From Deltaproteobacteria bacterium (GTDB lineage: Bacteria; Desulfobacterota; Desulfuromonadia; Desulfuromonadales; Geopsychrobacteraceae): a stretch of 52,797 bases of DNA. Position 1 is the stretch's first letter, and the number at the start of each line of letters is the position of its first letter. The notes below the pieces were generated by a model that worked only from the letters and a program-made list of their open reading frames with translations, was not told the origin of the DNA and made no database searches. Position numbers and translations under genes: made by a program. Below, in pieces: positions 1-52,797 of the stretch. The DNA is taken from assembly GCA_024280485.1 (NCBI GenBank), contig JAJRQB010000031.1, forward strand, positions 1 to 52,797, written 5' to 3'.

Positions 1-23
1 GAAACATCAGGAGGAACAACAGC

Positions 24-299
24 ATGGCAGTGAAAATCAGGCTCGCACGTGGCGGCGCAAAGAAGAAACCTTTCTATCAGGTCGTTGTGGCCGATGCGCG
101 CTCTCCCCGGGATGGCCGTTTCATTGAAGCACTAGGTCAGTATGACCCTAGCCAAGAGCAACCGCTGCTCAATCTTAAAGAAGATCGTGCTCTTGCCTGG
201 TTGGGTGAGGGCGCTCAACCAACTGACACTGTTCGTCGTCTGTTGCGTGATGCCGGTGTCTGGGCCAAGTTCAAAGGCGGAGAGTCTACACCAGCCTGA
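24..299 (+). CDS. rpsP: 30S ribosomal protein S16
   Basis: Component of the 30S subunit that binds 16S rRNA and helps early assembly. The 91-residue protein opens with the S16 signature ([19 protein letters not shown]) and keeps the [22 protein letters not shown] block, at normal family length. The ATG follows a GGAGGA ribosome-binding site at about 10-16. It is the first gene of the classical rpsP-khpA-rimM-trmD-rplS operon; the promoter, and probably ffh, lie outside the window. A GC-rich hairpin (arms 315-320 and 323-328) sits in the gap before khpA. Confidence 0.98.
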
Positions 300-348
300 A
301 TCTGGTCCGAATCCGGGGCCACGGCCCCATCCACCCGGAGGATGACCC

Positions 349-582
349 ATGAAAGATCTGATCGAGTACATCGCCAAATCGTTGGTCGAAAAGCCTGATG
401 AGATCGAAATTACTGAGGAAATCGCTGAGGATGGTTCGATCCTGGTTAAGCTGGCCGCTGCGCAGGAGGATATGGGGCGGATCATCGGCAAGCAGGGTCG
501 TAACGCCAAGGCGATGCGGACTCTCCTCAACGCCAAGGCGACCCGTGAAAGTAAACGGGCTTCGCTGCAGATCATGGAGTGA
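349..582 (+). CDS. khpA: KH-domain RNA-binding protein KhpA
   Basis: Small RNA-binding protein of the KhpA family, formerly annotated as a UPF0109 protein. The 77 residues form a single KH domain with the GxxG loop seen as IIGKQGRNAKAMRTLL, around residues 44-59. Family members bind many RNAs and in Gram-positive bacteria act with KhpB in cell-length control; the role here is inferred. CGGAGGATG precedes the ATG. Its place between rpsP and rimM is conserved in many bacteria, so it is probably co-transcribed with them. Confidence 0.93.
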   Translation: MKDLIEYIAKSLVEKPDEIEITEEIAEDGSILVKLAAAQEDMGRIIGKQGRNAKAMRTLLNAKATRESKRASLQIME

Positions 583-626
583 TACCGGTTGCATCTGATT
601 GTGTGCCGGATCAAGGCTAGCAGTTG

Positions 627-1157
627 ATGGCGATATCGGAAGACTTCCTGGTAGAATCAGGGCAAATTGTGGGAACCCACGGTTTACGTGGCGATGTCAA
701 GGTACGACCACTGTCGGGTGATCCTGCCCTATTGTTGTCGGCTACTGAGGTGTTTCTGCGTTTGCCTGACGGTCGGCTTAAAAAAACAGAACCTTTGCGC
801 CAGTCATTGCACAAGGGAATTGTTCTTTTCAGGTTTGATGGCTTTGAGTCGTTGACCGCTGTAGAAGGGCTTAAAGGCTGTCGGATTTTGCTTGATCGGA
901 ATCTGCTTCCCGAGTTAGCTCCAGATGAGTTCTACTGGCATCAGATTGAAGGTGCAAAGGTGATCGATCGCGAGTACGGCGAACTTGGTCATTTGAAATC
1001 GATGTTTACCACTGCCGCTCATGATACATGGGTTGTTGAGGGCCTGGCTGGTGAAGTTATGATTCCAGTGGTTGCTGAGTTCATTGTCTCCATCAGCGCT
1101 GAGCAAAAATTGATTGAGGTCGATTTACCTACTGGGCTGATCGGTATCTATAAGTGA
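627..1157 (+). CDS. rimM: 16S rRNA processing protein RimM
   Basis: Assembly factor for the 30S head domain that works with S19. The protein has the N-terminal RimM barrel (GQIVGTHGLRGDVKVRPLS near the start) and a C-terminal PRC-barrel (FYWHQIEGAKVIDREYGELGHL, then DTWVVEG and MIPVVAEFI). At 176 residues it is of family length. A TTG lies one codon upstream at 624; the ATG at 627 is preferred, although the ribosome-binding site (AAGG at 613-616) is weak. The stop overlaps the trmD GTG by 4 bp, implying translational coupling. Confidence 0.96.
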   Translation: MAISEDFLVESGQIVGTHGLRGDVKVRPLSGDPALLLSATEVFLRLPDGRLKKTEPLRQSLHKGIVLFRFDGFESLTAVEGLKGCRILLDRNLLPELAPDEFYWHQIEGAKVIDREYGELGHLKSMFTTAAHDTWVVEGLAGEVMIPVVAEFIVSISAEQKLIEVDLPTGLIGIYK

Positions 1158-1888
1158 TCTTTGATGTATTAACTCTTTTTCCGGCGATGTTTGCTGCGCC
1201 AATGGATGAGAGTATCCTGGGCCGTGCTATTCGCAGTCAGTTGATGGATCTGAAAATCCACAATCTGCGTGATTGGGCAGAAGGGAAACATCTTCAAGTC
1301 GACGATTCGCCTTATGGTGGTGGCGACGGAATGGTGATGAAACCAGAGCCTGTTGGCCGCGCTCTAGATACACTTAAGGAGAACGCGCCGAAGAGCCGGG
1401 TCTTGTTGATGACACCTCAGGGTCAGCCTTTTGATCAGGGTCATGCCAAGCGATTGGCGCACGAAGAGGGTTTGATCTTTCTTTGCGGGCGCTATGCTGG
1501 CTTTGATGAACGGATTCGCCAGTCGATGGTTGATGAGGAGTTTTCGATTGGTGACTTCGTTCTGACTGGCGGTGAGCTTCCCGCCATGGTGATGATTGAT
1601 GCGATATCGCGGCACCTGCCGGGTGTGCTAGGTAATACGAGTAGTGCCGAAACCGATTCCTTTGCGGATGGGCTTCTTGAGTTTCCGCAATATACGCGTC
1701 CAGCTAATTATCAGGGGATGAAAGTTCCAGATATGTTGCTATCGGGAGACCATGGCAAAATTGCTTGCTGGAGACGCGAGCAACAATTAGTTCGCACCCT
1801 GCAACGTCGACCTGACTTGTTGGAGACTGCTGAGCTGAGTGAGCAGGATATTGAGGTAATTAAACAACTGCGTAGAAAAGTGCAGTGA
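1154..1888 (+). CDS. trmD: tRNA (guanine-N1)-methyltransferase TrmD
   Basis: Methylates G37 of tRNAs using S-adenosylmethionine, which prevents +1 frameshifting. The 244-residue protein starts MIFDVLTLFPAMF and has the SPOUT-fold knot motifs: DDSPYGGGDGMVMKPEP, LCGRYAGFDERI, FSIGDFVLTGGELPAMVMIDA, and LLEFPQYTRP in the C-terminal part. Translation begins at a GTG that shares GTGA with the rimM stop. It sits in the ribosomal-protein operon, upstream of rplS. Confidence 0.98.
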   Translation: MIFDVLTLFPAMFAAPMDESILGRAIRSQLMDLKIHNLRDWAEGKHLQVDDSPYGGGDGMVMKPEPVGRALDTLKENAPKSRVLLMTPQGQPFDQGHAKRLAHEEGLIFLCGRYAGFDERIRQSMVDEEFSIGDFVLTGGELPAMVMIDAISRHLPGVLGNTSSAETDSFADGLLEFPQYTRPANYQGMKVPDMLLSGDHGKIACWRREQQLVRTLQRRPDLLETAELSEQDIEVIKQLRRKVQ

Positions 1889-1978
1889 ACATAAATGGCG
1901 ACCGAACATGTCGCTCAAAATTATACCAAACGACTGAAAACAGATTTTTAACAAAATAGGTAACAGGGAGGAAGAAGG

Positions 1979-2326
1979 ATGAACATCGTCGATCAACTCG
2001 AATTGGAACAGATGAAGAAGGATATCCCGATCTTTAAGGCTGGTGACACTTTGAAAGTGCATGTAAAAATCACTGAGGGTGACAAGCAACGGATCCAGAT
2101 TTATCAAGGGATGTGTATTAGGCGTCGCAATCGTGGCCTTGGGTCTTCTTACACCGTACGTAAGATCTCTGGTAGTGTTGGTGTTGAGCGGGTGTTCCCA
2201 CTTCACTCACCAAGTGTTGCCCGGATTGAGGTCGTTCGCTACGGTCGTGTGCGTCGCGCCAAGCTTTATTATCTACGCAACCTGCGTGGTAAGGCTGCAC
2301 GTATTCCTGAGAAGCGTATGGTCTGA
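1979..2326 (+). CDS. rplS: 50S ribosomal protein L19
   Basis: Large-subunit protein near the 30S-50S interface. The 115 residues match the family throughout: [22 protein letters not shown], then [32 protein letters not shown] and [20 protein letters not shown] strong purine-rich ribosome-binding site (GGGAGGAAGAAGG) precedes the ATG. The 90-bp gap after trmD contains a small hairpin (arms 1898-1902 and 1910-1914), which might contribute to autoregulation; that is only an inference. An intrinsic terminator follows at 2350-2376. Confidence 0.98.
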
Positions 2327-2349
2327 TATTGTATTATTGATTACCATGA

Positions 2350-2376
2350 GCCCCGGCAATTTGCCGGGGCTTTTTT
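2350..2376 (+). terminator. Rho-independent terminator after rplS
   Basis: Arms GCCCCGGCA (2350-2358) and TGCCGGGGC (2362-2370) form a 9-bp GC-rich stem with a very short loop, followed by six T. It marks the end of the rpsP-rplS transcript; rnhB follows within 20 bp, so some read-through is likely. Confidence 0.93.
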
Positions 2377-2395
2377 GTAGGGAGATTGTGATACC

Positions 2396-3037
2396 GTGGC
2401 CAACCTTGAGCTTTTCACTGAACAGGCCTTTTCGACCTTACACTTTGAAAAACAGGCACAAGAGAAAGGTTTTTCTGCTGTCGTCGGAATTGATGAGGCT
2501 GGCCGCGGTCCGCTCGCCGGCCCTGTGGTTGCGGCAGCCGTCATTTTGCCTGATAGCTTCCAGTTGGAGGGGCTAACCGATTCGAAAAAGTTGAGCGAAA
2601 AGAAACGCGAAGAGCTTTTTCCATTGATTCGACAGCAGGCACGAGCATACGGTATCGGTCTCGCTTCAGCTCAGGAGGTCGATCGATTGAATGTTCTGCA
2701 GGCGACTCTCTTGGCGATGCAGCGTGCTCTGAAAAAATTGCAGGGGGAGCCTGATTACTTGCTGATCGATGGGATTACCCCCTTGCCGGTTGATTTGCCG
2801 CAGCTAACATTAAAAAAAGGCGACAGCCGGTCATTGTCAATTGCAGCGGCTTCGGTTTTGGCCAAGGTTGCACGTGATCGGCTTATGGTGGAGCTTGATC
2901 GACAGTATCCCGGCTACGGCTTCGCTGAACATAAAGGCTATGGGACTTTGGCGCATCGTCGGGCTATCGCTACCAAAGGTCCTGTTTTACCCCACCGATT
3001 AACCTTCGCTGGGGTAAAAGAATTTGTGGAGGGGTAA
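2396..3037 (+). CDS. rnhB: Ribonuclease HII
   Basis: Removes ribonucleotides from RNA/DNA hybrids and misincorporated ribonucleotides from DNA. The 213-residue protein carries the type-2 RNase H signature VVGIDEAGRGPLAGPVVAAAVIL, with catalytic D33 and E34, then LTDSKKLSEKKRE, the DG of LLIDGI and the SLSIAAASVLAKVARDR block. The start is a GTG with AGGGAG about 11 bp upstream. It directly follows the rplS terminator and overlaps yraN by one base, an arrangement common in proteobacteria. Confidence 0.96.
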   Translation: MANLELFTEQAFSTLHFEKQAQEKGFSAVVGIDEAGRGPLAGPVVAAAVILPDSFQLEGLTDSKKLSEKKREELFPLIRQQARAYGIGLASAQEVDRLNVLQATLLAMQRALKKLQGEPDYLLIDGITPLPVDLPQLTLKKGDSRSLSIAAASVLAKVARDRLMVELDRQYPGYGFAEHKGYGTLAHRRAIATKGPVLPHRLTFAGVKEFVEG

Positions 3038-3408
3038 TGAGTCAGGCTAGACTCGATCTTGGTACTTGGGGTGAGGATCAGGCGGTGCTCTACCTGCAGC
3101 GTCAGGGCCTGAAGATCATCGAGCGCAATTTCATGACACCGGTTGGGGAGGTCGACATTATCTCCCGTACGAAAAAAGAGCTGATCTTTGTCGAAGTAAA
3201 GACCCGCCGCAGTAACGCTTATGGCACTCCGGCTGAAGCCGTCGGTTTACGTAAGCAACGCCAGATCATTCGTGCAGCGCAGTGGTATCTGGCAAAGACT
3301 AAAATCTCTCTGCAGCCGCGCTTCGATGTGATCGCGGTCATGCCAGATTGCGATGGACGTGCTCGGATTGAGCATCTGTCCGCTGCCTTTGATCTGTCAG
3401 AGTTTTAA
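3037..3408 (+). CDS. yraN: YraN family (UPF0102) nuclease-fold protein
   Basis: Conserved protein with a predicted Holliday-junction-resolvase-like (PD-(D/E)XK) fold; its cellular role is not established. The 123 residues show LGTWGEDQAVLYLQRQG, GEVDIISRTKKELIFVEVKTRRS (the D and ExK pattern of the nuclease core) and the RKQRQIIRAAQWYL helix. The ATG overlaps the rnhB stop (TAATG) and GGAGGGG lies just upstream, so the two genes are translationally coupled. Confidence 0.92.
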   Translation: MSQARLDLGTWGEDQAVLYLQRQGLKIIERNFMTPVGEVDIISRTKKELIFVEVKTRRSNAYGTPAEAVGLRKQRQIIRAAQWYLAKTKISLQPRFDVIAVMPDCDGRARIEHLSAAFDLSEF

Positions 3409-3439
3409 CGCTTCGATACCGAACCTTTGCTCTTTGGTT

Positions 3440-3466
3440 TATACGATGGCAATTGGCCATCGTATA
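3440..3466. promoter_or_regulatory. Perfect 11-bp inverted repeat upstream of nadE
   Basis: TATACGATGGC (3440-3450) and GCCATCGTATA (3456-3466) are exact reverse complements separated by 5 bp. No T-run follows, so it is not a standard terminator. It lies just upstream of a plausible promoter (TTGTCC at 3474-3479, CATAAT at 3499-3504, a long 19-bp spacer), which suggests an operator for nadE. The cognate regulator is unknown. Confidence 0.5.
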
Positions 3467-3529
3467 CCCTGATTTGTCCAATACATATGAAACTGTGCCA
3501 TAATCCTGAGAAATGATCGGGAGTAGCTG

Positions 3530-5479
3530 ATGTCTTTAAATTTGAAACAACTGGGAATGCTGCGGCTGGCTGTCGTTACACCAGAGCTGCGGGTGGCAGA
3601 TGTTGACTTCAACTTGACCGAGATCAAGTCGACAGCACTAGAAGCAGGTCGACAAGGAGCGGCACTCTGCCTGTATCCTGAGCTCAGTCTTACAGGTTAT
3701 ACCTGCGGAGATCTTTTTTTTCAGACACTCCTTCAGCAACAGGTTACAGAGGCGCTGCTTGATCTTGTTCGTTTTAGTGCAGGGGAGAATACGCCGGTGC
3801 TTGTCGTTGGGGCACCTGTGGAGCAGGGTGGCCGTCTGTTCAACTGTGCGTTCTTTATCGCCGGAGGAGTCCTCTGTGGCGCAGTCCCGAAAACTTTTTT
3901 ACCTAACCGCGGTGAATTTTACGAGCAACGCTGGTTCTCTTCGGCAACCGAACGTAATAGTGACCAGCTATTGCTAGCTGGGGAGCCGATCCCCTTTGGT
4001 GAAGATCTGCTGTTTCAGGACCAATCTTTTACGGAGCTGCGTGTCGGCATAGAGCTGTGTGAAGATCTCTGGGCAGTCGAACCACCCAGTGGGTCCCAAG
4101 CTCTTGCGGGGGCGACTCTGTTACTTAACCTGTCAGCCAGCCCTGAGCTGCTTGGTAAGCGTAACTATCGTAATCAATTAGTCTCTTCACAGTCGGCTCG
4201 TTGTCTGGCCGCCTATGCCTATGCCTCAGCTGGCCCGAATGAGTCGAGTACTGACCTGGTTTTTTCCGGGCATAGCCTGATTGCCGAATATGGTCAGGTT
4301 CTGTCTGAAACCGATCGGTTCTGTTTTGACAGCCAGCTAGCTCTGGCAGATATCGATCTGCAGCGCTTGATAGGTGAGCGACAGCGCAATAGCAGTTTTG
4401 CCAATGCGAGGCCGCAGCGCAGCTATCGGGTCATCAATTTCTCCCTGACATCTTTTGAAGTCGACCATTTACTGCGTTCGGTGAGTCGAACGCCGTTCGT
4501 CCCGACGCTTGAGCTGGAGCGATCCGAGCGCTGCCAAGAGATCTTTGCCTTGCAGACCAGTGGCTTGGCCAAGCGTTTGCGACATACTGGATGTGCTGAT
4601 GTGGTCATTGGCCTCTCCGGCGGTCTCGACTCGACCCTCGCGCTGCTGGTTGCGATTCACGCCTTCGATCGCCTCGGCCTTGCACGCAAAGGGATCCACG
4701 CTCTGACCATGCCCGGATTTGGGACCAGTGCCCGCACCAGATCCAACGCTGAAAAGCTTGCAGAACTGCTTGGGTGTTCGTTGCGTGTTGTGTCGATAGA
4801 CGCTGCTGTGCGTCAGCACTTTGCCGATATCGGTCATGATGAGAAACAGCAGGATATCGTTTACGAGAACTCTCAGGCCCGCGAGCGAACCCAGATTTTG
4901 ATGGATGTCGCTAATCAGGTTGGTGGGCTGGTGATCGGGACCGGAGACCTCTCCGAGTTGGCTCTTGGATGGTGCACCTATAACGGTGATCATATGTCGA
5001 TGTACGCCGTTAACTGTGGGGTGCCTAAAACGCTGGTGCGCTACCTGGTAGACTGGTGTGCTGAGTACGAATTTGAGGGTGAAATTTCCAAGGTGTTAGC
5101 CGATGTTTGTGCGACACCGGTCAGCCCTGAATTGCTCCCTCCAGATGAAAATGGTGATATTGGCCAGATCACCGAAGAGGTGGTCGGCCCCTATCTGCTG
5201 CACGATTTCTATCTCTATAATCTGGTGCGTTTACACTATCCACCCCAAAAGATTTTGCAACTGGCGGCACAGGCTTTTGACGGAGAATACCCTCTCGAAG
5301 AACTCCGCAAGTGGCTCCTGCTCTTTTATCGTCGTTTTTTCAGCCAACAGTTCAAACGTTCTTGTCTGCCTGATGGCCCTAAGGTTGGAACCATTGCTTT
5401 GTCACCGCGAGGAGATTGGCGGATGCCGAGTGATGCCAGCGTTGCACTCTGGATCAAAGAGTTGGAGCAGCAGAATTGA
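3530..5479 (+). CDS. nadE: Glutamine-dependent NAD+ synthase
   Basis: Catalyses the last step of NAD+ synthesis, converting deamido-NAD+ to NAD+ with glutamine and ATP. The 649-residue protein has two domains. The N-terminal nitrilase-type glutaminase has the Glu-Lys-Cys triad visible as E51 (YPELSLTGY), K121 (PKTFLPNRGEF) and C177 (ELCEDLW). The C-terminal NAD synthetase has the P-loop GLSGGLDSTLAL and the block GTGDLSELALGWCTYNGDHMSMYAVN. GGGAG precedes the ATG. A perfect inverted repeat lies 60-90 bp upstream. The stop overlaps the rsmI start. Confidence 0.97.
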   Translation: MSLNLKQLGMLRLAVVTPELRVADVDFNLTEIKSTALEAGRQGAALCLYPELSLTGYTCGDLFFQTLLQQQVTEALLDLVRFSAGENTPVLVVGAPVEQGGRLFNCAFFIAGGVLCGAVPKTFLPNRGEFYEQRWFSSATERNSDQLLLAGEPIPFGEDLLFQDQSFTELRVGIELCEDLWAVEPPSGSQALAGATLLLNLSASPELLGKRNYRNQLVSSQSARCLAAYAYASAGPNESSTDLVFSGHSLIAEYGQVLSETDRFCFDSQLALADIDLQRLIGERQRNSSFANARPQRSYRVINFSLTSFEVDHLLRSVSRTPFVPTLELERSERCQEIFALQTSGLAKRLRHTGCADVVIGLSGGLDSTLALLVAIHAFDRLGLARKGIHALTMPGFGTSARTRSNAEKLAELLGCSLRVVSIDAAVRQHFADIGHDEKQQDIVYENSQARERTQILMDVANQVGGLVIGTGDLSELALGWCTYNGDHMSMYAVNCGVPKTLVRYLVDWCAEYEFEGEISKVLADVCATPVSPELLPPDENGDIGQITEEVVGPYLLHDFYLYNLVRLHYPPQKILQLAAQAFDGEYPLEELRKWLLLFYRRFFSQQFKRSCLPDGPKVGTIALSPRGDWRMPSDASVALWIKELEQQN

Positions 5480-6309
5480 GCGGAACTCTTTACGTGGTCG
5501 CAACCCCGATCGGTAATCTAGAAGATATGAGTTATCGCGCAGTGCGGATTCTCTCTGAGGTTGCGCTGATCGCCGCCGAAGATACCCGTCATAGTCGCCG
5601 CTTGCTCGATCACTATGGTATTAAGTCCCGGCTGATCTCCTGTCATGAACATAATGAACACGCGCGTAGCCCCGAGCTGGTGGCCAGACTGCAAGCTGGT
5701 GATGATGTTGCTTTGATCAGTGACGCAGGGACCCCGGCAATTGCCGACCCCGGTTATCGGCTGGTACGCAGCTGCCGAGAGGCTGGCGTTGAGGTCGTTT
5801 GCGTACCGGGCTGTAACGCAATGATTGCCGGACTGTCGATCAGCGGTCTGCCGACTGACAGTTTTCGATTTGTCGGTTTTCTCCCATCGAAAAGAAGCGC
5901 ACGACAAAAGTTCATCGAAGCGCTCTCTGCTGTTGATTACACTCTGGTCTTTTATGAATCTCCGCACCGCTTGTGTGCCGCGCTCGATGACTTAAGTGAG
6001 ATCTGCAACCCCGAGCGTGAAATCGCTGTTGGGCGTGAACTGACAAAAAAGCATGAAGAACTTTTTCTGGGTTCATTGGCCGGTGCTGTCGAACATTTTT
6101 CACAGAAGACGGTAAAAGGGGAGTTGGTGCTGATGTTGGCGGCCGGGGAGAAGGAACTACCGCAAGAGAGCGTAGAAGAATCTCTGCGGCGCCTACATGC
6201 AGAAGGTGGTCTGAGCTGGAAAGAGATCGTAAAGCGGGTTGCACGCGAGCATGGGCTACCAGGCAGCGATGTCTATAGTTTATCCCTGCCTCTTCGGAAG
6301 AGGGAGTAA
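5476..6309 (+). CDS. rsmI: 16S rRNA (cytidine-2'-O)-methyltransferase RsmI
   Basis: Methylates the 2'-hydroxyl of C1402 in the decoding centre of 16S rRNA. The 277-residue protein is a tetrapyrrole-methylase-fold enzyme: GTLYVVATPIGNLEDMSYRA near the start, IAAEDTRHSRRLLDHY, VALISDAGTPAIADPGYRLVR, and VYESPHR-like FYESPHRL. Translation appears to start at a TTG that shares TTGA with the nadE stop, so coupling is likely. Its 3' end overlaps the convergent histidine kinase gene by 30 bp. Confidence 0.94.
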   Translation: MSGTLYVVATPIGNLEDMSYRAVRILSEVALIAAEDTRHSRRLLDHYGIKSRLISCHEHNEHARSPELVARLQAGDDVALISDAGTPAIADPGYRLVRSCREAGVEVVCVPGCNAMIAGLSISGLPTDSFRFVGFLPSKRSARQKFIEALSAVDYTLVFYESPHRLCAALDDLSEICNPEREIAVGRELTKKHEELFLGSLAGAVEHFSQKTVKGELVLMLAAGEKELPQESVEESLRRLHAEGGLSWKEIVKRVAREHGLPGSDVYSLSLPLRKRE

Positions 6310-7662
6310 TATCTCAACTATGAGTCCGCCAGTGGAACGGTTAAATGCCTTGATGCTGCCACCATGTAAGCGTATCGCCTGCTCCGCAATGGCTAAGCCG
6401 ATGCCTGTACCACCGCTCAGCCGGTCACGAGCGTCAGCAACCCGGTAGAAAGGCTCGAACAGCTTGCTTAATGATTCTTCTGGGACCCCTGGACCCTGAT
6501 CGGAAATCCGGATCAGGATTTTATCTGCCTCAAGTTTTAGATCGACATTTACCAGAGACTCATCTTCGGTATAATGAATTCCATTCCGAATAACATGTTC
6601 CAATGCCCTCGACAGAAGTTCTTCCTGTCCATCAAAACTTAAACTTTCGGGTCCGGTAAAGGTCACCTGTTTGTTGAGGTTCTTTGCCTCGTAGTTAGAA
6701 TCCTGTACCAGCCGAGAAAGCAACCCACAAAGGTCAAGTGCTGCGCGTGATAAATCATTTGAGGCATTTTCCATACGGGTTAGGCTGAGGAGCTGGCCAA
6801 TCATTTCATTCATACGTTCAGCTTCCAGCTCTATTCTGCTGAACGCTTTTTGCTGTGACTCTGCGCTGCTGTTTTGTCGCGCCAGCTCCAGCGCTACTCC
6901 CAGGCGTGCTAAAGGCGAACGTAATTCATGAGAGATATCCCGTAATAAGCGTTTTTGACTGCCAACGAGGTCTTCGATTTTACCAGCCATCTCATCAAAA
7001 TCTTTTGCCAACCCTGCGATTTCATTCTTGCCTGAGATCTGGCCGCCGACACGTGTCGATAGGTCACCTGCCGCAAATTGACGAGTTGCCTGCCTGAGCC
7101 GGCGGATCGGTGAGGTCAATGACCGAGCCAGCCAGAAGCATATCGCCGCGGTTACCAAAAGCAGGATGAGCAGTCGCCAGCCGAGAAATCCGTGAGTCAG
7201 CCCTTTGAGAATATGTTCCCCCGAGGGTTGGCCTGGCAGGCCGAGGGCAACAACATAGTTCTTGCCCTCACGGTTCTTAATCGGGCTGGCAAGCCAGTTA
7301 CGCTGACCCCTCATTGGGTAAACGATTTCGCCGCTGCGTAGCGCCCGTTGACTCATATGCTGCATAGGTCGCGGAACACGATGGTGAGTCAGTGGGCGAC
7401 CATCTTCAGCAAAAAGGATAATGCGAATACCTGTATCGGCCATCAGTTTTTCGGAGAAGATGTCGAGCTCAGGGATTCCCTTCTCTTCAAAGACGTTGAT
7501 GGCGCGATGACCATACTCAGCAATGGCGTGTTTAGCAAAACTCTGGTGGGCCAGCGGTGGAAACTCCTGATCGCGTAGGTAGGTCAGGAACACTCCGGCT
7601 GAGGTCACGATGATGATAGTCAGCAGGAAATAGAGGAAAATTTTGACAAACAGGCTATGCAT
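6280..7662 (-). CDS. CpxA-like sensor histidine kinase
   Basis: Membrane sensor kinase of 460 residues. A first membrane helix spans about 8-28, a periplasmic sensor region 30-160, and a second helix about 161-180. HAMP follows, then the H-box RDISHELRSPLARLGV with phospho-acceptor H245. The ATPase domain shows the N-box (EHVIRNGIHYT), G1 (DQGPGVPEE) and G2 (GGTGIGLAIA). The H-box, the topology and the neighbouring regulator and CpxP-like gene point to a Cpx-type envelope-stress sensor. The ATG overlaps the regulator stop by one base. It need not be a strict CpxA orthologue. Confidence 0.9.
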   Translation of the reverse strand: MHSLFVKIFLYFLLTIIIVTSAGVFLTYLRDQEFPPLAHQSFAKHAIAEYGHRAINVFEEKGIPELDIFSEKLMADTGIRIILFAEDGRPLTHHRVPRPMQHMSQRALRSGEIVYPMRGQRNWLASPIKNREGKNYVVALGLPGQPSGEHILKGLTHGFLGWRLLILLLVTAAICFWLARSLTSPIRRLRQATRQFAAGDLSTRVGGQISGKNEIAGLAKDFDEMAGKIEDLVGSQKRLLRDISHELRSPLARLGVALELARQNSSAESQQKAFSRIELEAERMNEMIGQLLSLTRMENASNDLSRAALDLCGLLSRLVQDSNYEAKNLNKQVTFTGPESLSFDGQEELLSRALEHVIRNGIHYTEDESLVNVDLKLEADKILIRISDQGPGVPEESLSKLFEPFYRVADARDRLSGGTGIGLAIAEQAIRLHGGSIKAFNRSTGGLIVEILLPLPKRQG

Positions 7663-8375
7663 CAGTTGGTACTTTCCGGTTGGGCATAGAGATAACCGAT
7701 GCCGCGGATGGTCTTGATCCGTTCGGTTTTTTCGTATTGATGGCCGAGCTTTTTGCGCAGAGCACTGATATGGACATCAATGCTGCGATCATAGGCTGAT
7801 AAGCGGCGGCCGAGGGCTTTTGCGACCAGCTCTTCGCGACTGATCACCTGACCCGCCTGTCGCAACAGCACTTCAAGCAGGGTAAATTCAACCGAAGTCA
7901 GCTCGATCTGCATGCCGTTTCGTTTAACGCTACGGTTGAGGGTGCTGAGTACAATGTCGCCAACACCTAATTCTTTTGGGAAGTGCCTCGTGCTGGATTG
8001 TGGTGCCGAAGTTTCGGTCCGTCGTTGAATCGCTCGCACCCGTGCAACGAGTTCACGTGGATTAAACGGCTTTGGCAGATAGTCGTCAGCACCCAGTTCC
8101 AGCCCGACAATCCGGTCGATATCGTCGCCGCGAGCAGTCAGCATAATCACCGGTAATTTGCTGGTTTCACGGATCTTGCGCAACACGTCAAATCCGTTCA
8201 TCCCGGGCAACATCACATCGAGTATCACCAGAGCGTATTCCTCTGTCAGTGCCTGCATTGCGCCTTGTTTACCGTGATTAACTGTTCGGACTTCAAAACC
8301 CTCACTGCCCAGATAATCGCTTAGCAGTTCGCAGAGTTCTGTGTCGTCATCTATGATCAGAATTCGATTCAGCAT
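7662..8375 (-). CDS. CpxR-like OmpR-family response regulator
   Basis: Receiver plus winged-helix DNA-binding protein of 237 residues. The receiver shows the acidic pair D9-D10, phospho-acceptor D53 (ILDVMLPG), the T of MLTARG and K of LPKPFNPRE. The C-terminal wHTH has ELTSVEFTLLEVLLRQAG and DVHISALRKKLG. The start at 8375 is chosen because MLNRILIIDDD begins the receiver and GGAG lies 5-8 bp upstream; the frame is open 27 codons further but no family residues lie there. A Cpx box sits on its promoter, implying autoregulation. Confidence 0.93.
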   Translation of the reverse strand: MLNRILIIDDDTELCELLSDYLGSEGFEVRTVNHGKQGAMQALTEEYALVILDVMLPGMNGFDVLRKIRETSKLPVIMLTARGDDIDRIVGLELGADDYLPKPFNPRELVARVRAIQRRTETSAPQSSTRHFPKELGVGDIVLSTLNRSVKRNGMQIELTSVEFTLLEVLLRQAGQVISREELVAKALGRRLSAYDRSIDVHISALRKKLGHQYEKTERIKTIRGIGYLYAQPESTN

Positions 8376-8412
8376 AATTTCTCCAGTTAGTTTTCTTATC
8401 ATAACGAAAACC

Positions 8413-8440
8413 ATTCTAGGGGGGTGTAAAGAAATGTAAA
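8413..8440 (-). promoter_or_regulatory. Promoter of the CpxR-like gene with overlapping Cpx box
   Basis: On the + strand, GTAAA-GAAAT-GTAAA at 8426-8440 is an exact match to the enterobacterial CpxR consensus GTAAA-N5-GTAAA. Read on the - strand, TTTACA (8440-8435) and TAGAAT (8418-8413) form a -35/-10 pair with a 16-bp spacer, so the box covers the -35 element of the regulator's own promoter. The consensus is known from gammaproteobacteria; its use here is inference. Confidence 0.6.
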
Positions 8441-8501
8441 CCCTGGAAAAACGCAAAAGCCCATAAACTCAGGTCTTCCTGGAATCGGACCTTTAAGTCT
8501 C

Positions 8502-8565
8502 TTTACACAACTTTGCACAAGAGGCACAGCTCTTAACCCTCTCTTAAGGTTCTTTTTTTTATAGT
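8502..8565 (+). promoter_or_regulatory. CpxP-like gene promoter with second Cpx box and direct repeat
   Basis: TTTAC-N5-TTTGC at 8502-8516 is the reverse complement of a Cpx box with one mismatch. Downstream, CTTAA recurs at 8532 and 8543 (11-bp period), the geometry typical of OmpR/PhoB-family sites. A -10 (TATAGT, 8560-8565) follows and no good -35 is present, as expected for an activator-dependent promoter. The order fits response-regulator activation of the downstream gene. Confidence 0.5.
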
Positions 8566-8615
8566 GGAAAGAACAAAGGGCAGACAAACCACTTACAGCA
8601 AAGAGGAGAATGACC

Positions 8616-9131
8616 ATGAAAAAAAGAATTCTGATTCCAACCCTGGTACTTGGCGCACTACTTACCGGGAGCCTGGCCCTGGCAGGGGCAGGAGGTTATG
8701 GCTCATGTGATAAAAGAAGCGACAGTGGCAGCCGTGGACAAGGTCAGGGCGCTTTGAACTTTGAGAAACATGAGGACCGGATGGGTCATCGAATGGAGAT
8801 GATGTCTACTATCCTTGATCTTACCGAAGAGCAGAAAGCTCAGTTAGAAGCGCTGATGACTCAGCAGTGGCAAGACAGACAACCGCTTCGTGAGAAGATG
8901 CATGCCAGCCGTGATGCGTTACGCGAACTCGAAGCTGCCGATACTTTTAACGAGGCGGATTTTCTTGCTAAGTCAATCAAACAAGCAGAATTGAAGACTG
9001 AAATGATGGTTGAGAGAGCCGAAATGAAACAGCAGATTTATGCTCTCCTCACCCCGGAACAACAGGAGAAAGCTGACAAGCTCGCAGAGGTGAAGGGTCA
9101 TCGTGGAAAAGGTCGCCATGGTGGATTCTAA
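8616..9131 (+). CDS. Spy/CpxP-family periplasmic protein
   Basis: Exported 171-residue protein with a classic signal peptide (MKKRILIPTLVLGALLTG, then LALAGA). The mature part is helical and charged, with the two LTxxQ-like motifs that define the Spy/CpxP family: LDLTEEQKAQLEAL and LTPEQQEKADKL. It ends in a short Gly/His/Lys/Arg-rich tail. Family members are periplasmic chaperones or feedback inhibitors of CpxA. The ATG at 8616 is 7 bp from GAGGAG and is preferred over the one at 8610. It is divergent from the CpxAR-like pair and shares its regulatory region. Confidence 0.88.
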   Translation: MKKRILIPTLVLGALLTGSLALAGAGGYGSCDKRSDSGSRGQGQGALNFEKHEDRMGHRMEMMSTILDLTEEQKAQLEALMTQQWQDRQPLREKMHASRDALRELEAADTFNEADFLAKSIKQAELKTEMMVERAEMKQQIYALLTPEQQEKADKLAEVKGHRGKGRHGGF

Positions 9132-9147
9132 TTGATTTAAAAGTAAG

Positions 9148-9198
9148 CCCTATCATTGATCGAATTCTGTAGCCTGTGGGGTTCGATCAGTGATGGGG
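9148..9198. repeat. Long imperfect hairpin between convergent genes
   Basis: CCCTATCATTGATCGAA (9148-9164) pairs with TTCGATCAGTGATGGGG (9182-9198) over 17 positions, with only two G-U pairs in RNA, around a 17-nt loop. There is no T-run on either side. It lies between the 3' ends of the CpxP-like gene and acyP, so it may end or stabilise both transcripts, or be a dispersed palindromic unit. Confidence 0.6.
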
Positions 9199-9223
9199 AC
9201 CCGTTGTTTGAAATAGTTACCTT

Positions 9224-9499
9224 TCAGCGAATTCTGAAAGCCTCAAACTCTCCAATGAATTCCCGTGCCTCAACCAAAACCTGATCAACCCGGCCCCACT
9301 CAGGCCCGGAGCGACACCAGGCAACGGTCGCATTAACCGCCAGTTCTTCACCTTCAATCAGCGCCTCCACCCGGCCGTCAGGCAGGTTGCGAACCCAGCC
9401 GGTGACACCATTCTTTAGTGCGGTCTGCCGGGTGTAGTAACGGAAGCTGACACCCTGTACGCGGCCAGCAATCAACAGGTGTTGACGAATTTGAGGCAT
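9224..9499 (-). CDS. acyP: Acylphosphatase
   Basis: Small cytosolic enzyme that hydrolyses carboxyl-phosphate bonds of acylphosphates. The 91 residues contain the family motifs GRVQGVSFRYYTR with catalytic R20 and GWVRNLPDGRVEA with catalytic N38. Normal family length. The ATG lies 2 bp after the ligA stop, with its ribosome-binding site (GAGGAAG) inside the end of ligA, so it is the second gene of a ligA-acyP unit. Confidence 0.94.
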   Translation of the reverse strand: MPQIRQHLLIAGRVQGVSFRYYTRQTALKNGVTGWVRNLPDGRVEALIEGEELAVNATVAWCRSGPEWGRVDQVLVEAREFIGEFEAFRIR

Positions 9500-9501
9500 C
9501 T

Positions 9502-11610
<2,109 letters not shown>

Positions 11611-11634
11611 TTAGACCATTAGGTTACAACGGGT

Positions 11635-11664
11635 CTGTCGACAGGCTTTTGCAACTGCTATAGT
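11635..11664 (+). promoter_or_regulatory. Possible promoter of the CBS-domain protein gene
   Basis: TATAGT at 11659-11664 is a good -10 about 40 bp before the ATG. No good -35 is seen; at the expected place lies a perfect 10-bp palindrome CTGTCGACAG (11635-11644), which could be an operator or chance. The rest of the 180-bp gap after ligA shows nothing I can name. Confidence 0.3.
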
Positions 11665-11707
11665 ATGTGCGCTGGCATATTGTGTTTTGTTTAACTTGGA
11701 GTGATTG

Positions 11708-12952
11708 ATGTCAGAGGAAAATTTATGGCGGTTGGCAGTGTTGTTTCTGCTTCTGCTCCTGTCCGGGTTCTTTTCAGGTTCGGAGACCGCGTTATTGGCT
11801 CTTGATAAATTGCGGGTAAAGTTTCTACAACAAAAAGGGCGGGCCGGGGCCGCTCAGTTGGCAGAAATGCTTGAGCGGCCTGACCGACTTTTGGGCGGCA
11901 TTCTGGTTGGCAATAACCTGGTTAATATTGCAGCTTCGGTTGTTGCGACCGGGTTTTTTGTCAGTCAATATGGTGAGCGTGGCGAATTGATGACTATCCT
12001 GATCCTGACGCCAGTCCTCTTGATTATTTCTGAAGTATGCCCTAAAACCTACGCGGCCCAACATCCTGAGAAAACTTCATTTTTTGTTTTACGTCCGATA
12101 TTGTTGGTTCTATGGATTCTCTCCCCGGTTATTTATGTCGTTATCAAAATTTCTGGATTGTTGACCGGTTTTTTCCATCGTGGTGAGAGCGAGGATTCCA
12201 CTCTTTCTGAAGATGAGATTCGTGCCATTATCGAAGCAGGCGAAGTGAGCGGGGTGGTTGCAGCAGAGCAGCGGCGTATGTTGCATGGTGTCTTTGATTT
12301 GTCGGAGACGCGGGTCCGTGACGTCATGCTGCCGCGTACTGAGATTGTCGGTGTTGAAGCTGAAAGCAGTTTTGATGAAATTCTTGAGATTTTGCGATCG
12401 GCTCGGCATTCACGCTTTCCGGTTTATAAGGAAAATCTCGACAATATTGTTGGTGTCATTCATTCAAAAGATATCCTTAGTTGGATCGGCAAGGAGGATG
12501 TTTTTTCTCTAAAAGAAATTTGCCGTAAGCCTCACTTTGTGCCGGAGTCGAACCGGATTGCTGTGTTGTTGCAGAGTTTTCGTAAGCGTAAGGAGCACTT
12601 GGCGATTGTGGTTGATGAGTATGGAGGTGTTGAAGGCCTGGTTACGTTGGAAGACGTGGTCGAGGAGATTGTTGGCGAGATTAATGACGAGCATGATATT
12701 GAAGAGGCAGATTTCAGCCCACTTGGGCCGAAGCGTTTTATGGTTGATGGTGCCGTTTCTTTAAAGGCTTTGAATCGACATTTTCACCTGGAGCTCCCCG
12801 AAGAACATGTCACGACTCTGGCAGGACTTTTGATGCAGAAAATGGGGAAAATTCCGGTTGAGGGTGATTCTTGTGAAATTGATGCCATTCGCTTTGGAGT
12901 TCGGCAGATGGATGATCGTCGAATCGAAGCGGTTGAGATGCGTTTACCCTGA
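11708..12952 (+). CDS. HlyC/CorC-family membrane protein (DUF21-CBS-CorC)
   Basis: Integral membrane protein of 414 residues, probably linked to divalent cation (magnesium or cobalt) homeostasis; the substrate is not shown by sequence. Order: a DUF21 domain with about four membrane helices (to about residue 150), a CBS pair (RDVMLPRTEIVGVE, SRFPVYKENLDNIVGVIHSKDIL, then LAIVVDEYGGVEGLVTLEDVVEEIVGEI), and a C-terminal CorC_HlyC domain. The ATG at 11708 is 6 bp from GGAG and is preferred to the TTG one codon upstream. A terminator follows at 13023-13051. Confidence 0.92.
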   Translation: MSEENLWRLAVLFLLLLLSGFFSGSETALLALDKLRVKFLQQKGRAGAAQLAEMLERPDRLLGGILVGNNLVNIAASVVATGFFVSQYGERGELMTILILTPVLLIISEVCPKTYAAQHPEKTSFFVLRPILLVLWILSPVIYVVIKISGLLTGFFHRGESEDSTLSEDEIRAIIEAGEVSGVVAAEQRRMLHGVFDLSETRVRDVMLPRTEIVGVEAESSFDEILEILRSARHSRFPVYKENLDNIVGVIHSKDILSWIGKEDVFSLKEICRKPHFVPESNRIAVLLQSFRKRKEHLAIVVDEYGGVEGLVTLEDVVEEIVGEINDEHDIEEADFSPLGPKRFMVDGAVSLKALNRHFHLELPEEHVTTLAGLLMQKMGKIPVEGDSCEIDAIRFGVRQMDDRRIEAVEMRLP

Positions 12953-13022
12953 TTTTTTGAAGCGTTAAGAATTCTTCTCTCGTTAATCAAGTGAAATGAT
13001 TAGCGTTTTTTAAATATTTTAA

Positions 13023-13051
13023 CCCTCTTCGCGATGTGAAGAGGGCTTTTT
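13023..13051 (+). terminator. Rho-independent terminator before the dcw cluster
   Basis: CCCTCTTC (13023-13030) and GAAGAGGG (13038-13045) form a perfect 8-bp stem with a 7-nt loop, followed by CTTTTTT. It separates the CBS-domain gene from the mraZ promoter. Confidence 0.92.
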
Positions 13052-13107
13052 TGTTTTTTGGTCCTTTTCCCCTCTAGAACAAACCCCTCGAAAAATCACA
13101 ATTATTC

Positions 13108-13136
13108 TTGACAGAGAGCAGGTCTCTAGGTATATT
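13108..13136 (+). promoter_or_regulatory. mraZ (dcw) promoter
   Basis: TTGACA (13108-13113) and TATATT (13131-13136) are separated by exactly 17 bp. This near-consensus sigma-70 promoter is placed to drive mraZ and the genes behind it. The expected start of transcription is near 13143, just before the MraZ-type boxes. Confidence 0.88.
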
Positions 13137-13147
13137 TTCCCCAAATC

Positions 13148-13170
13148 GTGTCTAATAGTGTTAAATGGTG
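13148..13170 (+). promoter_or_regulatory. MraZ-type operator: three GTG boxes at 10-bp period
   Basis: GTG occurs at 13148, 13158 and 13168, exactly one helical turn apart, directly after the promoter and just before the mraZ ribosome-binding site. Known MraZ operators are three or four short GTG-containing direct repeats with 10-bp period, so this is a strong candidate for autorepression of the dcw cluster. The position downstream of the start point suggests a roadblock. Confidence 0.75.
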
Positions 13171-13181
13171 ACAGGGAAGCT

Positions 13182-13622
13182 ATGTTCTACGGAGAATTCA
13201 ATAATACTGTCGATTTAAAAGGGCGGGCGAGCATTCCGGCAATCTTCCGGGAATCTCTGCTGAATTCGACAGGAGATGAATCTCTTTTTGTCACCAAGTC
13301 TGACGGCGGCTTGACCGCCTATCCTGCCTCAGCGTGGAAGAAGATCTGCGAAAATGTCATGTCTTTGCCCGCAGGCCCCAAGCGCACAGCAAACCTGCGC
13401 ACCCGCATCGCTCCCGCCAGAGAATGTCGCTTTGACCGTCAGGGGCGAATCCAGGTTCCACAGTCTCTGCGTGAATATGCAGCCTTGGAAAAAGACATTG
13501 TTGTTGTTGGTATGATCGAAAAAATTGAAATCTGGAATTTACAGCGCCATGTCGATGCTACAGGTGAGTCGGAGTCCCTGCTTCGCGAGGATGAGCAGGG
13601 TCAAGCCGATCTCGGTTTTTAA
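13182..13622 (+). CDS. mraZ: Transcriptional regulator MraZ
   Basis: DNA-binding regulator of the division and cell-wall cluster. The 146-residue protein has two AbrB-like SpoVT halves, each with the family DxKGR/DxxGR signature: VDLKGRASIPAIFRE and FDRQGRIQVPQSLREYA. The start is placed at MFYGEFNNTVD, with AGGGAAG just upstream; the frame is open eight codons further, across the operator boxes, but that start would lie inside the operator. First gene of the dcw cluster; rsmH follows after 5 bp. Confidence 0.95.
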   Translation: MFYGEFNNTVDLKGRASIPAIFRESLLNSTGDESLFVTKSDGGLTAYPASAWKKICENVMSLPAGPKRTANLRTRIAPARECRFDRQGRIQVPQSLREYAALEKDIVVVGMIEKIEIWNLQRHVDATGESESLLREDEQGQADLGF

Positions 13623-13627
13623 CCGCT

Positions 13628-14569
13628 GTGGACTTGCTCTTTGAACATCAATCAGTTATGCCGCGTGAAGTTCTCGACCTGTTGCAGCCAACGGCTGGTG
13701 GAGTCTACCTCGATGGAACTCTCGGCGGGGCGGGTCACTCTCGCCTTATTCTGGAGAAGGCCCCTGAAGCACGATTGATCGGGATTGATCGTGACTCATC
13801 AGCGCTTGCCAAGGCCGCGGAAGTCTTATCTCCCTGGGAGGGTCGCTTCAGCCTGCATCATAAGACCTTTGATCAGGCTGCTGAGGTTCTGGCTGAGCTT
13901 GGGATTGACGGCCTGGATGGCATGCTGCTCGACCTAGGGGTCTCTTCGCATCAACTCGATACGGCCGAGCGCGGCTTTTCGTTTCGTTTTGATGCACCAC
14001 TCGATATGCGGATGGATAGCAGTGTCGGGCAGACCGCAGGTGAGTTGGTGAACGAACTGCCGGCAGAGGAGCTCATCAGGATATTTTTTCAGTATGGCGA
14101 AGAGCGTTACTCCAAACGCATCGTTCGGGCGATATTGAAGCAGCGTGAGACCGCACCCTTTAGCCGCACTGGGGAATTAGCAGAACTCATTCGTAATGCG
14201 ATTCCGGGCAGCTATAAACCCTCGAGGATCGATCCGGCAACAAGGGTTTTTCAGGCGCTGCGGATTGCAGTCAACCAGGAGTTGGAGCAGGTTGAACAAG
14301 GCGTTAGCCGTGGAATCAAGCTGCTCAAGCCAGGAGGGCGTCTGGTGGTCATCAGCTTTCATTCACTGGAAGACCGGATCGTCAAGCACATGTTTCGTGA
14401 TCAGAGCAGGGGCTGTATCTGTCCGCCACGACTCCCTGTTTGTCGGTGCGAAAACAAACCCGCCGTAAAAGTTTTGACCCGTAAGGGTTTGAAACCGCAG
14501 GCGGACGAAATTGAAATGAATCCCCGTTCTCGCAGCGCAGTGCTGCGGGCTGTCAGTCGCCTGGATTGA
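13628..14569 (+). CDS. rsmH: 16S rRNA (cytosine1402-N4)-methyltransferase RsmH
   Basis: Methylates N4 of C1402 in 16S rRNA, the same nucleotide that RsmI (at 5.5 kb here) modifies on the ribose. The 313-residue protein starts at a GTG (MDLLFEHQSVMPREVLDLL) and has GGVYLDGTLGGAGHS as the SAM-binding motif, LLDLGVSSHQLD, RGFSFRFDAPLDMRMD and the C-terminal VVISFHSLEDRIVKH with PRSRSAVLRA. It stands in its usual place between mraZ and ftsL. Confidence 0.97.
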   Translation: MDLLFEHQSVMPREVLDLLQPTAGGVYLDGTLGGAGHSRLILEKAPEARLIGIDRDSSALAKAAEVLSPWEGRFSLHHKTFDQAAEVLAELGIDGLDGMLLDLGVSSHQLDTAERGFSFRFDAPLDMRMDSSVGQTAGELVNELPAEELIRIFFQYGEERYSKRIVRAILKQRETAPFSRTGELAELIRNAIPGSYKPSRIDPATRVFQALRIAVNQELEQVEQGVSRGIKLLKPGGRLVVISFHSLEDRIVKHMFRDQSRGCICPPRLPVCRCENKPAVKVLTRKGLKPQADEIEMNPRSRSAVLRAVSRLD

Positions 14570-14601
14570 CAGCGGGAAATTGAGATCTACAGGAGGTGGC
14601 G

Positions 14602-14919
14602 ATGTCTGAAGCCGTACAGCGTACAGTTATAAATATTAACGGTTTTGTGATGCATCGTCCGCGCTTGACCCCCGTCTTTATTGCCATTGTTCTGGTGGCG
14701 GTCCTTTCACTCGTGTTTGTCTGGTCGCGCTTGCAGGCGATCAACCTTGAGTATGATATCTCCCGAATCGAAAGCCAGATTCGCTCCGTTAAAGAAGAGG
14801 TCAAGGGCCTTGAGCTCGAAGCAGCGCACCTGGGCAGTCTTCAACGGATAGAGGGCCTGGCTCGTCAAAAACTGGGCTTGCGTCTACCAGCCCCTGGCCA
14901 AATCATAAGGGTGGATTGA
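14602..14919 (+). CDS. ftsL: FtsL-like septum protein
   Basis: Small bitopic membrane protein of 105 residues. One transmembrane segment (about 28-45, VFIAIVLVAVLSLVFVWS) is followed by a coiled-coil-like stretch (EYDISRIESQIRSVKEEVKGLE) and a short tail ending in LRLPAPGQIIRVD. FtsL joins FtsB and FtsQ in the divisome complex that activates FtsW/FtsI. The assignment rests on size, topology and position between rsmH and the penicillin-binding protein gene. The ATG follows AGGAGG (14591-14596); a GTG two codons upstream is less likely. Confidence 0.82.
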   Translation: MSEAVQRTVININGFVMHRPRLTPVFIAIVLVAVLSLVFVWSRLQAINLEYDISRIESQIRSVKEEVKGLELEAAHLGSLQRIEGLARQKLGLRLPAPGQIIRVD

Positions 14920-14920
14920 T

Positions 14921-16879
14921 ATGGCGCCGACTGAACGGAGCATGCAGTTACGCATCCGGATAATCGGCGCAATATTTGTCGCGGTTTTTTTGATCATTGC
15001 TGCTCGTGCCAGCTATCTGCAGTTGGTGTTGGCCGAAGATCTTAGCGCTCGTGGAGATCAACAGCATCAGCGCATAGTCAAATTAACGCCACAGCGTGGA
15101 GCCATCTATGATCGCAATGGCGAAGCATTGGCTTTAAGTCTTGAGGTGAAATCACTTTACGCCAACCCAACTGAAATTCAGTCAGTGAGTAAGGTCGCCG
15201 AACGGTTGGCCAGGGTGTTGGATATTCCTGAAAAACGTCTGCGCGCCAAGCTGAGTAAGAGCAAAAGATTCGTATGGATCGAAAGGCGGCTTTCACCGGA
15301 GATCGCACAGCAGGTTGAAAATCTCAGGCTGGCGGGACTGCACTTTGTTCGTGAGCATAAGCGTTATTACCCCAGAGGGCAGGTTGCATCGCAAGTGGTT
15401 GGTTTTACCGGTCTTGACCCTAAGGGTCTTGAGGGTATCGAGCTAATATACGATGCCGATTTACAGGGGGAAGGCGGACTGTTGATCTCTGAGCGCGATG
15501 CGCGTGGGAGAGGGTTGGCAACTGCTGAACAGGATATCCGCGGGGGTGTTCCGGGTGGCAGCCTCTATCTGACGATCGATCGGACGCTGCAATATATCGC
15601 TGAGAAGGAGTTGGCTCGGCAAGTCAAAGAGAGTAACGCGGTTGGCGGTACCGTTGTAATGATCGAACCGACGAGTGGGCGCGTGCTGGCAATGGCGAGT
15701 CAACCGTCTTACAACCCTAACGCGACGAACCGTTATCAACCTGGAGACTGGCGAAACAGAACAGTTAGCGATTCATTTGAGCCGGGGTCTATTTTTAAAC
15801 CTTTCCTGTTAGCGGGCATCTTGGAAGAAGGGTTGCTCAGTCCTGGAAGTCAAATTGATTGTGAAAACGGACGTTTTGAGGTTGGTGGCAAGGTCATCCG
15901 TGATCACAAAGGTTATGGGCGTCTTAATTTAAGCAAGATGCTGAAATACAGTTCGAATATCGGTTTTGCCAAACTAGGTAAGAAGTTGGAGCGGGAGCTC
16001 CTCTATCAATATTTAAGTGATTTTGGTTTCGGAAAGAAGACTGGGATTGACTTGCCTGGTGAAGAGAATGGGTTGCTGCGCAAGCCGGATCGTTGGTTCG
16101 AAATTGACCTGGCAACAGCTTCGTTTGGGCAGGGAGTGAGTGTTACACCGCTACAGATGGTCGTAGCTATGGGGGTTATTGCCAATGGTGGTTTGCTGAT
16201 GGAGCCCTATCTGGTTGAGAGGGTCGTTGATGGTCAGGGAGACCAGACTTATCGACGTCAGCCAAATGCTGTTCGCCGTGTCATCTCCGAAAGTACTGCA
16301 AAAACGGTTAGAGACATGATGGTCGGTGTCACGGAGCCGGGGGGGACGGGAACCCGGGGGGCGGTTGTCGGCTACAAGGTCGCGGGAAAGACTGGCACTG
16401 CGCAGAAGGTTGATCCAGTGACCGGTGGTTACTCAGTAGATAAGACTGTCTCGTCTTTCATTGGGATGGTCCCGGCAGAAAACCCGGCGATGTTGCTGTT
16501 GGTGACGATCGACGAGCCCCAGGATCAGACCTATGGAGGATTGGTTGCTGCTCCAGTGTTTAGTCGTATCGCTGAGGACTCACTACGCTATCTTGATATC
16601 CCACATACTGAAATGGTCGCAAAACAGACTCTTCCAGAGCGACACATGAAAGGCAAAACTGTAAAGGGCAAGGCTAAAATTTTTGCGGCAGTGGTTGCCG
16701 GAGAGACGAGCAGGATGCCTGATTTCGGCGGAATGAGCTACCGACAGGTTCTGGAGTCAATGAGCCGTAGCGGACTGAATATCAAGTTGACTGGCAGTGG
16801 TAAAGTGATAGAACAGTCGCCGCGAGCGGGTGATACGATTCGTTACGGTGCAAAAATCTGGGTACGGTTTGGTGCCTGA
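14921..16879 (+). CDS. ftsI: FtsI-type septal transpeptidase with C-terminal PASTA domain
   Basis: Class B penicillin-binding protein of 652 residues that cross-links septal peptidoglycan. There is an N-terminal membrane anchor (about 13-33), a dimerisation domain from LTPQRGAIYDRNGEALA, and a transpeptidase domain with SxxK (catalytic S290, K293 in EPGSIFKPF), SxN (S344-N346) and KTG (490-492). The last 55 residues form one PASTA domain (RMPDFGGMSYRQVLESM to KIWVRFGA). PASTA is more usual in Gram-positive and sporulation-type enzymes than in E. coli FtsI. It begins 1 bp after ftsL. Confidence 0.94.
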   Translation: MAPTERSMQLRIRIIGAIFVAVFLIIAARASYLQLVLAEDLSARGDQQHQRIVKLTPQRGAIYDRNGEALALSLEVKSLYANPTEIQSVSKVAERLARVLDIPEKRLRAKLSKSKRFVWIERRLSPEIAQQVENLRLAGLHFVREHKRYYPRGQVASQVVGFTGLDPKGLEGIELIYDADLQGEGGLLISERDARGRGLATAEQDIRGGVPGGSLYLTIDRTLQYIAEKELARQVKESNAVGGTVVMIEPTSGRVLAMASQPSYNPNATNRYQPGDWRNRTVSDSFEPGSIFKPFLLAGILEEGLLSPGSQIDCENGRFEVGGKVIRDHKGYGRLNLSKMLKYSSNIGFAKLGKKLERELLYQYLSDFGFGKKTGIDLPGEENGLLRKPDRWFEIDLATASFGQGVSVTPLQMVVAMGVIANGGLLMEPYLVERVVDGQGDQTYRRQPNAVRRVISESTAKTVRDMMVGVTEPGGTGTRGAVVGYKVAGKTGTAQKVDPVTGGYSVDKTVSSFIGMVPAENPAMLLLVTIDEPQDQTYGGLVAAPVFSRIAEDSLRYLDIPHTEMVAKQTLPERHMKGKTVKGKAKIFAAVVAGETSRMPDFGGMSYRQVLESMSRSGLNIKLTGSGKVIEQSPRAGDTIRYGAKIWVRFGA

Positions 16880-16880
16880 T

Positions 16881-18416
16881 ATGGGGTCTTCTTTGGAAAA
16901 TAATTTCCAACTGAATGAGTTGATTTCAGGGCTTTCAGGGCTGCTGATGACCGGCGGAACTGCTGAGGTAAGCGGTTTGGCTTGTGATTCGCGCAAGCTT
17001 GAAAAGGGTGACCTTTTCTTCGCCTTGCCCGGGGTTGATACTGATGGTCATGACTATGTTCCTGCTGCGCTAGCAGCTGGAGCATCTGCACTTGTTTTGA
17101 GTCGCATCCCTGAGAAGAACTACGGAGTTCCGGTGGTCGTGGCTGAAAATGTAAGACTGGCTATGGCCAAAATTGCCCAACGTTTTTATGGTGATCCAAC
17201 GGCAGATATCCTGGTCATCGGAGTCACTGGGACTAATGGTAAAACCACAACAACTTATCTCCTTGAATCGATTCTACAGGTTGCCGGTTATAAACCTGCG
17301 GTTTTCGGGACGGTCGATTATCGTTTTGACGGAAAGAAGATCACCGCAACGCACACGACTCCAGAATCACTAGAGTTATTAAAAACAATAGCTGGTTTTC
17401 GTGATGCAGGAGCCGATGCTCTGGTGCTTGAGGTTTCATCTCATGCTCTGGAGCAATATCGAGTTGACGGCATCATGTTTAATGTTGCCATCTTTACAAA
17501 TTTGACTCCTGAGCATCTTGACTATCACGGGGATATGGACTCCTATTTTGCGAGTAAATCCAGGCTTTTTGAAATGGTCACTGCACGGGCGTCGATCATC
17601 AATCTGGATGACAGCTATGGGGTTTGGTTAAAAGAACAGCATCCCGATGCCATCGGGTTTTCTCGTGAACAGAAGGCCAATGTTGGCATTGAAAAGTTAA
17701 TTTCAAGTGCAGAGGGGCAACAGGGCGTACTTAGTATTGAGGGCAAGTTCTTGGAGTTAAAATCACCTCTGGTTGGTGATTTTAATGTGAGCAACATTCT
17801 AGGTGCTGTTGCGGCGGCATATTCCGCAGGAATTGATCCTGAAAGTATTGGTCGCGGGGTTGCTGAAGCACCTCAAGTTCCAGGTCGACTTGAAAAAGTT
17901 GAAAATGAACAGGGTGTCCTCGCGCTTGTCGATTACGCACATACCAGTGATGCATTGACTCAGGTTTTGGTGGCATTGGCTGGAATTTCTGCCAATCGTC
18001 GGATTACCCTTGTCGGTTGCGGAGGTGATCGTGATCAGAAGAAGCGACCTCTGATGGCCGCAGCGGCTGTCAAGGCGTCCAGCTTAACGGTGTTGACTTC
18101 AGACAACCCAAGAACTGAGGACCCATTGGCAATTCTTGAGCAGATGCGCCAGGGAGCAGTCGAAACAGGTGAATCTGAGCTGAGCATGGAGCAAGCACTT
18201 GCTGGTAGGTCTGGTTTTATAGTTATTCCCGACCGGCGTAAGGCCATTGAGTTTGCGACCAATCTTGCCGCATCAGGCGATCTGTTGCTGGTTGCGGGCA
18301 AAGGACATGAGGACTATCAGATTTTGGGAACCACGAAGGTACATTTTGATGATCGTGAGGAGTTACGCCGAGCTTTTAGTGGAACAAATATGCTAAGGGG
18401 GAGTGATGAAATTTGA
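16881..18416 (+). CDS. murE: UDP-MurNAc-tripeptide synthetase (meso-diaminopimelate adding)
   Basis: Cytoplasmic Mur ligase that adds the third amino acid to UDP-MurNAc-L-Ala-D-Glu. The 511-residue protein has the P-loop VIGVTGTNGKTTTTYLLE, the HTTPES substrate loop, YAHTSDAL and the DNPR motif (TSDNPRTEDP) that marks enzymes specific for meso-diaminopimelate. The start at 16881 lies 1 bp after the ftsI stop; the frame is open further into ftsI, but that N-terminus has no family match. The 3' end overlaps murF by 11 bp. Confidence 0.96.
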   Translation: MGSSLENNFQLNELISGLSGLLMTGGTAEVSGLACDSRKLEKGDLFFALPGVDTDGHDYVPAALAAGASALVLSRIPEKNYGVPVVVAENVRLAMAKIAQRFYGDPTADILVIGVTGTNGKTTTTYLLESILQVAGYKPAVFGTVDYRFDGKKITATHTTPESLELLKTIAGFRDAGADALVLEVSSHALEQYRVDGIMFNVAIFTNLTPEHLDYHGDMDSYFASKSRLFEMVTARASIINLDDSYGVWLKEQHPDAIGFSREQKANVGIEKLISSAEGQQGVLSIEGKFLELKSPLVGDFNVSNILGAVAAAYSAGIDPESIGRGVAEAPQVPGRLEKVENEQGVLALVDYAHTSDALTQVLVALAGISANRRITLVGCGGDRDQKKRPLMAAAAVKASSLTVLTSDNPRTEDPLAILEQMRQGAVETGESELSMEQALAGRSGFIVIPDRRKAIEFATNLAASGDLLLVAGKGHEDYQILGTTKVHFDDREELRRAFSGTNMLRGSDEI

Positions 18417-19803
18417 TCTTGAAATGCTTGCGCGAATCACCGACTCGACGTTGCCAGACTCTGGCAAGGGTGTGCAAATTACGGGAATCTCGACCGATAG
18501 TCGAAATATAAATTCAGGTGAACTCTTTGTTCCCTTGCGTGGCGAGCAATTTGATGGACACGATTATATTATTCAAGCTGTACGTAACGGCGCTGCCGCT
18601 TGTTTAAGTGAAGAGGTCATAGCCGGGCTGACTGTGCCAGTATTGTTGGTCAAGGACAGTTTGCGCGCATTGGGTGACATCGCCAGCGCGGTGCGATTGC
18701 GCTTAAATGGCCCTTTGATTGCGGTGACAGGTTCCGCAGGTAAGACTACGACCAAAGAGATGTTGGCCACAGTATTGTCGCGGACCGGTGCAGGGCTGAA
18801 AACCTCTGGAAATTTCAATAATCTGATCGGTCTGCCATTAACCCTTTTCGGCTTGAAAGATGATCACACCTGGGCGGTTCTGGAGATGGGCACAAGTGCA
18901 CTTGGCGAAATAGAAAGATTGACTGAAATTGCTGCTCCAGATGTTGGTGTCATTACAAATGTTGGCCCGGCCCATCTTGAAACTCTGAAGGGGCTCGACG
19001 GTGTTTCGCGTGCCAAAGGAGAATTGTTCGCTGGTTTAAAAGGTGGGACGGCGATCGTCAATCTTGACGATGAGCGGGTTGCATATCTGCCGATAGCTAA
19101 TGGCGTAAGGCGTGTAACCTATGGCCTGGATGAAAAGGCTGATGTTCGTGCACAACAGATTCGTAATGGTCGCAGTCAAATCAGTTTCTGCCTTCTATTA
19201 CCTGACGGAAAACATCAGATCAATCTGCAAACCCCGGGTCGACATAATGTTCACAATGCCTTAGCAGTCGCCGCTACTTGTTGGGTTCTCGGTATTAAGG
19301 GCGTAGATATCTCACGAGGCTTGGCAGAATTTGTACCCGTTCCGGGACGAATGAATATCTTCCCTCTTCCTTGCGGTGGGGAGTTGTTGGACGACAGCTA
19401 CAACGCTAACCCATTGTCTGTGTCTGCCGCTCTGGAGACCCTTGAGGGTAAGGGAGGCAAAGGCCGCAGGATTGCAGTGCTTGGTGACATGCTCGAGTTA
19501 GGTGATGAGGAGAGTAAGTTTCATTTTGAGATTGGCCGCAAGGCAGCTAAGTCGACCGATTTGCTGGTCACCGTTGGCCCTTTGTCAAAGGAAATTGCCA
19601 GGGGTGCCCGTGATGCCGGATTGGGTGCTGAGATGATTCTCGAACTTGAGGACTGTGACGCGGCGATTGTGGCTGTTGCAGGGTTACAGCGCCCTGGCGA
19701 TCAGGTTCTGGTCAAAGGGTCACGTGGGATGCGACTGGATCGTCTGGCATCGGCATTACGTCGGGCAGAAGATGACCCCTTACAAGCTCTGCAAGGAGGC
19801 TGA
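18406..19803 (+). CDS. murF: UDP-MurNAc-tripeptide-D-Ala-D-Ala ligase
   Basis: Adds D-alanyl-D-alanine to the UDP-MurNAc tripeptide, completing the pentapeptide precursor. The 465-residue protein shows ITGISTDSRNINSGELFVPLRGEQFDGHD, the P-loop AVTGSAGKTTTKEML, NFNNLIGLPLTLFGL, ALEMGTS-like VLEMGTSALGEIERL and DDSYNANPLSVSAALETL. The ATG at 18406 is preferred over the GTG at 18403, given GGGGGAG just upstream. It overlaps murE and precedes mraY by 4 bp. Confidence 0.96.
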   Translation: MKFDLEMLARITDSTLPDSGKGVQITGISTDSRNINSGELFVPLRGEQFDGHDYIIQAVRNGAAACLSEEVIAGLTVPVLLVKDSLRALGDIASAVRLRLNGPLIAVTGSAGKTTTKEMLATVLSRTGAGLKTSGNFNNLIGLPLTLFGLKDDHTWAVLEMGTSALGEIERLTEIAAPDVGVITNVGPAHLETLKGLDGVSRAKGELFAGLKGGTAIVNLDDERVAYLPIANGVRRVTYGLDEKADVRAQQIRNGRSQISFCLLLPDGKHQINLQTPGRHNVHNALAVAATCWVLGIKGVDISRGLAEFVPVPGRMNIFPLPCGGELLDDSYNANPLSVSAALETLEGKGGKGRRIAVLGDMLELGDEESKFHFEIGRKAAKSTDLLVTVGPLSKEIARGARDAGLGAEMILELEDCDAAIVAVAGLQRPGDQVLVKGSRGMRLDRLASALRRAEDDPLQALQGG

Positions 19804-19807
19804 TTAG

Positions 19808-20884
19808 ATGCTATATCATCTTCTCTATCCACTCCACACCGAATACTCAGTCCTTTTTGTATTCAAGTACATCACCTTCAGGGCAATCTACGCCACTATC
19901 ACAGCGCTGTTGATTTCGTTTATTCTCGGTCCTTGGCTGATTGAGACCCTGAAAAGATTGCAAATTGGACAAACGATCCGCAAGGTCGGGCCTGAATCGC
20001 ACTTTGTCAAAGAGGGGACGCCGACCATGGGCGGCGCCTTGATTATATTGGCAATTCTACTGCCGACCCTGATGTGGGCTGATCTGACGAACCTGTATAT
20101 CTGGGTCGCTTTACTGGTCACAGTCGGATATGGAGCGGTTGGGTTCTGCGACGATTGGTTGAAGGTTGCCAAGAAAAATAGTGCCGGTGTCTCTGCCCGC
20201 AGCAAGATGTTCTGGCAATTGTTGATCGCTTTTGCTGCCGCCATGTTGCTCTATCTTCATCCGGGGTTTGACACCACTCTCTCTCTTCCCTTCTTTAAAA
20301 CGGTTAAACCTGATCTTGGTTGGGGATATATTCCATTTGCCATGCTGGTGATGGTAGGTGCGAGTAATGCTGTAAATTTGACCGACGGGCTTGATGGCCT
20401 GGCGATCGGTCCGGTGATCATTGCAGCAGCGACGTTCCTGTTGTTGGCTTATCTGGCAGGAAACGCCAGGTACTCAGCATATCTGCAAATTACCAGTGTG
20501 CAGGGAGCTGGAGAGTTGGCGATTCTTTGCGGCTCGATGGTTGGAGCAGGATTGGGATTCTTGTGGTTTAACACTTATCCCGCACAGGTCTTTATGGGAG
20601 ACGTCGGTAGTCTTTCGCTCGGTGGCGCACTTGGCGTTACTGCCGTGATTGCTAAACAGGAATTTCTGTTGGTCATTGTTGGCGGCATCTTTGTTGCCGA
20701 GGCACTTTCGGTCATCTTTCAGGTCATCTCATTTCGATTCTGGGGGAAACGGATCTTCCGCATGGCGCCGGTCCATCACCATTTTGAGCTCAAGGGCTGG
20801 GCCGAACCAAAGATCATTGTACGTTTTTGGATTATCAGCATCATTCTCGCATTGATCGGTCTTTCGACCCTGAAACTCAGGTGA
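19808..20884 (+). CDS. mraY: Phospho-MurNAc-pentapeptide translocase
   Basis: Integral membrane enzyme that makes lipid I from UDP-MurNAc-pentapeptide and undecaprenyl phosphate. The 358-residue, about ten-helix protein contains the family motifs: [22 protein letters not shown] with the catalytic Asp pair, [28 protein letters not shown] and the loop [23 protein letters not shown] with the HHH motif. Its place between murF and murD is canonical. Confidence 0.98.
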
Positions 20885-20886
20885 TT

Positions 20887-22233
20887 ATGGATTATTTGCA
20901 GAAAAAAATTGTTGTCATTGGTGCCGGCCTTTCAGGTCAGGCACTGGTGCGTGTTTTCTGTAAAAAGGGCGCCAAAGTCACTCTCTCTGACCGCAGGGCA
21001 GAAGCACAGCTTGAAGGTTTGGACGACCTTGTTGGTTGCGATTTGAACTTTGATTTCGGGGGTCATGATCTTGAACTGTTCAGGCAGGCTGACCTTATTG
21101 CAGTCAGCCCTGGAGTGCCTTTAAGTATCGAGCCGTTAGTTGAAGCGCGTAAAATTGGAATTCCTTTGCTTGGTGAGATTGAAATCGCAGTGCGCGAACT
21201 GAGGCTGCCGATGATCGCAGTGACGGGAACAAATGGGAAATCGACGACAACCAGTCTAATTGGTGAAATGTTGAAAGGCTGGGGTCGCAACTGTTTTGTC
21301 GGGGGCAACCTGGGGACACCTCTGGTCAATGCTTGCGATGAAGATTATGACAGTTTGGTTGTTGAACTCTCTTCCTTTCAACTGGAGACGATTGAAACAT
21401 TTTCTCCCAATTTTGCGTTGATGCTCAACCTCAGTGAAGATCACTTGGACCGTTATCCAGATTTTTCCAGTTACCTGGCTACCAAGGAAGCAATCTTCAG
21501 CAATATGGGCGTCGGGCAATATGCCATCCTCAACGAAACTGATGGTCGCGTGCGCGAATTAGCAGTCCCACTTGCAGTCAAGAAAATCTGGTTTTCGTCT
21601 TTACGTCTGCTCGATGAGGGGATGGGGCGGCGCGGCAACCAACTCGTCTGGCGTTGGCAGGGTGAAGAAGTTCGTTTTGATCTGGCTCAATTGCAACTCA
21701 AGGGCGAACACAATATCGAAAATGTCATGGCTGCGCTGATAGCTCCTCTCGTCTTGGGGATGCCTGCTGAACTCGCCTGGCAGAAAATTTGTGAATTTAA
21801 AGGATTGAAGCATCGGATGCAGTTGGTTTCAAATTACAACAATGCGTACTGGTTCAATGATTCAAAAGGAACAAATGTTGGCAGCGTGGTCAAAAGTCTG
21901 GCTGGATTGCAGGCCCCGGTCACGTTAATTGCCGGGGGGAAGGACAAGGGGGGCGATTATGCTCCGTTACGTGACCTGCTACGCCAGAAAGTAGCGCTTC
22001 TCATCTTGCTGGGTGAAGCGGCAGAGCAAATGAACTCGGTGCTTGGTGATTGTTGTCCAACTCGTCTGGTTGCGAATATGGCCGAGGCCGTAGCTGTTGC
22101 TGCTCAGGAGACAACCGGTGGTGGCACGGTCATCTTGTCCCCGGCCTGCTCGAGTTTTGATATGTACTCTGACTATGGTCTACGAGGGGATGATTTTATT
22201 GCACAGGTCAAGAAATTGGAGGGGAACGGATGA
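20887..22233 (+). CDS. murD: UDP-MurNAc-L-alanine-D-glutamate ligase
   Basis: Cytoplasmic Mur ligase adding D-glutamate. The 448-residue protein begins KKIVVIGAGLSGQALVRVF (Rossmann-like N-domain that binds the UDP moiety), has the P-loop MIAVTGTNGKSTTTSLIGEML, LNLSEDHLDRY, the NDSKGTNVGSV loop and the C-terminal SPACSSFDMYSDYGLRGDDF. The start at 20887, 2 bp after the mraY stop, is chosen from family alignment; the frame is open 20 codons upstream. It overlaps ftsW by 4 bp (ATGA). Confidence 0.96.
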   Translation: MDYLQKKIVVIGAGLSGQALVRVFCKKGAKVTLSDRRAEAQLEGLDDLVGCDLNFDFGGHDLELFRQADLIAVSPGVPLSIEPLVEARKIGIPLLGEIEIAVRELRLPMIAVTGTNGKSTTTSLIGEMLKGWGRNCFVGGNLGTPLVNACDEDYDSLVVELSSFQLETIETFSPNFALMLNLSEDHLDRYPDFSSYLATKEAIFSNMGVGQYAILNETDGRVRELAVPLAVKKIWFSSLRLLDEGMGRRGNQLVWRWQGEEVRFDLAQLQLKGEHNIENVMAALIAPLVLGMPAELAWQKICEFKGLKHRMQLVSNYNNAYWFNDSKGTNVGSVVKSLAGLQAPVTLIAGGKDKGGDYAPLRDLLRQKVALLILLGEAAEQMNSVLGDCCPTRLVANMAEAVAVAAQETTGGGTVILSPACSSFDMYSDYGLRGDDFIAQVKKLEGNG

Positions 22234-23333
22234 CGTTGAACCGCAATTTCGACAGTACCCTGCTGCTTTTGGCTGTGACCCTGACCTGTCTCGGTGTCGT
22301 GATGGTTTTCTCGTCATCTTGTGTCATGGCGGGTGAAAAATATGGGGATGCATTCTTTTTTCTCAAGAAGCAGGCACAATTTGCCCTGTTTGGTGCCTTG
22401 TTGATGGCCCTGACAATGTATATCGACTATGAGATTTGGCGCAAAATGGCAATACCTTTGCTGATTCTTAGCATCTGTCTGCTCGGTCTGCTCTTTGTGC
22501 CGGGAATGGGAGTCAAGGCGGGTGGTGCAGCCCGCTGGTTACGTCTGCCCGGTGTGACCGTCCAACCTGCAGAATTCGTCAAGCTTGGATTGGTTCTTTA
22601 CCTGGCAAGTTCGATGACGCGTAAGAAAGAAAAAATTCAGTCATTCACCTTTGGCTTTCTTCCATATGTCCTCGTTCTCGGGTTGATCCTTGGCTTGCTC
22701 TTGATGCAACCAGATCTGGGCAGCTCGATAATTATTTCAGGGGTGGCGATGGTGATGTTGTTGCTGGCGGGGGTGCGTTGGCGGTATGTCGTGCCGGCCG
22801 TTATTGCGGCACTGCCAGTAATCTACTTTCTGATTATGAATGTTGATTATCGTCGCAGACGGATCCTGGCATTTTTAAATCCCTGGGAAGATCCATACGA
22901 TACCGGATTTCAAATCATCCAGAGCATGATCGCATTCGGCAGTGGTGGGGTTCTTGGCCGAGGACTTGGAGTTAGCGAACAGAAACTTTTCTATTTACCG
23001 GAAGCACATACCGATTTCATATTTGCTGTCATTGGCGAAGAGCTGGGATTGATTGGGGTTTTGGCGGTCAGCGGTCTTTTTTTGCTGCTGGTATTACGTG
23101 GGCTACGTATTGCATTGCATGCCGAGGAACCTTTCGCTCGATATCTGGCCTTTGGCTTGACGCTTTTACTCGGGCTCGAGGCGTTCGTGAATATGAGCGT
23201 CTGCATGGGGCTGTTGCCCACCAAGGGGCTGGCTCTGCCATTTATCAGTTACGGCGGAACCAGCTTGGTTGCCAGTTTGGTCGCCGTAGGGATGTTGCTG
23301 AATATCTCAAGTCGAATTGAGGTGAAGCGATGA
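22230..23333 (+). CDS. ftsW: Septal peptidoglycan glycosyltransferase FtsW (SEDS family)
   Basis: Polytopic membrane protein that polymerises lipid II at the division site together with FtsI. The 367-residue, about ten-helix protein has SEDS landmarks: GVVMVFSSSCVMA in helix 1, RWLRLPGVTVQPAEFVKLGLVLYLA, LLMQPDLGSSIIIS, GFQIIQSMIAFGSGGVLGRGLG, LPEAHTDFIFAVIGEELGLIG and LPFISYGGTSLVASL. The sequence order and the neighbours murD and murG favour FtsW over RodA or SpoVE. Confidence 0.96.
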   Translation: MTLNRNFDSTLLLLAVTLTCLGVVMVFSSSCVMAGEKYGDAFFFLKKQAQFALFGALLMALTMYIDYEIWRKMAIPLLILSICLLGLLFVPGMGVKAGGAARWLRLPGVTVQPAEFVKLGLVLYLASSMTRKKEKIQSFTFGFLPYVLVLGLILGLLLMQPDLGSSIIISGVAMVMLLLAGVRWRYVVPAVIAALPVIYFLIMNVDYRRRRILAFLNPWEDPYDTGFQIIQSMIAFGSGGVLGRGLGVSEQKLFYLPEAHTDFIFAVIGEELGLIGVLAVSGLFLLLVLRGLRIALHAEEPFARYLAFGLTLLLGLEAFVNMSVCMGLLPTKGLALPFISYGGTSLVASLVAVGMLLNISSRIEVKR

Positions 23334-24406
23334 AGATGTTGTTAGCCGGAGGCGGAACAGGCGGGCACCTTTTCCCTGCTGTCGCAATCGCCGAGCAGTT
23401 GCTCCGCCAAGACAGAAACGCCGAAGTTCGCTTTGTTGGCACAGCTAAAGGGTTAGAAGCTAAACTTTTGCCGAAACTGGGATTAGCCTTGGAGTTGATT
23501 GATATGGTGGGGCTGGTTGGGCGCGGTTTAAGTGGTGCTTTGCAGTTAATGCCAAAGTTGTTACTGAGCTTAAGGCAATCACTGGAAATCGTACGACGCT
23601 TCAATCCGGATATTGTTGTTGGCGTTGGTGGATATTCCTCGTTTCCGGTGATGGTTGCTGCTCGGTTAAAGGGAGTACCGTTCATTATTCATGAACAGAA
23701 TGCTACGCCAGGATTAAGTAATCGTGTGTTGGCTCGCTTTGCACAACGTATCTGCCTTTCGATTCCCGGTAGTGGTGAGCGTCTGCCGCAAGGAAAGCTG
23801 ATCGTTACAGGCAACCCTTTACGACAGGGACTTACCTGCCTGGACTCACCACTTCCGAGTGCAGGAAATATTCTCGTTTTTGGCGGAAGTCGTGGAGCGC
23901 ATGCAATCAACGAACTAGTGGTCGCTTGTATGCCATTGCTGCGCAAGAACGGGATCGATGCCACAGTTATTCATCAAACCGGTGATGTTGATGAACAACA
24001 GGTGACAGCAGCTTATCGTGAAGCAGGGGAGACAGGTGTTGAGGTTTTATCCTTTATTGATGATATGGCGTCAGCCTACAAAGGTGCGCAACTGGTGGTG
24101 TGTCGTGCCGGTGCAACAACAATTGCCGAGTTATGCGCCTGTGGCCGACCTGCATTGATGATTCCTTACCCACATGCAGCGGCTGATCATCAGACGGCAA
24201 ATGCTGATGCCATGGAAGTTGCTGGCGCAGCAATAAAATTAGTGCAGACCGATTTAACCCCAGAAAAATTGGCTACGGCCATAAGCGAACTGTGGAAAGA
24301 CCAAGACCGTTTGCAGCAGATGGCTGCTGCTGCCAGATCTCTGGGTCAGAGTGATGCTGCGGAACGAGTTGTCGATGTCTGTTTGCAGGTTTTGAGCGAG
24401 GATTAA
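23330..24406 (+). CDS. murG: Lipid II synthase MurG
   Basis: Peripheral membrane glycosyltransferase that transfers GlcNAc from UDP-GlcNAc onto lipid I. The 358-residue protein carries the GT28 N-terminal motif MLLAGGGTGGHLFPAVAIAEQL, VVGVGGYSSFPVMVAARL, IHEQNATPGLSNRVLA, FGGSRGAHAINE and the donor-site segment VCRAGATTIAELCACGRPALMIPYPHAAADHQTANA. Start and ftsW stop overlap by 4 bp (ATGA). Confidence 0.97.
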   Translation: MKMLLAGGGTGGHLFPAVAIAEQLLRQDRNAEVRFVGTAKGLEAKLLPKLGLALELIDMVGLVGRGLSGALQLMPKLLLSLRQSLEIVRRFNPDIVVGVGGYSSFPVMVAARLKGVPFIIHEQNATPGLSNRVLARFAQRICLSIPGSGERLPQGKLIVTGNPLRQGLTCLDSPLPSAGNILVFGGSRGAHAINELVVACMPLLRKNGIDATVIHQTGDVDEQQVTAAYREAGETGVEVLSFIDDMASAYKGAQLVVCRAGATTIAELCACGRPALMIPYPHAAADHQTANADAMEVAGAAIKLVQTDLTPEKLATAISELWKDQDRLQQMAAAARSLGQSDAAERVVDVCLQVLSED

Positions 24407-24409
24407 AGA

Positions 24410-25786
24410 GTGTACGGACGAATTCGTAAAATTCATTTTGTCGGTATTGGTGGCATTGGCATGAGTGGGATTGCTGAGCTCCTGTTGAATCAGGAATACA
24501 GGGTGTCGGGTTCTGATCTGCGTGAGTCAGAGACGACGCGTCGTTTACGCGAGCTTGGTGGTGAAATTACGATTGGGCATTCTGAAAAAAATATTGAGGG
24601 TGCAGATGTTGTCGTGACATCGACGGCGGTCAAGGCCGATAACCCCGAGGTTGTTGCCGCACATCGAGATCATATTGCGGTTATCCCGCGTGCTGAAATG
24701 CTGGCAGAATTGATGCGAATGAAATACGGCATTGCTGTTGCTGGAACCCACGGAAAAACGACAACTACCAGCATGATGGCTATTGTCTTGACCCATGCCG
24801 GGATTGATCCGACCGCAGTGATTGGTGGAAAGCTCGATGCGCTTGGCAGTAATGCCAAATTAGGACGCGGCAAGTTTTTGGTTGCTGAGGCAGATGAGTC
24901 AGATGGGAGCTTCATGCATCTTTCACCAACGATTGCAGTGGTCACGAATATTGATGAGGATCATCTCGATTTTTATAGCGGGATTGAAGAAATTCGAGAA
25001 ATTTTTGTCAGCTTTATCAACAAAGTTCCATTTTATGGTCGGGCCATCCTCTGTCTTGATGATCCAAATATTCAGGAGATCCTGCCGTTGGTCAAGAAAC
25101 GCTATCTGACATATGGGTTGAGTAGCCAGGCAGACTTCCATGCCACCGAAATCCGTATGCGTCAGGGGCGCACGAGCTTTTTGGCTCATTATCAGGGGCA
25201 AGAACTAGGGCGGATTTCATTCCGTATGCCGGGACGACACAATGTATTGAATGCCCTGGCCGTAGTCGCTGTAGCGATGGAGCTTGCCGTACCGTTTCGG
25301 ATGATCGTCGGTGGTTTCCGTAATTTTGGTGGAGTACAACGCCGCTTCCAGGTGCGTGATGAAATCGCTGGTGTAATGATGGTTGATGATTACGGTCATC
25401 ACCCCGCCGAGATCCAGGCAACTTTGGCTGCTGCTAAATCAGGCTGGAAGAAACGTGTAGTTGCGGTCTTTCAACCACATCGCTATAGCCGCACCAAGGC
25501 ACTTTTTGATGATTTTCTGACCGCATTCTACCAGGCAGACAAACTGGTTATTACAGATGTATACGCTGCAGGGGAAGCTTCCATTGAAGGGGCCGATGCT
25601 GATGCTCTGGCCATTGGTGTCAGGAACCACGGTCATCGTGATGTCAGTTATTGTGCAACTTTAGAAGATGCCGCTGTTTTGCTTGAAACACAAGTTGAGC
25701 CAGGCGACATGGTAATCACTCTTGGCGCCGGAAATGTCAATCAGGTTATTGATCTGCTATCTGAAAAGCTGAAGAAGAGAGGGTGA
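24410..25786 (+). CDS. murC: UDP-MurNAc-L-alanine ligase
   Basis: First Mur ligase, adding L-alanine to UDP-MurNAc. The 458-residue protein starts at a GTG with a glycine-rich N-domain ([19 protein letters not shown]), the P-loop [60 protein letters not shown] and [12 protein letters not shown]. All MurC-diagnostic motifs are present. Spacing to murG is 3 bp and to murB 1 bp, so the genes form one tightly packed unit. Confidence 0.97.
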
Positions 25787-25787
25787 C

Positions 25788-26690
25788 ATGCAGGGACTGC
25801 TCGAAGATCTGAAAAATGGTTTTCGCGGAGAGCTTCTGGAACAGGAGCCGCTGTCTGCCCATACCAGCTGGAAGCTGGGTGGGCCAGCAGATCTTTTCCT
25901 GGTGCCCCAGAATCAAGCCGACTTGCAGTACGCATTGCGCGTCATTAAGAAAAATCAACAGTCCTGGCTGGTGATCGGTAACGGCAGCAATTTGCTGGTT
26001 TCAGACACTGGGTTCGCTGGTGTTGTTATTCAATTGGGGCAGTTGGCCAAAATAGCATTTCTGCCCGGAGGGAAAGTTGAGGTTGAGTCAGGAGTTCAGT
26101 TGGGTCATTTGATCAAGCTATGCTGCCGTAAGGGGCTTGGTGGGCTGGAAGAGCTGAGTGGAATCCCTGGAATGGTTGGTGGCGCGCTCCTGATGAATGC
26201 AGGTGCTATTGATACCGAGATCGCCAGTCTTGTTAGTCAGGTTTATCTGACCGCTGGTCAGGACGAGTGGGCGTTACGCTGCGATCAGATCGATTTTGAA
26301 TATCGTCACTCGGGCCTCGATGGTCTAGGCGTGATAACCAGGGCTTTGTTGCAACTCAAAGAAGATGATCCCAAAGAGTTGGAAGAGCGACGCTTGAAAA
26401 TATTGGCTAGACGCAAAGAAGTCCAGAAGGTTTCGGGAGCCCACGCCGGGTCAGTGTTTAAAAACCCTACAGGGGAAAAGGCCTGGCAACTGATTGACAA
26501 GGCCGGGTTGCGTGGTCGCCGTATCGGTAAAGCTGAGGTTTCAACCGAACATTGCAACCATATCGTCAATATGGGTGGTGCCAGTTCCGCAGATGTTTTG
26601 GCGTTGATCGAAGAAGTACAGCAGGCTGTTTTACGAACCAGCAGACGGCAACTTGAGTTGGAAGTTCGCTTGGTCGGTTGGAAGGATTAG
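25788..26690 (+). CDS. murB: UDP-N-acetylenolpyruvoylglucosamine reductase
   Basis: FAD enzyme that reduces UDP-GlcNAc-enolpyruvate to UDP-MurNAc. The 300-residue protein is of the shorter type II class: PLSAHTSWKLGGPADLFLVPQN, VIGNGSNLLVSDTGFAGVVI for FAD binding, GGLEELSGIPGMVGGALLMNAGA, FEYRHSGL (type II YRxS-like region), AGSVFKNP with the catalytic Ser, and AEVSTEHCNHIVN. It lies between murC and ddl as in many dcw clusters. Confidence 0.96.
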   Translation: MQGLLEDLKNGFRGELLEQEPLSAHTSWKLGGPADLFLVPQNQADLQYALRVIKKNQQSWLVIGNGSNLLVSDTGFAGVVIQLGQLAKIAFLPGGKVEVESGVQLGHLIKLCCRKGLGGLEELSGIPGMVGGALLMNAGAIDTEIASLVSQVYLTAGQDEWALRCDQIDFEYRHSGLDGLGVITRALLQLKEDDPKELEERRLKILARRKEVQKVSGAHAGSVFKNPTGEKAWQLIDKAGLRGRRIGKAEVSTEHCNHIVNMGGASSADVLALIEEVQQAVLRTSRRQLELEVRLVGWKD

Positions 26691-26695
26691 GACCC

Positions 26696-27625
26696 ATGAT
26701 CGAAAAAGCACAAATGAAAAAAATGAAAATTGGTGTCCTTTATGGCGGTATATCCGCCGAACGTGAAATCTCGCTTAAAACCGGCGTCGCGGTGCTAAAG
26801 GCTTTAAAGAGCCTTGGATACTCAGCGATAGGTATAGATGTGAGCATCGATCTGCCAGCACAGCTTAAAGAAGCAGGGATCGAACTGGCTTTTGTCGCAT
26901 TGCATGGTCGATTTGGTGAAGATGGTCGTGTCCAGGGTTTACTTGAAATGCTCCAGATTCCTTACACCGGGAGCGGAGTGCTCTCTTCAAGCCTGTCTAT
27001 TGACAAGGTGGCAACCAAGCAGATGTTGCTTTATCACGAGCTACCGACGCCAGGCTTTGAAGTTTTGAAAACTCAGGGACAGGCAGACAAATTACTAAAG
27101 AACTGCCGGCATTTCCCTCTGGTCGTAAAGCCCGCCCGAGAAGGGTCAACGATTGGAATCAGTATTGTTCAGAGTCTTGAGGCTTTGCGGCATGGAATAG
27201 ATATGGCTGCGGCGTTAGATGGAACGGTCTTGATCGAGGAGTTTATTGATGGGTCTGAGTTGACGGTTTCTGTCCTGAATGGCGAAGCCTTGCCGATTAT
27301 TCAGATTGTGCCGAAAAGTGGATTTTACGATTTTCATGCAAAGTACACTCTGGGCCAGACGGAATATTTGTTACCGGCGCCGCTGGATGCTGCAGTCTAT
27401 TCCCAGATGCAACAAGCTGCGGTAGCCGCCTGTGAAGTGCTCGGGTGTCGTGGTGCCGCGCGCGTCGATTTTATGCTCCGTGAAAAAGAATTTTACTGTC
27501 TGGAAGTCAACACCATTCCAGGGATGACCGAAACCAGCTTATTACCAATGGCTGCCAAAGCTGCGGGCTTAAGTTTCGGAAATTTGGTCGAGAATATTCT
27601 TCTCGACGCTGATATTGATAAATAG
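26696..27625 (+). CDS. ddl: D-alanine-D-alanine ligase
   Basis: ATP-grasp enzyme that makes the D-Ala-D-Ala dipeptide used by MurF. The protein of about 310 residues shows KIGVLYGGISAEREISLKTG, FVALHGRFGEDGRVQGLLEML, YTGSGVLSSSLSIDK, FPLVVKPAREGSTIGISIV, VLIEEFIDGSELTVSVLN and FYCLEVNTIPGMTETSLLP. Translation could begin at 26696, 26714 or 26723; 26696 has GGATTAGGA just upstream. The chromosomal setting argues for a housekeeping D-Ala-D-Ala enzyme. Confidence 0.95.
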   Translation: MIEKAQMKKMKIGVLYGGISAEREISLKTGVAVLKALKSLGYSAIGIDVSIDLPAQLKEAGIELAFVALHGRFGEDGRVQGLLEMLQIPYTGSGVLSSSLSIDKVATKQMLLYHELPTPGFEVLKTQGQADKLLKNCRHFPLVVKPAREGSTIGISIVQSLEALRHGIDMAAALDGTVLIEEFIDGSELTVSVLNGEALPIIQIVPKSGFYDFHAKYTLGQTEYLLPAPLDAAVYSQMQQAAVAACEVLGCRGAARVDFMLREKEFYCLEVNTIPGMTETSLLPMAAKAAGLSFGNLVENILLDADIDK

Positions 27626-27630
27626 GGACT

Positions 27631-28494
27631 ATGCGCGATTACAAAGCCAACAGCAGCGGAAGTTTTCGAACTGGCAAACACCGGGTCAAAGCGAACCGCA
27701 AAAAACAGCAAAAGAAGCCGCTTAACCTTCGGAAGGTTTTGCATCGCTCCTTACGCGTTGCTGTGTTTGGTTTTACCGGCGCACTGGTTGTTGTTGGCCT
27801 CTGCCTGCTGCTGCAATTGCTGGTGGCATCAGACCTTTTCCGTATCGATCAGGTCAGTATCGCAGGTGGTAGCCAGCTGAGACAGGAGCAAATATTAGCA
27901 CTCTCCGACATCCAGACAGGAATTAGTACCTTCACGCTCGATCTTGAACTGATTGGTCGAAAAATTGCGGAAACCCCCTGGGTACGAAGTGCACGTGTCG
28001 AGCGAATATTTCCGCGCCAGGTCAATATCGTAGTTGAAGAACGTGTGCCCGCTGCAATTATTAATCTCGGATACCTCTATTATCTGGATCAAAATGGAGA
28101 AGTATTCAAAGTCCTGGGTCGCGACGACAGCTTAAGTTTCCCCGTGGTGACCGGATTTGATCGTAGCGACCTTTTGGACCGGCCGCAGTTGGGTCGTGAA
28201 CGGTTAGCGAAGGTCGTTGGTTTGATTGAAAACCTGAAATACCGTGAAAAATTCAATTTAACGCAGGTGTCTGAGATTCATCAGGAAAAAAATGGCGGTT
28301 TGACTCTCTTCACCCTGATTGGTGGCGTTAAGGTCAAATTGGGGACGGGGAAGTTGCATGAAAAGCTGAATCGACTAGAACGAATTTATGCGCGGCTCAA
28401 GCCGCGACTCGAAATGCTCGATTATATTGATTTGAATGTTGATAAACGAATAATTGTCAGAATTGAGAAGCAGGTCCAAACTGCTGCTAGCTGA
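27631..28494 (+). CDS. ftsQ: Cell division protein FtsQ
   Basis: Bitopic divisome protein of 287 residues. A basic cytoplasmic head (HRVKANRKKQQKKPLNLRKV) is followed by one membrane helix (about 47-66), a POTRA domain (FRIDQVSIAGGSQLRQEQIL to VNIVVEERVPAAII) and a beta domain ending in YIDLNVDKRIIVR, the usual FtsQ/DivIB C-terminus. It forms the FtsQBL complex that controls septal synthesis. Position between ddl and ftsA is canonical. Confidence 0.93.
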   Translation: MRDYKANSSGSFRTGKHRVKANRKKQQKKPLNLRKVLHRSLRVAVFGFTGALVVVGLCLLLQLLVASDLFRIDQVSIAGGSQLRQEQILALSDIQTGISTFTLDLELIGRKIAETPWVRSARVERIFPRQVNIVVEERVPAAIINLGYLYYLDQNGEVFKVLGRDDSLSFPVVTGFDRSDLLDRPQLGRERLAKVVGLIENLKYREKFNLTQVSEIHQEKNGGLTLFTLIGGVKVKLGTGKLHEKLNRLERIYARLKPRLEMLDYIDLNVDKRIIVRIEKQVQTAAS

Positions 28495-28511
28495 GAGTCT
28501 AAGGGGTTTCT

Positions 28512-29741
28512 ATGAGTAACAAACGTGAAAATTTGATTGTCGGTCTCGATATAGGTACCACAAAGATTTGCTGCATCGTCGGTAATATGACCGATGAGGG
28601 TCTCGAAATAGTCGGTATTGGGACCAGCCCCTCAAAAGGATTGCGCAAGGGAGTGGTCATCAATATCGAGAGTACCGTTGCCGCTATTCAAAAAGCAGTG
28701 CGTGAGGCCGAATTGATGGCCGGCTGCGAGATCAAGACCATCTATGCAGGGATTGCCGGTGGCCATATCAAGGGTTTGAATTCACAAGGGGTGATCGCGA
28801 TTAAAAATCGCGAGGTTTCTCCAGAGGATCTCACGCGGGTCATCGACGCTGCCAAAGCGATTGCTATTCCGATGGATCGTGAGGTTCTGCATATCTTGCC
28901 GCAGGAATTCATCATTGATGATCAGGATGGTATCCGAGAGCCACTCGGCATGAGCGGAGTCCGTCTGGAAGCCAAGGTCCATATCGTGACCGGGGCAGTC
29001 GCTAGTGCACAAAATATCGTGAAAAGCTGCAACCGTGCAGGCTGTGACGTCGCAGATATTGTGCTGGAGCAACTGGCCTCGAGTGAAGCGGTTCTTTCTG
29101 CGGATGAGAAGGAGTTAGGCGTTGCGCTGGTCGATCTGGGCGGCGGAACCTCTGATATCGCCATCTTCTCAGAAGGTGCAATCAAGCACACCTCGGTGTT
29201 GTCGATTGGCGGAGATCATCTGACCAATGATATCGCTGTTGGCCTGAGGACCCCGATGGCCGAAGCGGAGAAGATCAAGCAGGCCTATGGTTGTTGCCTG
29301 ACTTCGATGGTTGGCAGGGATGAAACCATTGAGGTCCCATCGGTTGGTGGCCGCGAGGCCCGGGTCTTGTCGCGTCAGTTACTCGCCGAGATCCTTGAAC
29401 CACGGGTCGAAGAGATTTTCACTCTGGTTAACCGTGAGATCATCAAAAGTGGTTACGAAGATTTGATTGCTTCTGGTGTCGTGATTACGGGAGGCTCTTC
29501 AATTCTCCCCGGAATGCCAGAACTGGCCGAACAGATTTTTAATCTACCGGTTCGTCGTGGGCTACCACAGGACATTGGTGGCTTAATCGATGTTGTCAAC
29601 TCACCAATCTATGCCACCGGTGTTGGACTGGTGAAATATGGAAGTAAAAACCAGGATCGTCAACAGTTCAAAATTGGTCAAGATAATGTTTTTGAAAAAG
29701 TGGTTTTGCGTATGAAGGAATGGTTTAACGAGTTTTTCTGA
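28512..29741 (+). CDS. ftsA: Cell division protein FtsA
   Basis: Actin-like ATPase that tethers FtsZ to the membrane. The 409-residue protein has the phosphate-1 loop VGLDIGTTKICCIVG, the 1C subdomain around HILPQEFIIDDQDGI, the phosphate-2 loop VDLGGGTSDIAIFSEG, adenosine motif SGVVITGGSSILPGMPELAEQ, and a C-terminal amphipathic membrane-targeting helix (VVLRMKEWFNEFF). GGGG-containing leader and an ATG 17 bp after ftsQ. Confidence 0.96.
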   Translation: MSNKRENLIVGLDIGTTKICCIVGNMTDEGLEIVGIGTSPSKGLRKGVVINIESTVAAIQKAVREAELMAGCEIKTIYAGIAGGHIKGLNSQGVIAIKNREVSPEDLTRVIDAAKAIAIPMDREVLHILPQEFIIDDQDGIREPLGMSGVRLEAKVHIVTGAVASAQNIVKSCNRAGCDVADIVLEQLASSEAVLSADEKELGVALVDLGGGTSDIAIFSEGAIKHTSVLSIGGDHLTNDIAVGLRTPMAEAEKIKQAYGCCLTSMVGRDETIEVPSVGGREARVLSRQLLAEILEPRVEEIFTLVNREIIKSGYEDLIASGVVITGGSSILPGMPELAEQIFNLPVRRGLPQDIGGLIDVVNSPIYATGVGLVKYGSKNQDRQQFKIGQDNVFEKVVLRMKEWFNEFF

Positions 29742-29774
29742 GTTTTCTATCGGTGATTATTTGAGTTCAAAACT

Positions 29775-29804
29775 GCCAGTGCTAACGCGGAGTGACACAC
29801 TGGC
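29775..29804 (+). repeat. Inverted repeat in the ftsA-ftsZ gap
   Basis: GCCAGTG (29775-29781) and CACTGGC (29798-29804) are perfect 7-bp arms with a 16-nt spacer, ending 24 bp before the ftsZ ATG. It could fold in the mRNA near the ribosome-binding site or act as an operator; nothing further supports either. Confidence 0.45.
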
Positions 29805-29827
29805 CATCCAACAAGAGGGAGTCTGCT

Positions 29828-31009
29828 ATGCAAAACAATGAGGGCATCATGTTCCAATTTGAAGAGTCATTGGACCAAGGCGCAAAAATTAAGGTTGTTG
29901 GAGTCGGTGGTGGTGGTGGAAATGCAGTTGATACCATGATTCGCAGCCAGGTCGAAGGAGTTGAGTTTATCTGCGCAAATACAGACGCGCAGGCCTTGCG
30001 CAGAAGTTCTGCCCCGATGAAGATTCAACTGGGTGGTCAATTGACAAAAGGGCTGGGCGCTGGTGCTAATCCAGATATTGGTCGTCAGGCCGCAGAAGAA
30101 GATGCGAGCCGTCTCGAGGATCTTTTTGAAGGTGCTGATATGGTGTTCATTGCTGCCGGTTTAGGTGGTGGGACCGGGTCTGGCGCCGCTCCAGTTATCG
30201 CCCGCGCCGCCAAGGCCTCAGGGGCTCTGACTGTTGGGGTGGTGACCAAGCCGTTTTCCCGTGAAGGGAAACAGCGGATGTTGCGCGCTGATGAGGGGGT
30301 TAAGGCCCTGGCAGAGGTGGTCGATTCGTTGGTGGTGATTCCCAATGATCGCCTGCTCGGTCTTGCAGGTAAAAACATGAGCATTCTTGATGCCTTTAAG
30401 CCTGCTAATGATGTCTTGCGCCAGGCCGTTCAAGGGATTTCTGATCTCATTATTACTGAGGGTTTGATTAACGTCGACTTTGCCGATGTCCGTACGGTTA
30501 TGAGTAATCGCGGTATGGCAATGATGGGTATCGGTATTGCTGAAGGGGAACGCCGGGCTTTTGAAGCCGCTACTGCGGCGATTAGTAGTCCACTCCTCGA
30601 AGAGATTGACATTTCTGGAGCTATGGGTGTGTTGGTCAATATCTCGGGCTCAGCGAATATGACGATGGAGGAATTTGAAGAGGCTTCGACCATTATTCAT
30701 GAAAAAGTACACGAAGATGCAAATATCATCGTTGGTCTGGTGATTGATGAAGATCTCGGCGACAAAATTAAAATTACTGCGATAGCAACCGGCTTCGGTG
30801 AAGATTTCAAAGGGAAGCGTCCGGTTACTGAAGAGATTACCCGTAATGCACAGGTGATGCTACGGAGTCCCAAGGTCGATCTCGATGTACCGACCATCGT
30901 ACGTAATCAACAAAAGATACAACCACGGATGGCGACATCAAATCGTGACCTGTTTGGTGATGACGAGCAGTTCGACATCCCAACATTTTTACGCAAACGT
31001 GTCGATTGA
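29828..31009 (+). CDS. ftsZ: Cell division GTPase FtsZ
   Basis: Tubulin-like GTPase forming the Z ring. The 393-residue protein has IKVVGVGGGGGNAVDTMI, the tubulin signature GGGTGSGAAP (113-119), the T7-loop region with NVDFADVRTVM, and the conserved C-terminal peptide FDIPTFLRKR that binds FtsA and other partners. The start at 29828 (after GAGGGAG) is favoured over the in-frame codon at 29792; 29849 is also possible. Last gene of the dcw cluster. Confidence 0.97.
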   Translation: MQNNEGIMFQFEESLDQGAKIKVVGVGGGGGNAVDTMIRSQVEGVEFICANTDAQALRRSSAPMKIQLGGQLTKGLGAGANPDIGRQAAEEDASRLEDLFEGADMVFIAAGLGGGTGSGAAPVIARAAKASGALTVGVVTKPFSREGKQRMLRADEGVKALAEVVDSLVVIPNDRLLGLAGKNMSILDAFKPANDVLRQAVQGISDLIITEGLINVDFADVRTVMSNRGMAMMGIGIAEGERRAFEAATAAISSPLLEEIDISGAMGVLVNISGSANMTMEEFEEASTIIHEKVHEDANIIVGLVIDEDLGDKIKITAIATGFGEDFKGKRPVTEEITRNAQVMLRSPKVDLDVPTIVRNQQKIQPRMATSNRDLFGDDEQFDIPTFLRKRVD

Positions 31010-31050
31010 GATTACTGAACGTAATTTCAGATCACAAGAAAAAGCTGTAG

Positions 31051-31067
31051 ACCCTGACTGTCAGGGT
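31051..31067 (+). terminator. Hairpin after ftsZ (terminator or RNA-end stabiliser)
   Basis: ACCCTGA (31051-31057) and TCAGGGT (31061-31067) make a perfect 7-bp stem with a 3-nt loop, 41 bp after the ftsZ stop. No T-run follows, so it would be an atypical terminator; a processed 3' end or an operator are alternatives. Confidence 0.4.
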
Positions 31068-31199
31068 ATATGGCAACTGATCTGCAGGCGTGATTAATGT
31101 CTGGTAGGAGATTTGCGCCTTTTTTAGAAGCTATTGAATGATCTAGCAGTCTGTTGGACTTTCTATGGACCGGCTGCTTGGGTTTCATTGTGATGCTGT

Positions 31200-31302
31200 G
31201 CCGGAACTCCGCCCGGCCGATGTACAGCGGTTCTGTACCTTGAATTTCGACCTCTGACGACTCCCTCGTCTACAGGGGCCACCTAGTGTGGCCCCTTTTT
31301 TT
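31200..31302 (+). ncRNA. Candidate structured non-coding RNA ending in an intrinsic terminator
   Basis: The 477-bp stretch between ftsZ and the next gene has no convincing reading frame. Its middle holds four consecutive perfect hairpins: 31200-31204/31213-31217 (GCCGG), 31222-31227/31233-31238 (GTACAG), 31256-31260/31266-31270 (GACGA) and the terminator stem 31275-31282/31288-31295. Short motifs (CTCCGC, ACCTTGAA) also occur in proteobacterial 6S RNA, but I cannot find the long closing stem that 6S needs. The 5' end is not determined. The remainder of the gap (31303-31486) shows nothing I can name. Confidence 0.4.
31275..31302 (+). terminator. Strong Rho-independent terminator
   Basis: GGGGCCAC and GTGGCCCC form a perfect 8-bp stem around a CTAGT loop, followed by seven T. 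It lies 266 bp after the ftsZ stop, far enough that it may end a separate short transcript rather than the dcw mRNA. Confidence 0.9.
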
Positions 31303-31486
31303 ATGAACAGTTATGGTATTGAAAGCTTGTTTGTTTGTACGCAGTGGACATAAACTTGGTTCTATGAGCAAGCAGCAGCAAAACTCTGTAACGGTTGGGA
31401 TTATATCTGTGCAGTGCGAATATTTTAACTTTTGTTGTCTCTGATTCAGAACTTCAAATTATAGCTCACTAGTTAAAGGACTGCTT

Positions 31487-33190
31487 TTGTCGCGCAAATT
31501 ATTGGAAAAATTGAGAAACCGCTATAATGATGAATCCGGATTGAACATTCCTGGAACCGGGACTCTGCGCATCGCTCTGGTCTATCCTAACGGATATAAT
31601 CAGGCGATGGCCAATCTCGGTTTTCAGTCTGTCTACCAGCTATTTAACAATCACCCCGATTGTTGTTGTGAGCGTTTCTTCCTGCCAGACAAGGAGGATC
31701 TGCTTGAGCATGAAAAAAGTGGCTTTCCTCTTTGTTCTACTGAAACAAGCACCCCGCTTGCTGAATTTGATCTGATTGCGCTCTCAATCTCGTTCGAGAA
31801 CGACTACCTCAACCTTCCGAAAATCTTTGAGCTTGGGCAGGTGCCACTCTACTCTGATCAACGGACCGCGAGAGATCCTCTGGTCCTCTTTGGCGGTGTC
31901 TGTGCCTTTTTGAACCCTGAACCACTTGCGGAGATTGCAGATATTGTTGCGGTTGGTGAGGCCGAGCCGATACTCCCCGGATTTATCCCTGCACTTAAGG
32001 CATTTTTAGATGCTCAAGATAACAATCTTGAAATCTTCGATAATCTTCCCGGTATTTATCTGCCCGCAAAGGAGCAGGTACAATATCTAGAGGATGGATG
32101 CATTGCACAAACATCAACATCCCCTGTATCCCGAGTCTATCTCGAAAATCTCGATGACTCAGCCAGTCGTTCTTTTATCTTGAATAAAGAGATCGAGTTT
32201 GGCGACATGGCTTTGACGGAAGTCATGCGTGGCTGCTCGCGTGGCTGTCGTTTCTGTGCCGCCGGATATATCTATCTGCCACCTCGAGAACGCAGCTTGG
32301 GTAATTTGTTAGAGCAGGTAGAAGATGGCCTCTGCCAGCGCGAAAGAATCGGTTTGGTCGGTGCTGCGGTGGCAGACCACACTCAGATCTCTGAGCTGCA
32401 GAAGGAAATTATCACCCGTGGCGGAGAAGTCTCGGTTTCCAGTTTGCGTCTGGATGCTTTAACTGCTGAAGAAGCCAGTCAGTTGCAGGCCGCCGGACTG
32501 AAGACTGTCGCCATCGCACCTGAGGCGGGCAGCCAGCGCATGCGTGATCTGATTAACAAAAACCTGGATGAAGAGCAGATTTTACATGCCGTGCAGTTGT
32601 TGGCTGACGCGGGACTGATGAACATCAAGCTCTATTTTTTGATCGGTTTGCCGACTGAAGATGATGAGGATATTGATGCCATTTTACAGTTGGCCGATAA
32701 GGTTCGCATGATCTGGCGCGAGGTCGGCCGCGTGCGTGGCCGACTCGGTAATCTGACTTTAAGTGTTAACCCTTTTATTCCAAAACCCTTTACCCCATTT
32801 CAATGGGCTGGGATGGAAGGGGAGAAAAGTTTAAAAAAGAAGATTCGCAAATTACAGGCGGGCGTGTCCCGCTTGCCGAATACCGAACTGATCAGTGAAT
32901 CGATCCGTTCATCACAGCTTCAGGCTCTGCTGGCGCGCGCTGATCGGCGTATTGGGCGTCTGTTGCCTGAAATATCTGCTGGCGGAAACCTCGGCCAAAT
33001 CCTGCGCCGTAACGATCTCAACCTTGATTTCTACGTAACTCGCGAACGCGGCGAAACTGAAATTTTTCCTTGGGAGGTGATCGATCAGGGGAGTAGCCGC
33101 AGTTATTTATGGCAGGAATACCGCAAGGGGCTGACCGGGAATTTAACCCCGCGTTGTTTTGCTGATTGCAAACGCTGCGGGATTTGCTAA
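31487..33190 (+). CDS. Radical SAM protein with second C-terminal cysteine cluster
   Basis: Radical SAM enzyme of 567 residues; the substrate is unknown. The N-terminal part (about 25-170) resembles the B12-binding-like domain of the TIGR03960/YgiQ group (DPLVLFGGVCAFLNPEPLAEIADIVAVGEAE). The [4Fe-4S] motif is C250-x3-C254-x2-C257 (RGCSRGCRFCAAGY), followed by SLRLDAL, APEAGSQRMRDLINKN and LYFLIGLPTEDDEDID. The C-terminus carries C557-x3-C561-x2-C564-x2-C567, perhaps an auxiliary cluster. Translation seems to start at a TTG 6 bp after AAAGGA. It stands alone and is convergent with the next gene. Confidence 0.85.
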   Translation: MSRKLLEKLRNRYNDESGLNIPGTGTLRIALVYPNGYNQAMANLGFQSVYQLFNNHPDCCCERFFLPDKEDLLEHEKSGFPLCSTETSTPLAEFDLIALSISFENDYLNLPKIFELGQVPLYSDQRTARDPLVLFGGVCAFLNPEPLAEIADIVAVGEAEPILPGFIPALKAFLDAQDNNLEIFDNLPGIYLPAKEQVQYLEDGCIAQTSTSPVSRVYLENLDDSASRSFILNKEIEFGDMALTEVMRGCSRGCRFCAAGYIYLPPRERSLGNLLEQVEDGLCQRERIGLVGAAVADHTQISELQKEIITRGGEVSVSSLRLDALTAEEASQLQAAGLKTVAIAPEAGSQRMRDLINKNLDEEQILHAVQLLADAGLMNIKLYFLIGLPTEDDEDIDAILQLADKVRMIWREVGRVRGRLGNLTLSVNPFIPKPFTPFQWAGMEGEKSLKKKIRKLQAGVSRLPNTELISESIRSSQLQALLARADRRIGRLLPEISAGGNLGQILRRNDLNLDFYVTRERGETEIFPWEVIDQGSSRSYLWQEYRKGLTGNLTPRCFADCKRCGIC

Positions 33191-33242
33191 ATCTTTCGTT
33201 CCGTCTGGGAGAGACCCCTTGGGACCCACCTGTTCGTGGTAC

Positions 33243-34157
33243 TTAGCCACGTCTGCCCGCCAACTGAAACATCGTCATCCCACCCAGCACCATCAGAATT
33301 CCTACCAGGTGAAACCTCTGAAGTTCTTCCCCCAGAAAGAGAATAGCCATGCCGGCGGCGAAGACCGGGATCAGGTTGATAAAGAGGCTGGCGCGGTTTG
33401 CACCGATGACCTCAACGCCGCGATTCCAGCAGAGATAGGCGACGATCGAAGGGAAGATGCCAACGTACAGCACTCCGCTCAGCACGTTGAGGTTTGCGGC
33501 GGGTGGGCCCTTGATCAGAAGTTCGATGAAAAAGGGGGGGACCAACATCAGGGTACCGAGAGCGATAGTGATGGTTAGAAAACTGAAGGGATGAATTTTG
33601 GGACGACGTGGTAGCAAGGTCGAGTAGAGTGCGTAGCAGAAGATCGCCACCAGCATCCACAGGTCTCCTGAAACCAGCTTGAGCGAGCCGATAGACAACA
33701 GCTTACCCTGTGATACGACCCAGGCGGCACCCAATGAACAGAGCAGCACTCCCGCCCTCTGTTGCAGACTGACCCTTTCGCGATTGAGTAGATAACCGCA
33801 GAGGATGGTCGCCGCAGGCATAAGGGTTTGCATCAAGGCACAGTTGAGCGCAGTAGTCGTTTGGGTGGCGGTGTAGAGCAGGCTGTTGAACATGGCGATA
33901 CCCAGCAGGGAACAGAGCCAGATGATCGTCCAATGACCGGTCAGCAGGTGCCAATCGCGTTGCAATTGACGCCAGCTGAATGGAGCGAGAAGAAGCAAAG
34001 CGGTCGCCCAGCGCAGAAATGATAGAGACATTGGTGGGATCTGGTCGGCCAGCCCCCGTGCAAGAACCACATTGCCTGCCCAGAACAGCGGGGGCAGAAG
34101 CAGCAACAGGTAGGGGGCGTAGGTTTTTTGTACGGCGTTGTCGGCTTTATTAGGCAT
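33243..34157 (-). CDS. EamA/DMT-superfamily transporter
   Basis: Integral membrane protein of 304 residues with about ten helices in two EamA repeats, for example LLLLPPLFWAGNVVLARGLADQIPPMSLSF in the first and GDLWMLVAIFCYALYSTLLPRRPK in the second, closing with FHLVGILMVLGGMTMF. Members export small metabolites such as amino acids; the substrate cannot be told from sequence. It is transcribed toward the radical SAM gene. Confidence 0.88.
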   Translation of the reverse strand: MPNKADNAVQKTYAPYLLLLLPPLFWAGNVVLARGLADQIPPMSLSFLRWATALLLLAPFSWRQLQRDWHLLTGHWTIIWLCSLLGIAMFNSLLYTATQTTTALNCALMQTLMPAATILCGYLLNRERVSLQQRAGVLLCSLGAAWVVSQGKLLSIGSLKLVSGDLWMLVAIFCYALYSTLLPRRPKIHPFSFLTITIALGTLMLVPPFFIELLIKGPPAANLNVLSGVLYVGIFPSIVAYLCWNRGVEVIGANRASLFINLIPVFAAGMAILFLGEELQRFHLVGILMVLGGMTMFQLAGRRG

Positions 34158-34330
34158 CGAATGGGCATCTCTGAAAATACAGGACTAAAGATATTGGTGA
34201 TTCTATCAGCACGGGGCTGTCTTTGGTAAGTAAATACGCTGATGTGAAGTCTATGGTTGATCAGAGCTCCATCATGTGCTACAAGTCTGCGTTTGCCGCT
34301 GGATTGGTTTGGCGGAGATATTTCTTCCTT

Positions 34331-34350
34331 GCTCCGGGCAGGACCGGGGC
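34331..34350 (+). promoter_or_regulatory. GC-rich hairpin in the rpsF leader
   Basis: GCTCCGG (34331-34337) pairs with CCGGGGC (34344-34350) around a 6-nt loop, 25 bp before the rpsF ATG. Many bacteria regulate rpsF-rpsR by S6:S18 binding to a leader structure. Whether this hairpin is such a site is inference only. The leader (34158-34375) has no other feature I can name. Confidence 0.35.
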
Positions 34351-34375
34351 TACTAACTCAAGAGGAGACGCTCAA

Positions 34376-34867
34376 ATGCGTAAGTACGAAAGCCTGTACA
34401 TTATCCACCCTGAAGTTGTCGGTGATGAACTGACTGCGATGGTGGAGAGATTCCAGACTGTTCTCACTGATCAGAAAGCTGGAATTCTCAAGCTCGACAA
34501 CTGGGGAACGCGCAAGCTGGCTTACCCAATCCAGAAACAGGAAAAGGGCTGCTATGTGCAGACCATCTTTGAAGCCGATGCTGATGTGATCGCTGAGTAT
34601 GAGCGTCGCCTGCGTCTTGACGAAAAAGTTCTGCGTTTTATGACTCTTCGCTTCGAAGGCGAGCTGGTTGAAGCTCCTGCTGAAGAAGAGGCTCCGGCTG
34701 CTACTGAAGCAGCTCCGGCTGCTGCTGAAGAAACTCCGGCTGCTGCTGAAGAAACTCCGGCTGCTGCTGAAGAAACTCCGGCTGCTGCTGAAGAAACTCC
34801 GGCTGCTGCTGAAGAAACTCCGGCTGCTGCTGAAGTTGAGTCTGGAAAAACCGAAACTGCAGAATAA
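34376..34867 (+). CDS. rpsF: 30S ribosomal protein S6 with repeated acidic/alanine-rich tail
   Basis: Central-domain 30S protein that pairs with S18. Residues 1-95 are a normal S6 (MRKYESLYIIHPEV, LDNWGTRKLAYPIQKQEKGCYVQ, VLRFMTLRFEGE). The remaining part is an extension of about 65 residues made mostly of ETPAAAE-like heptads, encoded by 21-bp tandem repeats at 34691-34837. At 163 residues it is much longer than a standard S6. The start at 34376 is set by the family N-terminus and GAGGAG just upstream; the frame is open far upstream. Confidence 0.95.
   Translation: MRKYESLYIIHPEVVGDELTAMVERFQTVLTDQKAGILKLDNWGTRKLAYPIQKQEKGCYVQTIFEADADVIAEYERRLRLDEKVLRFMTLRFEGELVEAPAEEEAPAATEAAPAAAEETPAAAEETPAAAEETPAAAEETPAAAEETPAAAEVESGKTETAE
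34691..34837 (+). repeat. 21-bp tandem repeat array inside rpsF (7 units)
   Basis: Seven consecutive 21-bp units. Two slightly variant units begin at 34691 and 34712; then units begin at 34733, 34754, 34775, 34796 and 34817, the first four of these identical and the fifth differing only in its last two bases. The unit is a multiple of three, so copy-number change keeps the reading frame and only lengthens or shortens the S6 tail. Confidence 0.95.
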
Positions 34868-34898
34868 ACGTTTACCGCTTTAGAAGGAGAATCCTGTT

Positions 34899-35171
34899 AT
34901 GGCTACACAATCTGCAAGTCGTCCATCTGCTCCCGCTCCTCGTCGTCGTTTCGGCCGTCGTAAAATTTGCCGTTTCTGTGCTGAGAAGAACCTGATCATC
35001 GACTATAAAGATATCGAAAGCTTGAAGTCTTACCTTTCGGAGCGTGGCAAAATTGTACCGCGCCGTATCTCTGGAACCTGTGCTGCACATCAGCGTCAAC
35101 TGGCCGAGTCGATCAAAAACGCTCGCCAGGTTGCGCTGCTCCCCTACACCGGCTCTCACGCGATACGTTAA
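34899..35171 (+). CDS. rpsR: 30S ribosomal protein S18
   Basis: Small-subunit protein that forms a dimer with S6 on the platform. The 90-residue protein has a longer N-terminus ([21 protein letters not shown]) before the conserved core [47 protein letters not shown]. The paired Cys (CRFC) marks the potential zinc-binding class. AGAAGGAG precedes the ATG. It lies directly behind rpsF. Confidence 0.97.
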
Positions 35172-35197
35172 GCCGTCAAGGCAAAGGGGAATGCCCC

Positions 35198-36127
35198 ATG
35201 AAAGGGGAAGCGGTACTTTACGGAATAGCTGGTGTCGGCCTGACGTTGCTCTTGTTCTTGAGCTCGCACTGGCTCGGGCCGGTTGGCGCATTCACCAATA
35301 TGCTGTCGGCCTTGCCGATCTGTTATCTGGTCATGCGTTTTGGCCTGACAACCGGCATCTATGCGGTGCTGGTGTCGGTGACATTACTTTCGGCGCTGAT
35401 AGAGACTTCAGCTCTGACGAGTTATATGGGGCTTTTTATTGTCCCCTCGCTGCTACTGCCGAGTTTGCTGAAGCGTGGTCAGGCCTGGGATCGGGCTTTG
35501 CTGATCAGTGGTGGTGTTACCCTGCTGGTGGCTGGCACGTTGTTGATGTTTTACATCGCACTCAGTGGGAAAGAATTTAAGCTGCTGATTGATGGATATC
35601 TGCAGGCTGAGATTAATACGGCTATGCAGACCTATTCAGAGGCGGGTTTCAGCGCAGCTCAAATCGATGATCTCAAGGATGTTGCAGTTCAGGTCGCTGA
35701 TTTTATTCGTAAAACCTTCGTCGGCTTATATGCTAGCGGCGTGTTGGTGATCCATCTTGTAACCCTGCTTGTTTTGCAGCGTTTCAAGAAAGATCAGTAT
35801 CAGATTGAGGGTCTTGAATTTACTCAGTGGCGCTTGCCAGCCCTGCTGATCTGGCTGTTGATTGCTGCTGGTTTTTCTCTCCTGATACCTTTGCCGGAGT
35901 TAGCTCTGGTGGGACGAAATCTGCTGGCGGTTTTATTGCCGCTCTATTTTGTACAGGGGTTGGCAATCGTCTGTTGTTTTTTACAACGAAAGAGTTGGCC
36001 GCCAGCCTTAAAAGGCCTGATTTATTTTTTGGTCTTTTTGTTGAACCCGCTACCACTGGTGGTGACCGGAGTCGGGATTTTTGATCTTTGGATCGATTTC
36101 CGTCGGCCGCGTAAAAAAGATTTATAA
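35198..36127 (+). CDS. DUF2232 (YybS-like) membrane protein
   Basis: Polytopic membrane protein of 309 residues with about eight predicted helices, for example LYGIAGVGLTLLLFLSSHWLGP, LISGGVTLLVAGTLLMFYIAL and LPALLIWLLIAAGFSLLIPL. It matches the YybS/DUF2232 family, whose function is unknown. A gene of this family commonly stands between rpsR and rplI in Deltaproteobacteria and near them in Firmicutes, so it is probably co-expressed with them. AAAGGGGA lies upstream of the ATG. Confidence 0.82.
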   Translation: MKGEAVLYGIAGVGLTLLLFLSSHWLGPVGAFTNMLSALPICYLVMRFGLTTGIYAVLVSVTLLSALIETSALTSYMGLFIVPSLLLPSLLKRGQAWDRALLISGGVTLLVAGTLLMFYIALSGKEFKLLIDGYLQAEINTAMQTYSEAGFSAAQIDDLKDVAVQVADFIRKTFVGLYASGVLVIHLVTLLVLQRFKKDQYQIEGLEFTQWRLPALLIWLLIAAGFSLLIPLPELALVGRNLLAVLLPLYFVQGLAIVCCFLQRKSWPPALKGLIYFLVFLLNPLPLVVTGVGIFDLWIDFRRPRKKDL

Positions 36128-36154
36128 ACCGAATTAACATATGGAGGAATCGTC

Positions 36155-36610
36155 ATGAATATCATTCTTAAAGAAAATGTCGATGGTCTTGGCATCATCG
36201 GCGAACAGGTATCGGTAAAGCCCGGCTATGCACGTAACTTTCTGCTCCCAAAGGGACTGGCAATTGTTGCTGATATGCGTTCAGTTAAAGAGCTTGACCA
36301 TCAGAAACGTCAACTGACCCGCAAGCTGGAAAAAGCGACCAAGGATGCTGAAGTCATCAAGGCTCGTATCGAGAAAGTTGCCTGCGAGTTTATTCAGCGT
36401 GCTGGTGAAGATGGCAAACTTTTCGGATCTGTGACTTCAATGGATATCGAAGCCAAACTGGTCGATGCCGGTCTCGAGATCGATCGCAAGAAGATTCAAC
36501 TGATCGAACCGATCAAGGCACTTGGCGAGCATGAAGTTGCTGTCAAACTTGATGCTGGTGTCGTTGCTCAGATCAAAGTTGTTGTTAATGCACTTGCGGA
36601 AGAAGCATAA
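36155..36610 (+). CDS. rplI: 50S ribosomal protein L9
   Basis: Elongated large-subunit protein that helps maintain reading frame. The 151 residues include the N-terminal domain (MNIILKENVDGLGIIGEQVSVKPGYARNFLLPKGLA), the long connecting helix and the C-terminal domain (GEDGKLFGSVTSMDI to LGEHEVAVKLDAGVVAQIKVVV). GGAGG precedes the ATG. A terminator follows at 36637-36673. Confidence 0.98.
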   Translation: MNIILKENVDGLGIIGEQVSVKPGYARNFLLPKGLAIVADMRSVKELDHQKRQLTRKLEKATKDAEVIKARIEKVACEFIQRAGEDGKLFGSVTSMDIEAKLVDAGLEIDRKKIQLIEPIKALGEHEVAVKLDAGVVAQIKVVVNALAEEA

Positions 36611-36636
36611 GCTTACGGCTTTAGTTATAAAGAGTG

Positions 36637-36673
36637 AAAAGGGCGACAGGCTTTTGGCCTGATCGCCCTTTTG
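36637..36673 (+). terminator. Rho-independent terminator after rplI
   Basis: AAAAGGGCGA and TCGCCCTTTT flank an inner stem CAGGC/GCCTG with a short loop; the right arm runs into TTTTG. It closes the rpsF-rpsR-DUF2232-rplI unit before dnaB. Confidence 0.9.
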
Positions 36674-36734
36674 TCTTTTATCTCTCACGTTTTATCTTTT
36701 GCAGTTTCTTCCTTTTTGTTATGCTTGCAGGCCT

Positions 36735-38129
36735 ATGAAAACCAAAACGAACTACACAGAAGAGACCGCAGGTCACCGCCTCCCCCCGCAAAATCTCGAA
36801 GCTGAGATGTCGGTGTTGGGGGGAGTTCTTCTCGAAAATGATGCGCTAAACAGGGCACTTGAGCATCTTGTTGCTGATGATTTCTATCGCCGCGGGCATC
36901 AATTGATCTTTGCAGCGATGATCGCGCTTTCAGATCGGAATGAACCCGCCGACCTGGTTACACTGTCTGCGCAACTCAGGTTGAAAGATGTGATGGAAGA
37001 GGCCGGAGGGAGCGGATATTTAGCGACCTTGGTCGATTATGTGCCGACGGCGGCCAATATCCAATATTACTGCAAGTTGGTTAAAGAAAAATCTATTGCG
37101 CGTAAGTTGATCAGTGTCTCAACTGAGATTGCTACCAGTGGCTACGAGGGTGGCGACATGGAAGTGGTCCTTGATCGCGCCGAAAAGGCGATTTTTGAGA
37201 TTGCCGAAAACCGTACCCGACCTTCTTATTTTCCGGTACGCGACATTCTTAAGGACACCTTCCGCAATATTGAAGAACTTTATGAGCGTAAAGAGCTGAT
37301 CACCGGGGTGCCGACCGGTTACACCGATCTCGACAAGATGACCGCAGGTTTACAACCGGGAGATTTGTTGATTGTCGCAGGTCGACCTTCGATGGGTAAG
37401 ACCGCTTTTGCTCTGAATCTGGTTGAATACGCAACCGCGCATTCTGATAAGAAGGTTCCGGCGGTGGTTTTTTCGCTCGAGATGAGCAAGGAGCAGTTGG
37501 TGCAACGTCTGCTCTGCTCGGTCGCAAGAGTCGACGCGGGACGCCTGCGGACTGGTAATCTCGGCGAGTCGGATTGGCCGAAACTGACGATGGCCGCCGG
37601 GCAGCTCACTGATACCCAACTCTTCATAGATGACACGCCTGCAATTTCGGTACTTGAACTGCGTTCCAAGGCTCGTCGGTTGAAAGCCGAACATGGCCTG
37701 GGGTTGATCGTCATCGATTATCTGCAGTTGATGCGTGGCAGCAGTACTGAGAACCGTCAGCAGGAGATCTCTGAAATTTCCCGATCCCTCAAGGCTCTGG
37801 CCAAAGAATTGAGTCTGCCAGTGGTTGCGCTATCACAGCTGAATCGTTCCCTCGAAAGCCGTACCGACAAACGACCCATGATGTCTGATCTGCGAGAATC
37901 TGGCGCGATCGAGCAGGATGCTGACGTCATCATGTTTGTTTATCGGGAGGCGGTCTATTGCGAAGATTGCAAGAGTCGTGAGAAAACCTGTGATCAGGGC
38001 CATGAAAATGATGCCGAGGTTATCATCGGTAAACAACGTAACGGTGCGATCGGAACTGTACACCTGACCTTCCGTGGTGAATTTACCCGTTTTGAAAACC
38101 AGGCAAAACGTACTGATGGGGGCTATTAA
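36735..38129 (+). CDS. dnaB: Replicative DNA helicase DnaB
   Basis: Hexameric helicase that unwinds the chromosome at the fork. The 464-residue protein has the N-terminal domain (RLPPQNLEAEMSVLGGVLLENDALN), Walker A GRPSMGKT (216-223), Walker B VIDYLQLM, and DLRESGAIEQDADVIMFVYR. Just after this comes C-x2-C-x6-C-x3-H (encoded at 37959-38003), a possible zinc knuckle absent from the E. coli protein, before EVIIGKQRNGAIGTVHL. The start at 36735 is chosen from family alignment; the ribosome-binding site is weak. Confidence 0.96.
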   Translation: MKTKTNYTEETAGHRLPPQNLEAEMSVLGGVLLENDALNRALEHLVADDFYRRGHQLIFAAMIALSDRNEPADLVTLSAQLRLKDVMEEAGGSGYLATLVDYVPTAANIQYYCKLVKEKSIARKLISVSTEIATSGYEGGDMEVVLDRAEKAIFEIAENRTRPSYFPVRDILKDTFRNIEELYERKELITGVPTGYTDLDKMTAGLQPGDLLIVAGRPSMGKTAFALNLVEYATAHSDKKVPAVVFSLEMSKEQLVQRLLCSVARVDAGRLRTGNLGESDWPKLTMAAGQLTDTQLFIDDTPAISVLELRSKARRLKAEHGLGLIVIDYLQLMRGSSTENRQQEISEISRSLKALAKELSLPVVALSQLNRSLESRTDKRPMMSDLRESGAIEQDADVIMFVYREAVYCEDCKSREKTCDQGHENDAEVIIGKQRNGAIGTVHLTFRGEFTRFENQAKRTDGGY

Positions 38130-38189
38130 CGTGAATTTCCCCTTTTTTTTCGTCAATAGTCGAACTGTGTCTGGCTCCGCAGGTGGCAG

Positions 38190-39107
38190 ATGAACCGTAC
38201 TAAAACTCCTGCTTTTTCAGATTATCTCGTCTATCTGCCCTTGATGGGCCTCAATCTGTTGTCACGTATCCTGCCATTGTTGCTCTGGTGCGAGTTGGGC
38301 CGTCTGTTTGGTGGTGTAGTCTTTCTTCTGGGGGCACCTCTTAGACGGATTGCTGCTATCAATCTTAAATTTGCCTATGGTGATGAGTTTAATGACCCGC
38401 AGAGACTTAGCATCCTGCGTCGAAATTTTTTGCACTATGGAATTGGTGGGTTCGAATGGATCCGCATGTTTCGTATGACGGAAGCCCGCCGTCAGCAGAT
38501 CTGTCAAAAGATTGTGATTGAGGGGCAGGAACATCTTGATGCTGCGCGCCGGGACAAACAAAAGATAATTCTGCTCAGCGGGCATTTTGGTCTCTGGGAA
38601 TATGCAACGATAAAGTATGCCAGTGAGATTAATCCTCTCTCTTTCATCGTGCGGCGGCTCGAAAATCCATTAGTCGAGCAGGAACGCTGCTTTTATCATG
38701 AACGTTTTGGAGCGCGGATTCTTTATAAGGAGAACGGCCTGCGTGAAGCGATACGTGGATTGAAAGATGGTGAAGATCTTCTTCTGCTTGCTGATCGTAA
38801 GGCTAACCTGCGCGAAGGAATTCCTGCTCAATTTTTTAACCACAAAACGTCAACGTTACCGATCGCCGTCAGCCTGGCTCAAAAATATGACGCCGCCCTA
38901 GTTCCGATGTTTATTGTCCGCGGTGAAAAATGTGGTGAGCATAGATTGATCTTTGAACCTGCACTCAAAATTGACGATCTTCCACTCGACGAGGCTGTGC
39001 AGTTACAAAACGATTGCATTGAAAAACAAATCCGCCAGAATCCTGATATGTGGCTCTGGTTGCACCGCAAATGGAAGTGTTATCACAAAGAGATCTATCG
39101 GCGCTGA
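38190..39107 (+). CDS. LpxL/HtrB-type lipid A acyltransferase
   Basis: Membrane-anchored acyltransferase of 305 residues that probably adds a secondary acyl chain to lipid A (LpxL/LpxM group). An N-terminal hydrophobic anchor spans about 13-33. The catalytic HX4(D/E) motif is H132-E137 in LLSGHFGLWEYATI, followed by FIVRRLENPLVEQ, LLLADRKANLREGIPAQFF and the C-terminal NPDMWLWLHRKWK, which is characteristic of the family. It stands singly between dnaB and pilT. Confidence 0.88.
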   Translation: MNRTKTPAFSDYLVYLPLMGLNLLSRILPLLLWCELGRLFGGVVFLLGAPLRRIAAINLKFAYGDEFNDPQRLSILRRNFLHYGIGGFEWIRMFRMTEARRQQICQKIVIEGQEHLDAARRDKQKIILLSGHFGLWEYATIKYASEINPLSFIVRRLENPLVEQERCFYHERFGARILYKENGLREAIRGLKDGEDLLLLADRKANLREGIPAQFFNHKTSTLPIAVSLAQKYDAALVPMFIVRGEKCGEHRLIFEPALKIDDLPLDEAVQLQNDCIEKQIRQNPDMWLWLHRKWKCYHKEIYRR

Positions 39108-39268
39108 GCGCTGTCTCCCTCCTTCTTTTCTCATCCCTTACGCCCAGGCGCTTTATCCTGTCCCGGTTTTAAACCACTTCGTTCAATGAAATTAAATAAC
39201 CTTTTTGTGGGGTGCCTTGCTATACTTTTGCGGTCCAGATTCTTGACTCACAAATTAGGGTGGCAGGT

Positions 39269-40336
39269 ATGGCAAAAATAGATCAGTTGTTTAAGATTCT
39301 TCAACAGCAGGGTGGTTCTGACCTGCACCTCTCTCCAGAGAATCCACCAATGATTCGAGTCGGCGGCCAGCTCAGGCCAGCGGTAACTCAGATATTGAGT
39401 GGTGATCAATATAAAGTCCTTATTTATGAAATCATGAGCGAAGTACAGCGCGAAACCTTTGAGAGCTGCCATGATTTGGATTTTGCTTACGAGGTTGGGG
39501 CCTTGAACGCTAGGTTCCGCGCCAATATTTTTATGGGCAGGTTGGGTATAAGTGCAGTTTTCAGGATTATTCCTGCAGAAATTCTGACAGTCGAGCAGCT
39601 GGGCTTACCGCAGACTGTACTCGAGATGACCGAGTATAAAAAAGGTCTGGTGCTGGTCACTGGCCCGACAGGTAGTGGCAAGTCGACGACACTTGCGGCG
39701 ATGGTTGATCATATCAACCGCACTCGCAACGAACATATATTAACAGTTGAAGATCCTGTCGAATTTGTCCATAAGAGTCAAAAAAGTTTGGTTAACCAAC
39801 GGGAGGTGGGGAGGCATACTAAAAGCTTTGCTAGTGCGCTGAAAGCAGCTTTGCGTGAAGATCCTGACATAATTCTGGTTGGGGAAATGCGCGATCTGGA
39901 AACTATCGAGTTGGCTATAACTGCGGCGGAAACAGGGCACCTGGTTTTCGGCACTCTACACACCAGCAGTGCTGCAAAAACTGTTGATCGTGTGATTAAC
40001 GTATTTCCGACCAGCCAGCAGGAACAGATTCGTACTATGCTCGCTGAATCCCTGCGTGGAGTTGTTGCACAGCAACTCTTACGAACAGTCGATGGTAAGC
40101 GCTGTGCGGCCCTGGAAATCTTGAAGGTCAACGCGGCTTCGTCTAATCTGATTCGGGAGGGTAAGACCTTCCAACTCCCTTCGGTTATTCAGACCGGCCG
40201 TAAAGATGGCATGCAATTGATGGATCAGGCTCTTCAAGAGTTGTTGAATGCAAAGCGGATAGATATTGACGAAGCCCGTCGTTTTGCACAGAACAAGAGT
40301 CTGTTCACGGAACAGGCTCAGAAGACCGGAGGCTGA
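39269..40336 (+). CDS. pilT: Type IV pilus retraction ATPase (PilT family)
   Basis: Hexameric secretion-type ATPase that powers pilus retraction. The 355-residue protein has the PilT N-terminal domain (GGSDLHLSPENPPMIRVGGQL), Walker A GPTGSGKST (132-140), Asp box LTVEDPVEF, Walker B IILVGEMRD (201-209), His box GHLVFGTLHTSSAAKTVDR and the PilT-specific NLIREGKTFQLPSVIQTG. PilU is an alternative, and related genomes carry several paralogues. The start at 39269 is set by the family N-terminus. A -10-like TATACT at 39221-39226 may be its promoter. Confidence 0.92.
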   Translation: MAKIDQLFKILQQQGGSDLHLSPENPPMIRVGGQLRPAVTQILSGDQYKVLIYEIMSEVQRETFESCHDLDFAYEVGALNARFRANIFMGRLGISAVFRIIPAEILTVEQLGLPQTVLEMTEYKKGLVLVTGPTGSGKSTTLAAMVDHINRTRNEHILTVEDPVEFVHKSQKSLVNQREVGRHTKSFASALKAALREDPDIILVGEMRDLETIELAITAAETGHLVFGTLHTSSAAKTVDRVINVFPTSQQEQIRTMLAESLRGVVAQQLLRTVDGKRCAALEILKVNAASSNLIREGKTFQLPSVIQTGRKDGMQLMDQALQELLNAKRIDIDEARRFAQNKSLFTEQAQKTGG

Positions 40337-40337
40337 A

Positions 40338-40787
40338 ATGAAAGATCTTCATGTCAGTGTTGAAGCGCGGACCGTTCAGCTTGTTTTGACTAATGGATCT
40401 AAGTTGACAGGTGAGATGTACTTGCAATTGCATGGACTTCACCAGTCTGGAACCCAGCGGGTGGGAGAAGTTCTGAACGGTGAAAATAACTTTCTTCCGA
40501 TTCGAACCTCAGAAGGATTGAAGTTAGTCAACCTCGCTCAGATTGTAACTGTATCGGTTTCGGCAGAAATCGAATTTGACCCAATCCTCTCTTTGGGCGA
40601 GGAATACCAGGTAACGGTGACCACGTCGACTGGAGACATCCTTGAAACGCGTATCTACGTGAATCTTCCTAGCGGCCGTAACCGCGCCAAGGATTTTTTA
40701 GACCAGAAGAAACGTTTTCTATTATTTATTGAAGGAGAAAACGTTGTTTACATCGCCCGTAGGAAAATTCTGTTAGTTGAAGATTGA
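40338..40787 (+). CDS. Conserved protein of unknown function
   Basis: I do not recognise a named family with confidence. The 149-residue protein is soluble, beta-rich in appearance and lacks a signal peptide or membrane helix: ARTVQLVLTNGSKLTGEMYLQ, GENNFLPIRTSEGLKLVNLAQIVTVSVS and GRNRAKDFLDQKKRFLLFIEG. It starts 1 bp after pilT with GGAGGCTGAA upstream, so it is co-transcribed and may act in pilus regulation; this is inferred only from context. It is convergent with ntrC, 7 bp away, with no terminator between. Confidence 0.8.
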   Translation: MKDLHVSVEARTVQLVLTNGSKLTGEMYLQLHGLHQSGTQRVGEVLNGENNFLPIRTSEGLKLVNLAQIVTVSVSAEIEFDPILSLGEEYQVTVTTSTGDILETRIYVNLPSGRNRAKDFLDQKKRFLLFIEGENVVYIARRKILLVED

Positions 40788-40794
40788 CGCATCT

Positions 40795-42231
40795 CTATTC
40801 CCCCCGTTTTACAATAATCCCTAGAGTATTAATCTTCTTGCGCAGAGTATTGCGGTTGATGCCAAGAATTTCGGCTGTGCGGACCTGGTTGGAGCGGGTA
40901 TGCTCCAAAATGATGTTGATCAGCGGTCGTTCAACCTGATGTAGGACCATCTCGTAGAGGTTGTCGAGCTCTTGCAGGTTCATTTGTGCAAGGCTGCTTT
41001 GTAACTTACGTGCGACTAATAGTTCCAGAGAATCTTCCTGATTTCCCCGTTCGTTAGAAACGCCCATCTCAGGAAAGTCAGAAGGCAACAGAACATGGTT
41101 CGGTGTGAGGAGGCTGGCGCGTTTGATCAGATTCTCCAATTCGCGGATGTTTCCGGGCCAGCTGTGTTGTTTGAGTAAGGTGATGGCCTCCTTGCTCAAC
41201 TCGCTGACGTTGACCCCCATCTCCTGTGTTGCACGGTGTAAAAAGAATTTAGCTAAATCTTCAATATCGCCAATGCGCTCACGCAGCGGGGGCAGGGAAA
41301 TCGGGACCACATTCAAACGGTAAAAGAGATCCTCACGGAAGGTTTTGTCGCGTACCATCTCGTTCAGGTCTTGATTGCTGGCGGCAATAATGCGTACATC
41401 AATTTGCACAGTGCCACTACCGCCAGTCCGGGTGATCTCTTTCTCTTGCAGGACACGCAGCAGCTTTGCCTGCAGCTCTAAAGGCATGTCGCCTATTTCG
41501 TCTAGAAAGAGTGTGCCACCGTTGGCTTGTTCAAATTTGCCAGCTTTACGCTCTATCGCACCGGTAAACGCGCCCTTTTCGTGGCCAAAAAGCTCACTCT
41601 CGAGTAGTTCTCGTGGAATCGCAGCACAGTTTATAGCGATGAAGGGTTTCCCCAGGCGTGGACTGTTGTAGTGGACAGCTCGAGCAATCAACTCCTTCCC
41701 TGTGCCGCTCTCACCGGTAACCAGCACGGTCACGTCCGATGCGGCGACTCGTCCGACAACCTTGTAGACTTCTTGCATTGCCTGGCTGTTGCCGATGATG
41801 GTGCGCCCAAAGCGATATTGGTCTTGAACCTCTTCGCGAAGTTGACCCATCTGATCTGAAACCACTGCTGCTTTTTGAGCTTTAATGATAATTGCATCTA
41901 GAGCATCTAGATCAAAGGGCTTTGTCAGGTAGTCGTACGCACCATTTTTCATCGCCGCAATCGCATTTTCCATAGTCGACTCGGCAGTCATCACCACGAC
42001 TAGGGTTTTCGGGCTCTCTTTCTGCAGGGTTTGCAGCAGTTCAATTCCTTGCAAACCGGGCATCTTTATATCGATGATAGCGAGGTCGTAATGATTTTTT
42101 CTTGAAAGTTGCCGGGCCTCGAGACCATCTTCGGCGAGATCGATGTTGAAACCTTGTTTTTTTAAAGATTTGGATAAAACCCAGCGGATGCTCTCTTCAT
42201 CGTCGGCAACAAGAATGCGGCGAATTGACAT
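40795..42231 (-). CDS. NtrC-family sigma-54-dependent response regulator
   Basis: Enhancer-binding activator of 478 residues. The receiver has D10-D11 and phospho-acceptor D54 (IIDIKMPG); the AAA+ domain has Walker A GESGTGKE, GAFTGA (EKGAFTGAIERK) for sigma-54 contact, and LFLDEIGDMPLELQAKLLRVLQ; the C-terminus is a Fis-type helix-turn-helix (RTAEILGINRNTLRKKINTLG). Overall sequence and domain order are those of NtrC itself. The partner kinase lies 33 bp upstream. Targets are probably nitrogen-assimilation genes, but that is inferred. Confidence 0.92.
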   Translation of the reverse strand: MSIRRILVADDEESIRWVLSKSLKKQGFNIDLAEDGLEARQLSRKNHYDLAIIDIKMPGLQGIELLQTLQKESPKTLVVVMTAESTMENAIAAMKNGAYDYLTKPFDLDALDAIIIKAQKAAVVSDQMGQLREEVQDQYRFGRTIIGNSQAMQEVYKVVGRVAASDVTVLVTGESGTGKELIARAVHYNSPRLGKPFIAINCAAIPRELLESELFGHEKGAFTGAIERKAGKFEQANGGTLFLDEIGDMPLELQAKLLRVLQEKEITRTGGSGTVQIDVRIIAASNQDLNEMVRDKTFREDLFYRLNVVPISLPPLRERIGDIEDLAKFFLHRATQEMGVNVSELSKEAITLLKQHSWPGNIRELENLIKRASLLTPNHVLLPSDFPEMGVSNERGNQEDSLELLVARKLQSSLAQMNLQELDNLYEMVLHQVERPLINIILEHTRSNQVRTAEILGINRNTLRKKINTLGIIVKRGE

Positions 42232-42264
42232 TTTTTTTTCCTTCCAGCGTATCTATTGAATAAT

Positions 42265-43350
42265 TCAGTGTCTGTGCAGGGGGAGTGAGACGATAAAAAT
42301 ACAACCACCTTCTTGACGATTTTTAACACTCAGCAGTCCATGATGATCACTAATGATCTTCTGGCAAGTGGCGAGTCCTAATCCGGTACCGCCAGTTTTT
42401 GTCGTATAAAACGGAGTGAAAATCCGTTCATATTGCTCGGCTGGGATTCCCGGACCATTGTCTTCAATAATAATCTGGACCAGTGGAACTGCGCGTTCGC
42501 CCGGTGAACTCAGGTGATAATCGGAGTCGATTCTGGTTGTAACCCATACTTCCCCATCCTGTCCCACAGCCTCACCGGCATTTTTAATCAGGTTTAAAAA
42601 AAGCTGAGTCAGCAGGTTCTGATCTCCAAGGATTGCAGGGATGCTCGGATCAAGGCTGGTTTTAAACTTTATATTTTTTTCAATAAAGGATTGCTTTTGT
42701 AGCAGAATAATTTCATTCAGGACTTTGCCGATATTGACTTCAATTCTGACCACCGGTTTAGGTCTCGACAGGTCGAGCAACTCTTCGATGATATTATTGA
42801 CGCGCTCGGTCTCACGAATCATCACCTGTGGATATTCTGCCAGTGGGCTTCCGGGCTCGAGTTCCATTTGTAATAGTTGTGCCGCCCCTTTGATACCACC
42901 AAGCGGGTTCTTGATCTCATGAGCGAGTCCAGCGGCCATGGTTCCAACCATCGACAAATGATCGGCCCGACGGATTGCATCCTCCAGGGTGCGAATCTGG
43001 GTCAGATCACGCATGATCAGAACCGCACCCTTCTGATCGCCATTCGGGGTGAAGAGAGGCGAAACTGTGGCACTAACCGGCAATGTTTTTTTTGATTGCT
43101 GCAGTTCGACTGTTTCGTGGTCTGCAATTGATCTGCCTTCCGTTAACGCCTTTTCTACCAGGCTGCACAGGATCTTTTGACGACCAAAACACTCACTGAA
43201 GATTCTTCCCAGGCACTGTTTTTCGCTCATTCCGGTTAGCGTTTGTGCGGCCGGATTGATGAGGCTGATTCTTTCTTGCGGATCAAGGGCAATCACGGCC
43301 TCGCCGACGTTCTCAACGATCAGTGCATAGAGTTGTTGGGAGTCAGGCAT
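42265..43350 (-). CDS. NtrB-like PAS histidine kinase
   Basis: Cytosolic sensor kinase of 361 residues with no membrane helix. An N-terminal PAS domain (ENVGEAVIALDPQERISLINPAAQTLTG) is followed by the H-box GLAHEIKNPLGGIKGAAQLL, then the N-box LFLNLIKNAGEAV, DNGPGIPAEQYERIF and TGLGLATCQKII. Soluble topology and pairing with an NtrC regulator fit NtrB. The ATG at 43350 lies within the last codons of dusB (8-bp overlap) with AGGATGAG upstream, showing that the three genes form one operon. Confidence 0.9.
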   Translation of the reverse strand: MPDSQQLYALIVENVGEAVIALDPQERISLINPAAQTLTGMSEKQCLGRIFSECFGRQKILCSLVEKALTEGRSIADHETVELQQSKKTLPVSATVSPLFTPNGDQKGAVLIMRDLTQIRTLEDAIRRADHLSMVGTMAAGLAHEIKNPLGGIKGAAQLLQMELEPGSPLAEYPQVMIRETERVNNIIEELLDLSRPKPVVRIEVNIGKVLNEIILLQKQSFIEKNIKFKTSLDPSIPAILGDQNLLTQLFLNLIKNAGEAVGQDGEVWVTTRIDSDYHLSSPGERAVPLVQIIIEDNGPGIPAEQYERIFTPFYTTKTGGTGLGLATCQKIISDHHGLLSVKNRQEGGCIFIVSLPLHRH

Positions 43351-44332
43351 GGGTCTCATCCTGTAGTGCGCTGAAAAAATCATCGCAATATTTTAAAAGT
43401 TCAGTCCAGATTGTCTGGCTCTGCAATCGGCTGCGAAAGTGGCTGGCACCAGGTAAGCCGCGAACATACCAGCTCAGGTGTTTGCGCATCTCAAGCAGGG
43501 CTTTATGTTCGCCAAAATGTGCAGCGTGCCAGTGTAGATGCTGCTGTGCTGTCTGCCAGCGATCCGCCGGGCTCGGTTCTTCTGCTTTATCCCCTTGGAG
43601 GATCGCGGCAGTCTGGCTGAAAATCCATGGGTTGCCGTATCCGCCGCGAGCGATCATGACAGCGTCGCATCCTGTGCTTTTCAACATGCCAGCAGCATCC
43701 GCAGCAGTAAAGATGTCACCGCTGCCGATAATTGGGATGTTGCTGCAGGCTTTTAATTCTGTGATCTGCTGCCAGTCGGCTTTCCCACCAAAACCCTGGC
43801 TGCGGGAACGAGGATGCAGGCAGATAGCATCAACTCCTGCTGCAATCGCGATTTTGGCAACCTCAAGAAAATTGATGTTCGACTGATCCCAGCCTGATCG
43901 GATCTTGATCGTTAGGGGACCGCTAAAGTTCGCGCGAACGGCCGCTATGATTCGCCCAACCTGTCGCGGGTCCTGAAGCAGGGCGCTACCCGCACCGCTA
44001 CGTACGACCTTTTTTACCGGGCAGCCCATGTTGATGTCGAGCAGGTCTGCTCGCTCAGCAACCATCGCGGCTGCCGCTGCCAGAACAGTCGGGTCGTCAC
44101 CAAACAGTTGGACGCCGAGAGGTTTTTCTTCAGGGCATGTTTCCAGCAGTTCAAAGGTTTTTCGACCGTCGCGGATCAGGCCGTTTGCACTGATCATTTC
44201 GGTGAAGACTAGCGATGCGCCGAAAGACTTCATTATCTTGCGGAAGGGGAGGCTGGTGATGCCTGCCATTGGAGCCAGAATTAATGGGTTGTTTAACTGT
44301 AGGGAGCCAATTTTGAGTGGTTTTGATTGCAT
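43343..44332 (-). CDS. dusB: tRNA-dihydrouridine synthase DusB
   Basis: Flavoenzyme that reduces uridines in tRNA. The 329-residue TIM-barrel protein shows LILAPMAGITSLPFRKIMKSFGA, EMISANGL, GVQLFGDDP, the catalytic Cys in DINMGCPVKKVVRSGAGSALL, ICLHPRSRSQGFGGKADW and GSGDIFTAADA with GCDAVMIARGGYGNPWIF. The start at 44332 (MQSKPLKIGSLQL) fits the family; the frame is open 24 codons upstream. Genomic association with a Fis or NtrC-type regulator is typical for DusB. Confidence 0.93.
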   Translation of the reverse strand: MQSKPLKIGSLQLNNPLILAPMAGITSLPFRKIMKSFGASLVFTEMISANGLIRDGRKTFELLETCPEEKPLGVQLFGDDPTVLAAAAAMVAERADLLDINMGCPVKKVVRSGAGSALLQDPRQVGRIIAAVRANFSGPLTIKIRSGWDQSNINFLEVAKIAIAAGVDAICLHPRSRSQGFGGKADWQQITELKACSNIPIIGSGDIFTAADAAGMLKSTGCDAVMIARGGYGNPWIFSQTAAILQGDKAEEPSPADRWQTAQQHLHWHAAHFGEHKALLEMRKHLSWYVRGLPGASHFRSRLQSQTIWTELLKYCDDFFSALQDETHA

Positions 44333-44424
44333 AATAATTAGGCATTCTAGCCTGTTGGTTGAGGAAATCAAGTGAAAAGAGTTGTCTGTGGGTGGTCTGT
44401 TCAAGGGGGTCAGAAGGTGTTACT

Positions 44425-44479
44425 CTTGAATACTGTATACAAGATTCGTCTTGACAAAATAGGGGGTGGTTGTTAGAAC
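44425..44479 (+). promoter_or_regulatory. Probable citrate synthase promoter with near-palindromic operator
   Basis: CTTGAATAC-T-GTATACAAG (44425-44443) is a 19-bp palindrome with one mismatched pair, resembling GntR-family operators with a TTGTATACAA-like core. Directly behind it TTGACA (44451-44456) and TAGAAC (44474-44479) form a promoter with a 17-bp spacer. Transcription from here gives a leader of about 215 nt before the citrate synthase ATG. The leader includes a small GCCCC/GGGGC hairpin but no reading frame I can support. Confidence 0.5.
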
Positions 44480-44700
44480 AATATTTGGAATTTTAGGAGA
44501 AGGAAGGTTTTCCGGCTGCCGATTTTTCAGATCTTGACCGGTTACTACTTTATCCCCTGTATTTCAGATTGCTTGTAAATCCGTTCGGGCGGGCGTTTTT
44601 CCTGCAATCGTTGGTATTTTCCGCTCTGCGGACTTTTTTCCCGTTGGCCCCTCTGGGGCATTCAGAACTTCGTTTCATTCAACTAAAGGAGAGAGTAATT

Positions 44701-46017
44701 ATGTCTACACAGATGAAGAAGGTACTTGCTCAAAAAATCGCTGAGCATCGTCCTCGGACTACCCGTCTGCTCAAGGAGCATGGCGATGTAAAGATGGGTG
44801 ATGTCACTCTTGCCCAGACTATCGGCGGCGCTCGTGGCATCAAGGCGCTGGTTACCGATATTTCCTACCTTGATCCGATGGAAGGTATCCGCTTCCGCGG
44901 CAAGACCATTGATGAGACCTTCGCTGCTCTGCCAAAAGTTCCAGGCAGCGAATACCCTTATGTCGAGGGTTTCTGGTACATGCTGATGACGGGTGATGTT
45001 CCAACCATGGAGCAGACACTTGAGGTTGTTGAAGACTGGAAGAGCCGCGCTCAGGTTCCAGAGTATGTTTTTGACGTGCTGCGTGCCATGCCACGTGATT
45101 CCCACCCGATGACCATGTTCTCTACTGCCGTTCTGACCATGCAACGTGATTCGAAATTTGCTGCGACTTACTCCGCCGGCAAGTTCAACAAGATGACCTG
45201 CTGGGAAGATATGTACGAAGATTGTAACAACATGATGGCCAAGCTTGGACCGATTGGTGCCTACATCTATCGTATGAAGTACAAAGGTGATACCCCGATC
45301 GCTGCAGATCCAAGCCTCGATTACGGCGGTAACTTCGCGCACATGATGGGCGTTGATGCACCTTATGACGACGTGATGCGGATGTACTTCATCATTCATT
45401 CAGACCACGAGTCTGGCAATGTTTCTGCTCACACGACTCACCTGGTTGCTTCGGCTCTTTCCGATGCATACTACAGCTACTGTGCCGGTCTTAACGGCCT
45501 GGCAGGTCCACTGCACGGTCTGGCCAACGAAGAAGTTCTCCGCTGGACCCAGAACTTCATGCAGCAGCTCGGTGGCGAGGTTCCAACTGAAGATAAGCTC
45601 AAGGAAGCACTCTGGGCTACTCTCAACAGTGGTCAGGTTATCCCGGGTTACGGTCATGCCGTTCTGCGCAAGACCGATCCGCGTTACACCTCACAGCGTG
45701 AGTTCTGCATGAAGACCGAAGGTCTCAAGGACTACCCACTGTTCCAGTTGATCAAAATGATCTACGAAGTTGCTCCTGGCGTTCTCACCGAGCATGGCAA
45801 GGCGAAAAACCCATGGCCAAATGTTGACTCCCAGTCGGGTGTCATCCAGTGGTACTACGGCGTTACCGAGTATGAGTTCTATACCGTTCTGTTCGGTGTC
45901 GGCCGCGCTCTCGGTTGCCTGGCTAACATCACTTGGGACCGCGCTCTCGGTTACGGCATCGAGCGTCCTAAGTCGGTTACGACTTCTATGCTCGAAGCTG
46001 CTGCCGGTATCAAGTAA
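44701..46017 (+). CDS. gltA: Citrate synthase, eukaryote-like type
   Basis: Condenses acetyl-CoA and oxaloacetate to citrate, the entry step of the TCA cycle. The 438-residue protein has IRFRGKTIDETFAALPK, HSDHESGNVSAHTTHLVASALSD and LNGLAGPLHGLANEEVLRW, with active-site His residues, and PGYGHAVLRKTDPRY. The HSDHE-GNVSAHT and LAGPLHGLA blocks match mitochondrial citrate synthases more closely than E. coli GltA; Geobacter species are known to have such an enzyme. AAAGGAGAG precedes the ATG. The codon pattern looks highly expressed (few rare codons). A terminator follows. Confidence 0.95.
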   Translation: MSTQMKKVLAQKIAEHRPRTTRLLKEHGDVKMGDVTLAQTIGGARGIKALVTDISYLDPMEGIRFRGKTIDETFAALPKVPGSEYPYVEGFWYMLMTGDVPTMEQTLEVVEDWKSRAQVPEYVFDVLRAMPRDSHPMTMFSTAVLTMQRDSKFAATYSAGKFNKMTCWEDMYEDCNNMMAKLGPIGAYIYRMKYKGDTPIAADPSLDYGGNFAHMMGVDAPYDDVMRMYFIIHSDHESGNVSAHTTHLVASALSDAYYSYCAGLNGLAGPLHGLANEEVLRWTQNFMQQLGGEVPTEDKLKEALWATLNSGQVIPGYGHAVLRKTDPRYTSQREFCMKTEGLKDYPLFQLIKMIYEVAPGVLTEHGKAKNPWPNVDSQSGVIQWYYGVTEYEFYTVLFGVGRALGCLANITWDRALGYGIERPKSVTTSMLEAAAGIK

Positions 46018-46040
46018 GATTTCCGGTAGTTTGAATTTGA

Positions 46041-46072
46041 AAAGGGAGACCCGCTTGGGTCTCCCTTTTTTT
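46041..46072 (+). terminator. Rho-independent terminator after citrate synthase
   Basis: AAAGGGAGACCC (46041-46052) and GGGTCTCCCTTT (46057-46068) form a perfect 12-bp stem with a GCTT loop, running into a T-tract to 46072. The flanking A-run also makes it usable by the convergent NRDE gene. Confidence 0.95.
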
Positions 46073-46102
46073 ATGCTGATATTAATTTATGAACCGGTCA
46101 CA

Positions 46103-46861
46103 TCATTTCCCAATATTGAACTTAACCTGTTTATCACTATGGTCTCCAGCTGGAAACCAGTTTCGCTCCACAATTTGAACCTGTTGTTCTTGATTGATGA
46201 GTAAAACCGTTGAGGAGCGGGTGCCGTAGGTTTCAGTTCGTATGAACAGCGGAGACAGGATCTTTTCAAAGTGCTGACCGATCCCTGTGTCTGGTAGTTC
46301 GTTGTCTGGTGCCATTTGTTTGTCCTGTAGAGCTTGTAAGAGATCTTCAGGGGTAAAGCTTTGCTGATTCAAGATTTGCTGCATAAGTTGCTTGCCCCTT
46401 TCCACTTTCGGCCATGGCGTGTCTAGCAGGCTGTTGCATATGCCGTATATTCCCGATTGCAGTGGAGAGTTTTGGCCACCTCGATTGGAAAACCAGTTTA
46501 ACTGGTCCCATTTTCCGTAGATCAGATTGAAGCCATTGAAATCTTGAGCATTGCGTTCTAGCCAGTATCTCCAGTCGGAATGCTTTTGTTGGAGGTAGTC
46601 ACGTACCAAGATGCCCCGTGAAGGACGTTGCGGGAGGTTGTCTCCGGCTTCACGGTAGTTAGTCACCGCAGCAAGGTGTCCTGCACGGTTTAGACTAAAC
46701 CAGCTACCGCCGCTCTCAAGGTCCTGTCCTCCGAGGAGTTGAGGATCTTCAGGCCACCAATTTAACGACCTGCTTGCTCGCGTGTAGTATTCATCGCGAT
46801 TAGCTGCAATTATCAGTGGGTAGTCAGGGTGTTTTTTCAGGGCAAGAAGTATCAGGCACAT
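46103..46861 (-). CDS. NRDE (TANGO2-like) family protein
   Basis: Soluble protein of 252 residues in the NRDE/TANGO2 family, named for the NRDE motif seen as IIAANRDEYYTRAS near the N-terminus. Other family features are the Cys at position 2 (MCLILLALKKHPDYP), WWPEDPQLLGGQDLESGGSWFSLN and LAAVTNYRE. Relatives in animals are linked to haem or lipid handling, but the bacterial role is unknown. It is read in the same direction as the methyltransferase upstream, but a strong terminator lies between them. Confidence 0.88.
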   Translation of the reverse strand: MCLILLALKKHPDYPLIIAANRDEYYTRASRSLNWWPEDPQLLGGQDLESGGSWFSLNRAGHLAAVTNYREAGDNLPQRPSRGILVRDYLQQKHSDWRYWLERNAQDFNGFNLIYGKWDQLNWFSNRGGQNSPLQSGIYGICNSLLDTPWPKVERGKQLMQQILNQQSFTPEDLLQALQDKQMAPDNELPDTGIGQHFEKILSPLFIRTETYGTRSSTVLLINQEQQVQIVERNWFPAGDHSDKQVKFNIGK

Positions 46862-46900
46862 ATTTTATTTGTATCCACACCTGAGGCTGTGAACTAAGGA

Positions 46901-46947
46901 GTAAAACAAAAAAGGCCGGGAAGTCTCCCCGGCCTTTTTTGTTTTAC
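46901..46947. terminator. Bidirectional terminator with perfect 20-bp stem
   Basis: The arms 46901-46920 and 46928-46947 are exact reverse complements around a 7-nt loop. Each has a GGCCGGG-type GC core and an outer A/T tract, so transcription can end in both directions. It overlaps the stop codon of the - strand methyltransferase gene. Confidence 0.95.
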
Positions 46948-47741
46948 TATTTCTTTTCTTTCTCTTTGCGCGTGGCATAAATCAACAGTTTTTGATCGGT
47001 ATAGGTTTCGACCTCACCCGCGAAGGATTCAATCTGAAAATAGTCGTGGATTTTGGTTGGGGCATCCATGAAGAAGCGGTTCAGTTCCTGAATCTTCGCT
47101 CTGCTCATCCCCGCCCGCCTTGCCCAATCGTGAAAATCGTGTTTTTTGGGTATCACCCTGACTTCGTGAAGAATCAGTTCGGCATCGCCGATCATTTGTA
47201 CCCATTCGGTTTCACTGAAGGCGCGAATATGAGTTGGGTCACGCATTTTTTCCATGGTTTGATAGAATTCTGCTATTTCAGGGTCTGGTGGCAGCAGGGT
47301 GTCGATAATAACCATTCGCCCGCCTCGGCGCAACACGCGGTGAAATTCCTTAAGTGCGCGTGGGACTTCAGGGAAATGGTGTGGTGCAATCCGACAGGTC
47401 AGAAGAGTGAAGGAACCTGCCGGAAATGGGAGGTCTTCTGCATCTGCTTCGCGAAAGACAACATTGTCGATATTTCCTTCATCGGCTATGTACTCCTGCG
47501 CTTTTTTAAGCATCTGCATGGTGAGGTCCGAAGCGACAACCTGCCTGACTTTGGACGCGAAGTAGAATGCTGTATGCCCACCACCGCAGGCAACATCAAG
47601 CATGTTGTCTTCTCTGGTCGGTTTAAGTAATTCTGCGGCGGCATCGAGATCTTTACCGCCAGTGAAAGATTTGGAATAGACATATTCCATGGCAGCTCGA
47701 CCGAATTGCTCGCGAACCTTATTCTTGAATTTCTGGTCCAT
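46947..47741 (-). CDS. UbiE-like class I SAM-dependent methyltransferase
   Basis: Cytosolic methyltransferase of 264 residues; the substrate is unknown. Motif I is MLDVACGGGHTAFYFA (about 47-62), motif II VVASDLTMQMLKKA, motif III LPFPAGSFTLLTCRIAPHHFP, and post-motif LRRGGRMVIIDTLLPPDPE. This is the Methyltransf_11/UbiE pattern, but gene context gives no quinone link. It is separated by 298 bp from the divergent permease gene. Confidence 0.85.
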   Translation of the reverse strand: MDQKFKNKVREQFGRAAMEYVYSKSFTGGKDLDAAAELLKPTREDNMLDVACGGGHTAFYFASKVRQVVASDLTMQMLKKAQEYIADEGNIDNVVFREADAEDLPFPAGSFTLLTCRIAPHHFPEVPRALKEFHRVLRRGGRMVIIDTLLPPDPEIAEFYQTMEKMRDPTHIRAFSETEWVQMIGDAELILHEVRVIPKKHDFHDWARRAGMSRAKIQELNRFFMDAPTKIHDYFQIESFAGEVETYTDQKLLIYATRKEKEKK

Positions 47742-47982
47742 CTTGAAACCTCCAGAGATTTTAATCTAAGCTTGTTTGTGTTCTATGGGCCCAGATTTAC
47801 AGCAGTATAGCATTTCAGGCGAAAATGTCTTGGAGAACTTTGACCAATAAGGTATTTTTTCGCTGACCGAAAGTATGTATCTACTTCAGGCACGGCTTTT
47901 GCTCATATTTGACTCCCGGATGGTAGGCATTTCAACGCTCGTCAACATTACGCGGAATACCGTTGGGTGTTGCGGCGAAAAA

Positions 47983-48009
47983 TTGTCGTTCTGGCTAAAC
48001 TGACGACAA
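47983..48009. repeat. Inverted repeat upstream of the permease gene
   Basis: TTGTCGT (47983-47989) and ACGACAA (48003-48009) are perfect 7-bp arms with a 13-bp spacer, 30 bp before the permease ATG. It could be an operator for a metal-responsive regulator or a leader hairpin. The rest of the 298-bp divergent gap (47742-48039) shows nothing I can name. Confidence 0.4.
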
Positions 48010-48039
48010 GAATTTTTCAAATTGAAGGGTAGAAGATTG

Positions 48040-49029
48040 ATGGAAAGTGTTCTGCAAGTGATTTCTGAATTGGGTGTCGGGATCTGGGCTGAGTTTATTG
48101 ATATTCTCCCATATCTGGCCATAGGGGTTCTACTCGAAGCGATCATTCGGACTATGAAGTGGCATCTGAAAATTCGTCACGCACTGACCCGCTTTGGTGG
48201 TTATGCAATAATTCTCGGGACATTACTGGGGGTTGTTAGCCCTTTATGTGCTTGCGCGACCTTGCCGCTGGTTATTTCACTGTTGCTCGCAGGATTGCCC
48301 CTTGCCCCGGCGATGGCTCTGCTGGTGGCATCGCCTCTGATGAGCCCTGCCGGTTATACCCTCTTAAATTGGGAACTCGGCCCAGTCTGGGCCAATGCTG
48401 TTCTTGTCAGTGCGGTCCTGTTTGGACTTTTTGCTGGATATATGACCCTTTTCTTACGCCGCTATGGTTTCTCCGAAGAACTCATATTTAAAAATAGTTT
48501 GCCCGAAGGAGATTTTCACGACCCTGAATATCCGGTGGAAGAGCTGCGCTGCGATTGCGGACAGCAACTGTCACATCGCGTCAACCGTTGCACTCATAAC
48601 AAATTTCTGGTTTTTCTGGCCAAGTTCTGGGAAGGGATGATCAAAATTGGCAAGTTCGCCCTGCTTGGAGTTGTCATAGAGGTCCTGGCGATTCAGTTTA
48701 TTCCGAACGAATGGGTCTCCGGGATATTGGCGGGTAATGGCGTACTCCCGATTTTCGGTCTTGCCTTTGCGACTATTCCCTTGCATCTCCCCCAGGTGAC
48801 GGCTGCTGCTATGCTCTACGGGTTTGTTTCACCTGAGTTTGGTGAGGGAATTACCGTGTCTCGGGGGGCCGGGATTGCTTTGCTGGTTGGTGGTCCTGTG
48901 ACCGCACTGCCGGTTATGGGATTATTTATTGCGATGTTCAAAAAGCGGGTGTTGGCGCTTTATCTGGGAATATGTGTCAGTGGAACCCTGATATTGGCTT
49001 TTAGTTACCGCGCCTTACCGTTTTTTTAA
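48040..49029 (+). CDS. Permease of the SO_0444/DUF318 family, probable metal efflux
   Basis: Integral membrane protein of 329 residues with about eight helices in two halves. The first half holds the motif VVSPLCACATLPLVISLLLAGLPLAPAMALLVASPLMSP, the second LPLHLPQ-like IPLHLPQVTAAAMLYGFVSPEFGEG. The central loop is rich in metal ligands: CDCGQQLSHRVNRCTHN. The family is annotated as Cu/Zn or arsenical efflux permease; the substrate here is inferred. The ATG at 48040 follows GAAGGG; an in-frame TTG lies at 48022. A terminator follows. Confidence 0.82.
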   Translation: MESVLQVISELGVGIWAEFIDILPYLAIGVLLEAIIRTMKWHLKIRHALTRFGGYAIILGTLLGVVSPLCACATLPLVISLLLAGLPLAPAMALLVASPLMSPAGYTLLNWELGPVWANAVLVSAVLFGLFAGYMTLFLRRYGFSEELIFKNSLPEGDFHDPEYPVEELRCDCGQQLSHRVNRCTHNKFLVFLAKFWEGMIKIGKFALLGVVIEVLAIQFIPNEWVSGILAGNGVLPIFGLAFATIPLHLPQVTAAAMLYGFVSPEFGEGITVSRGAGIALLVGGPVTALPVMGLFIAMFKKRVLALYLGICVSGTLILAFSYRALPFF

Positions 49030-49050
49030 AGAAGCATCTACTCCGCAAAT

Positions 49051-49085
49051 AAAAAAGGACTGCCAAGCTATGGCGGTCCTTTTTT
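49051..49085. terminator. Rho-independent terminator after the permease
   Basis: GGACTGCC (49057-49064) and GGCGGTCC (49072-49079) pair over 8 bp with one G-U, flanked by an A-run upstream and a T-run downstream. It can serve both the permease and the convergent gene. Confidence 0.88.
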
Positions 49086-49132
49086 ATTGATATATCTTTT
49101 TGAACCCTGAAGTTTGTCGTCAGGGCTACTGG

Positions 49133-49777
49133 TCACTTCTCTGGTTCAGTCTCGAACTGAGCGGACTGTCGGTTCAGCTCTTCTAAAATGAGACTGCAGG
49201 ATTGGAGAATCTCCTGAGGTAAGGATTGCAGCTGTTGCAATTGACCTTCCAGGCGTCTTACCGTGGCCAGAGATTGACGCAATAATTGTTCTTCGGTCAG
49301 GCTGTTGGTTTGTCCGGTCAGCTCACGAAACTGCTTGGCAACAGTCGGATGGCTGCGCTCTTTTTCAAAAACGGCCTCGCGCAGTTGTTGATACTGCTCC
49401 TCGCTCATCTGCTGTTCTTCCTGGGCCTGTCGCAAAAGGTCGATGGAGCGATAGTCAGGGACTGGCAGCATCTGCTCATTGCGCACCAGAATTTCGGGCT
49501 CCGCTTTTTTCAGAAAGTTATAGGCGCCGGTCAATTTGAGAGCGGTGTCTTTTTTGATCCGCACCTCATCGCGACAGTAATCTTCAAAGCTGGTATGGCC
49601 CCAGTCGTTGAATTCTCCCTTGTTGCGCACCTGAGATAGCTGCTCTCCCAGTTCGACCCAACTCGATTTAAACTGGCGTGCGACACTCAAGACCCGGTAG
49701 CGCGGCGATGCCGGATCGAGTTGCTTCATGATTTGTTCGATCACCAGTTCACCTTTGGTTTTCGGGGTATCGGTCAT
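49133..49777 (-). CDS. Coiled-coil protein of unknown function
   Basis: I do not recognise this 214-residue protein. It is soluble, highly charged and mostly helical. Residues about 35-85 (SSWVELGEQLSQVRNKGEFNDWG, then FEDYCRDEVRIKKDTALKLTGAYNFL) look like a helix-turn-helix region of the kind found in plasmid and phage accessory proteins. Residues about 115-214 are rich in Q and E and coiled-coil-prone (LRQAQEEQQMSEEQYQQLRE, then TVRRLEGQLQQLQSLPQEIL). Possible roles are a DNA-binding or replication accessory protein, with no firm evidence. It is transcribed away from the rlmI-like gene. Confidence 0.75.
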   Translation of the reverse strand: MTDTPKTKGELVIEQIMKQLDPASPRYRVLSVARQFKSSWVELGEQLSQVRNKGEFNDWGHTSFEDYCRDEVRIKKDTALKLTGAYNFLKKAEPEILVRNEQMLPVPDYRSIDLLRQAQEEQQMSEEQYQQLREAVFEKERSHPTVAKQFRELTGQTNSLTEEQLLRQSLATVRRLEGQLQQLQSLPQEILQSCSLILEELNRQSAQFETEPEK

Positions 49778-49810
49778 TTTTGTAATTCCTTCCGTGGGGC
49801 GCTATATATT

Positions 49811-50032
49811 TTAGGCGCTGGGCAGATTATCATAGTGGCGGTTTTCTAGCCCGCATTTCTCACAGAGATTGTCACGAGGAGCCGTAAAGTGCCGTTGCTG
49901 TAAGGCACACAAAGAAAAACACGCGCAGGCATACTTGCAGTCTGTCGAGCATTTTTTTTCGAGGGTAACGCAGCAGACATGGTGCTTTCCGGTTCCGCAG
50001 CAGATTTGCTGTGAGAAATGTGGGCTAGCCAG
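49811..50032 (-). other. Cysteine-dense reading frame without a standard start
   Basis: On the - strand a frame is open from 50047 to the TAA at 49811-49813. From a CTG at 50032 it encodes 73 residues with 11 cysteines in a 52-residue span: CC-x8-CC-x6-C-x3-C-x3-C-x-C-x3-C-x14-C-x2-C, ending EKCGLENRHYDNLPSA. No ATG, GTG or TTG occurs in the frame and no ribosome-binding site precedes the CTG. It could be a broken metal-binding protein gene, a gene with a rare start, or a by-product of the inverted repeat enclosing it. It points toward the unknown gene at 49777. Confidence 0.3.
49846..50028. mobile_element. 183-bp element with 20-bp terminal inverted repeats
   Basis: The 20 bp at 49846-49865 recur in inverted orientation at 50009-50028 with one mismatch; both begin with CTAG at the outer edge. 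Beyond the arms, weaker inverted similarity continues inward for about 20 bp. The size and shape resemble a miniature inverted-repeat element. No target duplication is visible in the flanks, so an internal inverted duplication is the alternative. It fills most of the 300-bp gap before the rlmI-like gene. Confidence 0.45.
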
Positions 50033-50088
50033 TAAAGAGCCGCTCGGTTACAATGCGGCAGAATTTTTACTAAAGGATCTATTTGTTG

Positions 50089-51282
50089 ATGAATAAATAT
50101 CAAGTTGGACCAGAAACAGTGCGGATGCTCGGCCTGCGCCATCCTTGGGTGATTGCTGATAAATTCACCAAGGAATGGTCTGCGCCGAAAGTCGGAGACC
50201 TGGCACTGCTCTGTGATGAAAACAATAAACCTCTGGCAACCGCGCTGATCGATCCCAATGATCGGGTCGTCGCCAGAGTCCTCGGACCTCCCGGTATAAA
50301 GCTCGATGCGGGCTGGTTTCGTAATCGTCTGCAAAAAGCCAAGCGTCTGCGTGAGCAGGCCGGGCTGGATGAGACCGATGCCTACCGCCTGGTTAATGCC
50401 GAAGGTGACGGCCTGCCCGGCCTGACCATCGATTGCTACGCCGGTTACTTGATGATCCAACTCTATACCCCCGCCTGGGATAACTACCTGCCGACGCTGC
50501 TTGAGGTTCTGCAGGAACTTTTTGCGCCCCTCGGGATTTACCGCAAATTGCGTCCCCAGGAGACCCGGCAGCTCGAAGCGAAGAGCGGCAATAAACAGTA
50601 CAGTCGCCTGCTCAGCGGTCAGCCTGCGCCGACTCCTTTGGAAGTCAAAGAGAACGGCCTGCTTTTTCATACCGATCTTGCTGAAGGTTTGAATACCGGG
50701 CTCTTCCCCGATCAACGCCGTCATCGACTCGATCTGATGCAGCGGATCAAAGGCAAGCGCTTCTTAAACCTGTTCGCCTTTACCGGCGCTTTTTCGGTGG
50801 CTGCTGCTGCCGCTGGGGCCAAGCAGGTGACCAGTGTCGATGTTTCGGCGAAATATCTGAATATCGCGCGGGATAATTTTTCGCTCAATCGGCTCAACCC
50901 AAAACGTCATCGCTTTATCGTCGGTGATGTCTTTGCCGAGCTGGCCAAGATGCAGCAGGCCGGCGAACGTTTCGATGTCATCCTCTTCGATCCGCCCTCA
51001 TTCTCAACCACCAAGAAGAGTCAGTTTTCCACCCGTGGTGGCACCTCGCAATTAGCCAGCGCCACTCTGTCGCTGCTTGAGCCGGGTGGCCTCTTGATCG
51101 GTTCTTCCAATCATCAAAAGGTTGATATGGTCAGCTACGTGAAAGAGCTGCGCCGTGGAGCTATCGAGGTCGGCTGTGAACTACGCACCATCTATCGCAG
51201 CGGTCAGCCCGAGGATTTCCCGGTGCCGGTCTGTTTCCCCGAGGGGAACTATCTCAAATACGTGATCAGCGTCAAGGATTAG
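50089..51282 (+). CDS. RlmI/YccW-type 23S rRNA (cytosine-C5) methyltransferase
   Basis: SAM-dependent rRNA methyltransferase of about 397 residues. An N-terminal PUA-like domain (LGLRHPWVIADKF, VGDLALLCDENNKPLATALIDP) is followed by a linker with YRLVNAEGDGLPGLTIDCYAGYLMIQ and the Rossmann domain: LNTGLFPDQRRHRLDL, FLNLFAFTGAFSVAAAAAGAKQVTSVDVS and FDVILFDPPSFSTTKKS. The family includes RlmI, which modifies C1962 of E. coli 23S rRNA. AAGGA at 50073-50077 suits a TTG at 50083 or 50086 as well as the ATG at 50089, so the exact start is open. Confidence 0.88.
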   Translation: MNKYQVGPETVRMLGLRHPWVIADKFTKEWSAPKVGDLALLCDENNKPLATALIDPNDRVVARVLGPPGIKLDAGWFRNRLQKAKRLREQAGLDETDAYRLVNAEGDGLPGLTIDCYAGYLMIQLYTPAWDNYLPTLLEVLQELFAPLGIYRKLRPQETRQLEAKSGNKQYSRLLSGQPAPTPLEVKENGLLFHTDLAEGLNTGLFPDQRRHRLDLMQRIKGKRFLNLFAFTGAFSVAAAAAGAKQVTSVDVSAKYLNIARDNFSLNRLNPKRHRFIVGDVFAELAKMQQAGERFDVILFDPPSFSTTKKSQFSTRGGTSQLASATLSLLEPGGLLIGSSNHQKVDMVSYVKELRRGAIEVGCELRTIYRSGQPEDFPVPVCFPEGNYLKYVISVKD

Positions 51283-51296
51283 GAGGTCTGACCCAG

Positions 51297-51473
51297 ATGT
51301 TGTTTTTGCTCTTTTTTGTGCCGATCGGTCTGATTGCCGGTTACCTTGCCTTTACCTGTGCCCGCCAGAAATACACCGGTGCAGCTTTCCTGATGGGAGG
51401 CGTGTCTGTGGTCTGCTTGGGCATTTCTGCGGTAATCATTGCTGTTGGAGTCTTTTTCGTTAAGGCGGCTTGA
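51297..51473 (+). CDS. Small two-helix membrane protein
   Basis: A 58-residue frame begins at an ATG 10 bp after a perfect AGGAGG (51281-51286) that overlaps the stop of the methyltransferase gene. The product has two hydrophobic segments (about 1-20, LLFFVPIGLIAGYLAF; and about 31-55, FLMGGVSVVCLGISAVIIAVG) joined by a short polar loop (CARQKYTG). I recognise no family. The close spacing implies co-transcription with the RlmI-like gene. The strong ribosome-binding site and clear topology support a real gene. Confidence 0.65.
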   Translation: MLFLLFFVPIGLIAGYLAFTCARQKYTGAAFLMGGVSVVCLGISAVIIAVGVFFVKAA

Positions 51474-51545
51474 GTCGAACGAAGTGTTGAACCTGTTTTG
51501 TGACTGGAGATAAGCGCAGTAGTGTGCTTGTCGGCGGTGCCAGAA

Positions 51546-51574
51546 TTGACAGTGTACGACAATTGGCGTACACT
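51546..51574 (+). promoter_or_regulatory. Promoter and operator of the toxin-antitoxin-like operon
   Basis: TTGACA (51546-51551) and TACACT (51569-51574) are spaced by 17 bp. Between them lie GTGTACG (51552-51558) and CGTACAC (51567-51573), a perfect 7-bp inverted repeat with an 8-bp centre that overlaps the -10 element. A repressor bound here would block RNA polymerase, the usual arrangement for autoregulated toxin-antitoxin operons. The implied transcript start is very close to the first gene. Confidence 0.62.
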
Positions 51575-51588
51575 TGGAGGGGTGGAAG

Positions 51589-51888
51589 TTGGTCGGATTT
51601 AAACAAGCGAAGGCACAGCTGATCGATTGTTTGCGTAGTGGCCGTGTCAGACATGAAGAGCGCGGCGACATCGAGGTCAAAAATCTGCTGGCAACCGGAA
51701 TGGTAACACCAGCTCAGGTTGAATCGCTAGTATCTCGGGCGCGTGGTGGTGACCATAGCTGTAGCCCCCATCATTTCGATCGAAAAATATTGGTACATAC
51801 AATCAAGGTTCGGCATGAGGGGGGCAGCTGGTATATCAAATGGTATTTCCTGGAACCTAATGCGATGTGTATCAGTGTGCACGTCTAA
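51589..51888 (+). CDS. Putative toxin-like small protein (DUF4258/MqsR-like position)
   Basis: Soluble 99-residue protein (TTG start at 51589, 5-8 bp after GGAGGGG; a TTG at 51574 is the alternative). It has an N-terminal helical part (FKQAKAQLIDCLRSGRVRHEERGDIEVKNLL) and a C-terminal part with CSPHHFDRKILVHTIKVRHEGG and WYIKWYFLEPNAMCISVHV, a basic, beta-rich segment like those of small RelE-fold or DUF4258 toxins. Family membership is not certain. The gene is followed after 10 bp by a zinc-finger/RHH protein resembling an antitoxin, and its promoter carries a palindromic operator. Function as a toxin is inferred. Confidence 0.6.
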   Translation: MVGFKQAKAQLIDCLRSGRVRHEERGDIEVKNLLATGMVTPAQVESLVSRARGGDHSCSPHHFDRKILVHTIKVRHEGGSWYIKWYFLEPNAMCISVHV

Positions 51889-51898
51889 GGTGATAAGT

Positions 51899-52492
51899 AT
51901 GGATATTCTCAAAGTTGGAGATCAGGAAAAAGGTGCCTGTGAAAACTGTGCGGTATTCGTAACGATAACTTACCAATTACGCAATGTGCCGTTCAGTGAT
52001 GGTTGTGGGGTGGTTAAACAGGTGCTGGTCGGTGTCTGCGAACAGTGCGATCAGGTTTGCGTGTTGCCGCAGCAGTCGACTCCAGTAGTTAAACGGGCCT
52101 TGGAGAAACACCGCAAGCCTGTCGAAAGCCGGGTTCCGGCTCATATGGTCGATATCCTGAATTTGGCCAGCGCCGAGGTTGGTTGCGGAACTGAGTTCAT
52201 CCCCTATATCGTCAAATATTACGTTCACTCTCTGGCCAGTCGCCAGATGTCGGCCGGACGTTTACCGGGCTACTTGAATACAGATCTGGCTAAAGGCAAA
52301 GCAGATAAGCGGATCTCGTTGAAAGGTCAGCATGTTGTTGAAGAAGTCAACGAGCTCAAAGCCCTGACACACATCGAAAGTACCAGTGATTTGATCAGAG
52401 GCGTTATCCTAAAAATCAACGATGATATCGTGCAGCACAAACGCTCAAAGCCGTTGAATGAATTGCGGGGGATTGCGGCGGCTGTTGGTTGA
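51899..52492 (+). CDS. Zinc-finger plus ribbon-helix-helix-like protein, probable antitoxin
   Basis: Protein of 197 residues. Residues 10-60 form a YgiT/MqsA-type zinc finger with C14-x2-C17 and C47-x2-C50 around RNVPFSDGCG. Residues 137-178 (KRISLKGQHVVEEVNELKAL, then STSDLIRGVILKINDDIV) have the strand-helix-helix pattern of ribbon-helix-helix DNA-binding domains. Residues 77-112 (ESRVPAHMVDILNLASAEVG, then FIPYIVKYYVH) look like a second, weaker copy. AAGGTGAT precedes the ATG. It sits 10 bp after the toxin-like gene and is the natural candidate to bind the operator at 51552-51573. MqsA normally carries an HTH-XRE domain here, so this arrangement is unusual. Confidence 0.7.
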   Translation: MDILKVGDQEKGACENCAVFVTITYQLRNVPFSDGCGVVKQVLVGVCEQCDQVCVLPQQSTPVVKRALEKHRKPVESRVPAHMVDILNLASAEVGCGTEFIPYIVKYYVHSLASRQMSAGRLPGYLNTDLAKGKADKRISLKGQHVVEEVNELKALTHIESTSDLIRGVILKINDDIVQHKRSKPLNELRGIAAAVG

Positions 52493-52518
52493 CAGGTTTA
52501 GACTGTAACAGGTATATA
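52489..52518 (+). promoter_or_regulatory. Strong promoter overlapping the antitoxin stop codon
   Basis: TTGACA (52489-52494) and TATATA (52513-52518) are spaced by 18 bp; TATATT at 52515-52520 is an alternative -10. Transcription would start near 52525, downstream of the antitoxin gene, and reach the terminator at 52598-52640. Confidence 0.55.
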
Positions 52519-52524
52519 TTGGCA

Positions 52525-52640
52525 ACTTAATGAAATGAAATTCTTATCTGAGGGGATGAGACGTGGGGATCTCCGGGAAAGAAATAGATGATTTTGAAAG
52601 CCGCTTTTCAGCTTGATGCTGAAGGACGGCTTTTGTTTTT
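52525..52640 (+). ncRNA. Candidate short transcript (about 115 nt), small RNA or micro-peptide
   Basis: The interval lies between a near-consensus promoter and an intrinsic terminator and contains no standard gene. Two very short frames exist: an ATG at 52535 (18 codons) and a GTG at 52563 (17 codons, MGISGKEIDDFESRFSA) preceded by GAGGGG. Either could be a micro-peptide; a regulatory RNA is equally possible. The 5' end is estimated from the promoter only. Confidence 0.35.
52598..52640 (+). terminator. Rho-independent terminator
   Basis: AAGCCG (52598-52603) pairs with CGGCTT (52627-52632) and TTCAGC (52607-52612) with GCTGAA (52618-52623), with a 3x3 internal loop and a TTGAT apical loop, followed by a T-rich tail to 52640 and beyond. 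Confidence 0.85.
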
Positions 52641-52697
52641 TTGGGTTTGTGACGTGAAATAGGGAAGTGTCCGTTCGCAGTAACAGTTGAATATCTT

Positions 52698-52722
52698 ACG
52701 GGTTAAAGTCCCGTCCGGGGAG
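52698..52722 (+). other. tRNA 3'-end-like fragment (T arm and acceptor strand)
   Basis: ACGGG and CCCGT enclose the 7-nt loop TTAAAGT, a T-arm-like stem-loop with the invariant C56 replaced by A. It is followed by CCGGGGAG, which looks like the 3' acceptor strand, but no CCA follows. No D arm or anticodon arm can be fitted upstream, so this appears to be a degenerate or partial tRNA remnant. Confidence 0.3.
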
Positions 52723-52731
52723 TTATCCGTT

Positions 52732-52797
52732 CACCCCGGTAGCTCAAGGGAGCGGCGTTCTGGTAACAGAGGGTCGTAAGTTCCCAATTGGCAAAGC
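52732..52797 (+). other. Degenerate tRNA-like sequence at the window edge
   Basis: ACCCCGG-TA-GCTC-AAGG-GAGC resembles a 5' acceptor strand, the TA spacer and a D arm with a shortened loop. Further on, CTGGTAA looks like an anticodon loop (GGT) and GGGTCGTAAGTTC like a variable region and T-arm start. The anticodon stem does not pair well and the T arm diverges. The window ends before the 3' side can be judged. A pseudo-tRNA or a cut tRNA of unusual form are both possible. Confidence 0.28.

Follow-up and report, generated by a model that had tools for sequence, protein, structure and literature searches.

The locus considered here raises the question of how an inverted repeat of 183 bp came to lie between two divergent ORFs near the end of a 52,797-nucleotide stretch of DNA (contig JAJRQB010000031.1), referred to in full as the window. 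A first reading, made from the sequence only, had left two answers standing, a non-autonomous mobile element and an old inverted duplication of a metal-binding coding segment. The comparisons presented below make it very probable that this is a 175-bp MITE with ends of IS1380 type, which was inserted at a YTAR target (here CTAG) with duplication of 4 bp and which belongs to a cross-phylum family with a conserved and presumably selected rod.

The two 20-bp arms were found as described in that reading, with 19 of 20 positions identical, at 49846-49865 and 50009-50028. Inverted similarity continues inward of them in an imperfect form (55 nt, 71% complementarity), as had also been noticed. Arm pairs of this kind (20 nt, at least 19 matches, span of up to 400) were absent from all 15 first-order Markov samples of the window, and the real window has two. 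The second pair is a short strong hairpin at 46899-46949, placed between two minus-strand ORFs.

The limits of the element were set by comparison with congener G007, where the same intergenic region lacks the element and reads GGTTTTT CTGG CCAGTAAAG, and the window reads GGTTTT CTAG, element, CTAG CCAGTAAAG. Because the flanks adjoin in G007 with one 4-mer between them, CTAG was taken as the duplicated target and 49850-50024 as the element proper (Table 1). Both arms do begin with the letters CTAG, as had been stated; these letters belong to the target duplication, and the arms proper start at CCC. The 4-mer at the empty site, CTGG, differs from CTAG by one substitution, which is a small discord. 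In another relative, G003, the right flank alone matched by BLAST, and reading on at the matching place revealed no element.

Table 1. Features of the inserted element and its surroundings, in window coordinates.
Feature	Position	Strand	Basis
Element proper, 175 bp	49850..50024	+ (orientation of the better-folding strand)	Arm, fold and empty-site comparison
Left target-site duplication copy, CTAG	49846..49849	.	Single 4-mer CTGG at G007 empty site; direct YTAR duplications in G049, G080, G212
Right target-site duplication copy, CTAG	50025..50028	.	Same as for left copy at 49846..49849
Left terminal inverted repeat, CCCGCATTTCTCACA	49850..49864	+	Identical to both ends of Thauera IS1380 in L052
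Right terminal inverted repeat, differing from the left at one position	50010..50024	-	Arm comparison
Outer conserved internal loop, left side (consensus TTCGTCGCGAG, window TTGTCACGAG)	49869..49878	+	Alignment A1, consensus fold
Outer loop, right side, CCGCAGCAGA	49995..50004	+	Alignment A1, consensus fold
Second loop, left side, GCTGTAAGGCAC	49897..49908	+	Alignment A1
Second loop, right side, GGTAACGCAGCAGAC	49964..49978	+	Alignment A1, repeat comparison, shorter rods
Apical hairpin of the rod, CGCAGG...GTCGAG	49924..49949	+	Fold, alignment A1, consensus fold
Flanking ORF, 214 aa, divergent	49133..49777	-	No NCBIfam match
Flanking ORF, 399 aa, resembling 23S rRNA cytosine methyltransferases (RlmI type)	50083..51282	+	Below NCBIfam cut-offs

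The element has terminal inverted repeats and CTAG on both sides against one 4-mer at the empty site; it is short, at 175 bp, and carries no transposase gene. A single copy at a fixed position without empty sites had been named beforehand as an argument against mobility; the copy is indeed single, and an empty site exists. Searches of the window genome G000 (a draft of 178 contigs, 96% complete) returned no further copies. The multiple copies that a BLASTN search was to look for were thus missing in its own genome, and relatives of the element are multicopy in other genomes, with at least 15 in G049, at least 15 in G080 and several in G212 (per-genome numbers are lower bounds, 15 candidates being scored in each). 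Since copy number describes a MITE population, we still file the single-copy window element as a MITE.

The flanks of these copies bear on the target. In G049, where the ends were fixed by the terminal repeat first, both ends were found in 15 of the 16 copies examined, each 175 bp from end to end. Identical 4-bp flanks were present in eight of the 15 (CTAG, TTAG, CTAA and TTAA, two each) and differed in the other seven. TTAG/TTAG and CTAA/CTAA are direct, non-palindromic repeats, so the duplication can be told apart from an extension of the inverted repeat. Identical flanks were also recorded for 8/9 copies in G080, 5/5 in G212, 1/2 in G102, 1/2 in G193 and 0/1 in G185, counts that lean towards a target-site duplication because the end search for these genomes and for G089 preferred YTAR and identical flanks; in G089 this examination found no ends. 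A scan for the terminal repeat yielded at least 120 genome stretches, and 63 end pairs 50-320 bp apart, the window included, were obtained from 132 records examined with up to four mismatches an end. Their commonest length was 184 bp including the CTAGs (12 cases); the 41 pairs with CTAG on both sides were not counted as evidence, as the scan pattern itself contained CTAG. Neither a phage collection (queried with the element and its flanks) nor a plasmid collection (element alone) gave a match, and for five viral contigs with the repeat pattern nothing matched the interior down to an E-value cut-off of 0.05.

Ends of the same type were found around transposase genes. At L052, from Thauera, the terminal repeat of the window element bounds 1714 bp with a 472-aa IS1380 transposase (NF033539, 410.5 bits; PF13701) and is flanked by CTAG on both sides, and at two candidate loci, L092 and L040, such ends are about 1.7 kb apart. 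An intact IS1380 (L249; 467 aa, 410.6 bits) occurs once in genome G080 and lies between CTAG-CCCGGATGATTCATGA and a right end that matches it; of 16 positions, 14 at one end and 13 at the other are the same as in the miniature copies of that genome (CCCGCATTATTCATGA). The IS1380-family elements of L052 and G080 have terminal repeats and flanking CTAG in common with the window element, and differ from it in being about 1.7 kb long and carrying a transposase. Of eight genomes searched for IS1380, five (G010, G212, G102, G185, G089) yielded none. The IS1380s of G049 lacked the ends of its miniature copies, and neither end type was found at that of G193. In G000 no IS1380 transposase was detected at E up to 0.001, and for this reason the window copy looks stranded. 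Insertion and duplication are read from the comparison with G007, and the enzyme, to judge from the common ends, was most likely that of an IS1380. A transposase of this family, now absent or unassembled, would have acted in trans and placed the element between the two divergent genes, at a YTAR target reading CTAG, duplicating 4 bp. It should be added that the Thauera IS1380 (L052, 60-1900) is situated between copies of the repeat GTTCATCCCCACGGGCGTGGGGAACAC, in an arrangement that resembles a CRISPR array.

The interior of the element does not resemble that of the insertion sequences. When L052, L092 and L040 were compared with the short elements, all matches above 35 nt measured 36-75 nt and were confined to the ends in these three full-length pairs, and no rod core was found in any of them; on this comparison, the interior did not arise by deletion from the ISs in question. 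Short elements from different phyla (five in all) align end to end, with interior identities to the window element of 0.39-0.74 for the other 21 members of a 22-element alignment (A1), and of 0.42-0.54 for nine elements of G049, G080, G193 and G212. One unbranched rod was predicted from A1 at -66.4 kcal/mol; the opposite strand reached -35.2. Paired cells amounted to 90.5% versus 74.7% in shuffled alignments (0 of 500 shuffles), a count that leans towards the structure because the consensus was derived from A1 itself; 35 of 55 pairs had double changes, and pairing fell to 34-43% in a sliding control. The plus strand folded better in all 22 aligned elements and in 30 of 31 further ones oriented by motif, though the elements are related and these counts are therefore not independent of one another. 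Outside the terminal repeats, on a strand-neutral structure, G-U cells outnumbered A-C cells by 82 to 55, a modest bias. Such a conserved rod core had been foreseen by neither alternative of the sequence-only reading.

The window element itself (fold of 49840-50034) forms one long hairpin on the plus strand, at -85.7 kcal/mol and z -6.70, and a weaker one on the minus strand (-67.5 kcal/mol, z -4.05). The right side of its outer loop (49995-50004) is an imperfect repeat of 49964-49978 (repeat family D2), and the left side of the second loop has the counterpart GATGCAAGGCGC in the shorter rods of relatives. Rfam 15 gave no covariance-model match for the window at gathering scores and none for six loci at E up to 0.5. 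Among 11 rod loci, the sole hits above gathering were two neighbouring tRNAs.

An interior model (R1) was built from the 22 aligned rows without terminal repeats. It matched 49864-50009 of the window on the plus strand with 101.1 bits, this row being part of the training set. In 127 sources it gave 34 full-length matches of at least 45 bits, 22 of which were its own training rows and 12 were not. By record titles, matches came from Acidobacteriota, Pseudomonadota, Desulfobacterota, Verrucomicrobiota and Bdellovibrio, many of the records being MAGs; those in Phycisphaerae were weak (26-28 bits). We assumed the phyla from the record names, except for Acanthopleuribacter, which was looked up. With the window genome included, 45 of 60 relatives matched at E up to 0.001, and so did 10 of 198 genomes from across the phylum with E no greater than 1e-10; among the matches listed for the 60 relatives, many cover only R1 positions 15 to about 134, corresponding to a shorter rod. 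A sequence-only model, R2, recovered 19 of 22 chosen loci, shorter rods included, and missed L168, L174 and L177; for the recovered loci already examined, its strand was that of R1. Another end, GGCTGATSAAAAAYGCCC, had 68 matches in G046 and 54 in G041, with 1 and 0 in the backward control. The core is thus enclosed by terminal repeats of more than one type, and rods that have other ends contain cores related to it.

Shorter related rods without IS1380 ends are also present in the window genome, at C108:8196-8317 (L166), C108:29526-29645 (L167) and C27:9767-9887 (L169), with the loops GATGCAAGGCGC / GCAACGC. In the congeners G000 and G004 a shorter rod adjoins a tRNA gene (L167 and L178; Rfam tRNA 51.3 and 50.1 bits), and these two are perhaps one shared insertion.

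Several other explanations of the locus were weighed. The coding alternative, in which a metal-binding segment was duplicated in inverted orientation, can practically be dismissed. Both strands do read Cys-containing peptides with CEKCGL, as had been claimed, and minus frame 0 (counted from CTAG) is open in 12 of the 22 aligned elements, albeit closed in the window element. The peptide is simply what the terminal repeat yields on translation (in 31 of the 44 arms of the 22 elements), and the two frames that run uninterrupted through the window element do so in no more than two and three of the 22 relatives. An RNA fixed in place that regulates the adjacent gene in cis would agree with the position in a 5' region and with the conserved, RNA-like fold; we nevertheless regard it as highly improbable, given the empty site in G007 and the dispersed copies with target duplications at unrelated places. 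Mechanical ORF calls placed 24 of 32 elements between two ORFs (10 antisense tandem, five sense tandem, five divergent and four convergent), five inside an ORF and three at contig edges. No rule of gene orientation was found among these 32, which argues against such a role. The promoter search produced a single weak promoter-like match, which begins at the right-hand CTAG, and the terminator search none. A 335-aa ORF at 48022-49029 had sub-cut-off matches to the SO_0444-type Cu/Zn efflux and SaoE families.

A non-autonomous element, or MITE, is what the empty site, the YTAR flanks, the multicopy relatives and the IS1380s with matching ends lead us to, so that this half of the initial alternative holds. 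It might simply be the decayed product of an internal deletion in one IS1380, its palindrome a by-product without function; the ends shared with IS1380 and the usual origin of MITEs by deletion, as given in the available passages of PMC10969869, would suit this explanation, which we find unlikely in view of IS matches restricted to the ends and of short elements from different phyla that align throughout with compensatory changes. Movement by some other transposase that uses such ends and also targets YTAR, the IS1380 being coincidental, would account for the copy-bearing genomes without a detected IS1380 and for the related rods with other ends, but two independent IS1380s (L052, G080) have matching ends and a CTAG next to each of them, and render it quite unlikely. 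In the IS1380-moved MITE favoured here, the rod would be a selected part, acting as folded RNA or single-stranded DNA; it may protect or help the element as a folded transcript or single strand, or make its insertions tolerable. Going further, the core could be a transposon-borne structured RNA, selected as RNA on one strand and occurring in at least five phyla behind different ends (several IS1380-like types and others), with the core defining the lineage. We advance this last idea tentatively and would sooner doubt than accept it.

RUP and BOX of pneumococcus, ERIC and the Correia elements are likewise small repeats in intergenic DNA that form stable hairpins, and some of them are moved in trans by an IS; a narrow host range and other ends and targets set them apart from the window element. 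Among open-licence PMC papers, none contains the six strings of the terminal repeat, none on IS1380 has CTAG together with target-site terms, and no title listed for IS1380 and MITE concerns such a family. QMITE2 of Coxiella burnetii, as presented in the available passages of PMC10969869, is like the window element in length and in its predicted full-length stem-loop transcript, but has direct repeats of 7-9 bp, other ends and one host, and no cross-phylum conserved core is reported for it there; IS1380 does not occur in that MITE review.

The usual view of MITEs is that they are decayed remnants left by deletion within a local IS. An interior fold kept by compensatory change across phyla, and behind more than one end type, implies selection on the interior, and with a family whose fold is conserved, the purpose of folded MITE transcripts or hairpins can be put to the test. 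A further consequence concerns Geobacter, for which the passages seen of PMC2700814 (2009) describe 'predicted short RNA elements' with 24 copies in G. metallireducens and the central palindrome GRCGTAGCGCTGCTACGCC. This palindrome was exact in four of 271 loci (L077, L158, L164, L174), inside R1 matches; L158 and L174 are one place, so it occurs at three. It is absent from the window loci L001-L003, and on that account the window element, which has IS1380-type ends, was not filed as a member of the 2009 family as described in those passages. By models R1 and R2 the two are related, and one portion of this wider group had therefore already been described from Geobacter, without a mover in the same passages. 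The scattered multicopy 'predicted RNAs' of Geobacter are thereby tied to this group, for part of which a mover is identifiable. At L077 of Acanthopleuribacter pedis (Acidobacteriota), a rod at 1100-1243 has the exact Geobacter palindrome, and an IS1380-type element lies in the same locus.
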